Shown: positions 1 to 38,959 of the stretch, piece by piece
Layout: each line of letters opens with the position of its first letter
Numbering within the stretch: the stretch's first letter is position 1
DNA from: Eisenbergiella porci
Lineage (GTDB): Bacteria; Bacillota; Clostridia; Lachnospirales; Lachnospiraceae
Assembly: GCF_009696275.1 (NCBI RefSeq)
Contig: NZ_VUMI01000051.1
Coordinates: 1-38,959 of the forward strand
DNA length: 38,959 nucleotides
Direction of reading: 5' to 3'
The notes under the pieces: generated by a model
Told to the model about the DNA's origin: nothing
Databases searched by the model: none
Seen by the model: only the letters and a program-made list of their open reading frames with translations
Translations under genes and position numbers: made by a program

Positions 1-59
1 AGCACTCATCCGTAGGGTTTTTCCTTTCATAAGGATAAGGCTATTGTAAAAGAAAAAGA

Positions 60-77
60 GCACCGTGGCAACGGTGC
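60..77 (-). terminator. Probable terminator for a minus-strand gene left of the window
   Basis: A perfect 7-bp stem (GCACCGT / ACGGTGC) with a 4-base loop. Read on the minus strand it is followed by a T-rich run (complement of 47-59), as expected for an intrinsic terminator. No minus-strand gene is visible between here and the window edge, so its gene would lie outside. Bases 78-284 hold no gene I recognise. Confidence 0.5.
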
Positions 78-284
78 AGAGAAAAGATAAGAAAGGCTAT
101 TGCACAGCATGTGCGATTTGGTTCAAGATGTATTGGAACAAGAATGCCTAAGATGTTTGGAAATTCCGAACAGTATTAACACTGTTCGAATGAATCCCTG
201 GAAGAGACTGTGGACAGGCATTTCTCCATGCTGATAAAGTCTTTTTTATAAAAGTACCATTTACAAAAATCAGAAGGAGAATCT

Positions 285-1067
285 ATGGATTTCAGATATA
301 CATTGCAGGAACTGGCTTTCACATATAAGGATACGGAGGAATGGGACAGACAGATGCGGCTGCTGTCCCTCAATCCGCTCCTGTATCTGGAGGAATATAA
401 AATACTTCCTGAAGACATTTATCTGTGGAAACAGGATGAGGAGTTGCATCCGGCTGCAGATGGGCTTATCCGGCTGCTTCCGGAAGGAATACCGGAAAAA
501 TTCCCTGGGGACCGGAGGGGCGCTATAAAAAAGCAGGATTCTTTCCATTCTCAATACGCGGATACGTATGCGGAAAGCCCCTGTTGCACCGAAAAGAAAG
601 CTTTGCCTATTTCTGAAAAAGCATATTGCCCGAAAAATGCATATTGTGTTGGCATCGGCACCTATAAAACATCGGAGGACGGCGAGATATATCTATGTGT
701 CCTGTTGAATTCGGAAAGCAGGGAAGTTACAGCCTATTCCTTTGGTGTATACCGTTCTCCTGAGCTTGTAGGAAAAGCCCTGGAGAATTTTTTCTGCTTA
801 AGAGAGGGAAACACCTGCGAAATCTCACTCCTGTCCAGCAGAACTGCTATTTTCCAGTCCGAAACATACGCTGGGATACTGGCCGCCTATCCGGTCAGGG
901 CGAGAATGACGGAAAAGGGAAGCCATGGCTAGGCAGCCGTGGTAAGCACCTATTTTTCACAACTGATGAGAAGAAAAGGAAAGCGGAGTTTTTCCGGCTG
1001 GCAGGATGCCATTGACTGGCTGACCGCGGACATTCTCAAATATAATCTCAGCCGTACATCACGGTAA
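285..1067 (+). pseudogene. Decayed IS3-family transposase-like gene (rve/DDE fold) with an in-frame TAG
   Basis: An open frame of 215 codons (285-932) starts 6-7 bases after a good AGAAGGAG site, stops at TAG (930-932), and continues in the same frame for 44 codons to TAA at 1065. Residues about 118-215 plus the continuation follow the integrase core of IS3-type OrfB: a strand with EIYLCVLLNSESREV, then YRSPELVGKALE, then MTEKGSHG, stop, AAVVSTYFSQL. That last part aligns with the family block R-K-G-N-x-x-D-N-A-x-x-E-S-F-F. The acidic residues expected at the three DDE positions are not seen; the second block reads SSRTAIFQ and the third STYF, and the TAG falls where the family has Asp. The N-terminal 110 residues are not recognised. 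A dead transposase is likeliest; a domesticated catalytically dead protein of 215 residues is the alternative. Confidence 0.6.
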
Positions 1068-1192
1068 AAAACAGAATATATTCATAATAAATTTAAAAAT
1101 ATAGACAGAACAAAACCAGAATAAAGCCATAACAAGTCCAGATACCAGGATTGTAAAAGTATTAAAAATTTTCTCTTTTCTCACTTAAGGTA

Positions 1193-1223
1193 TTGACCCT
1201 CACGGACCGGCAGGGTTTAAAGT
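1193..1223 (+). promoter_or_regulatory. MerR-type promoter and operator of the TipA-like regulator
   Basis: A -35 hexamer TTGACC (1193-1198) and a -10 TAAAGT (1218-1223) are separated by 19 bp, longer than the usual 17. The long spacer carries an inverted repeat, ACCCT (1196-1200) and AGGGT (1212-1216). A 19-bp spacer filled by a dyad is the hallmark of promoters that MerR proteins untwist. It lies directly upstream of the MerR-family gene at 1252, so autoregulation is the natural reading. Confidence 0.7.
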
Positions 1224-1251
1224 GATTTTATCAAGAACAGGAGGTTCCCAG

Positions 1252-2097
1252 ATGAGAACAGTAAAGGATGTATCCAAACTGACCAGTATCAGCGTACGCA
1301 CGCTGCACTATTACGACGAAATCGGACTGCTGAAGCCCACGTCATGCAGTGCCGCGGGATACCGGCTTTATGACGATAAAGCCCTGGAACGTTTGCAGCA
1401 GATACTGTTTTTCCGGGAATTTGATATGCCGCTTCTGGAAATCAAAGCGGTTATGGAAAATCCTGCCCTTGACAGAGATACGATTCTGAGAAGCCAGAAG
1501 AAAATGCTGCAGCTGAAAAAGGATCGGCTGAACCGGTTAATAAGCAGCATCGATGATATCCTGAAAGGAGAAAATGAGATGGATTTTGCAATGTTTGACA
1601 AAGCTGAAATAGAGGAAATGTGCCGTGCAATCGTTGAAAATTTAAAGGAAGAGGAGCTTGCGGGCATTACCGGCGAGTATGGAAATCTGGAGAATTTTCA
1701 GAAGCATTTTGTGGAAAATGCATCCGACCCTTCGGTACAGGAGAATTTCAAAAAAGTAGTGGAATGGTATGGAAATAAGGATGTCGCGATAAATGCGGTA
1801 AAAAATCCAAACGGCGCCGAGGTGGTGCAGGCTTACCAGAACAGAATAGACGGCATTTACCATAAAATAGCTGATAAAAAAGGGACGGATACCGCATCCT
1901 TTGAAATAAAATCGCTGATTGGGGAACTGGATTTTGTCTCCAAACAGCTGTATCAGATGCCGGATGTAAAAAAACTGATGCTGGATATGGCGGAGCTGTA
2001 TCTTAACGACGAGTCCATGAAGAAGACAATGGACGCCCGGTATGGGGAAGGGGCGGCGGAGTATATCGGAGAGGCTGTGAAGGAATTCTATAAGTAA
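1252..2097 (+). CDS. MerR-family regulator with TipAS-like ligand-binding domain
   Basis: A 281-residue cytosolic transcription activator of the TipA/Mta/SkgA type. Residues 1-70 form the MerR winged helix-turn-helix (RTVKDVSKLTSISVRTLHYY, then the GLL-P and GYRLYDD wing motifs). About 75-110 is the dimerising coiled coil, and about 120-281 is a TipAS-like all-helical domain, which in relatives binds thiopeptides or other cationic drugs. I chose the ATG at 1252, seven bases after AGGAGG, over an upstream ATG at 1222 that overlaps the -10 region. In the family, ligand binding switches on the regulator's own promoter and often an efflux or stress gene. No obvious target lies beside it; the downstream genes run on the opposite strand. 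The inducing ligand cannot be read from sequence. Confidence 0.88.
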   Translation: MRTVKDVSKLTSISVRTLHYYDEIGLLKPTSCSAAGYRLYDDKALERLQQILFFREFDMPLLEIKAVMENPALDRDTILRSQKKMLQLKKDRLNRLISSIDDILKGENEMDFAMFDKAEIEEMCRAIVENLKEEELAGITGEYGNLENFQKHFVENASDPSVQENFKKVVEWYGNKDVAINAVKNPNGAEVVQAYQNRIDGIYHKIADKKGTDTASFEIKSLIGELDFVSKQLYQMPDVKKLMLDMAELYLNDESMKKTMDARYGEGAAEYIGEAVKEFYK

Positions 2098-2169
2098 GGC
2101 GGCGGATGGGATACGGCGGAATAGGATATAAAGCAGGAAATACTACACTGAAGAGAAATAATCGCGGCC

Positions 2170-2787
2170 TTATCCTTTCCTGAAAATCTCCTGTTCCGTA
2201 ATTTCCCCCTGCTTCACATATCCGATTTTCCTGTAGACTGCATTGGACGGCGGATACCCGGCATCGGCATAAAGCATGGGAGTCAGGCCGTCCTGCAGCA
2301 GCAGCTGTGTCACTGAGGATACCAGCATTTCAGCATATCCCTGTCCCCGGTGCTCCCTTGCTGTAACAACGGCGTTGAGCCTGGCATACCGCTCCGTCCT
2401 ATGAGTAATATCTGTCATGGAAACAATTTTCCCCTCTTCATTCTCCCACAAAAACAGGCTGCCCGACACAGACTTTCCCTCCGCATACTGTCGGGCTTCC
2501 TCCCGATCGGGCTCCTGCAGATCCGCATCCCGCATCATAACAGTGATAAGCTGTGCGATTTCTTCCTGATAACAGGGCGCAGCCGGCAGCATTCTTCCGC
2601 GTTTTTGCGCTTGATGGACGCTGGGACAGGCATAAACATTCAGCCGTTTATTTATCCGGTATTCGGCGTGCTCGCTGTTTGCAAAGCTTCGCAGCAGCTC
2701 TTCCGTATATGGCTCATGCGCATTTACGGCAATCCGGCCGCAGGCGGAAAAACGTTCCCGGAGGATGGACGAAATTTCAACGCGGCT
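2170..2787 (-). pseudogene. GNAT-family N-acetyltransferase lacking its 5' end
   Basis: The frame is open on the minus strand from 2787 to 2170. It includes an acetyl-CoA-binding GNAT core near its end: VVTAREHRGQGYAEML carries the R/Q-x-x-G-x-G/A pattern (motif A), and NAVYRKIGY is the usual C-terminal motif. The only ATG in frame is at 2592, which would give a 140-residue protein. The open frame upstream of it (for example VNAHEPYTEELLRSFANSE) still reads like protein, but runs into a stop at 2788-2790 without any start codon. This suggests the N-terminal half has been lost and that the ATG at 2592 is internal. The substrate is unknown. It lies in a row of three damaged genes on this strand. 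A functional short protein from 2592 is possible but less likely. Confidence 0.6.
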
Positions 2788-2954
2788 TTAAAGCAGTACC
2801 TGTCCTTTTCCGTAAGCTAGGTGTCCAGTAAAGGATTTGAACCATTTACACGATACATTTTTATACCCCCTATATCGCAGGCTTGCCTGCGGCACTGCAT
2901 GAATCATTGGTTTGGCGGAACTTCCCGGGCTCTTATTTTCCTCTATGGAACCGG

Positions 2955-3811
2955 TCACGCCCCACATAGCCTTTCTTCAAGAAAGTGTCTTACTCTGCAT
3001 GTTTCCCGCACATCATGGACAAAGCCAAAATACTCCGCCACAAATTCTGCCGGTTCATCAAAATAATCATACATAAGAAAAAGGCACCTGCTGATATCCC
3101 CATAATCCCCGCCGGGAAAGATGTCCTGGAACCGCATCATTTCTTCCTCTGACAGAAAACGCTTCAGATATTTGCAGGAACTGCCGGTGCTGACCTGAAA
3201 ATTATGGTCTATCCCCACCTTCCAGTTCAGCATCTTAAGAAACATGGGCATAGCCAGCACATCGTAGGCATGCTTGGAGTAGTACAGCTCCTTCCGGCAC
3301 ACTCCCTTGGCCACATACAGACACAGCCAGCGGAATTCGTTGCAGGTATTGTAAAACTCCATTTCTCCGGGCGGCTGAAAAAAAAGGCTTCTTCCGACCC
3401 AATCGTCAGCAGGGAAGGAAAATGGTCCTTATTCAACAGGACGATCCGCGGTTCCTTATTTTCAGCCTCCCCTGAAATCAGGCCCACATCCCGCAGGGTA
3501 AGGTCAATCCGGTTCCCGTCAGCAAACTGTATAAGAAAAGCGAAGGGATCACGGCTGCTATAATCATAAGGATGGGAATACCAGTCCGTGGGACACTGAA
3601 CAATCAGGATATCACCCAGTCGGTGAATCCATTCCTTATCCCGGGTAAACTCCCGCACATCAGTAACAAAAAAGGTGATATCAAAGTCAGAATATTCATC
3701 ATGGACAGCATTGGGATTTGCCCGGGAGCCTTCCATGGTTACAGCGCGGATCCGCGCATCTGTGTCGGCAGTTTCAAGAATCATATCCAGCATTTCCTTT
3801 TCAGTGCGCAT
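2955..3811 (-). pseudogene. AadE-type aminoglycoside 6-adenylyltransferase, frameshifted
   Basis: This gene resembles streptomycin (aminoglycoside 6-) adenylyltransferases, which inactivate the drug by transferring AMP. The start at 3811 follows AAGGAGG. The nucleotidyltransferase signature is present: a GSRA motif in the stretch EGSRANPNAVHDEYSDFDIT, with the two metal-binding acidic residues in the SDFDI part. The first frame runs to about 3375, then the family sequence (FYNTCNEFRW...LYVAKGVCRKELYY...) continues in another frame down to 2955. The switch falls in a run of eight T on the coding strand (complement of 3378-3385); adding one base or losing two would restore one reading frame of about 285 codons. 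It is either a real null allele, a sequencing error, or a slippage site. Function is likely lost as sequenced. Confidence 0.75.
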
Positions 3812-3865
3812 ACAAAACCTCCTTATCCCATTTATCCGTGTCATTCGCCGGCAGCATTTTGGACA

Positions 3866-4369
3866 TTAGAATCCCTGACTGCGAGGATTGTGGAAATCGC
3901 TTGCGATTAAGCGGCCGCCTGGACGGAGAAAGGAATACATGACCTCCATAAATTTCCCGATATCATGAAAATAATGAAGGATGCCGCCCTCCATGAACAC
4001 CACATCAAAAAAGCCTCTGTATTTTTTCATATCGGCTTCCAGCACATCCCCCAGGACAAAATCTACGGACACGCCGGCCGCCTCCGCCGTTTCCAGGGCA
4101 TACCGCATGTTTCTCTCCGAGATGTCGAATATGGTTACCTCCGCTCCGAGAATCGCCAGCGGAATGGCCTTTTTACCGCAGGAGCCGCAGATATTGGCAA
4201 CCCTGATTCCTTCATAGGAATCAAAATACACCGCATATTTCTTCAACATACCTACAGGATCTTCCAGATCCCTTCGGGCGCGCTCCTCAGGCGTGCCGTC
4301 GTGCTCCACCCAGAAATTATAGGCGTTGAATTCCCAGGCCGATTTGTTCTGTCGGACGTAATCCTTCAT
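3866..4369 (-). pseudogene. Class I SAM-dependent methyltransferase, C-terminally truncated
   Basis: A 167-residue product starting at 4369 after GGGAAGG. The Rossmann motif I region reads VANICGSCGKKAIPLA, followed by TIFDIS (acidic residue that binds the SAM ribose), LGDVLE, and the conserved VVFMEGGILHYFHDI and LRPGGRLIASDFH. As I recall this family, members continue about 80 residues after the SDFH motif; here the frame ends only a few residues later (NPRSQGF). The break is about 55 bases from the start of the adenylyltransferase gene, consistent with a deletion that joined the two. The methyl acceptor is unknown, and the protein is probably inactive or altered. Confidence 0.6.
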
Positions 4370-4506
4370 GGTATTCCTTCCCTGTTGCCAGGAGTTCCTG
4401 GCGTACCCCAGCCTTCCTTCTGAAGGCTATGAAACTCTGTTTTTTCTTATTTCCTCATTTTACCTGATACCACTTAAAAAATCTATGGATTCCCGCAAAT
4501 CTAATC

Positions 4507-4545
4507 TTGACAAAATTACTCCACTTTACTATAGTTAAACTATAG
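4507..4545 (+). promoter_or_regulatory. Rrf2 gene promoter with overlapping 17-bp palindromic operator
   Basis: TTGACA (4507-4512) and TATAGT (4530-4535) are spaced by exactly 17 bp, a near-consensus sigma-A promoter. Overlapping the -10 is a perfect palindrome with 8-bp arms, CTATAGTT (4529-4536) and AACTATAG (4538-4545), around one central base. Such a site on the -10 fits repression by the Rrf2 protein encoded 21 bases downstream. Confidence 0.75.
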
Positions 4546-4566
4546 AATAAAAAGGAGGCCGACTGC

Positions 4567-4980
4567 TTGTTAATCACACGGGAAACGGATTACGCGCTCC
4601 GCATCCTCCGTTCACTTGCCCAGGGCTCCTGCCTGACAGTAGGGGAGCTGGCGGAAAAGGAGATGCTGCCGCTGAAATTTACCTACAAAATTATAAAAAA
4701 GCTGGAAAAAGCAGGAATTATCCGTATTATCCGGGGCGTAAACGGCGGCTGCCAGCTGGAAGCGGACCTGCATGAGGTCAGCCTGTACGATCTGGTCGGC
4801 GCAGTGGAGACGAATGCCCGCCTTGCGGCCTGCATGAATGCGGATTACCAGTGCGAATGGCGTGACAAAAACGGGACGCCCTGCAACGTCCACGCACAGC
4901 TTGCCAGGGTACAGCAGGCAATTGACCGGGAATTCCGATCCCGGAGTCTTTACTGGATATTATTTGGGGAAAAGGAATAA
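4567..4980 (+). CDS. Rrf2-family transcriptional regulator (possible Fe-S or redox sensor)
   Basis: A 137-residue winged-helix regulator starting at TTG, eight bases after AAAGGAGG; no ATG fits. The N-terminus LITRETDYALRILRSLA is the classic Rrf2 opening, followed by the recognition helix region (LPLKFTYKIIKKLEKAGII) and the wing (RGVNGGCQL). Three cysteines in the C-terminal half (in CMNADYQCEW and GTPCNVH) resemble the cluster-binding cysteines of IscR/NsrR/RsrR-type members, which sense Fe-S status, NO or redox state. It is 209 bases upstream of the acyl-CoA dehydrogenase fusion on the same strand, so control of that module is plausible. Its own promoter carries a perfect palindrome. The sensed signal is inferred, not shown. 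Confidence 0.85.
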   Translation: MLITRETDYALRILRSLAQGSCLTVGELAEKEMLPLKFTYKIIKKLEKAGIIRIIRGVNGGCQLEADLHEVSLYDLVGAVETNARLAACMNADYQCEWRDKNGTPCNVHAQLARVQQAIDREFRSRSLYWILFGEKE

Positions 4981-5120
4981 TTTTTTTTTGAATATAAAAG
5001 TGGATAAAAAAAGTCAAGTATTGCCGCTGTAAAAATGGGGAAAAGCACGGCAATCGGAAACATATCTGCCGTACCTTTGGCAGTAAATATATAAAGACAC
5101 TGTGACCTGACAGGCACTTG

Positions 5121-5156
5121 GGAACTGTACAGAATTACATTTATACAGACAGTTCC
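5121..5156 (+). promoter_or_regulatory. Inverted repeat in the leader of the acyl-CoA dehydrogenase fusion
   Basis: GGAACTGT (5121-5128) is repeated inverted as ACAGTTCC (5149-5156) around a 20-base loop, which itself contains a shorter inner repeat (GTACAG and related). It ends 33 bases before the start codon. It could be an operator or an mRNA stem in the leader. It is not the same sequence as the palindrome in front of the Rrf2 gene. Confidence 0.45.
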
Positions 5157-5189
5157 TTGCCACCCAAACATATAAAGGGGGAACTAAGT

Positions 5190-7097
5190 ATGCTTTATCA
5201 AACAACACAGGAGCATGAAGCGTTCAGACAAAAAATGAGGGAGTTCGCGGAAAGCGAAGTAAAACCAATAGCGTTTCTGATGGATCAGAATAATGAATTT
5301 CCAACGGAAGCGGTAAAGAAGCTGGGGGAAATGGGACTGATGGGGATTCCATATCCCAAGGAATACGGCGGCGCCGGGCTGGATGTGCTCAGTTATGCAA
5401 TCGCGGTGGAGGAACTGTCCAGAGTGGACGGCGGGACAGGAGTCATTCTTTCCGCACATGTATCCCTTGGTTCCTGGCCGATTTTCGCCTTCGGCACGGA
5501 GGAACAGAAGCGGAAGTATCTGACGCCTCTGGCAAAGGGGGAAAAAATAGGCGCATTCGGCCTCACCGAACCCAACGCAGGCTCTGATGCGGGCGGAACC
5601 GAGACAACTGCCATACTGAAGGGTGATTATTACCTGCTGAATGGTGGAAAGATATTCATAACAAATGCGCCGAAAGCAGACACGTACGTAGTATTCGCCG
5701 TGACCACTCCGGATATCGGAACCAGAGGAATTTCTGCATTTATCGTAGAAAAAGGCTGGGAAGGCTTTGAATTCGGAGAACATTATGATAAAATGGGTAT
5801 TCGGTCCTCATCCACTGCAGAATTGATATTCAACGATGTAAAGGTTCCAAGGGAAAACCTTCTTGGAAAGGAAGGACAGGGCTTCAAAATCGCCATGGCC
5901 ACGCTGGACGGCGGACGCATCGGAATCGCTTCCCAGGCGCTGGGGATTGCACAGGGTGCATTTGAACATGCGCTGGAATATTCCAAAGAACGCGTACAGT
6001 TCGGAAAGCCCATCTGCCAGCAGCAGATCGTATCCTTTAAGCTGGCGGATATGGCAACCAAGCTGCGCTGCGCCCGTTTCCTTATCTACAGCGCGGCGGA
6101 ACTGAAGGAACACCACGAATCCTATGGCATGGAAGCGGCAATGGCGAAGCAGTATGCTTCCGATATATCCCTGGAGGTGACCAATGACGCCCTGCAGATT
6201 TTCGGAGGAAGCGGCTATCTGAAGGGAATGGAAGTGGAGCGCGCCTACAGGGATGCGAAAATCACTACCATATATGAAGGAACCAATGAAATCCAGCGCG
6301 TTGTCATCGCCTCCCATCTGATCGGAAAGATGCCCCGGGAAGCGGGCGGCCCTGCGAAAATCATGAAGAAACCGGCCCCGGTTACCGGTTACCGCAAAAA
6401 AATGATTTTAAAGGAAGGCAGCGCCCAGGAAAGAGTTGCAGCCCTTGTTGCGGCCCTTGTAAAAGACGGTTATGATTTCAGCGTGGGAATTCCCGCGGAC
6501 ACCCCGATACCGCTGGCAGAAAGAGTGGTTTCCGCCGGAAAAGGCATCGGTTCCAGGGAAAATATGAAGCTTATCGAAGAACTGGCAAAACAGGCAGGCG
6601 CGGCCATCGGCTCCTCCAGGCCGGTAGCTGAAACCCTGAAATACGTGCCCCTGAACCGCTATGTGGGCATGTCCGGCCAGAAATTCACAGGCAACCTCTA
6701 TATTGCCTGCGGCATTTCGGGAGCCGTACAGCACCTGAAAGGCATCCGGGACGCCTCCACCATTGTGGCGATTAACAAGAATGCCAACGCGCCCATTTTC
6801 AAGAACTGCGATTACGGAATCATCGGGGATGTCAATGAGATTTTGCCGCTTCTTTCGGAAGCGCTTAATAATGGAGAAGCCAAGAAGCCGGCACCGCCCA
6901 TGGTTAAAATGAAACGGCCGCTGCCTCCCAAACCGGCGGCAATTGGAAAAACCTATGTGTGCGGCGGCTGCGGCTATGAATACGATCCTGCGGCAGGAGA
7001 TCCGGACTCGGACATCGCTCCGGGCACACTATTAGAAAAGCTGCCCGCTGACTGGGTTTGTCCGGAATGTGCGGAAAGTAAGGATATGTTTATGTAG
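5190..7097 (+). CDS. Acyl-CoA dehydrogenase fused to EtfA FAD domain and rubredoxin
   Basis: A 635-residue three-part flavoprotein. Residues 1-380 are a short-chain (butyryl-type) acyl-CoA dehydrogenase: [13 protein letters not shown], then the catalytic base Glu363 in [10 protein letters not shown]. Residues about 445-560 match the FAD-binding C-terminal domain of electron-transfer flavoprotein alpha ([43 protein letters not shown]); the EtfA N-terminal domain is missing and no etfB is nearby. Residues 586-635 are a rubredoxin with iron ligands Cys591, Cys594, Cys624 and Cys627. Electrons from the dehydrogenase FAD could pass through the ETF-type FAD to the rubredoxin iron, then to the flavodiiron protein encoded 27 bases downstream. 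I chose the ATG at 5190, after GGGGGA, because the dehydrogenase homology begins there. The acyl chain length used is inferred. Confidence 0.92.
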
Positions 7098-7124
7098 GCT
7101 ACGGCCAGAAGGAGGAAATAGAAA

Positions 7125-8339
7125 ATGTATTGTGTCAGAAATGTAACGGAAGATCTATACTGGGTGGGCGCCAATGACCACAGACTTACCCTTTTTGAAA
7201 ATATTCATCCCATTCCCAGAGGCGTTTCCTATAATGCTTATCTGCTTTTGGATGAAAAAACGGTGCTGTTCGATACCGTAGACTGGTCCGCCTGCAGACA
7301 GCTGCTGGAAAACATGGACTATCTGCTTCAGGGAAAAGAGCTGGATTACCTGGTAATCAACCATATGGAACCGGATCACGGCGCATCCATCGAAGAAATC
7401 CTGCTCCGCTACCCCAAAGTAAAAATTATCAGCACCCCCAAGGCCTTCATGCTGATGCGTCAGTTCGGCTTTGACATTGATAATTATGATCAGATTGAAG
7501 TAAACGAGGGCGATACCCAGAGCTTTGGCAGACATACGGTAACCTTTGTCAATGCCCCCATGGTGCATTGGCCCGAAGCCATGGTCACCTTCGATGTGAC
7601 AACCGGAGTCCTCTTCTCCGCAGATGCTTTCGGCTCCTTCGGCGCCCTGGACGGCAAGCTGTTCAATGATGAAGTGGACTTTGAAAGAGACTGGATCGAC
7701 GACGCAAGACGCTACTACACCAATATTGTAGGCAAATACGGAGCTCCCGTCCAGGCCCTCCTCAAGAAGGCTTCCGGGCTGGATATCAAAATGATCTGCC
7801 CCCTTCACGGTCCCGTATGGCGTTCCAATGTAGCATATTTTATCGAAAAATATGACCGCTGGAGCCGCTACGAGCCGGAAGAAAAAGGCGTAATGATCGC
7901 CTACGCTTCCATGTACGGCAATACAGAAGCCGCCGCACAGGCGCTGGCAGCGAAACTCTGTGAAAAAGGCATGACAAATGTAGTTGTTTACGATGTTTCC
8001 AACACCCACGTATCCCAGCTCATTTCCGAGGCCTTCCGCTTAAGCCACATCGTGCTGGCAAGCGTAACCTACAACCTGGGAATTTATCCTGTAATGCATA
8101 ATTTCCTTTCCGATATGAAAGCCCTCAACCTCCAGAAGCGTACCTTCGCCCTCATCGAAAACGGATCCTGGGCCTGCAAATCCGGAGACCTGATGCAGAA
8201 ATTCATCGAAGAGGAAATGAAAAATATGACAGTCATCAATGAAAGACTGTCCCTTGCTTCCACCCTCCACCCCGATAAAGCTGTAGAACTCGATACCCTC
8301 GCAGACGGAATCATCGAATCCATGCAGCCCGAGGCATAA
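7125..8339 (+). CDS. FprA-type flavodiiron protein (O2/NO reductase)
   Basis: A 404-residue soluble class A flavodiiron protein. Residues 1-250 are the metallo-beta-lactamase-like domain with the di-iron ligands His80, Glu82, Asp84 and His85 (HMEPDH), the later His in MVHWPEAM, Asp in SADAFG and His in CPLHGPVW, so the full ligand set is present. Residues about 255-404 are a flavodoxin domain with the FMN phosphate loop YASMYGNTEA. Clostridial members reduce O2 to water, and some NO to N2O, taking electrons from rubredoxin. The start follows AGGAGG and the gene is probably co-transcribed with the upstream fusion, which supplies exactly such a rubredoxin domain. A terminator hairpin follows. 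Confidence 0.94.
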   Translation: MYCVRNVTEDLYWVGANDHRLTLFENIHPIPRGVSYNAYLLLDEKTVLFDTVDWSACRQLLENMDYLLQGKELDYLVINHMEPDHGASIEEILLRYPKVKIISTPKAFMLMRQFGFDIDNYDQIEVNEGDTQSFGRHTVTFVNAPMVHWPEAMVTFDVTTGVLFSADAFGSFGALDGKLFNDEVDFERDWIDDARRYYTNIVGKYGAPVQALLKKASGLDIKMICPLHGPVWRSNVAYFIEKYDRWSRYEPEEKGVMIAYASMYGNTEAAAQALAAKLCEKGMTNVVVYDVSNTHVSQLISEAFRLSHIVLASVTYNLGIYPVMHNFLSDMKALNLQKRTFALIENGSWACKSGDLMQKFIEEEMKNMTVINERLSLASTLHPDKAVELDTLADGIIESMQPEA

Positions 8340-8368
8340 CCAAACAAAACAGTATAATGTAAATCCTC

Positions 8369-8418
8369 AATCCCCCGCGTCAATCCCCCGACACTATGCC
8401 GGCATGCCGCGGGGGATT
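8369..8418 (+). terminator. Probable terminator after the flavodiiron gene
   Basis: AATCCCCCGCG (8369-8379) pairs with CGCGGGGGATT (8408-8418), an 11-bp G+C-rich stem. The loop holds a second copy of the CCCCCG strand and a small palindrome (ATGCCGGCAT). Only a weak T-run follows, so it is called from the stem and its position. Confidence 0.55.
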
Positions 8419-8551
8419 TGACCTACCTGTCAGCCCTTCCTTTACGCAGCAATAAAGCCAGGCCCCGCCGCAGAAGAAAGAAGCTGTACCGGATTTATCC
8501 CTCCCCTCCCATGTCAAAAAGATACACATAACACGTAAAGATTTTAAGGTA

Positions 8552-8579
8552 TTCAACCGAAAGCAGGATATGATATACT
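8552..8579 (+). promoter_or_regulatory. Extended -10 promoter for the GH3 gene
   Basis: TTCAAC (8552-8557), 16 bp spacer, TATACT (8574-8579) preceded by TG at 8571-8572, giving an extended -10. It lies 38 bases before the GH3 start codon. Confidence 0.5.
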
Positions 8580-8617
8580 AAAAGTACCAACGACAAAAGA
8601 AAGTAGGTAGAAACTTC

Positions 8618-11398
8618 ATGAGTAAGATATTAATTGGCGTTCCCCTTGAGGGATTTGCACAGCTTTGCCGCGAGGCGGCGGCCCAGGGAGCGGTCCTGCT
8701 GAAAAATGAGGACCATACACTGCCGGTTACCGATGGTGAATACGTATCCGTTTTCGGCAGAATCCAGAAGGACTATTACCGGAGCGGCACAGGATCAGGA
8801 GGCGCGGTAAATGTACCCTATGCCACGAACCTGCTGGACAGCCTGCGCCAGTGTGACAATTTGAAGATAAATGAGGAACTGGCGGGCATTTATGAACAAT
8901 GGATCCAGGAAAATCCTTTTGATGACGGAGGCGGAGGCTGGACAGCGGAGCCCTGGAGTCAGAAGGAAATGCCGGTAACAGAGGAGCTTGTAAAAAAAGC
9001 TGCCGGAAAATCCGACAAAGCGCTGGTAGTCCTGGGCAGGACAGCTGGCGAAGGCAAGGACTATGAGGATACGGAAGGCGGCTACCGCCTGGACGCCGCG
9101 GAAAAAGAACTGCTCGCCATGGTGACCAGACATTTTAAAAAGACCGCCGTCATTCTCAACGTAACCTGTGTCATTGACATGAGTTTTCTGGAGGAAGCCT
9201 GTGAAAATCCGGTCACAGCCATTCTTTATGTATGGCACGGCGGACAGGAGGGCGGGAATGCAGCCGCCGATGTGATTTCCGGCAGAGTTACCCCCAGCGG
9301 AAAGCTGGCGGATACCATTTGTTACAGCCTGGCGGATTACCCTTCCACAGCCAATCACGGCGGAGAGCTTGAAAACATTTACCAGGAAGATATTTACGTA
9401 GGCTACCGCTATTTTGAAACCTTTGCGCCGGACCGTGTCCGCTATCCTTTCGGCTTCGGGCTTTCTTATACCGATTTTTCCGTGATGCTGCAGGAAGCGC
9501 ATGTAAAAAACGGAAATATGACCGTGAAAGCCAATGTAAAAAATACGGGCAGCCGTTATTCCGGCCGGGAAGTGGTACAGGTTTACTTCAGCGCTCCCCA
9601 GGGAAAGCTGGGACGTCCCGCCAGGGAACTGGCGGCATTTGCCAAGACGGGACTGCTGGCTCCGGGAGAAGAGGAGGAGCTGCTTCTTACATTCCCCATC
9701 GCGTCCATGGCGGCCTATGATGACGGCGGTTATACCGGAAACAAAGCCTGCTATGTGCTGGAAGAAGGCTGCTACCGGATTTATGTCGGCACCAGCGTCC
9801 GCGACGTGGCGCCGGTTATGGTAGACGGCGCGGAAGGCTATGAGGTTACCGGACTTACGGTAACACAACGCCTGGAAGAGGCCTGCGCTCCTGAAAAAGA
9901 ATTTATCCGCCTGAAACCGGGAGCATGTCAGGGCGGCATCTATGAAAAAACAGGACAAAAAGTACCTACGGCAACCGTTTCCCTGGCAGAACGCATCCGT
10001 GCCAATATGCCTCCCACGCTTACCAGAACCGGCAGCCGGGGAATTCAGCTTAAGGACGTACTGGATAAAGCGGAGTCCATGGAAGCCTTCATTGCCCAGC
10101 TGACACCCGAGGAGCTGGCAACACTGGTACGCGGGGAAGGAATGTGCAGCCCCAGGGTAACGCCCGGCGTGGCCTCCTGCTTCGGCGGCCTGAGCAATTC
10201 TCTGCGTGAAACCTATGGAATCCCGATTGCCGCCGCTGCGGACGGACCCTCCGGTATCCGTATGGATGTGGGCGCGCAGGCAACTCAGGTGCCTATCGGA
10301 ACACTGCTTGCCTGTACCTTTGACACAAAGCTGGTGGAAGAACTCTATGTAATGGAAGGGAAAGAGCTTCTGCGCAACGAGATCGACACCCTCCTGGGGC
10401 CTGGCATCAATATTCACCGCAATCCGCTCAACGGCCGGAACTTTGAGTATTTTTCAGAGGATCCCCTTCTTACGGGAAAAATGGCGGCAGCCAATATCCG
10501 CGGCATTATGCGCGGCGGTTCCAACGCCACCATGAAGCACTACGCCTGCAACAGCCAGGAAAAGGAACGGAGCAAGGTAAATGCTGTGGTTTCAGAAAGA
10601 GCGCTGCGTGAAATTTATCTGAAGGCCTTTGAAATTGCTGTCAGGGAAGGCGGAGCCAATTCTGTGATGACCTCATACAATCCGGTTAACGGTCACTGGA
10701 GCGCCTCCAATTACGATCTGAACACCACAATCCTCCGTAAAGAATGGGGCTTTGAGGGGATTGTAATGACCGACTGGTGGTCAACGATGAACGACTGCAT
10801 CCTCGGAGGAGCGGAAAGCAGGGAAAATACGGCTGCCATGGTGCGTTCCCAGAACGATCTGTACATGGTTGTGGACAATCTGGCTGCGGAAAATAATCCC
10901 ATGGGTGACAACACCCTGAAAGCCCTGAGAAAAGGCGAATTGACGCTGGGTGAGCTTCAGCGCTGCGCGGCAAATATCTGCCGCTTCCTGATGAAGACTC
11001 CCGTCATGGAAAGAGCCCTGCTTCCTGAGGAAGAACCCGAACTGATTCCGGCATGTACAGAAAATGACGAAGCTTCCGGAAAAGCCGCGCTTCTGAAGGA
11101 TTCCTGCAGGCTTGCCACCCCCATGAACGAGCATGTCCTGTTTGCCGTGGAAGAATCCGGCGTATATCACGTACGGATACAGATGAAGACGGATAATCCG
11201 GATTTCCGTGCACAGTCTGCCTGCAATGCCAGCCTGAACGGCGTCCGTTTCATGACGCCTCAGCTCAACGGCACGAACGGTGTTTCTATTGTCCGGGAAA
11301 TGGGAGACGTAAGCCTGGAAAAAGGATATTATGATCTGTGCCTGACACCTACCAAGATGCCGGGAATTACTGTAGAGTGGTTTGAGTTCTACAAATAA
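8618..11398 (+). CDS. Glycoside hydrolase family 3 with permuted domain order
   Basis: A 926-residue intracellular enzyme (no signal peptide) of the beta-glucosidase/xylosidase family. The order is reversed against typical GH3: the GH3 C-terminal alpha/beta sandwich comes first (about 15-250, QGAVLLKNEDHTLP through PSGKLADTI), then a fibronectin-III-like domain (about 300-400, REVVQVYFSAP and RELAAFAKT), and only then the catalytic barrel (about 475-790). The barrel holds the substrate-binding MKHYACNSQE and the nucleophile Asp719 in VMTDWW. Residues about 800-926 look like a beta-rich appendage. The permuted order is known from Ruminococcus albus and Butyrivibrio beta-glucosidases. The substrate cannot be decided from sequence; oligosaccharides or glycosides taken up by the cell are likely. 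It appears to be its own transcription unit with a following terminator. Confidence 0.92.
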   Translation: MSKILIGVPLEGFAQLCREAAAQGAVLLKNEDHTLPVTDGEYVSVFGRIQKDYYRSGTGSGGAVNVPYATNLLDSLRQCDNLKINEELAGIYEQWIQENPFDDGGGGWTAEPWSQKEMPVTEELVKKAAGKSDKALVVLGRTAGEGKDYEDTEGGYRLDAAEKELLAMVTRHFKKTAVILNVTCVIDMSFLEEACENPVTAILYVWHGGQEGGNAAADVISGRVTPSGKLADTICYSLADYPSTANHGGELENIYQEDIYVGYRYFETFAPDRVRYPFGFGLSYTDFSVMLQEAHVKNGNMTVKANVKNTGSRYSGREVVQVYFSAPQGKLGRPARELAAFAKTGLLAPGEEEELLLTFPIASMAAYDDGGYTGNKACYVLEEGCYRIYVGTSVRDVAPVMVDGAEGYEVTGLTVTQRLEEACAPEKEFIRLKPGACQGGIYEKTGQKVPTATVSLAERIRANMPPTLTRTGSRGIQLKDVLDKAESMEAFIAQLTPEELATLVRGEGMCSPRVTPGVASCFGGLSNSLRETYGIPIAAAADGPSGIRMDVGAQATQVPIGTLLACTFDTKLVEELYVMEGKELLRNEIDTLLGPGINIHRNPLNGRNFEYFSEDPLLTGKMAAANIRGIMRGGSNATMKHYACNSQEKERSKVNAVVSERALREIYLKAFEIAVREGGANSVMTSYNPVNGHWSASNYDLNTTILRKEWGFEGIVMTDWWSTMNDCILGGAESRENTAAMVRSQNDLYMVVDNLAAENNPMGDNTLKALRKGELTLGELQRCAANICRFLMKTPVMERALLPEEEPELIPACTENDEASGKAALLKDSCRLATPMNEHVLFAVEESGVYHVRIQMKTDNPDFRAQSACNASLNGVRFMTPQLNGTNGVSIVREMGDVSLEKGYYDLCLTPTKMPGITVEWFEFYK

Positions 11399-11414
11399 CG
11401 GATCCGAAGGACTG

Positions 11415-11452
11415 AATACGGCGGCGTGTACCTGACGCTGCCGTATTTTTTT
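11415..11452 (+). terminator. Intrinsic terminator after the GH3 gene
   Basis: AATACGGCGGCG (11415-11426) pairs with CGCTGCCGTATT (11436-11447) with one G-T pair, followed by a run of T. It lies 17 bases after the GH3 stop codon. Confidence 0.8.
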
Positions 11453-11516
11453 CTGGGCAATCCCCCTGGATATGATAGACTGTCAAAGAGTAATCAGAAT
11501 CACATGGAGAAAAACA

Positions 11517-12878
11517 ATGCAGACCAGAGATATGACTTCCGGCCCGCCGGCCCGGCTGATACTTCAGTTCGCCCTTCCTTTGATGCTGGGAAACGTATTT
11601 CAACAGTTTTATACCTTTGTAGACACCATGGTGGTGGGACAGGCGCTGGGAGTCGGCGCCCTTGTCGCACTGGGAGCTTCGGAATGGCTGATCTTCCTTA
11701 TGTTCGGGCTTGTACAGGGAGTGGTACAGGGCTTTTCTGTTGTAATAGCCCAACGTTTTGGGGCAAATGATGAAGAGGGCATGAAAAAAGCGGTGTCAGG
11801 TGCCATGTTTCTGTCATTGGGGATGGCGGCTGCGTTTACTGTACTGGGGCAGCTGATGCTCAGGCCTGTTCTAGTGCTGCTGCATACACCTGAGGAAATC
11901 ATGGGACTGTCTCTTGACTACCTGAGGATTCTTTATGGAAGCCTGCCGGTAGCCTTTGCCTATAATCTTCTCGCTGCCATACTACGTGCGGTGGGAAACA
12001 GCAAAACACCACTGCAGGCGATGACCATTTCCTCCTTCTGCAATATAGTGCTGGACATCCTATTTGTATTTGGATTTCATTTGGGAATCCCTGGTGCAGC
12101 CTTTGCAACGGTGCTGTCTCAGGTCCTTGCGGCCCTCTTTTGCTTTATAAAGCTGCAGGGAAGCGGTCTGCTCTCCGGAGAGCAAAGCCTGCTTTCCCTG
12201 AAGCAGGAAACATGCCGGCCTGACCGCACTATGCTGAAGGAACAGCTGAAACTGGGACTTCCCATGGGGCTTCAGAATATGATAACGGCATTGGGCGGAT
12301 TAATTGTCCAGTCAGTTATCAATGGCTTTGGTGTTGTTTTCATCGCAGGCTATACGGCTGCCAATAAGCTGTACGGGCTGCTGGAGATTGCGGCCTCCTC
12401 CTACGGATATGCCATGTCCACTTATGCGGGACAGAATCTGGGAGCCGCCAGATTTGACAGAATCGGCAGGGGGCTTAAGGCAGCCGGCATCATCGGGACG
12501 GCGACAGCGCTTATTATGTCGGCAGTTATGATCCTTTTCGGCAGGCCGGTTCTTGGCTGTTTCCTGACCGGGGACGGAGCGGCGGCAGAGGCGGCGATGG
12601 AAATCGGATATCACTTTCTTCAGGTGCTGGCCCTGTTTTTCCCTCTACTTTACATTTTATATATAATCCGTTCCTGTATCCAGGGGCTGGGAAATTCGGT
12701 GCTGCCTATGGTATCCAGCATTGCCCAGCTGGTGATGCGTACCGGCTGCGCCCTGCTGCTGCCGCCGCTGATCGGGCAGTCGGGAGTTTTTTATGGAGAG
12801 GTCTGTGCCTGGATAGGAGCTGATTTAATTCTGGCATGCAGCTATTTTTACTGGATGGAACGGCTGCGCAGGCTGTGA
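11517..12878 (+). CDS. MATE-family multidrug/Na+ antiporter
   Basis: A 453-residue membrane protein of the MATE (DinF/NorM-like) superfamily, exporting drugs or metabolites using Na+ or H+. The opening TSGPPARLILQFALPLMLGNVFQQFYTFVDTMVVGQ is cut here to its key parts: the S-G-P-x-x-x-L-I-x-F-A-L-P-L block and D-T-M-V-V-G are the family's first-helix signature. About twelve hydrophobic helices follow, and the second half repeats the pattern (LKLGLPMGLQNMITALGG). I start at ATG 11517, preceded by GGAG; an upstream ATG at 11472 has no ribosome site and no homology. The gene follows the GH3 terminator and is probably transcribed alone. The substrate is unknown. Confidence 0.93.
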   Translation: MQTRDMTSGPPARLILQFALPLMLGNVFQQFYTFVDTMVVGQALGVGALVALGASEWLIFLMFGLVQGVVQGFSVVIAQRFGANDEEGMKKAVSGAMFLSLGMAAAFTVLGQLMLRPVLVLLHTPEEIMGLSLDYLRILYGSLPVAFAYNLLAAILRAVGNSKTPLQAMTISSFCNIVLDILFVFGFHLGIPGAAFATVLSQVLAALFCFIKLQGSGLLSGEQSLLSLKQETCRPDRTMLKEQLKLGLPMGLQNMITALGGLIVQSVINGFGVVFIAGYTAANKLYGLLEIAASSYGYAMSTYAGQNLGAARFDRIGRGLKAAGIIGTATALIMSAVMILFGRPVLGCFLTGDGAAAEAAMEIGYHFLQVLALFFPLLYILYIIRSCIQGLGNSVLPMVSSIAQLVMRTGCALLLPPLIGQSGVFYGEVCAWIGADLILACSYFYWMERLRRL

Positions 12879-12978
12879 AGCGATATGGAAAAAAACCACA
12901 GAATAAACATATGGAAGAAGCGGTAACTGTTCCATTGCCTGAACCGTTATAGTGAACCATTACAGGAAGCAAACATCC

Positions 12979-13050
12979 AAGCAAACGATGTAGCATATGC
13001 TATGACTTGGGAGCGGAAGCAAACGATGAAGCAAACGTTATGATTTGGGT
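12979..13050 (+). repeat. Two imperfect 38-bp tandem repeats
   Basis: AAGCAAACGATG begins at 12979 and again at 13017, and the similarity continues through TATGA and TTGGG in each unit (period 38 bp). A third partial unit (GAAGCAAACATCC) precedes at about 12966. The array sits in the gap between the MATE gene and the adenine methylase. Function unknown; it is too short for a CRISPR array. Confidence 0.55.
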
Positions 13051-13155
13051 TGTTATTTTTCCGGCTTTCTTCTATAATAAAAAGGCGCGCAAACGGCAGC
13101 TGCCCGGAACGCGCCGGAAAACAGAAGGTACGCAGGAGAAGCGAAGGAATACAGC

Positions 13156-13983
13156 ATGAATATATCACCCATCGCGCCGTTCATCAAATGGGCGGGCGGT
13201 AAACGGCAGCTGCTGCCGCAGATCAGCGCAAGGCTGCCAGAAAATTATCATACCTATTATGAACCTTTTGTAGGGGGAGGAGCGGTTTTGTTCGCTCTTT
13301 GCCCTGAACGTGCTGTCATTAACGATATCAACGGTTCTCTTGTGAATTTATACAGACAGATTAAGCTAAGCCCTGAAGCCATAATTGATGCGGTGGAACA
13401 GCTGGACGGGGAAGCGGAGACGGACCGGAAGGTTTTTTATTACGCAAAGAGGGCCGCATATAATGAAAAAATGATGAAGGGTCAATATGATGTGGAGCTT
13501 GCCGCCCTGTTTCTCTATATAAACAAACACTGCTTTAACGGCCTTTACCGTGTCAATGAAAAAGGACTGTTCAACGTCCCCTTCAATAACAGCAAGGCGA
13601 AATCCTGCAGCCCGGAAAATATACGGGAGGTTTCAGAATACCTGCAGAATGTTACGATTTTACAGGGAGATTTTGAGGAGTCCTGCAGGGATGCAGAGCA
13701 GGGGGATTTTGTGTTCTTTGACAGTCCCTATGCGCCGCTGAATCCATCCTCCTTTGAATCCTATACCAAGGAAGGTTTTGACGTGGAGAGCCATGAAAGG
13801 CTGGCCCGGCTGTTCCGTGAGCTTACGGAAAGAGGCTGCAGCTGCATGCTGACGAATCACAACACGGTTTTTATCAATGAATTGTACGAGGGATTTACAA
13901 AGGAAGTGGTACAGGTGAAACGCAACATCAACTCCGATGCAAGCAAACGTGTGGGAGAAGAGATTATTATAACAAACTATTAG
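13156..13983 (+). CDS. DpnM-like DNA adenine methyltransferase (Dam family, alpha class)
   Basis: A 275-residue N6-adenine methyltransferase of the D12 class, like Dam and M1.DpnII, which methylate GATC. PFIKWAGGKRQLLPQI is the N-terminal signature, EPFVGGGAVLF the SAM-binding motif I, and the catalytic motif reads D-S-P-Y (from Asp189) instead of the usual D-P-P-Y. The KHCFNGLYRVN block is typical of the target-recognition region. The start follows GAAGGA. The gene is nine bases upstream of a second methyltransferase, the arrangement of the dpnM-dpnA pair of DpnII systems, but no endonuclease gene follows. The GATC specificity is inferred from family. Confidence 0.88.
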   Translation: MNISPIAPFIKWAGGKRQLLPQISARLPENYHTYYEPFVGGGAVLFALCPERAVINDINGSLVNLYRQIKLSPEAIIDAVEQLDGEAETDRKVFYYAKRAAYNEKMMKGQYDVELAALFLYINKHCFNGLYRVNEKGLFNVPFNNSKAKSCSPENIREVSEYLQNVTILQGDFEESCRDAEQGDFVFFDSPYAPLNPSSFESYTKEGFDVESHERLARLFRELTERGCSCMLTNHNTVFINELYEGFTKEVVQVKRNINSDASKRVGEEIIITNY

Positions 13984-13992
13984 GACAGGTAC

Positions 13993-14802
13993 ATGGAAAA
14001 ATTACTGCATACCAGGCAAAAGCCATATTATGAAACAGAAAATGAACAGCTCTATCTGGGAGACAGCTTCCGGCTGCTGCTGAAAATGGAACCGGAAAGC
14101 GTGGATATGATTTTTGCTGATCCCCCGTATTTTTTAAGCAACGACGGTGTTACCTGTCAGGGCGGGAAAATGGTTTCGGTGAATAAGGGGGAATGGGATC
14201 AGGGAATGGACTGCGGCTCCAAGCATGCCTTTAACCGCAGGTGGCTGCGCCTGTGCAAAAAGGTGCTGAAGCCGGACGGTACCATCTGGATTTCAGGAAC
14301 GCTCCATAATATCTATTCCATCGGCATGGCCCTGGAGCAGGAGGGTTATAAAATCATCAACAACATCACCTGGCAGAAAACCAATCCGCCGCCGAATCTG
14401 GCCTGCCGCTGCTTCACTCATTCCACGGAAACCATTCTCTGGGCGCAGAAGGCGGATCGGAAATCCCATCACCTTTTCAATTATGAGCTGATGAAGGAGG
14501 TAAACGGCGGCAAGCAGATGAAGGATGTCTGGACCGGGAGCCTGACCAAATCCACGGAAAAAAAAGAAGGAAAGCATCCCACCCAGAAGCCTGAATACCT
14601 GCTTGAAAGAATTGTGCTCGCATCCACGGCGGAAGGAATGCTTGTTATGGATCCCTTCTGCGGCTCCGGAACCACAGGAGTGGCAGCCAAAAGGCTGGGC
14701 AGAAAATTCATCGGGCTGGAGATGAGGGAGGAGTACCTGGAAATCAGCAGGAGGCGTTTGGAGAAAACTGATGCAACCTCAGGAGCAGACGGCGCCATTT
14801 GA
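13993..14802 (+). CDS. DpnA-like DNA adenine methyltransferase (beta class)
   Basis: A 269-residue methyltransferase with the order of motifs of the beta class: catalytic D-P-P-Y at residues 43-46 (FADPPYFLS) near the N-terminus and the SAM-binding MDPFCGSGTTGVAA near the C-terminus, plus the HPTQKPEYLLERI block. The stretch with GGKMVSVNKGEWD resembles M2.DpnII (DpnA), which can methylate single-stranded GATC and protects incoming DNA during transformation. It is co-directional with and nine bases after the DpnM-like gene. No DpnII endonuclease or recognisable remnant follows; the next 500 bases hold a terminator and gene fragments. Confidence 0.88.
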   Translation: MEKLLHTRQKPYYETENEQLYLGDSFRLLLKMEPESVDMIFADPPYFLSNDGVTCQGGKMVSVNKGEWDQGMDCGSKHAFNRRWLRLCKKVLKPDGTIWISGTLHNIYSIGMALEQEGYKIINNITWQKTNPPPNLACRCFTHSTETILWAQKADRKSHHLFNYELMKEVNGGKQMKDVWTGSLTKSTEKKEGKHPTQKPEYLLERIVLASTAEGMLVMDPFCGSGTTGVAAKRLGRKFIGLEMREEYLEISRRRLEKTDATSGADGAI

Positions 14803-14961
14803 GGCACATAATATCCAGCCAGTGATTCCAGCAGAAAATCGTTCATGGATAATCGCTCATGGAAGATTGCTCATCGAAATTCTCCCATCGAAATCCATTA
14901 CACTGGTATTATGTAGCTGTTCGGTTCTATCACAACTACAAAAATATATCTTATTACAGCT

Positions 14962-14996
14962 GCCGGCATTCCATTTCAGGAGAGCCGGCAATTTTT
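14962..14996 (+). terminator. Terminator downstream of the methyltransferase pair
   Basis: GCCGGC (14962-14967) and GCCGGC (14984-14989) form a 6-bp stem with a 16-base loop, followed by AATTTTT. It lies 160 bases after the second methyltransferase. The rest of 14803-15090 holds no gene I recognise. Confidence 0.55.
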
Positions 14997-15093
14997 ATGC
15001 TGGTACGGCATATAAGCTACAGGCATTCCCAACCAGGGCTTCTGCCGCTGCTTCTTCTCCTGTGGGTTAGCTGCGGTCATCATATATGCTTAA

Positions 15094-15306
15094 TTCCGCA
15101 GAAAAATTGTTGAAGAAAGCCTTGGTATCCAGAAAAGGATTTATGCCCAGTTTTCCTGGAATAAAAAGCAGAGTATGGATGACTGCTTTGATGAAGAACC
15201 GCATGTGGGAATTTACAGGGCGCTGCAGGATAAAGGCCTGGATAAGGCGCTGGAACTGTTGCGGAGAGACATTTCGTCCTCACTGGAAAATCGGATGCCG
15301 GGCTGA
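15094..15306 (+). pseudogene. Possible GntR-family (FCD domain) C-terminal fragment
   Basis: An open frame of about 70 codons with no start codon: it opens directly after a stop and ends at TGA 15304-15306. Its last part, HVGIYRALQDKGLDKALELLRRDI with alternating helical pattern, resembles the last two helices of the FCD effector-binding domain of GntR regulators. The DNA-binding part is absent. The assignment rests on a short stretch and is tentative. It directly precedes remnants of an arabinofuranosidase gene, so a lost sugar-utilisation locus is plausible. Confidence 0.35.
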
Positions 15307-15333
15307 CGCACACAGCAGGAAGGAGAGAATTTT

Positions 15334-15884
15334 ATGAAGGTATTTCTGAATCCCGACCGTGAAATAGGCCGGCACTGGAGTATCGGCAACGAGAATTACG
15401 GTTTCTGGGAAATCGGTGCGAAAACAGCTTCCGAATGGGGAAGGCTTGTAAAAGAAGCTGCAAAAATGATCAAGCATGTAGATCCCACTACAGAACTGAC
15501 GGCAGCGGCTTTGACTGATATTCACTGGAATATTGAGCTTCTTGAAAACTGCGGTGAATTTCTGGACTGGATTTCTATTCATGAATACTGGGACGGTATC
15601 CATCAGACGAACGATTATGCCAACTATGAACAGGTAATGGCTTACACGGACCGGCTGCGGCTGTGAATAAGGAACCGGAAGAATCGCTTACGTTATCTTT
15701 GAATTTTCATTCTGCCAAAGGAAACGTGAAGCTGTTTACCATCAGCGGAAACAGTACGGAATCCTACAATGATATGGGGCACGAAGAGGTACGGATTGAA
15801 GAATCAGAGGCCGGAGCGTTCAGAATGGGAATGGAGATTGCCTTGAAAGCGCATTCCGTAAATGTGATTTGGATTGAAGAATAA
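15334..15884 (+). pseudogene. GH51 alpha-L-arabinofuranosidase remnant (two pieces)
   Basis: The first piece (15334-15666, 110 codons) matches the middle of GH51 enzymes: HWSIGNENYGFWEIG contains the acid/base Glu in the G-N-E motif, followed by KTASEWGRLVKEAAKMIK, VDPT and LDWISIHEYWD. The second piece, in another frame (about 15654-15884), matches the C-terminal beta-sandwich (VNKEPEESLTLSLNF, SYNDMGHEEVRI, ALKAHSVNVIWIE). Roughly 200 residues between them, including the nucleophile Glu, and the first 150 or so residues are missing. The enzyme would remove arabinose from arabinans or arabinoxylan; this copy cannot be active. Confidence 0.8.
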
Positions 15885-15897
15885 ATGGATTGTCAGT

Positions 15898-15933
15898 ACA
15901 GGCCGGCAGCAGAGATGCGCCGGCCTGTGCCTT
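15898..15933. terminator. Bidirectional terminator between the GH51 remnant and the aminotransferase
   Basis: ACAGGCCGGC (15898-15907) pairs perfectly with GCCGGCCTGT (15919-15928); CTTTT follows on the plus strand. Convergent genes end on both sides (15884 plus, 15942 minus), so it probably serves both. Confidence 0.7.
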
Positions 15934-15941
15934 TTAGGGAC

Positions 15942-17144
15942 TCAGCCTTTGTTAAATACATACTTATCCAGCCGATCCATAGCTTCCACAACAAGAGAAT
16001 GCGGAACTGCAAGATTTATACGGATTGCATAAGGCCTGTGAAAGGGCCGCCCGTCCTGCCAGATAACGCCGACGCTGATACCCGCTCTGATAAGCTCATC
16101 CATGGATTTATGATGCTCTTCACACCATTTTTCACAATCCAGATATAACATATAGGTTCCCTGCGGCCTGGCGAGTTCGACTCCTTTAAAGTGTTCACAT
16201 ATATAACGGTAAGCATAATCCACATTATTGGTCAGTACCTGGCGCAGCTCGTCCACCCATTCATAGCCCTCCGGCTGGTAGGCTCCGATGAGGGCGTACA
16301 TGGAGAGTACATTCATGCTGTTGTAATGAGACAGCTCCGATTGCTTTTTGACCCGATCGCGCAGGTATGGATTATAAATAATATGGTAGGAACCGATCAG
16401 TCCGGCAAGGTTGAAGGTTTTGGAAGGAGCATATACAGCAATGGTTCTGTTTCTTGCATCCTCGGATACAGATTGTGTTGGAATGTGCTGATATCCCTCC
16501 AGGGTCAAATCAGACCATATTTCATCAGATACGACAACGCAGTTATTTCTGGCATAAACGTCCATTGCCTTTTCGATTTCCTCGCGGGTCCAGACACGTC
16601 CGCAGGGATTATGGGGAGAGCAGAATACGGCAAAGTGGATATGATACTGCTTCAGCTTTTTATCCATGTCTTCATAATCCATACGCCAGATGCCTTCTTC
16701 ATCACGGACGAGGTCACTGTGGATGATTTTGCGGCCGTTGCTTTCCAGGGCGCCGGTAAAGCCGACATATGTGGGCGCATGGAGCAGCACTGCTTCACCG
16801 GGAGCCGTAAATGCCTGTGCGGCTGCACAAACGCAGCCAAGGACGCCGTTTTCATAGCCAATAGCGTCTTTTGTAAGGCCTTCCACGCCATTTCTTTTGT
16901 TTTGCCATTCTATAATTCTTTCATAATATTCTTCTCTTGGATCAAAATAACCGAAGGCAGGGTGCTTTGTACGCTCAATAATTGCATCCTGGATGGTGGG
17001 GACTGTGGCATAATTCATATCGGCCACCCACATGGGGATTTTGGAAAAGCCCTCCTGTACTTTGGCATCCGGGAACGGAATAATGTCTACGGCGATAGAA
17101 TCTTTCCCCTGCCTGTCAATAATTGAAGTAAAATCGTATTTCAT
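15942..17144 (-). CDS. MalY/PatB-type PLP aminotransferase / cystathionine beta-lyase
   Basis: A 400-residue fold-type I PLP enzyme of the MalY/PatB subfamily, which cleaves cystathionine or cysteine-like C-S bonds or transaminates. The opening D-R-x-G-x-x-S and P-M-W-V-A-D-M-N are subfamily signatures; CSPHNPCGRVW, the YAPSKTFNLAGL stretch with the Schiff-base lysine, and IRINLA with the carboxylate-binding arginine follow in order. I chose the ATG at 17144, after AGGAG, over an upstream ATG at 17273 whose 43 extra residues lie in the repeat region. A role in methionine or cysteine metabolism fits the sulfur-related operon that diverges on the other side, but the link is only positional. Confidence 0.92.
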   Translation of the reverse strand: MKYDFTSIIDRQGKDSIAVDIIPFPDAKVQEGFSKIPMWVADMNYATVPTIQDAIIERTKHPAFGYFDPREEYYERIIEWQNKRNGVEGLTKDAIGYENGVLGCVCAAAQAFTAPGEAVLLHAPTYVGFTGALESNGRKIIHSDLVRDEEGIWRMDYEDMDKKLKQYHIHFAVFCSPHNPCGRVWTREEIEKAMDVYARNNCVVVSDEIWSDLTLEGYQHIPTQSVSEDARNRTIAVYAPSKTFNLAGLIGSYHIIYNPYLRDRVKKQSELSHYNSMNVLSMYALIGAYQPEGYEWVDELRQVLTNNVDYAYRYICEHFKGVELARPQGTYMLYLDCEKWCEEHHKSMDELIRAGISVGVIWQDGRPFHRPYAIRINLAVPHSLVVEAMDRLDKYVFNKG

Positions 17145-17248
17145 TTTCTTTTTCTCCTGTCGTACAATTTTGTAATTTAAAACTCCTAACGTTAGTTTAC
17201 TATTCCGGACAGCCTTATTCAACATCCAATTTAAATAAGATGCAGAAA

Positions 17249-17393
17249 GAGTGAACAGTAACCTGCTGTTCACTCAGTACTGTGCATTTACTGCACAGTA
17301 CGTAAGAAAGTGATTCAAGAGTGCATAAATCCCATCGCCGCAGGCGATTTTTAATGGATTTATGCAGTTACTGGTCACGGAGTGAACAGTAAC
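17249..17393 (+). repeat. Composite palindromic repeat element with terminal direct repeats
   Basis: A 14-bp direct repeat, GAGTGAACAGTAAC, bounds the element at 17249-17262 and 17380-17393. Inside are three hairpins: GAGTGAACAG/CTGTTCACTC (17249-17275), GTACTGTGCA/TGCACAGTAC (17277-17301) and TGCATAAATCC/GGATTTATGCA (17322-17366), the last with an inner ATCGCC/GGCGAT stem. No coding frame. The design suggests a REP-like or MITE-like dispersed element. The remaining bases of 17145-17568 hold the promoter of the next gene and nothing else I recognise. Confidence 0.7.
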
Positions 17394-17446
17394 AACAGCA
17401 AGGATTATTGATAAAAAATTATTATGAATACCAATAAATATATTAT

Positions 17447-17475
17447 TTTACATTATCCAGTCAATCCTTTATTAT
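17447..17475 (+). promoter_or_regulatory. Promoter of the reductase fusion gene
   Basis: TTTACA (17447-17452), 17-bp spacer, TATTAT (17470-17475). The roughly 85-base leader to the start codon contains a weak stem (GCGGC near 17486 with GCCGC near 17511). Confidence 0.5.
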
Positions 17476-17568
17476 TAAAATAGTGCGGCCGAAAACCGAT
17501 GGCATAATTCGCCGCATAAACTCATAACTGAGAATACATAAAAAAGATACAACGGGGAGAAAATCAGC

Positions 17569-20178
17569 ATGAATTTACTAGTTATCGGCGGAGTTGCTGC
17601 CGGAACCAAAGTGGCGGCAAAGGCAAAAAGAGTAATGCCGGATGCGAAAGTTACGATTGTTACCAAAGGAAAGGATATTTCTTATGCAGGCTGTGGTCTG
17701 CCTTATTATGTCGGAGAGCTGATTGAAGGAAAGGATCAGCTTATTGTTAATACGCCGGCAAAATTTTCAGCACTCACAGGCGCGCTTGTACAGACAGAGC
17801 GGGAAGTAACAAGACTGGATGTAAAAGAAAAGAAGGCGGCGGTCCGGAATCTACGTACAGGCGGCGAGGAAATTTATACATATGATGCATGCGTTATTGC
17901 TTCAGGCGCTTCTTCCATAGTGCCTCCGTTTACAGGAGTAAATCTTCCGGGAGTATTTACCATGCGTACACCGGATGATGCAATTGAATCCAGAGAATAT
18001 CTGAAGGCCAATCAGGTAAAAAAGGCAGTGGTTGTAGGCGGCGGATTTATCGGTCTGGAGGTTGCGGAAAACCTTCTCGCGCAGGGAGTAAGCGTGACGG
18101 TAATGGATATGGCACCCCAGATTATGCCGGGTTTTGATCCTGAAATGGCGGATTATGCGGTGCGCCACCTTGCCAAAAAAGGAATCAGGGTGCTTACCTC
18201 CACTAAACTGGAAGGAATCACCGGAACGCTGAAAGCAGAAGGCGTTCAGACCGATAAAGGGCATCTGCCTGCCGATATGGTGATACTTTCCATTGGCATC
18301 CGGCCTAATACCGGATTTTTGCAGGATACCGGAATTGAAATGTTCAAGGGAACGATTCTGGTAGACGAAAAGATGCGCACTAATGTCCCGGATGTATATG
18401 CGGCAGGGGACTGCGCTATGGTGACAAACCGGCTGACCGGCGCAAGGCAGTGGTCTCCTATGGGTTCCTCCGCCAATATGGAGGGACGTACGCTGGCGCT
18501 TGCGTTAAATGGTGAAAAGGTAAGCTATCCCGGGGTTCTGGGAACAGGCGTAGTCAAGCTTCCCGGACTGAACGGCGGACGTACCGGCCTGACGGAGGAA
18601 GCGGCTAAAGCGGCCGGTTATGATGTGGAGACCGTGCTGTCAGTGACAGATGATAAGGCTCACTATTATCCGGATTCCTCATTTTTTGCAGTTAAGCTGA
18701 TTGCGGACAGGAAGAGCCGCAGACTGCTGGGACTTCAGGTATTGGGGCCGGGAGCGGTGGATAAGATGACGGATATCGCTGTCATGGCGATCACCTTTGG
18801 AGGAACGCTGGAGCAGATGACCTCTCTGGATTTGGCCTACGCACCCCCGTTCTCCACAGCTATCCATCCCTTTACGGCGGCGGTACAGATCCTGCTGAAC
18901 AAAATGAATGGTGTTATGGATAGCTTTACCCCTGCCGAATATATGGCCGGTGCGGCGGATGATTACAGGATCATAGATGTAAATCCCGCCGGTCCCACCA
19001 TCCCCGGAGTGACCTATGTGGACCTGACTGCTGTTGATGCTCAGGTGCTTGCCAACCCTCGGGGAGAAATCCCCGGATTAGGAAAAGATGAAAAACTTCT
19101 GCTTGTATGTGCAAAGGGCAAACGTGCCTACCTGCTTCAGAACAGGATGAAGCACTATGGCTATACCAATACCAGGGTGCTGGAAGGCTCATCCTTCTTT
19201 AATGTAATCAGGACAGGAAATGCGGCGGGACGGGTAACGGTTTCTCCGGAAGAAATCACCCGCGTGAAAGCCCTGGGGTGTCTGCATAACAAAGGAACTG
19301 ATAATTTCAATGTGCGTGTGATTACCAGAAATGGTAAAGTTACCGCAGAGGAAAACCGAAGAATTGCAGATGCGGCAGCCAGGTACGGCAGCGGAGATGT
19401 AGTTATGACTACCAGACTTACCATGGAAATTGTCGGAGTGCCTTATGATAAGCTGGATGAGCTTCGGGATTTCCTGGCGGAGGGCGGCCTGGAAACAGGC
19501 GGAACAGGCTCAAAGGTACGTCCGGTAGTATCCTGCAAGGGTACCACCTGCCAGTACGGACAGCTGGATTCCTATGCATTATCTGAGAAAATACATGAAC
19601 GTTTCTACCATGGCTATCATGAGGTAAAGCTGCCCCATAAATTTAAAATTGCTGTCGGAGGATGCCCGAATAATTGTGTAAAACCTGATTTGAACGATTT
19701 TGGTATTGTAGGACAGCGGATTCCCTCTTATAATGTAGATATCTGCCGCGGATGCGGGAAATGCAAGGTGGAGGATATTTGCCCTATGGAAGCGGCCAGA
19801 GTTGTGGACGGCAAGCTGATTATAGACAAAGAAAAATGTAACAACTGTGGACGCTGTGTTGGAAAATGTCCATTCAAGGCAGTGGACGATGGTATCTATG
19901 GTTATAAGGTATATATCGGCGGGCGCTGGGGAAAGAAAACTGCGCATGGCAAGGCATTGTCGAAGGTATTCACAGGTGAGGAAGAGGTTTTGTCCGTATT
20001 GGAAAAGGCAATCCTGCTTTTCAGGGAGCAGGGAAAGACCGGGGAACGCTTTGCGGATACGGTAAACAGAATCGGCTTTGCTGAAGTAGAGGCCCAGCTG
20101 CTGGGAGATGAAATCCTTTCCAGAAAGGATGAAATAATCGGAGCTCAGCTGCATTTAAAGGGCGGAGCTACCTGCTAA
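17569..20178 (+). CDS. CoA-disulfide reductase / rhodanese / siroheme sulfite reductase fusion
   Basis: An 869-residue multi-domain redox enzyme. Residues 1-445 are a CoA-disulfide-reductase-like FAD/NAD(P)H oxidoreductase (LLVIGGVAAGTKVA; redox Cys42 in SYAGCGLPYY; second nucleotide site VVVGGGFIGLEVAENL; AAGDCA). Residues about 455-545 are a rhodanese domain with active Cys514 in VCAKGKRAY. Residues about 560-869 resemble anaerobic sulfite reductase AsrC: siroheme/[4Fe-4S] cysteines Cys656, Cys661 (C-x4-C), Cys699 and Cys703 (C-x3-C), with a two-cluster ferredoxin insert starting at Cys726 and Cys757. It could move electrons from NAD(P)H via FAD to siroheme, reducing sulfite or releasing sulfide from a persulfide carried by the rhodanese. 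The start follows GGGGAG. The siroheme genes downstream support a siroheme cofactor. Substrate is inferred; nitrite is the alternative. Confidence 0.9.
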   Translation: MNLLVIGGVAAGTKVAAKAKRVMPDAKVTIVTKGKDISYAGCGLPYYVGELIEGKDQLIVNTPAKFSALTGALVQTEREVTRLDVKEKKAAVRNLRTGGEEIYTYDACVIASGASSIVPPFTGVNLPGVFTMRTPDDAIESREYLKANQVKKAVVVGGGFIGLEVAENLLAQGVSVTVMDMAPQIMPGFDPEMADYAVRHLAKKGIRVLTSTKLEGITGTLKAEGVQTDKGHLPADMVILSIGIRPNTGFLQDTGIEMFKGTILVDEKMRTNVPDVYAAGDCAMVTNRLTGARQWSPMGSSANMEGRTLALALNGEKVSYPGVLGTGVVKLPGLNGGRTGLTEEAAKAAGYDVETVLSVTDDKAHYYPDSSFFAVKLIADRKSRRLLGLQVLGPGAVDKMTDIAVMAITFGGTLEQMTSLDLAYAPPFSTAIHPFTAAVQILLNKMNGVMDSFTPAEYMAGAADDYRIIDVNPAGPTIPGVTYVDLTAVDAQVLANPRGEIPGLGKDEKLLLVCAKGKRAYLLQNRMKHYGYTNTRVLEGSSFFNVIRTGNAAGRVTVSPEEITRVKALGCLHNKGTDNFNVRVITRNGKVTAEENRRIADAAARYGSGDVVMTTRLTMEIVGVPYDKLDELRDFLAEGGLETGGTGSKVRPVVSCKGTTCQYGQLDSYALSEKIHERFYHGYHEVKLPHKFKIAVGGCPNNCVKPDLNDFGIVGQRIPSYNVDICRGCGKCKVEDICPMEAARVVDGKLIIDKEKCNNCGRCVGKCPFKAVDDGIYGYKVYIGGRWGKKTAHGKALSKVFTGEEEVLSVLEKAILLFREQGKTGERFADTVNRIGFAEVEAQLLGDEILSRKDEIIGAQLHLKGGATC

Positions 20179-20206
20179 AACAGGAGCTGAAGAAAAAAGC
20201 TGGGAA

Positions 20207-20231
20207 GGGGCGGAATATTCCGCTCCTTTTT
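20207..20231 (+). terminator. Terminator or attenuator between the reductase and hemA
   Basis: GGGGCGGAAT (20207-20216) pairs with ATTCCGCTCC (20217-20226) and is followed by five T. It lies 45 bases before hemA. It may separate the reductase transcript from the siroheme genes or let only part of the transcription through. Confidence 0.65.
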
Positions 20232-20275
20232 GAAAAAAAATACTTGGCCGTATATTCGGCGAAACGGAGAAGGAA

Positions 20276-21436
20276 ATGGAATGTATCAGTATCAGCTTTA
20301 AATCTGCACCGGAGGAGATACGCCGGATTTTCGTATTTACCCTGGAGGAAAAGAAACAGCTTCTGGAGCAGGCTGAGCAGGCGGTACTGCTTGCAACCTG
20401 TAATCGGACGGAGATTTATGCCTCCGGAAAAGAATCGCTTTTTCCGGTATTGGAAAGGCTGCTGGCGGAGAAAAGCGGTATGGAGGAGACAGAGCTTCGC
20501 CGGATAGCAAAACGTTTTCAGGGGAAGAAGGCGTTGGAGCATCTGTACAGAGTTACCTGCGGTATGGACTCCATGGTGCTGGGGGAAGATGAAATTTTAG
20601 GTCAGGTCAGGCAGGCCTATCTTTTTTCCTGTGAGGAACACAGGACAGGATATGAGCTGAATACGGCTTTTCAGGGGGCTTTGGCTTGTGCAAAAAAAAT
20701 AAAAACAGAAACGGACATCTCCAAAGCTTCTGTATCCATTGCAACTTTGGTTTCCAATGAAGTATTTCGGACGGAAAATGCAATAATGAGGGAAGAAGGC
20801 GCACAGAGCGGCCGGGAAGAAGGGCTTCGGGTTCTGTTAATAGGCGGCAGCGGGAAAATGGGAAGTATCATCCTCAAAAATCTGCTTGACAGAGGGAGTA
20901 TCCATGTTTATGCCACGAAAAGGAATCACATTGTAACGGACAGGGAACGCAGCAATCTTACTGTGGTGGATTATGGGGATAGGTACCGTTTTCTGGAGCA
21001 GGCGGATGTGGTTATATCCTCTACGGAAAGCCCGCATTACACGATTACCGCAGGAAAGACCGCAGAATTACTGAAGGATGGCCGTGAACGGCTTTTTATA
21101 GATATTGCGGTGCCTGCGGACATTGACCGGGAAATAAGTGCGCTTCCGGGCTGCCGTTTGATTGCTATTGATGATTTCAGGGAACTAGCAGGCCGGAATA
21201 ACCTGCGCAAGCAGCAGGCGATTGCGGATGCCGGAGAACTTATGAGTGAAGAACTGGAAACGCTATACAAGACACTGGCTTTCCATGAAGCGGCAGGGCA
21301 GCTGAATAAATGGAAGGAAAGCTTTGCAGGCTGCGGTCTGGACAAAATACTTTTTTTCCTGAGAGATAATCTTGATTCCGATTCCTTTCAGGCAGTGCTG
21401 GAGGCCTTTGGAAAAACGCAGGAAGGGCGGAATTGA
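20276..21436 (+). CDS. hemA: Glutamyl-tRNA reductase
   Basis: A 386-residue NADPH enzyme that reduces glutamyl-tRNA to glutamate-1-semialdehyde, the first committed step of C5-pathway tetrapyrrole synthesis. The catalytic Cys42 sits in the ATCNRTEIY motif; GMDSMVLGEDEILGQV is the substrate-domain signature; LLIGGSGKMG is the NADPH loop; and a C-terminal dimerisation helix region closes the protein. The start follows GGAGAAGG. It opens a tightly packed operon ending with hemL, which carries out the next reaction. Confidence 0.95.
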   Translation: MECISISFKSAPEEIRRIFVFTLEEKKQLLEQAEQAVLLATCNRTEIYASGKESLFPVLERLLAEKSGMEETELRRIAKRFQGKKALEHLYRVTCGMDSMVLGEDEILGQVRQAYLFSCEEHRTGYELNTAFQGALACAKKIKTETDISKASVSIATLVSNEVFRTENAIMREEGAQSGREEGLRVLLIGGSGKMGSIILKNLLDRGSIHVYATKRNHIVTDRERSNLTVVDYGDRYRFLEQADVVISSTESPHYTITAGKTAELLKDGRERLFIDIAVPADIDREISALPGCRLIAIDDFRELAGRNNLRKQQAIADAGELMSEELETLYKTLAFHEAAGQLNKWKESFAGCGLDKILFFLRDNLDSDSFQAVLEAFGKTQEGRN

Positions 21437-21466
21437 TGTCGGTACTGACGACAGAAGGAGGGAGCG

Positions 21467-22126
21467 ATGGGATATTTTCCGTTTTTTATGGAGATTGAAG
21501 ATAAAAAAGGCGTTGTACTTGGAGGGGGGCAGGTGGCGGCAAGGAAAGTGGAAAAGCTGCTTCCCTTTGGCCCGCGCCTGATCTGTATCGCTCCGGTGAT
21601 CTGTGCGCGTATTGAGAGTCTGGCGCAGGGGTCGGATCAGCTTACGCTCATATACAGGGAAGCTTGCAGGGAGGATATGGAAGGGGCATGCTTTGTTATT
21701 GCGGCAACAGACCGGGAAGACGTAAATGCCTGGGCGGCGCAGTGGTGCAGGGAAAGGCAGATACCTGTAAATGTGGTGGATGACAGAGAAAAATGTACCT
21801 TCTTTTTTCCTGCGCTTGTTCAGGAGGGAGCGCTTACCGTAGGTATTTCTTCAGACGGGAAATGTCCAGCCGCCGCTTCCTTTGTAAGAAAAAAGGTGGA
21901 GAAGGAATTACCGGAGGGACTGGGGAATACCATAGAAATACTGGGAGGCCTGCGGGAACGGGTGCTTTCGGAGGTTGCGGATCAAAAGGAACGTGCTGCG
22001 TATCTGGAAAAACTGTTTGTTTTCTGCAGGGAAAAGGCATTTCAGGTGGAAAAAGAACAGGTCGAGGCATATATGAATCAACTTCTGGCGGAACGGCACG
22101 GATATTGGGCGGAGGAAAAGAAATGA
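21467..22126 (+). CDS. Precorrin-2 dehydrogenase (possibly also sirohydrochlorin ferrochelatase)
   Basis: A 219-residue member of the SirC/Met8p/CysG-N family. It oxidises precorrin-2 to sirohydrochlorin with NAD+. VVLGGGQVAARKVEKLL is the NAD-binding motif, FVIAATDREDVN follows, and NVVDD contains Asp105, equivalent to the catalytic Asp of CysG. The FFFPALVQEGALTVGISSDG stretch is the conserved dimer and active-site block. The start follows GAAGGAGGGAG, 31 bases after hemA; the stop overlaps the hemC start (ATGA). Some relatives also insert the iron; no separate chelatase gene is in the window, so this protein may do both steps. Confidence 0.9.
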   Translation: MGYFPFFMEIEDKKGVVLGGGQVAARKVEKLLPFGPRLICIAPVICARIESLAQGSDQLTLIYREACREDMEGACFVIAATDREDVNAWAAQWCRERQIPVNVVDDREKCTFFFPALVQEGALTVGISSDGKCPAAASFVRKKVEKELPEGLGNTIEILGGLRERVLSEVADQKERAAYLEKLFVFCREKAFQVEKEQVEAYMNQLLAERHGYWAEEKK

Positions 22127-23010
22127 CAAAAATCAGAATCGGTACGAGGGGCAGTAAGCTTGCCCTGGCGCAGACCAGGCTTGTGGAAGAAGCCCTGCAT
22201 GCCTGCTGGCCGGGTATGGAGACAGAAACAGTAGTTATAAAGACCAGGGGAGACAAAATCCTGGACAAACCGCTGGGTGAAATTGGGGATAAAGGACTAT
22301 TTGTTTCTGAATTTGAAACTGCTCTTTTGGAAAAACGGATAGATCTGGCAGTACATAGCGCCAAGGATTTGCCGCAGCGTCTTGCACAGGGACTTGAAAT
22401 CCTCGCTGTGCCAGAAAGGGCGGATGCCAGAGATGTTCTGGTTCAGGTTAAAGATAAGCTTCCGCAGTCGCCCGTCATAGGAACAGGAAGTCTCAGACGC
22501 CGGCTGTATGTGGAAAAACTTTGGCCTGGTGCACAGGTGAAGCTGATCCGTGGAAATGTGGAAACGAGACTGGCAAAACTGGCGGATGGGGAATACGACG
22601 GAATTATACTTGCCAAAGCCGGTCTTGACCGCCTGGGAATTATAGAGCGGGAAAAGGAACGTTTCCATTTTCAGCCGCTGGATCCGGAAGAATTTATTCC
22701 TGCGGCTTGTCAGGGAATTATTGCCGTAGAAGGCAGAGCGGACTGGGAGTACCGGGAAATGGTGGAAAAGCTCAGCCATAGGAAAACCTTCCTTTCCTTT
22801 GAGACAGAGCGAAAGGTACTGGAAGTACTGCAGGCGGATTGCAGCCAGCCTGCGGCGGCATACAGCGTAATTGAGCCGGCTGGGATAGAAAGGGAAAGGA
22901 TTTTCCTCACTGTAATGTACGGAGGACAGGAAAGCCGGGGAGAATGGGGAGTGGAAGAGCGGTATGCACTCGCTGACGTGCTTTCGGCCCAGGCGCGGGG
23001 GAACATCTGA
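22123..23010 (+). CDS. hemC: Hydroxymethylbilane synthase (porphobilinogen deaminase)
   Basis: A 295-residue enzyme that joins four porphobilinogens into hydroxymethylbilane. The opening IRIGTRGSKLALAQT, the HSAKDLP block with the catalytic Asp, the phosphate-binding arginines in GTGSLRRRLY and RGNVETRL, and the dipyrromethane-attaching Cys in LQADCSQP are all present. It overlaps the preceding gene by four bases (ATGA) and the next by one (TGATG), indicating translational coupling. Confidence 0.95.
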   Translation: MTKIRIGTRGSKLALAQTRLVEEALHACWPGMETETVVIKTRGDKILDKPLGEIGDKGLFVSEFETALLEKRIDLAVHSAKDLPQRLAQGLEILAVPERADARDVLVQVKDKLPQSPVIGTGSLRRRLYVEKLWPGAQVKLIRGNVETRLAKLADGEYDGIILAKAGLDRLGIIEREKERFHFQPLDPEEFIPAACQGIIAVEGRADWEYREMVEKLSHRKTFLSFETERKVLEVLQADCSQPAAAYSVIEPAGIERERIFLTVMYGGQESRGEWGVEERYALADVLSAQARGNI

Positions 23011-24599
23011 TGGAAAATAAACCAACCGATAAAAAAATGACGGGCAATGAAGCGGTAAATAGCAAAAACGGAAGAGTGAGTCTGGTGGGCGCCGGCTGCG
23101 GCGGTCCGGAGCTGATTACATTAAAAGGGCTGCAGTGTCTGCGGCAGTGTGATACGGTTCTTTATGACAGTCTTGCTGCACAGGAGCTTCTGGAACTGGT
23201 ACCTGCCGGCTGTGAAAAGATAAATGTGGGAAAGCGTTATAATGGGAAGGCTATGCCGCAGGAAGAAATCAATGCCCTTCTGTTGGAAAAAGCAGGGGAA
23301 GGAAAATATGTGGTGCGGCTCAAGGGCGGCGATCCTTATGTATTTGGGAGAGGCGGAGAGGAAATGCTGGTTCTCAGGGAAAAAGGGATACCATGTGAAG
23401 AGGTACCTGGTATTACCTCCGCGATTGCTGCGCCTGCGGCAGCAGGAATTCCTGTGACGCACAGGCAGTGCAGCAGGATGGTTACCATTCTTACCGCATC
23501 AGCCATAAACAGTGAAGGAAATAAAGAAGCGCTGACGCAGGTGGATTATAAAGCGCTGGCACAGCTTCAGGGAACGCTGGTGGTTTTGATGGGAATGCAT
23601 CATCTGAAGGGACTGGCGGCAAAGCTGATGGAAGCAGGAAAAGATCCGCAAACTCCGGCTGCCGTAATTATGGAAGGGGCTACCAGGAGGCAGAGGAGCA
23701 TTAGGGCCACTTTGGGTACAATAGCAAAGGCTGCTACAGAAGCCGGATTAAAACCTCCCGCAGTTATTGTGATAGGAGAAGTGGCGGCGCTGGAGCTTTT
23801 GCCGCAGACAGCCCCATTCTTATCAGGAGAATTGCAGGGACTGCGTATCGGTGTTACAGGTACGGAAGGCTTTTCCGGACGTCTGGCAGCTGCCTTGCGG
23901 GAAAAAGGAGCCTGGGTAACGGACTGCAGTTTCCTGAAGGCTGTACCGACGGAAGAGAGACTGCCGGATTTTGCGGAATATGACTGGCTTTGTTTTACAA
24001 GCCCTAACGGTGTGACGCATTTCTTTGATAAGCTGAGGAAGGAAAAACGGGATCTGCGAACTCTTATGGGAATGAGGATCGCCGTTATCGGGCCTGGTAC
24101 GGGAAAGAAGCTGGAGGAGTATGGGTTTTATCCTGATGTCTGTCCTGATACTTTTGATGCTGAGCATCTGGGCATTACGCTTGCAGGGAAAACAGCTCCC
24201 TGCGAACGTATCCTTTTGTGCCGGGCAGAGAAGGGCAGTCCTGCCCTGACGGAACGGCTTTCTCAGGCGGGAAGGGATTTTACTGATTTCGCTTTATATT
24301 CCCTCCGGATTGATCCGGAAAAACGGGCAGCTGCGGTCAGAATGGCGGCGGAAACGGATTATCTGCTGTTTGGAAGCGCATCCGGCGTGGAGACATTTTT
24401 TGAAGGACTGCGTGAGGAGGAGGTTTTACTTCCTGAGCGCATAAAGCTTGCCTGTATTGGGGAGAGATGCGCGGCCAGACTTAAAGAAATGGAATTGCAG
24501 AATCGGACCGCAGGTGATACACTCGTTGCAGAAGAGTTTACGATAGAAGGACTGGTTCGCTGTGTATTGGAAGCTGAAGCGGGCGGCCGCTATTTATAA
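23010..24599 (+). CDS. cobA-hemD: Uroporphyrinogen-III C-methyltransferase / uroporphyrinogen-III synthase fusion
   Basis: A 529-residue bifunctional protein. Residues about 22-265 are the SAM-dependent methyltransferase (SUMT): [35 protein letters not shown] and VVLMGMHHL are its signatures; it makes precorrin-2. Residues about 270-529 are the HemD synthase ([20 protein letters not shown], then [11 protein letters not shown]), which closes hydroxymethylbilane to uroporphyrinogen III. This fusion is common in Clostridia. Together the two activities take the hemC product to the substrate of the precorrin-2 dehydrogenase encoded upstream. Confidence 0.94.
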
Positions 24600-24692
24600 A
24601 GCTTTTGTTAATTGAGGGTCAGACACAGATGTCCGGTCTGGCAATATAAAGGAAAGATTGCCGCCGGCCAAGGCGGCGGAATGGAGCAGAGC

Positions 24693-25667
24693 ATGCAAAG
24701 ATTCAGAAGACTTCGTAAAAATGAGACAATTCGTTCCATGATGCGGGAAACAAGGCTGCATCCGGCGGATTTAATTTATCCGATATTTGTAATCGAGGGA
24801 GAAAATATTAAAAATCCTGTAAATTCAATGCCCGGTGTTTATCAGTACTCCGTTGACCGGCTGAATGAAATTATGGATAAAGTGAAGGAAAGCGGCATTT
24901 CAGGAGTCCTGTTGTTTGGAATACCGGCCTGTAAGGATGAAATGGGAACGCAGGCCTATGCAAAGGATGGTATTACCCAGCGGGCAGTTACTTATATCAA
25001 AAAAAATTATCCTGATATTTATTGCATCGTAGATGTATGTCTGTGTGAATATACCTCCCACGGCCATTGCGGCGTGGTCAGGGATGGACAGATTATCAAC
25101 GATGAAACGCTCCCGTTATTATGCCGGATGTCTGTGAGCCTGGCGGAGGCCGGAGCGGATATGATAGCCCCCTCTGATATGATGGACGGCCGTGTTGAGG
25201 CAATCAGGGATGCTTTGGATTTGAATGGATTTGAAGGCATTCCGATTATGGCTTATAGCGCTAAGTTTGTCTCCGCTTATTATGGTCCGTTCCGGGATGC
25301 GGCTCATTCTGCGCCCGGCTTTGGGGACAGAAAGAGCTATCAGATGGATTTTGCCAATGGGCAGGAGGCTATCAGGGAAATCGCTTCTGACATCGAAGAA
25401 GGTGCCGATGTAGTGATGGTTAAACCAGGCCTGGCCTACCTGGATGTTTTGAAGGAAGCTGCGCTGACCTTTGAGATGCCGCTGGCTGTTTATAATGTAA
25501 GCGGGGAATATTCAATGGTAAAGGCAGCAGCGGCAAATGGCTGGATTGATGAAAGACGTATTGTTACCGAGAACCTTACGGCAATGAAACGGGCCGGAGC
25601 TAAGATTATTATCACCTATCATGCTTTGGATATGGCAGAATGGCTGGAAGAGGAAAGGCGGAAATAA
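24693..25667 (+). CDS. hemB: Porphobilinogen synthase (delta-aminolevulinic acid dehydratase)
   Basis: A 324-residue enzyme condensing two 5-aminolevulinates to porphobilinogen. RFRRLRKNETIRSM is the usual opening; DVCLCEYTSHGHCG holds the three zinc cysteines, so it is the zinc-dependent type; the Schiff-base lysines are in AYSAKFVSAYYGPFR and VMVKPGLAYLD. ATG 24693 has GGAG five to six bases upstream; ATG 24681 is a close alternative, and the ATG at 24612 lacks homology. The gene lies about 90 bases after cobA-hemD and two bases before hemL. Confidence 0.94.
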   Translation: MQRFRRLRKNETIRSMMRETRLHPADLIYPIFVIEGENIKNPVNSMPGVYQYSVDRLNEIMDKVKESGISGVLLFGIPACKDEMGTQAYAKDGITQRAVTYIKKNYPDIYCIVDVCLCEYTSHGHCGVVRDGQIINDETLPLLCRMSVSLAEAGADMIAPSDMMDGRVEAIRDALDLNGFEGIPIMAYSAKFVSAYYGPFRDAAHSAPGFGDRKSYQMDFANGQEAIREIASDIEEGADVVMVKPGLAYLDVLKEAALTFEMPLAVYNVSGEYSMVKAAAANGWIDERRIVTENLTAMKRAGAKIIITYHALDMAEWLEEERRK

Positions 25668-25669
25668 AA

Positions 25670-26947
25670 GTGGCAAGATCAGAGGAATTGTTTGAACGTG
25701 CATCAAAGCTGATGCCTGGTGGAGTAAACAGCCCGGTACGGGCATTCCGCAGCGTTGGCAGGACGCCCTTTTTTGTGGAAAAGGCTAAGGGACCTTACTT
25801 GTTTGATGCAGATGGAAACCGCTATCTGGACTATGTGTGCTCCTGGGGACCGGGAATTTTGGGACATGCTTATCCTTCTGTTATTGAAGCGGTACAGAAG
25901 GCCTGTGAAAATGGGCTTACGTTCGGGGCACCTACGGAAAAAGAGGTACAGCTTGCCGAACTGGTTCAGCAGTGTGTCCCTTCCATGGAAATGATGAGGC
26001 TTGTTAATTCCGGAACGGAAGCAGTAATGAGTGCTGTCCGTGTAGCCAGGGGATTTACCGGACGTGAGAAAATAATAAAATTTATTGGCTGCTATCATGG
26101 ACATTCAGATGGACTGCTTGTCAAAGCTGGATCAGGGCTGATGACTGGTTCCATACCGGACAGTGCCGGTGTACCGGCAGGATATGCGGCGGCTACGCTG
26201 TTGGCGGATTATAATGACAGGGAATCCGTGCGAAAACTGATGGAAGAGAACCGGGGAGAGGTTGCCTGTATAGTGGTGGAACCGGTGGCGGCCAATATGG
26301 GAGTGGTTCCTCCGGAAGAGGGATTTCTGGAATTTTTGCGGGATATTGCTGATGAGAATGGTTCCCTCCTTATTTTTGACGAGGTTATTACCGGATTCCG
26401 CTTGGGATTGGACGGCGCTCAGGGATATTATGGTGTGCGTCCGGATCTTTCCACCTTTGGTAAAATAGTAGGCGGGGGTATGCCCCTTGCTGCCTATGGC
26501 GGGCGCCGGGATGTTATGTCTTGCGTAGCACCCTGCGGCAGTGTATACCAGGCGGGTACATTATCAGGGAATCCCATAGCGGTAACTGCCGGAATTGAAA
26601 CCCTGAAGATATTAATGGCGCATCCTGAAATTTACAATGAGATCGACAGAGCTGCGGCCCGGCTGGAAAAGGCATACCGAGACATTGGGCTTACGGTAAA
26701 CCGCGTTTGTTCTCTGCTGTCTCCTTTTTTTACAGAGGAAAAAGTACGGGACTATAGGAGTGTGCTTACTACTGATACAGCGGCCTTTGCCGAATATTTC
26801 AACTGGATGCTGGAGCATGGAATATATGTAGCGCCGTCTCAGTTTGAGGCGATGTTTGTCTCTGCTGCACATACGGAAGGAATGATTGAGCAGACCTGTG
26901 AATGTGTCAGAGAATATGGCGGAAAGTTAAAGAGAAGATGTGAATAA
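25670..26947 (+). CDS. hemL: Glutamate-1-semialdehyde 2,1-aminomutase
   Basis: A 425-residue PLP enzyme converting glutamate-1-semialdehyde to 5-aminolevulinate, directly after the hemA step. Motifs: SKLMPGGVNSPVRAF at the N-terminus, VNSGTEAVMSA, CYHGHSDG, LLIFDEVITGFR, and the PLP lysine in STFGKIVGGGMP. I start at GTG 25670, two bases after the hemB stop and just after GAGGAAAGG; the family sequence begins with ARSEELFERA. It is the last gene of the siroheme operon. No hemE, hemN or cobalamin genes are present, so the operon appears dedicated to siroheme. Confidence 0.95.
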   Translation: MARSEELFERASKLMPGGVNSPVRAFRSVGRTPFFVEKAKGPYLFDADGNRYLDYVCSWGPGILGHAYPSVIEAVQKACENGLTFGAPTEKEVQLAELVQQCVPSMEMMRLVNSGTEAVMSAVRVARGFTGREKIIKFIGCYHGHSDGLLVKAGSGLMTGSIPDSAGVPAGYAAATLLADYNDRESVRKLMEENRGEVACIVVEPVAANMGVVPPEEGFLEFLRDIADENGSLLIFDEVITGFRLGLDGAQGYYGVRPDLSTFGKIVGGGMPLAAYGGRRDVMSCVAPCGSVYQAGTLSGNPIAVTAGIETLKILMAHPEIYNEIDRAAARLEKAYRDIGLTVNRVCSLLSPFFTEEKVRDYRSVLTTDTAAFAEYFNWMLEHGIYVAPSQFEAMFVSAAHTEGMIEQTCECVREYGGKLKRRCE

Positions 26948-26965
26948 ATAAAATATAAGAAAGTG

Positions 26966-26992
26966 TTCAGATAAAAAGTGAAGTGCTATACT
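26966..26992 (+). promoter_or_regulatory. Possible extended -10 promoter for the hydroxypyruvate-isomerase-like gene
   Basis: TATACT (26987-26992) with upstream TG (26984-26985) is a good extended -10; a weak TTCAGA (26966-26971) is 15 bp upstream. It marks a start of transcription about 90 bases ahead of the gene at 27093. Confidence 0.4.
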
Positions 26993-27011
26993 TGACAATA
27001 GGAGATTGAAA

Positions 27012-27074
27012 ATGCAGCACATCAGGAGGAACTTCTGCGAACCAGAAGAACAGTGCTTTGTATTTATAATATAA
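27012..27074 (+). CDS. Possible 20-residue leader peptide
   Basis: A short frame starts at ATG 27012, after GGAG, and encodes 20 residues (MQHIRRNFCEPEEQCFVFII). A small stem CTTCTG/CAGAAG (27032-27048) lies inside it. It sits between a possible promoter and the gene at 27093. No similarity is recognised; it may be chance. Confidence 0.2.
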   Translation: MQHIRRNFCEPEEQCFVFII

Positions 27075-27092
27075 AAAGAGAGGTAAAACTAT

Positions 27093-27884
27093 ATGGAGGG
27101 TAAAAAATTAAACTATTCTGTCTGCATTGATGCGGTATTTCGTGAAAGCAAAATATCTTTTACAGATGCAATGTATATGATTCATCAGTTGGGATACGCT
27201 GCGTATGAATTTTGGTCATGGAAGGATAAGGATATTCTCAAAATAAAGAAAGTGCAAGATGAAACAGGATTAAAACCGGCAGCATTCTGCACGGAATTTA
27301 TTAATCCGGGTGATCCTGAAAATCAGGGAAAATTTATAGAGGGACTTAAAAGAAGTATTGATACGGCGGTTCTTCTTGACTGCAGACGTTTAATTGTACA
27401 GGCCGGGTGGGAATATGAAACTGCTGCCAAAGGCATTACGAGACAGCTGCATAGAGAGACATTCATAGAAACAATGGGAAAGGCCGGCAAGGAAGCCGCA
27501 GGTGAGAATATTGAACTTGTGATTGAACCGTTGAATTTGCTAGTAGATCATCCGGGCTATCATTTGTCCACATCAGCTGATGCTTTTGACCTGATCAATA
27601 AGATTGGGAAAAACAATGTGAAGATTCTGTATGACATATATCATCAGCAGATTACAGAAGGAAACTTATATGCCAATATTTTTGACCATATATCACATAT
27701 TGGTCATTTTCATGCGGCTGCTGTTCCCGGAAGGGGACCGATAACTACAGGAGAGATTCATTATCCGTTTTTATTGAATGCACTGGCAGAGGCAGAATAT
27801 CAAGGATATATTGGACTCGAATATATGACTGTACTCTCGCCGGAAAAAACACTAAAGGAAGTCGCAGAGAAAATTTTGATATGA
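27093..27884 (+). CDS. Hydroxypyruvate isomerase-like TIM-barrel protein
   Basis: A 263-residue protein of the xylose-isomerase-like TIM-barrel family closest in pattern to hydroxypyruvate isomerase (Hyi). Supporting features are the opening LNYSVCIDAVF, the catalytic-type Glu in LVIEPLN, the metal-ligand region in LYDIYHQQI, HIGHFHAA, and the terminal Glu in YIGLEYM. Relatives isomerise small hydroxy-keto acids or keto sugars using a divalent metal. The start follows GAGAGG. The gene opens the lower-GC carbohydrate region and may act on a product of that pathway, but an AraC gene in the opposite direction separates it from the ABC operon. Confidence 0.82.
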   Translation: MEGKKLNYSVCIDAVFRESKISFTDAMYMIHQLGYAAYEFWSWKDKDILKIKKVQDETGLKPAAFCTEFINPGDPENQGKFIEGLKRSIDTAVLLDCRRLIVQAGWEYETAAKGITRQLHRETFIETMGKAGKEAAGENIELVIEPLNLLVDHPGYHLSTSADAFDLINKIGKNNVKILYDIYHQQITEGNLYANIFDHISHIGHFHAAAVPGRGPITTGEIHYPFLLNALAEAEYQGYIGLEYMTVLSPEKTLKEVAEKILI

Positions 27885-27897
27885 TCTTGAACAGAAA

Positions 27898-27926
27898 AAG
27901 CTCGCAGCTTGATAGCTGCGGGCTTT
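27898..27926. terminator. Bidirectional terminator
   Basis: GCTCGCAGCT (27900-27909) pairs with AGCTGCGGGC (27914-27923) with one G-T pair; TTT follows on the plus strand and the complement of AAAAA (27895-27899) on the minus strand. It separates two convergent genes. Confidence 0.75.
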
Positions 27927-28780
27927 CAGTCTCCGTTGTAACGTTTTCGATATTCCGAAGGGGAATAATGCATGGCCTTGTGAAAGACACGGTTAAAGTT
28001 GGAAATACTTTGGAATCCGGAAAGGTAGGCAACCTCGGTAATTGGTATGGATTCTTCACACAGAAGCCTGGTAGCTCGCTGTATACGTTCATTTGAAAGA
28101 TAATCATTAAAAGATGTATGCATATATTCCTTAAATAATCGTGAAAAATAGAAGTGACTAAATCCAAAGATATCGGAAATTTCCTTTTGCGTCAGATCCT
28201 TTTCGCAGTTCTGTGAGATATATGCACAAGCATTCTGTATTTTAATATAATTTGGATTGTTGTAATCGCAAGAAGCCTGGTTTGTACTTAAATCATTCAA
28301 AACATAAGTTCCTAATGCCATTAGCATGGAATAAATCTGAATGGTACTTGCTGTCTCAGCAAAGGGATTCTGAGATGAAGAAATCCTATAAGCTTCTTTC
28401 ATATGATGGGTAAGTACATCGTTTAATTCCGGCATGGTTTCGCGATCAATTTTATGATAAGTACGAAAATGCCGATAGTTAAGTGCTAAATCATGACAGT
28501 TATAGATAAAGTTATCTCCAAACTGAAGCAGCAGAGAGCTGTCTGCCGTAACACATATGTTGCTATGCATTTCACCGGGCCAGATCAAAAGAAGGTCTCC
28601 GGTATTTAAGGTGTATTGCTCATTGCCGATAGAGTATCTTCCGCCATCATCGGTAGCAATGATAAATTCAGCAAATTCATGCCAGTGTTCGGGAAAAGAA
28701 ACAGGAGCTCCCATGTAAGAAAATTTCACATTATAATCATGATCTGTAATAATGTTTTCCATTTTTTCTGATGCCTGCAT
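27926..28780 (-). CDS. AraC-family transcriptional regulator with cupin sensor domain
   Basis: A 284-residue regulator. Residues about 20-110 are a cupin-type ligand-binding domain (PEHWHEFAEFIIA, then GDLLLIWPGEMH). Residues about 185-284 hold the two helix-turn-helix motifs of AraC/XylS (KEISDIFGFSHFYFSRLFKEY, stated only as positions about 200-220, and ITEVAYLSGFQSISNFNRVF near the end, closing with SPSEYRK). The start at 28780 follows GAGG. It is divergent from the sugar ABC operon across a 328-base gap, the usual arrangement for a local sugar-responsive activator of that operon. The inducer is unknown. Confidence 0.93.
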   Translation of the reverse strand: MQASEKMENIITDHDYNVKFSYMGAPVSFPEHWHEFAEFIIATDDGGRYSIGNEQYTLNTGDLLLIWPGEMHSNICVTADSSLLLQFGDNFIYNCHDLALNYRHFRTYHKIDRETMPELNDVLTHHMKEAYRISSSQNPFAETASTIQIYSMLMALGTYVLNDLSTNQASCDYNNPNYIKIQNACAYISQNCEKDLTQKEISDIFGFSHFYFSRLFKEYMHTSFNDYLSNERIQRATRLLCEESIPITEVAYLSGFQSISNFNRVFHKAMHYSPSEYRKRYNGD

Positions 28781-29108
28781 ATCAAAACCTCAATTACCAA
28801 AATATAGCAATATTTAAGAAGCTAAAATTACAATATATCAAGAGCGATTTTCCGTAAAAACACCAATACCAGTAGTTCTGCTTCTACATATATGCTACTA
28901 TTTTGAATGAAAAAAGTCAATTAATTAGGCAAATAATATATAAAATAACATTATTTAGACAACAAAAACGTACAAGATGACAAAATATAATGAATATACA
29001 ACAATAAATTGTAAGCGAAAAGTGCTATTCAGAGATAGAATGAATTTACAAAACAAGCTTGTTGATGAAACTATAAACGATGTTTTATGAATTAAGAGAG
29101 GATACACT
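28781..29108. promoter_or_regulatory. Divergent AT-rich control region between AraC and the ABC operon
   Basis: A 328-base, strongly AT-rich gap between divergent genes. A 12-bp perfect palindrome, AACAAGCTTGTT, lies at 29052-29063, with TATAAA at 29072-29077 just downstream, about 30 bases before the binding-protein start. It probably holds the AraC operator and both promoters. I could not assign a convincing -35/-10 pair for either direction. Confidence 0.4.
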
Positions 29109-30566
29109 ATGGAAAAGAAAAAGGCATTAGCTGCAATGATGGCAACGATGCTGATAGCAACCAGCCTTACTGCATGCGGAAACAACAACGGTGCAGGTGA
29201 AAGCGCAGATTCTTCACAGGCATCTTCCCCACAGACAGAAGCTGTCAGTTTTAAAGGGGATAAGGCAACAACGACAAAGACGGTGAAAATGGGAGATAAG
29301 GATGTGGAAGTAGAGGTAATGGATATTGGGAAATCCGGAACTTTTACATTCTGGTCAGCATATACAGGAGACTCTGCTGTATGGGAACAGAAGAGAGTAA
29401 ATGCGTTCAACGAGGCTTATGCAGACCTAGGAATAAAATGTGATCTGCAGTTTGTTCCGGATGGAGCAGGAATTAATAATGGTAAACTTCTTAGCGCTAT
29501 TGCAGGAGGAACCGCACCTGATCTGCTCGTAAGCGATAATCCTACATCATGTTACCAGTATGCAGCCGAAGGTTCCTTTATGGGACTGGATGCGTGTCTG
29601 GATGAAATCGGTCTGGATGTGTCTTCTTTCTATGAAGGTTGTAAAGATGTTATGTATTACAATGATACCTGCTACCTGATTCCGCAGGATACCAACGTAA
29701 TCATGCTGTATTATAATCCTGAAATTGCAAAAGAATGCGGACTTGATCCTGCGAATCCGCCGAAAACCATCGTAGAACTCGATGCCTGGTCAGATGCAAT
29801 GACGGTAAAGGCTGCAGACGGATCTTACAGCAGACTTGGAATCGTTCCCTGGCTTGATTCCGGAAATGAAGCATTTATTGTGCCATATCTGTTCGGAGCA
29901 GATCCTTATGACAAGGAAACTGGAAAAATCAACCTGACCTCCGACGAAATGTTAAATTACATGGATTGGATTCAAGGCTATGCAAAAAAGTATGATCCGG
30001 AAAAGATTAATGCATTTACTTCCGGACTTGGTCAGATGTTCTCTCCGGATCATCCGTTTATGACTGGTAAAGTAGGCATGACCATTACGGGAAACTGGTT
30101 CTCAGAGGCATTAAAAGAGTATGCACCGGATGTGCCTTATGAGGTGTGTGCGGTTCCTGTCCCTGAAGGTGGACGAGCCAACAGCACCACCTTTGGCACC
30201 AATGTGTTTGCGATTCCCGCAGGCACAGATCCCGATAAAGCTCAATTTGCTGCATTATTTATCAAATTTGCAGAACAGGGAAGCATCAATGAAGACAACT
30301 TTTCTGTATGGCGCTCCATCCCTGTTATTGATGCAGCATTTGATGATGTCAGCCTGACAAAGAACGGCGATGAAATGTATGCACTTGAAAGACAGATTGC
30401 TAATTCTTCTGAAAATGGAATCCCTGCACTTTGTTCAGTATCAGCAGAACTGTCAAATCAGTTTATTGCACTCAGACAGAATCTGATCTACAATCCGAAT
30501 GCAGATGCTAAGGCACAACTTCAGACGCTTCAGGATCAGATGCAGGCCACAATGGACGCAAAGTAG
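29109..30566 (+). CDS. Sugar ABC transporter substrate-binding lipoprotein
   Basis: A 485-residue extracellular binding protein of ABC family 1 type. The signal peptide is lipoprotein-like with the lipobox L-T-A-C and the lipidated Cys23, followed by a Ser/Gly-rich linker. The mature part has the usual features: GTFTFWSAYTGDSAVWE, LLSAIAGGTAPDLLVSD, LPQDTN-like YLIPQDTNVIMLYYN, and a late GMTITGNWF. It would capture an oligosaccharide or glycoside outside the cell and deliver it to the two permeases encoded next. The start follows AGAGG. The exact sugar cannot be read from sequence. Confidence 0.93.
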   Translation: MEKKKALAAMMATMLIATSLTACGNNNGAGESADSSQASSPQTEAVSFKGDKATTTKTVKMGDKDVEVEVMDIGKSGTFTFWSAYTGDSAVWEQKRVNAFNEAYADLGIKCDLQFVPDGAGINNGKLLSAIAGGTAPDLLVSDNPTSCYQYAAEGSFMGLDACLDEIGLDVSSFYEGCKDVMYYNDTCYLIPQDTNVIMLYYNPEIAKECGLDPANPPKTIVELDAWSDAMTVKAADGSYSRLGIVPWLDSGNEAFIVPYLFGADPYDKETGKINLTSDEMLNYMDWIQGYAKKYDPEKINAFTSGLGQMFSPDHPFMTGKVGMTITGNWFSEALKEYAPDVPYEVCAVPVPEGGRANSTTFGTNVFAIPAGTDPDKAQFAALFIKFAEQGSINEDNFSVWRSIPVIDAAFDDVSLTKNGDEMYALERQIANSSENGIPALCSVSAELSNQFIALRQNLIYNPNADAKAQLQTLQDQMQATMDAK

Positions 30567-30579
30567 ATAATACAGAATC

Positions 30580-30617
30580 TCAGATTGGACGAGGAAACAA
30601 TTCCCCGTCCAGTCTGA
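30580..30617 (+). terminator. Intercistronic hairpin after the binding-protein gene
   Basis: TCAGATTGGACG (30580-30591) pairs with CGTCCAGTCTGA (30606-30617) with one G-T pair. No T-run follows. Hairpins here often stabilise the binding-protein mRNA and lower expression of the permeases rather than stop transcription fully. Confidence 0.5.
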
Positions 30618-30633
30618 AACGAGGAGGAACGGT

Positions 30634-31485
30634 ATGAAGAAAAATATGCGCCTATACAAAATGGGAGTATTCTTCCACAAATTTGTACTATATTTCATTT
30701 TGTTGTTCTTTGCGTTGCTTTGGCTGATTCCATTTTTCTTTCTTGTCATGGGGGCGTTTAAGAGCACAAGTGAACTATTTCAGGTTCCCTTCAGATGGTT
30801 GCCGAAGCATTTTGATTTTGATAATTACATCAATATGTTTCAACAGATTCCTTTTTTACGATATCTGAAAAATACTTTAATTATTGTATTCTTCAGTGTT
30901 GTTGGGGCATTGGTGTCCAACTCTTTGGTAGCGTATGGATTTTCAAGATTGCGCTGGCCAGGGAGAGATAAAGTTTTTATGATAGTTCTTGCCACTATGA
31001 TCCTTCCCTATCAGGTTACCATGATCCCTTTGTACTTGATGTTTACAAAAATGCATTGGGTGGGAACCTTCCTTCCTTTGATTGTTCCGCAATTCTTCGG
31101 AAATGCGTTTTATATATTTTTACTGCGCCAGTTTCTTGCAGGAGTTCCGAAAGAAATAACAGAGTCATCGAAAATTGACGGGGCGGATGAATTTCAGATC
31201 TTTTTAAGGTTAATCATGCCGATCTCTAAACCGGCATTGGCATCTGTGGCTATTATGGCATTCATAAGAGCATGGAATGATTTCCTAGGACCGTTAGTAT
31301 TCCTGGGAAGTGACAGACTATATACTTTATCACTGGCAGCATCTATGTTAAAGTCCAATTATGATCCTAACTGGGATCTGTTATTACCTTTAGGCGTTGT
31401 GATGGTGCTTCCGGTACTGATTCTGTTTTTCGTGCTTCAGAAATACTTTATTCAGGGTATTACCATGAGCGGGATAAAAGGATAG
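30634..31485 (+). CDS. Sugar ABC transporter permease, MalG type
   Basis: A 283-residue inner-membrane permease with six predicted helices. The ATPase-contacting EAA loop reads E-S-S-K-I-D-G-A-D-E-F-x-I-F-L-R-L-I-M-P, the form typical of MalG-like subunits, and the protein starts with a long first helix (FILLFFALLWLIPFFF region). The start follows GAGGAGG, 67 bases after the binding-protein gene. The MalG-type gene precedes the MalF-type gene, the reverse of the common order. No ATPase gene is in the window; Gram-positive transporters of this type often share a general ATPase (MsmX/MsmK) coded elsewhere. Confidence 0.93.
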   Translation: MKKNMRLYKMGVFFHKFVLYFILLFFALLWLIPFFFLVMGAFKSTSELFQVPFRWLPKHFDFDNYINMFQQIPFLRYLKNTLIIVFFSVVGALVSNSLVAYGFSRLRWPGRDKVFMIVLATMILPYQVTMIPLYLMFTKMHWVGTFLPLIVPQFFGNAFYIFLLRQFLAGVPKEITESSKIDGADEFQIFLRLIMPISKPALASVAIMAFIRAWNDFLGPLVFLGSDRLYTLSLAASMLKSNYDPNWDLLLPLGVVMVLPVLILFFVLQKYFIQGITMSGIKG

Positions 31486-31494
31486 GAGGTCACT

Positions 31495-32415
31495 ATGAAA
31501 AAAACAGTCAACAAAGGACTTAGTGAATATAAAAATTCAAGAATGAGAAAGGCTGAAGCAAAAAATGGAATTTTGTTTGTGCTCCCCTGGATTATTGGTT
31601 TTTTAGGCTTCACCTTGTATCCTATCTTGAGCTCTTTGTATTATTCGTTTTGCGATTATAGTGTTATTAAAGAACCGGTATTTACGGGCTTGAAGAATTA
31701 CATCAATCTTTTTAACGATCAAACATTTCTTAAAGCCTGTAAGAACACGGCATATATGATACTTTTAGGAGTTCCGCTTACCACCTTTTTTGCCATAGCG
31801 GTATCGGTAATTCTTAATAGTAAGAAATTGCGGCATACTGGTTGGATGCGAGTGGTATTCTTTATCCCTACCCTGGTGCCTACGGTGGTAGCCTGCCTGC
31901 TTTGGATCTGGGTTATGCAGCCCGAAACGGGTGTTGTAAATACGCTACTGGGATACGTTGGCATCAAAGGTCCCGGATGGCTTGCAAGCCCTGCCTGGGC
32001 AAAACCGGCATTTATTATGATGATGATCTGGACCTGTGGAAATGCCATCATAATATATCTTGCAGGACTGCAGGATATTTCAGAATCACTGTATGAGGCC
32101 GCAGAGATTGACGGAGCAAGTTTCTTAAGGGAAACGATCTCAATTACGTTGCCTTTGTTAAAACCTACTATTCTGTATAATATGGTAACGCTTGTGATCG
32201 GTGTCTTTCAATGGTTTGCAGAGCCTTATATCATGACACAGGGTGGGCCCAATAATGCAACAATGTTTTATTCGCTCTATCTGTATCAGAATGCATTTAC
32301 CTACTTTAAAATGGGATATGCATCGGCACAGGCATGGATTATGTTGATTGTAGCTTTTGCAATTATTCTTATACTATTCAAATTTTTGAAATTCGGAGAA
32401 TCGAACAATTCATAA
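31495..32415 (+). CDS. Sugar ABC transporter permease, MalF type
   Basis: A 306-residue membrane permease. Helix 1 (GILFVLPWIIGFLGFTLYP) is the MalF/UgpA-type opening, and the EAA loop reads E-A-A-E-I-D-G-A-S-F-L-R-E-T-I-S-I-T-L-P-L-L-K-P. It pairs with the MalG-type permease nine bases upstream to form the translocation channel. The start follows AGGAGG. Confidence 0.93.
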   Translation: MKKTVNKGLSEYKNSRMRKAEAKNGILFVLPWIIGFLGFTLYPILSSLYYSFCDYSVIKEPVFTGLKNYINLFNDQTFLKACKNTAYMILLGVPLTTFFAIAVSVILNSKKLRHTGWMRVVFFIPTLVPTVVACLLWIWVMQPETGVVNTLLGYVGIKGPGWLASPAWAKPAFIMMMIWTCGNAIIIYLAGLQDISESLYEAAEIDGASFLRETISITLPLLKPTILYNMVTLVIGVFQWFAEPYIMTQGGPNNATMFYSLYLYQNAFTYFKMGYASAQAWIMLIVAFAIILILFKFLKFGESNNS

Positions 32416-32450
32416 AGCAGACTGCGAAAGGTAACTGGGGAGAGAGACAT

Positions 32451-33545
32451 ATGAAGATTGGAATTATGGGCTGCGGGGTAATCAGTAACCAGTATATCAG
32501 AGATATTCAGAGATTATACAGAAAACTTGAAATATGTATGGTTGCCGATATCCGGACAAATGCGGCAGAAAACATTGCAAAACAGTATAATATCTTACAA
32601 TGGGGTACACCGGAAGAACTGTTGAGTAATAAAGAGATTGAACTGGTTATAAACCTGACCCCTCCGAAAATGCATACAGAGATTAACCGAAAAATACTTT
32701 TATCAGGAAAACACGTATATTGTGAGAAACCTTTTGCACTTGCTTTAAAAGATGCACAGGAGATCCAAAACCTTGCAAAGATAAAAGGATTGGCAGTCGG
32801 ATGTGCACCGGATACCTTTTTAGGAAGTTCCATGAGCACCTGTAAAAAACTTATCGAAGACGGATGGATCGGAAAACCTTTGTATGTAAATGCCAATATG
32901 ATGAATGCCGGAGTTGAAACATGGCATCCGAGACCAGAGTCATTTTATGAAGAAGGTGGAGGACCGTTATACGATATGGGACCCTATTATTTTTCGGTAT
33001 TGGTGAATCTTTTTGGCTCCGTTAAAAAAGTGTATGCAGCGGCCAAGAAGGGGTTTGTCGAAAGAACTCTTTATACGAGTGATCGCTTCGGAAGTAAGAT
33101 TCCGGTAAAAACTCCGACACATTTCGCAACCATTATTGAGCTGAAAAATGGAATACTTGCAAATATGAATTTCAGCTTTGATATTTCCAAAAGCACAATG
33201 CCGCTCATGGAAATATATGGAACAGACGGAACCTTGGAAGCTCCTGATCCCAATATGGCAGGAGGAACCCCCAAAATATATCGCAGGGAGCAGATGCTTG
33301 CAGAATGTTTCGGCGGACAGGATCAGAGAGAAGGAAGCTTTAGTGCACTCCCTGAATTGTATCAGGATGTGGGAAGCTTTGTCAGGGGAGCAGGAGTTGC
33401 GGATCTTGTAAATAAGTTACAGCACAATGAAAAAGAAGATGCACAGCTTGCGGTTCATGTGGTAGATATCATTACAAGTATAATGAGATCAGCAGAAACA
33501 GGAATGCCGCAGGAACTGCAGACTGTATGCGAAGAAGGGCGATAA
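32451..33545 (+). CDS. Gfo/Idh/MocA-family NAD(P)-dependent oxidoreductase
   Basis: A 364-residue enzyme. The N-terminal Rossmann domain starts with KIGIMGCGVISNQYI (G-x-G-x-x-x), and the family's catalytic E-K-P motif appears in HVYCEKPFAL; the C-terminal alpha/beta domain carries GGGPLYDMGPYY with the conserved Asp. Members oxidise or reduce hydroxyls on sugars, inositols or glycosides, often at C3. I chose the ATG at 32451, after GGGGAGAG, over an upstream ATG inside the permease gene. It is co-transcribed with the transporter, so it probably acts on the imported sugar. Confidence 0.92.
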   Translation: MKIGIMGCGVISNQYIRDIQRLYRKLEICMVADIRTNAAENIAKQYNILQWGTPEELLSNKEIELVINLTPPKMHTEINRKILLSGKHVYCEKPFALALKDAQEIQNLAKIKGLAVGCAPDTFLGSSMSTCKKLIEDGWIGKPLYVNANMMNAGVETWHPRPESFYEEGGGPLYDMGPYYFSVLVNLFGSVKKVYAAAKKGFVERTLYTSDRFGSKIPVKTPTHFATIIELKNGILANMNFSFDISKSTMPLMEIYGTDGTLEAPDPNMAGGTPKIYRREQMLAECFGGQDQREGSFSALPELYQDVGSFVRGAGVADLVNKLQHNEKEDAQLAVHVVDIITSIMRSAETGMPQELQTVCEEGR

Positions 33546-33548
33546 GAT

Positions 33549-34382
33549 ATGAGGCTTGGCATTTCCACGGCATTGGAACATAGGACTCCGGAAGAATGGG
33601 CAGAGAAGATGGTTTCATTAGGTTGCAGGGCTGTCATATTTCCCGTTGATTACATAGCACCGGAAAATCTGATAGCTGATTACCTGAGAGAAGCAGAAAG
33701 AAACAATTTACTTATAGCTGAAGTGGGAATATGGAGAAATGTGTTTGCTGCTGATCCGGGAGAAAGGCAGGAAGCAAGAAAACGTGCTGTGGGTCAGTTA
33801 AGACTTGCAGATGAGATTGGCGCGATATGTTGTGTGAATGTAGCCGGAACTTTTGGTGGTCCCATTTGGGATGGTGGGTATCGGGATAACTTTACTAAAG
33901 AAGCATGGAATAACCTTGTCAGTTATACAAGAGAACTGATTGATGAAGTACAGCCCAAGCGTGTAAAATACAGTATTGAACCCATGCCGTGGATGTATCC
34001 GACTGGACCGGATGAGTATTTAGAACTGGTGAAAGACATAGACAGAGAGAACTTTGGGATTCATTTTGATTTTGTAAATATGATTAATTCACCACAGCGC
34101 TATTTCTATATGAATGAATTTATGCAAGAATGTTTTGATAAACTTGGAGACAGCATATTAAGTTGTCATCTAAAGGATATAAGACTGAGAAAGGAACTTA
34201 CTTTTCAACTGGAAGAAACCTGCTGTGGAAAGGGAGTATTGGATATTGAGAAATATATCAGCTTCATGAACAGTTACAACAGGGATATGCCGGTAATTAT
34301 TGAACATCTGGATACGGATGAAGATTATCTGCGAAGTCTGTTGTATGTGAAGGAACGGTTGGATAATGCAAATTTGATGTAG
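33549..34382 (+). CDS. Sugar phosphate isomerase/epimerase-like TIM-barrel protein
   Basis: A 277-residue xylose-isomerase-like TIM-barrel (AP endonuclease 2 superfamily). The metal ligand pattern is visible: Glu in YSIEPMPW, Asp in IHFDFVNM, His in LSCHLKDI, and Glu in VIIEHLD. It starts three bases after the oxidoreductase stop. In recently described non-hydrolytic glycoside-cleaving systems, a Gfo/Idh/MocA dehydrogenase makes a 3-keto sugar, and a barrel of this family removes or rearranges it; an ordinary keto-sugar isomerase is the plainer alternative. Substrate unknown. Confidence 0.85.
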   Translation: MRLGISTALEHRTPEEWAEKMVSLGCRAVIFPVDYIAPENLIADYLREAERNNLLIAEVGIWRNVFAADPGERQEARKRAVGQLRLADEIGAICCVNVAGTFGGPIWDGGYRDNFTKEAWNNLVSYTRELIDEVQPKRVKYSIEPMPWMYPTGPDEYLELVKDIDRENFGIHFDFVNMINSPQRYFYMNEFMQECFDKLGDSILSCHLKDIRLRKELTFQLEETCCGKGVLDIEKYISFMNSYNRDMPVIIEHLDTDEDYLRSLLYVKERLDNANLM

Positions 34383-34392
34383 GAGGATGCAG

Positions 34393-35064
34393 ATGAAAAT
34401 AGTGATAGTTGGGGCTGGTAGAGGTCTTGGAAGTGTATTATCGAAAATGCTGGCAGAAAGAGGACATACAGTTATAGCAGGACTTCGGGTACCGGATAGA
34501 ACATCAGATAGGGACAATCTTATTTATCTGCCAATGGATGTCACAAAAGAAAGCGAGATTCATGATGCTGCAGAATGGGTAAAGGAACGGTTTGGTGAGA
34601 TTGATGCGGTGGTAGATGTTGCAGGCGTACTATTATCTTCAGATCGTACAGAAACACTCCTTACGGAGAGCTTAGAGGATATTCGGGAACAGATAGAAGT
34701 CAATGCGCTTGGTATTATCACGGTGTTCAGGGAATTTCTTCCTGTAATAAAAACAGACGGAATGTTTATCGGGGTAACTTCCGAAGGGGGTAGTTTTGCA
34801 AATGAAGGAAGCCTGTTCCCGGCTTATGGAATATCAAAAACGACAGCAAATAAAATTGTTCAGACGATGCGTGTTACTGTAGGAGACAGGATCGGTGTAT
34901 ATGCGATACACCCAGGACGAATGAATACAGATATGGGAAGGACAACCGCACAAATTGAACCTGAGGAAGCCGCAATGGGATTTTGTGATATCATTGAAGG
35001 TAACATAAAGATTAAAAAAGATCAATGGTTTGTTGATTATCATGGGAAACCAATGCCACTGTAG
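34393..35064 (+). CDS. Short-chain dehydrogenase/reductase (SDR)
   Basis: A 223-residue SDR. The nucleotide loop reads IVIVGAGRGLGSVL (G-x-x-x-G-x-G type), the structural D-V-A-G replaces the usual N-A-G, and the active site has Ser in VTSEGGS and Y-G-I-S-K as the Y-x-x-x-K motif. I start at ATG 34393, six bases after AGGAGG, rather than ATG 34387, which touches the ribosome site. It is ten bases after the TIM-barrel gene and likely works on the same pathway, oxidising or reducing an alcohol or keto group. Confidence 0.9.
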   Translation: MKIVIVGAGRGLGSVLSKMLAERGHTVIAGLRVPDRTSDRDNLIYLPMDVTKESEIHDAAEWVKERFGEIDAVVDVAGVLLSSDRTETLLTESLEDIREQIEVNALGIITVFREFLPVIKTDGMFIGVTSEGGSFANEGSLFPAYGISKTTANKIVQTMRVTVGDRIGVYAIHPGRMNTDMGRTTAQIEPEEAAMGFCDIIEGNIKIKKDQWFVDYHGKPMPL

Positions 35065-35134
35065 GCATTATGATAGGAGGAGAAGTGTGAAACAAATAGT
35101 TAGTGAATAGCGAAATATAAAAGGGCATAACTAC

Positions 35135-35639
35135 AAAACCATCTTGCGGTGGTCTCAAAAAGAAAATATAGACAGGTGTTTTGCATCGACCATCTGCAAA
35201 AGGTGCTACATCAAATATTTCCCCAGGATGAGCAAGCATATATTCTGTGATAGAACGAGAAGATTTTCCAAGCACATCGCTGAATACGTCGTCCAATTTA
35301 AGGTTTGATACAGTAAGACAATTTAGATCACGATTCTTTTCATCAGTAATCATACAGGTGAGTTTGAAACGGTATCTTACCAAATCTCTTAAATGACGAA
35401 TGTCAGCAGGTGGGATAAAGGAAGGTTTAATCATTTCACACATGGATAAGTCGCAAATCCATTTAGCGTCCTTTCGGTCGGTCTTGTTTCCTTTTTGCGG
35501 TTTTGTATATTTGGGATGAGCAAGAATAACAGAAATATTCGCTTTTTCCAAAACATTAAATACGGGGAACGATACAGGCGTAGATCTATGTTTTGTGGAC
35601 GTCAAGCCCACGGCAGTTGAGAAAAATTTTGAAAGACAA
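35135..35639 (-). pseudogene. IS110-family transposase remnant (copy 1)
   Basis: Starts at TTG 35639 after AGGAGG and opens with GLDVHKT, containing the first Asp of the DEDD RuvC-like site, then hits a TAG. After an internal deletion the family sequence resumes in another frame: PVFNVLEKANISVILAHPKY, KTDRKDAKWICDL with the later catalytic Asp residues, and RHLRDLVRYRFKLTC. The second acidic residue (Glu in the M-E-S-T-G block) and the entire C-terminal transposase_20 domain are gone; the frame runs straight into the terminal motif. Not functional. Confidence 0.8.
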
Positions 35640-35644
35640 TAAAA

Positions 35645-35842
35645 TAACCTCCTGATTTATATAGGAATAAAACTGACAGAGACTGGCCATCCGGCAAAAT
35701 CGAGTCGACTTTGGAAGAGATAAGTTTACGGGCTACGGTATGCGCCATTCATTGATGCCTTAACGGATGACCGACAACATATAACTATGCGAGGTCGCCG
35801 CTATACAGCCTCGCCACTCACCTTCACGTGTTCTGTAGTGTG
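35645..35842 (-). ncRNA. Candidate IS110 bridge RNA region, copy 1
   Basis: About 200 non-coding bases between the element's presumed left end and the transposase start. In IS110-group elements (for example IS621) this 5' region is transcribed into a bridge RNA that pairs with donor and target DNA. Several short inverted pairs are visible, and it shares CATCCGGCAA and the terminal motif with copy 2. The loops and guide sequences were not derived. Confidence 0.3.
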
Positions 35843-35953
35843 TCAGTCTTATTAAGAAGATAATATCAGGAGGAAGAATAAATAGAAAGCGAAAGCCCGA
35901 GGAAATGTTTCATAACCCCATCGGTGCCTTTCGCAGAAAGGCGGATTATAACT

Positions 35954-36475
35954 ATGTCACTTGGAACAAAAAAACTTGTACACATTGCTTTCGTGGTGAA
36001 AGACCTTGATAAGGTGGTTGATGCCTGGACAGAATTACTTGGAATCGAAAGACCCAGAATATGGAACATTCCAGGCCCTGATGTCGCTCCGGTCATGACT
36101 AACGGACACCCGGAGATTTATACGAATTGTCGGATCAGTGTGATACAACTGGATAATGTCACACTTGAACTGACACAGCCGGGGGAAGAACCGAGTCCAT
36201 GGAAAACATTTTTGGAAAAACATGGAGAGGGAATGATGCATATGGCGTTTCTTACTCCGGATGAAGAAGAGGCATTCCGCACAATCCGAGAGGCATGCGG
36301 AGTTGATGGTTATTATCATATAGGTTATTATCCCGAACAAAGCTACTCGTTTGTAGACACTTTTGACAGCCTGAAGACTGAACTGAATATTAAGGTGGAT
36401 AGAGACAATAGTGATGCAATGGAGCTGATTCGGGATCAGATAGCAATAAATCAAATTAGAGAAAGGGAAGGATGA
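35954..36475 (+). CDS. VOC-family (glyoxalase / methylmalonyl-CoA-epimerase-like) protein 1
   Basis: A 173-residue vicinal-oxygen-chelate protein. The metal site pattern is visible: His in LVHIAFVVKDL, Glu in LELTQPGE, and His in MMHMAF. VOC enzymes bind a divalent metal and isomerise, epimerise or cleave oxygenated carbon compounds. I start at ATG 35954, about nine bases after AAAGGCGG, where the family sequence begins (KKLVHIAFVV). It continues the direction of the SDR gene but is separated from it by the IS110 remnant. The hairpin GCCTTTC/GAAAGGC lies just upstream of the start. It is related to the VOC protein at 37979. Substrate unknown. Confidence 0.85.
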   Translation: MSLGTKKLVHIAFVVKDLDKVVDAWTELLGIERPRIWNIPGPDVAPVMTNGHPEIYTNCRISVIQLDNVTLELTQPGEEPSPWKTFLEKHGEGMMHMAFLTPDEEEAFRTIREACGVDGYYHIGYYPEQSYSFVDTFDSLKTELNIKVDRDNSDAMELIRDQIAINQIREREG

Positions 36476-36578
36476 AGATTGAAAATGAGAAATAGAGGGT
36501 ATCCATTACCCTGAGTACATGACAAATAAGCCATCTTGCGGTGGCTGCTTTAAAAATTGAATATTGAGTATGTTAAGG

Positions 36579-37662
36579 TTATGCAGTTGCTGACTTAATC
36601 CTATAACCTTGATTTCTTGCTATGATGAGAGCCTGTTCTACCGTGATTTCATGATCAATGGGCGGTAAATCTGATTTTCGGTAAAGTTCCGTATTATAGT
36701 TTTCTCCATTCTTCAACATGTGGTATAATGCAGTCAGAAGCATTCTTGCTACATCAATGATTGCTTTCTTGTGACCGCGATGCTTTTTGAGACGGAGATA
36801 GCGGTTACGAATTTCAGGGTGTTTTTTGCTTTTGACAACAGCGTTGGCGCATTGTACCAAAAGCGGTTTAATATAGCATCCGGCTTTGGAAACCCGGACA
36901 GATTTTTTCTTCCCTGCACTTTCATTGTTGGTCGGCGTTAAGCCAGCCCATGAGCATAAGTGTTTGGCCGAAGGAAAAGCCTCCATATTGGAACCAATTT
37001 CGGAAATGATTCCGATAGCAGTGAAATCACTGCTGATACTAGGAGCGGTTTGAAGAGTGGCAAGTTCCTGCTGATAGGGAGCGGCGAGCGCAAGAATGAG
37101 TTCTTCAAGCTCTGCTTTCCGGGATTCAAGGCTTTCATAATGAGCTTTGATTACCTTAAGTTTCCCCGCCTGTTCCGGAGTGATATAGCCGTCAATGGCA
37201 TCACGGAGTTCAGGAAGCTTCTTTTTGAACCTCTTGTAAACAAGAGGTTCAAGGTCGTCCGAGACAACGTTTCCCAACTGGATATTGGAAAACGTGAGAC
37301 AGTTCTGCAAACGATACTTTTCGCTTGATTGAAAGCAGGTCAGTTTGAAACGGTAGCGCATAAGGTCACGAAGCTGGCGGATGTCAACGGGCGGCATAAA
37401 GCTTCCGGCAACAAGATCATGCTTAAACAGGTCAGCAATCCATTTGGCATCTTTCTTGCCAGTTTTCTTTCCACGGATAGCCTTAACATATTTGGGATGA
37501 GCAATGAATCGAACAATCATTTTCCAAAATGTTGTAAACGGGGCTCAGTATTTACCAGTGGGTGGTAATGCCTTTACTGTTGGTAGAAGCAATGCAGGCG
37601 ACTACAAAAGTCTTGTGGACATCAATGCCACAGCAGATTTTGTACACGATTTTTAAAGCCAT
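36579..37662 (-). pseudogene. IS110-family transposase with internal deletion (copy 2)
   Basis: Begins at ATG 37662 after GAAAGGAG and reads MALKIVYKICCGIDVHKTF, with the first catalytic Asp. The frame stops after about 37 codons. In another frame the family block T-G-K-Y follows with a TGA in place of the usual Trp, then an uninterrupted 313-codon frame (36579-37520) carries KTGKKDAKWIADLFKHDL and the whole C-terminal transposase_20 domain with the catalytic-Ser region (GLTPTNNESAGKKKSVRVSK). Roughly 45 codons including the Glu of the DEDD site have been lost. The remaining open part could still be translated but should not transpose. Confidence 0.85.
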
Positions 37663-37667
37663 AGGGA

Positions 37668-37880
37668 CTCCTTTCAGAACCGTAAGGTTCGCTAAAGATG
37701 ATAGGAAAAGACGGCATTGACTAAGCGTCTAAGCCATAAACGAGATTGTTTATACAAAGATAAGATTACGTGCTCAAAGTCACACTTATTTGTGCTTGAA
37801 AAGACGGACTACATATATAAACACACGGTCATCCGGCAAGCCGGACAGCCCACTCACCTCCCCGTGATTTGTAGTATACC
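37668..37880 (-). ncRNA. Candidate IS110 bridge RNA region, copy 2
   Basis: Non-coding 5' region of the element on the minus strand, about 210 bases, where the IS110-group bridge RNA is expected. It contains a strong stem GTCCGGC/GCCGGAT near the terminal motif and an AACCGTAAGGTT stem near 37678-37689 just before the transposase ribosome site. Shares CATCCGGCAA with copy 1. Confidence 0.35.
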
Positions 37881-37978
37881 GAGTTCCCTACAAAAAAATT
37901 ATAACGAAAAAATAAGCCCAGGCAAACCATTTTCATAACGTTTTGTGCCTGAGCGAAGCGAAAGGAATGGATATAAAC

Positions 37979-38452
37979 ATGGACATTAAGAAAATTGTCA
38001 GTCAATCTAAATTTGCACAGGTAGGCTTTGTTGTAAATGATATCGAGAAAACAAAAAAGCAATTTGCTTTGTTGTTTGGATGCGAAGTGCCGCCTACCTG
38101 TGATTGTGGTACATTTGATGTAACACAGACAAAAATTTATGGGAAACTAGCACCAGATGCGGCATGTGTCATGGCGTTTTTTGACATGACACCGGGAGTG
38201 CAGTTGGAACTGATTCAGCCGAATGAAGAATCCTCTGTATGGAGAGATTATCTGAATAAATATGGAGAAGGAATCCACCACATTGCATTTCAGGTAGAGG
38301 ATGCGGATGAGGTTGCAAGACGTCTGCAGGATGAGATGGGTGCTGAGTTTGAACAAGAAGGCAATTATGGTGACGGAAGCGGAAAGTATATCTATTTACT
38401 CTGCAAGGATACATTAAAATGCAGATTGGAATTATTACAGAGTTTTAAGTAG
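37979..38452 (+). CDS. VOC-family (glyoxalase-like) protein 2
   Basis: A 157-residue VOC protein resembling methylmalonyl-CoA epimerase/glyoxalase I: AQVGFVVNDIEKTKKQF at the N-terminus, Glu in LELIQPNE, the His pair in GIHHIAFQV and the terminal Glu in CRLELLQ. It shares the E-L-x-Q-P-x-E-x-S-x-W and K-x-G-E-G-x-x-H-x-A-F blocks with the VOC protein at 35954, so the two are paralogues. The ATG at 37979 lies ten bases after AAAGGA; ATG 37967 is an alternative. Its leader resembles that of VOC 1, and each gene has an IS110 remnant immediately upstream. Confidence 0.86.
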   Translation: MDIKKIVSQSKFAQVGFVVNDIEKTKKQFALLFGCEVPPTCDCGTFDVTQTKIYGKLAPDAACVMAFFDMTPGVQLELIQPNEESSVWRDYLNKYGEGIHHIAFQVEDADEVARRLQDEMGAEFEQEGNYGDGSGKYIYLLCKDTLKCRLELLQSFK

Positions 38453-38475
38453 TGTCTGCTGAACAGCTCTTAATT

Positions 38476-38503
38476 GTAAGCGCTTAATTTGAGGGTGTAA
38501 GCG
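38476..38503 (-). repeat. IS66-type terminal sequence (GTAAGCG repeats)
   Basis: GTAAGCG occurs at 38476-38482 and again at 38497-38503. IS66-family elements have terminal inverted repeats beginning GTAAGCG, and an IS66 transposase tail lies just inside, so this is probably the element's right end. Confidence 0.5.
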
Positions 38504-38510
38504 TAAAAAA

Positions 38511-38531
38511 TCCGGGGCGTTTAGCCCCGGA
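38511..38531 (-). terminator. Hairpin terminator of the IS66 remnant
   Basis: TCCGGGGC (38511-38518) pairs with GCCCCGGA (38524-38531) around a 5-base loop. On the minus strand it is followed by six T (complement of 38505-38510), in the direction of the IS66 transposase fragment. Confidence 0.7.
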
Positions 38532-38644
38532 GCAATTCCGCACATTGATATTTGAATATGGTCACCTGCATATTTTCTGAACGCCGTCCGACCATGGCGC
38601 GATTTTTCAAGTTCCTCATCGGAGGATTTATAGGTTGGCCTCTG

Positions 38645-38806
38645 CTACATAATGTACTTCATATATTTATACGGATCCAGTTTGTGGAGCTTCGCCATTT
38701 CTACAACCGTATAGATGCCCATGCTTGCATCAGCGCCATCCATCGTGTCGGGAAAAAGCCAGTTCTTCCTGCCTGCCACGACCGGGCGGATCGAGTTCTC
38801 GCTCAT
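38645..38806 (-). pseudogene. IS66-family transposase C-terminal fragment
   Basis: A 53-codon minus-strand frame whose product matches the tail of IS66 TnpC transposases: ENSIRPVVAGRKNWLF contains the last catalytic-region block (E-N-x-I-R-P and G-R-K-N-W-L-F), then DGADASMGIYTVVEMAK and LDPYKYMKYI. The upstream frame is closed by a stop, so the rest of the transposase is missing or rearranged. Bases 38807-38959 contain no gene I recognise. Confidence 0.8.
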
Positions 38807-38849
38807 TTATCTTCATATGAAGATAAGCTTCATTATACGCAGGATATTT

Positions 38850-38913
38850 TTATCCTCATCTTTTCGGAAAATGCGCTTAGATACAGTAGTCTTGTCGTCA
38901 AAGATGAGGATAA
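38850..38913. repeat. 14-bp perfect inverted repeat
   Basis: TTATCCTCATCTTT (38850-38863) and AAAGATGAGGATAA (38900-38913) are exact reverse complements separated by 36 bases. It lies beside the IS66 fragment; it could be a hairpin of the element or the scar of a nested insertion. Confidence 0.6.
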
Positions 38914-38959
38914 CATAATTATCTGATTCCAAAAATCCTTGCTAGTTCAACTTCGTCAT

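What the first reader, a model, noticed from the sequence alone, without database searches (positions are those of the whole stretch)
4567..8339. Possible acyl-CoA-driven oxygen reductase: ACAD-EtfA-rubredoxin fusion plus flavodiiron protein, behind an Rrf2 sensor
Seen: one polypeptide joins a butyryl-type acyl-CoA dehydrogenase (base Glu363), only the FAD domain of EtfA, and a rubredoxin with four Cys ligands. The next gene is a flavodiiron protein with a complete di-iron ligand set. Known: clostridial flavodiiron proteins accept electrons from rubredoxin and reduce O2 or NO. Inference: electrons flow from the acyl-CoA through both FADs and the rubredoxin to O2, without EtfB, NADH or ferredoxin. 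That would turn a fermentation intermediate into a scavenger of oxygen. The Rrf2 protein with three cysteines could switch it on by redox or Fe-S state.
Basis: partly seen in the sequence, partly recalled or inferred. Interest (0 to 1): 0.78.

Follow-up and report, generated by a model that had tools for sequence, protein, structure and literature searches.

The report
Butyryl-CoA-fed oxygen scavenger with regulator
A gut-type anaerobe carries a two-protein enzyme that very probably burns off oxygen with electrons from a butyrate-fermentation intermediate; this enzyme type was described in 2024 and its neighbouring sensor gene in a 2026 preprint, so the locus is a further example, and the part that may be new is the sensor's likely DNA-binding sites.

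Summary
In detail: an Rrf2 gene (4567-4980), an acyl-CoA dehydrogenase + EtfA-FAD-domain + rubredoxin fusion (ATG 5190-7097) and a class A flavodiiron protein (7125-8339), one strand, intact. Preprint PMC13404960 (July 2026) reports an Fe-S Rrf2 factor beside BOOR, with Eisenbergiella tayi, the window's nearest relative here (93%), among its drawn examples. My tests agree: the flavodiiron gene directly follows the fusion in 81 of 81 testable loci and 19 of 19 class-survey genomes; catalytic and metal residues are invariant but for one truncated row; the genome has bcd-etfBA and rnf clusters. Rrf2 is a clade-restricted add-on (33 of 82; 1 of 19). What I did not find in print is its probable operator, a 19-bp palindrome CTTGAC-N7-GTCAAG, over the rrf2 promoter and again before the fusion gene (21 of 33 Rrf2 loci against 1 of 50 without). 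New member of a known kind; modest interest.

The parts
4506..4524 (+). operator copy 1 (CTTGACAAAATTACTCCAC), overlapping the -35 box of the rrf2 promoter
   Evidence: comparison with other Rrf2 loci; 26-bp PWM score 26.3, palindromic PWM 15.9; predicted, not tested
4507..4535 (+). sigma-70-type promoter of rrf2: TTGACA, 17-nt spacer, TATAGT
   Evidence: 11 of 12 consensus positions
4567..4980 (+). rrf2: Fe-S type Rrf2 regulator, 137 aa, TTG start; Asp8 and Cys89, Cys96, Cys106
   Evidence: Pfam PF02082; conservation
4981..4989 (+). T tract a few bases before operator copy 2, shared by relatives; role unknown
5000..5018 (-). operator copy 2 (minus strand CTTGACTTTTTTTATCCAC), between rrf2 and the fusion gene
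   Evidence: score 23.5 (26-bp PWM) and 13.5 (palindromic PWM); not used in training
5190..7097 (+). BCR: butyryl-CoA dehydrogenase + EtfA FAD domain + rubredoxin fusion, 635 aa
5205..6320 (+). acyl-CoA dehydrogenase part, catalytic Glu363
   Evidence: Pfam; Glu363 in 83 of 83 rows
6513..6749 (+). EtfA FAD-binding domain (PF00766); similarity continues to about 6869
   Evidence: Ser476-Arg477 and the checked positions of the GMSGQ and GISGAxQH motifs invariant in 83 rows
6954..7091 (+). rubredoxin domain, four Cys ligands
   Evidence: Cys in 83, 83, 82, 82 of 83 rows, the gap being truncated L045
7125..8339 (+). flavodiiron protein, class A (di-iron lactamase domain + flavodoxin)
   Evidence: ligands invariant in 75 rows; 93.5% identical to the E. 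tayi copy, 54% and 34% to two other flavodiiron proteins of the same genome

Best explanation
The fusion (BCR) and the flavodiiron protein form a butyryl-CoA oxygen oxidoreductase. Butyryl-CoA is oxidised to crotonyl-CoA at the dehydrogenase FAD (base Glu363); the tethered EtfA FAD domain carries the electrons to the tethered rubredoxin, which reduces the FMN and then the di-iron site of the flavodiiron protein, where O2 becomes water. Crotonyl-CoA can be reduced again by Bcd-Etf, with Rnf recovering energy, so O2 is removed without spending NADH directly. The Rrf2 protein most likely holds an Fe-S cluster (three Cys plus Asp8) and represses its own gene and the operon by binding two CTTGAC-N7-GTCAAG operators until O2 or NO damages the cluster. 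Shown by others on the F. nucleatum homologue: complex, butyryl-CoA-driven O2 reduction. Shown here by sequence: same architecture, invariant residues, constant pairing, pathway genes, operator that tracks the regulator. Inferred: activity of these very proteins, substrate range, cluster, repression, signal. The confidence is for the BOOR assignment; I would give the operator assignment about 0.7 and the direction (repression, O2 or NO signal) about 0.55.
For: Domain order and residues. Flavodiiron gene next to the fusion in 81 of 81 testable loci and 19 of 19 survey loci (two of the 19 repeat loci already counted). A Fusobacteriaceae homologue, L081, 77% identical. Published biochemistry of the F. 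nucleatum pair, via review passages. thl-crt-hbd-bcd-etfB-etfA operon and an rnfC-D-G-E-A-B cluster in the same genome. A butyryl-CoA:acetate CoA-transferase-like gene directly before the fusion in a relative, L009 (354 bits, below the model's cut-off of 674.8). Operator: palindromic-PWM score of at least 8 between rrf2 and the fusion in 21 of 33 Rrf2 loci, against 1 of 50 loci without Rrf2 and 6 of 882,621 background positions.
Against: Nothing was measured on the window's proteins. The primary paper is not held. Acyl chain length is untested. Operator copy 2 starts 190 nt before the fusion start here, against 36-60 nt in 16 of the 21 relatives that score at least 8, so its action may differ. 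12 of 33 Rrf2 loci have no second copy at that threshold, which was picked after seeing the scores (at 5: 22 of 33 against 6 of 50; at 12: 14 of 33 against 0 of 50). Loci are related, so the Fisher value is too optimistic. Two loci labelled Roseburia (L046, L048) have no Rrf2 gene directly upstream, although the preprint's example is from Roseburia inulinivorans. Only 5 of 120 family genomes and 20 of 291 class genomes, the window's own counted in both, have the fusion at E <= 1e-150; the strict cut-off may miss broken copies.
Confidence: 0.88

Rival explanations
1. Butyryl-CoA-driven NO reductase: an NsrR-like sensor (three Cys plus Asp8) detects NO and the pair removes NO rather than, or besides, O2.
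For: Asp8 and three Cys are conserved; the preprint says Asp8 is an NsrR ligand (section 13); the review says flavodiiron proteins reduce O2 and/or NO.
Against: The F. nucleatum complex showed no NO reductase activity (review passages). I tested no residue that would tell O2 from NO selectivity.
Confidence: 0.1
2. The fusion runs the other way in vivo: rubredoxin reduced by an NAD(P)H:rubredoxin reductase feeds electrons through the EtfA FAD domain to reduce crotonyl-CoA, and the flavodiiron protein is a side partner.
For: The review gives the butyryl-CoA couple as -10 mV, so that half may be reversible; two further rubredoxin-like stretches exist in the genome, one in a 61-aa frame, one inside a 255-aa frame. 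I did not search for a rubredoxin reductase.
Against: The genome has a bcd-etfBA operon for that job; the flavodiiron gene is next door in every testable locus; the homologue was shown to reduce O2.
Confidence: 0.05
3. The Rrf2 gene is an unrelated neighbour and the conserved motif is just its sigma-70 promoter.
For: Copy 1 contains the -35 TTGACA; Rrf2 is absent directly upstream of the fusion in 49 of 82 loci and 18 of 19 survey loci.
Against: Copy 2, not used in training, lies between rrf2 and the fusion, where by eye no consensus promoter fits it, and it tracks Rrf2 presence over a tree on which that label changes 11 times, at least 6 forced by well-supported branches (quick method). The preprint reports the same neighbourhood link (BCR in 123 of 149 neighbourhoods, FDP in 115).
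Confidence: 0.1

Closest known systems
[quoted passage not shown] Bystrom & Wolthers 2024 (paper not held; known through passages of PMC12288474, PMC12630350 and PMC13404960)
   Same: Same domain order, adjacent to a flavodiiron gene, companions Bcd-Etf and Rnf in the same genome.
   Different: The word Rrf2 does not occur in the review's text; the window has an Rrf2 gene with likely operators. Activity of the window's proteins is untested. FN1423 and FN1424 themselves were not in hand; L081 (uncultured Fusobacteriaceae) stood in.
Rrf2 factor C0FN14 beside BOOR in gut Clostridia (PMC13404960, preprint, 15 July 2026; section 13 read whole, other passages by word search)
   Same: Rrf2 + BCR + FDP, three Cys and Asp8, induction by oxidative or nitrosative stress proposed; an Eisenbergiella tayi neighbourhood is drawn (figure legend).
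   Different: A search of its main text found none of 'motif', 'operator', 'binding site', 'promoter', 'upstream'; the operators are the addition here. Its supplement was not read. C0FN14 itself was not compared with the window's protein.
NAD(P)H-driven flavodiiron systems of Clostridia (as described in passages of PMC12288474 and PMC12630350)
   Same: A flavodiiron protein reduces O2 to water, often fed through a rubredoxin.
   Different: Electron donor is NAD(P)H, not an acyl-CoA; no dehydrogenase or EtfA domain (recalled).
Bifurcating Bcd-EtfAB (as on contig C100 of the same genome)
   Same: Related dehydrogenase (60% identical) and EtfA FAD domain (43%).
   Different: Separate subunits with EtfB, which the fusion lacks; no rubredoxin. 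That the C100 enzyme bifurcates is assumed, not tested.

Membership tests
BOOR | ACAD + EtfA FAD domain + rubredoxin in one chain | tested here: met
BOOR | adjacent class A flavodiiron gene with full di-iron ligand set | tested here: met
BOOR | sequence kinship with the fusobacterial proteins | tested here: met
   77% to L081, an uncultured Fusobacteriaceae fusion; its partial flavodiiron gene 80% over 246 aa; FN1423/FN1424 themselves not compared
BOOR | butyryl-CoA-dependent reduction of O2 to water | not testable with these tools
   biochemistry needed; reported for F. nucleatum
BOOR | alpha4beta4 complex | not testable with these tools
BOOR | Bcd-Etf and Rnf in the same genome (companions named by the review) | tested here: met
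Fe-S Rrf2 regulator (NsrR/IscR type) | Rrf2 family match and three cluster cysteines | tested here: met
Fe-S Rrf2 regulator (NsrR/IscR type) | membership of a named equivalog: SUF regulator, RirA, IscR, NsrR or CymR | tested here: not met
   bits against cut-off: SUF regulator 62.9 of 110.65, RirA 56.7 of 193, IscR 47.7 of 207.55, NsrR 35.5 of 182, CymR 28.9 of 195; only the superfamily model TIGR00738 passes (79.9 of 73.3)
Fe-S Rrf2 regulator (NsrR/IscR type) | bound cluster, operator binding, signal | not testable with these tools
   operators predicted only

The most novel reading that the evidence does not exclude
The Rrf2 gene is a dedicated local switch that repeatedly joins or leaves BOOR operons together with its own operators (CTTGAC-N7-GTCAAG), turning an O2 scavenger into an inducible cassette; copy 2, behind a conserved T tract, would act on elongation or on a second start. 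In its boldest form (much less likely, about 0.1) the switch senses NO and the Rrf2-bearing clade of BOOR has gained NO reduction, which the fusobacterial enzyme lacks.
Probability: 0.5. Interest if true: 0.4.

Novelty: new member of a known kind. Interest (0 to 1): 0.3.

Why it matters
It adds a further, regulator-bearing example of an oxygen-removal route that spends a butyrate precursor instead of NADH, and it gives a testable switch: two defined DNA sites that should be bound by a purified Fe-S protein. If right, butyrate output of some gut anaerobes would fall when oxygen leaks in (the review and the preprint both make this point for BOOR), in a way that could be read from the promoter sequence.

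Tried and rejected
First operator idea, TATAGTTAAACTATA at 4530-4544: in the nearest relative, E. tayi L010, the second half is different, so rejected. Own-genome operator search with a wrong spacing of 7 instead of 8 bases: discarded and repeated (9 rows at 8 places, two of them the window's sites; reversed-pattern control 1). A strong site elsewhere (C100:25087, score 19.1) lies before a small ORF of no visible connection; not followed. The genome's other Rrf2 matches (5 matches with the window's, 4 over the cut-off) have no box of score 8 in the 3.1-3.4 kb held around them (best 6.6). The start-codon finder misplaced some starts; one search failed; one search is the corrected count. One search aligned a 10-base slice by mistake and is meaningless. 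Two further rubredoxin-like stretches (C102, C116) were fetched but only scanned for the box. The whole-genome surveys used E <= 1e-150 and scored a limited number of candidates per genome.
Full report
Observation. The three genes exist, intact and in line, at 4567-4980, 5190-7097 and 7125-8339. In 83 aligned fusions (window plus 82 loci; duplicate L006 and minus-strand L008 left out) Glu363 is invariant and the rubredoxin cysteines are present in 83, 83, 82 and 82 rows, the one gap being truncated L045; in 75 flavodiiron proteins (window plus 74; weaker or partial matches left out) all ligands are invariant; in 34 Rrf2 proteins the three cysteines are invariant and Asp8 is present in all but one masked row. 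Of 154 solved chains matched by sequence, 60 were shown, and none of these matches the fusion beyond residue 401 in its best stretch, so no solved structure of the whole fusion came to light.

What it is. Literature searches on the parts led to a 2025 review (PMC12288474, passages read). It describes in F. [quoted passage not shown] the primary paper is Bystrom & Wolthers 2024, which is not held. The review says that many obligate anaerobes among the Firmicutes carry it. A preprint of 15 July 2026 (PMC13404960; section 13 read whole, passages) found an Fe-S Rrf2 factor beside these pairs in gut Clostridia, draws E. tayi among its examples, and proposes control by oxidative or nitrosative stress. 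The finding's two ideas are therefore in print.

Own tests of the pair. The flavodiiron gene follows the fusion on the same strand within 300 bp in 81 of the 81 loci with at least 300 bp of downstream DNA; the other three contigs end within 89 bp. In a separate class survey 20 of 291 genomes hold the fusion at E <= 1e-150, the window's among them; in all 19 others the flavodiiron gene is next to it (L146 and L147 repeat earlier loci). In the window's family 5 of 120 genomes have it, the window's included, and the one other same-genus genome, G107, has no match at that cut-off, which with the mixed family make-up of the tree suggests gain and loss or transfer; this is inference.

Setting. The same genome has a thl-crt-hbd-bcd-etfB-etfA operon. 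In one search hbd passes its model; crt, etfB and etfA have best matches below the cut-offs; bcd and etfA are also the matches; thl is named from its sequence. It also has an rnfC-D-G-E-A-B cluster (rnfC passes its model and rnfB; the others are named from sequence and order). So butyryl-CoA and the energy-recovering partners named by the review are likely available. A relative, L009, has a butyryl-CoA:acetate CoA-transferase-like gene directly upstream of the fusion (below the cut-off). The window's flavodiiron protein is 72-94% identical to those of four other full-length fusion loci compared and 54% and 34% to the genome's two other strong flavodiiron matches.

Regulator. An Rrf2 gene lies directly upstream of the fusion in 33 of 82 loci tested, but in 1 of 19 class-survey loci, so it is an add-on of some clades. 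Two loci labelled Roseburia, L046 and L048, lack it there, although the preprint's example comes from Roseburia inulinivorans. On the fusion's tree (quick method) the label needs 11 changes, at least 6 forced by well-supported branches. Of 34 Rrf2 upstream regions (window included), 32 hold CTTGAC or GTTGAC; the two misses have little or no DNA; in 30 of these 32 a second arm follows at fixed distance (L028 and L030 lack it). The L045 site is a 19-bp palindrome but for its central base. A matrix from 27 of these sites, made palindromic, was then used on DNA not used for training: between rrf2 and the fusion, 21 of 33 loci score at least 8; of 50 loci without Rrf2, 1 does within 300 bp upstream (L062); background 6 of 882,621 positions; Fisher 2.6e-10, too optimistic because loci are related and the threshold was chosen after seeing the scores; other thresholds give 22 of 33 against 6 of 50 (at 5) and 14 of 33 against 0 of 50 (at 12). 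In the class-survey loci none of the 18 without Rrf2 reaches 8 within 300 bp (best 7.3 in L146), and the one with Rrf2, L147, has no second copy either. In the window copy 1 sits on the rrf2 promoter (4506-4524) and copy 2 at 5000-5018. Copy 2 is preceded by a T-rich stretch shared by most of the 24 sites printed and by eye no consensus promoter fits it; its action is open. Genome-wide, the strict pattern occurs at 8 places, two being these, so the regulon may be this operon alone; divergent sites would be missed by the strict pattern.

Verdict. What I add is the operator prediction; the search 'Rrf2, flavodiiron, operator' (no paper) and the word search of the preprint's main text did not show it in print, which is a limited check.

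Noticed in passing
window 2955-3844, minus strand: A streptomycin-adenylyltransferase-like gene (PF04439) split over two frames: one piece matches profile positions 1-152, the other 150-278. Looks like a broken gene; described only.
   Followed up: no
window 17569-20178: An 869-aa protein joining a CoA-disulfide-reductase-like FAD/NAD domain, a weak rhodanese-like part (below cut-off), and a sulfite/nitrite reductase with 4Fe-4S clusters, directly before what look like hemA and other tetrapyrrole genes (named from their sequences).
   Followed up: partly
window 8618-11398: Family 3 glycoside hydrolase with its C-terminal domain placed before the N-terminal domain.
   Followed up: no
window 4981-5018 and Rrf2-bearing loci among L010-L089: Conserved T-rich stretch a few bases before operator copy 2; role unknown.
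   Followed up: partly
L062, L063, L068, upstream of the fusion: Loci without adjacent Rrf2 share a related but different box (ACTAAATTAGTCAAG-like) starting 42-62 nt before the fusion, perhaps for another Rrf2 protein elsewhere in the genome.
   Followed up: no
L120 7088-7106 (contig C100 of the window's genome): A near-palindromic copy of the motif (CTTGACTATAATTATCAAG, score 19.1) overlapping the ribosome-binding region of a small ORF.
   Followed up: no
window 36579-37520, minus strand: IS110-type transposase; a second fragment that looks similar by eye lies at 35012-35611.
   Followed up: no
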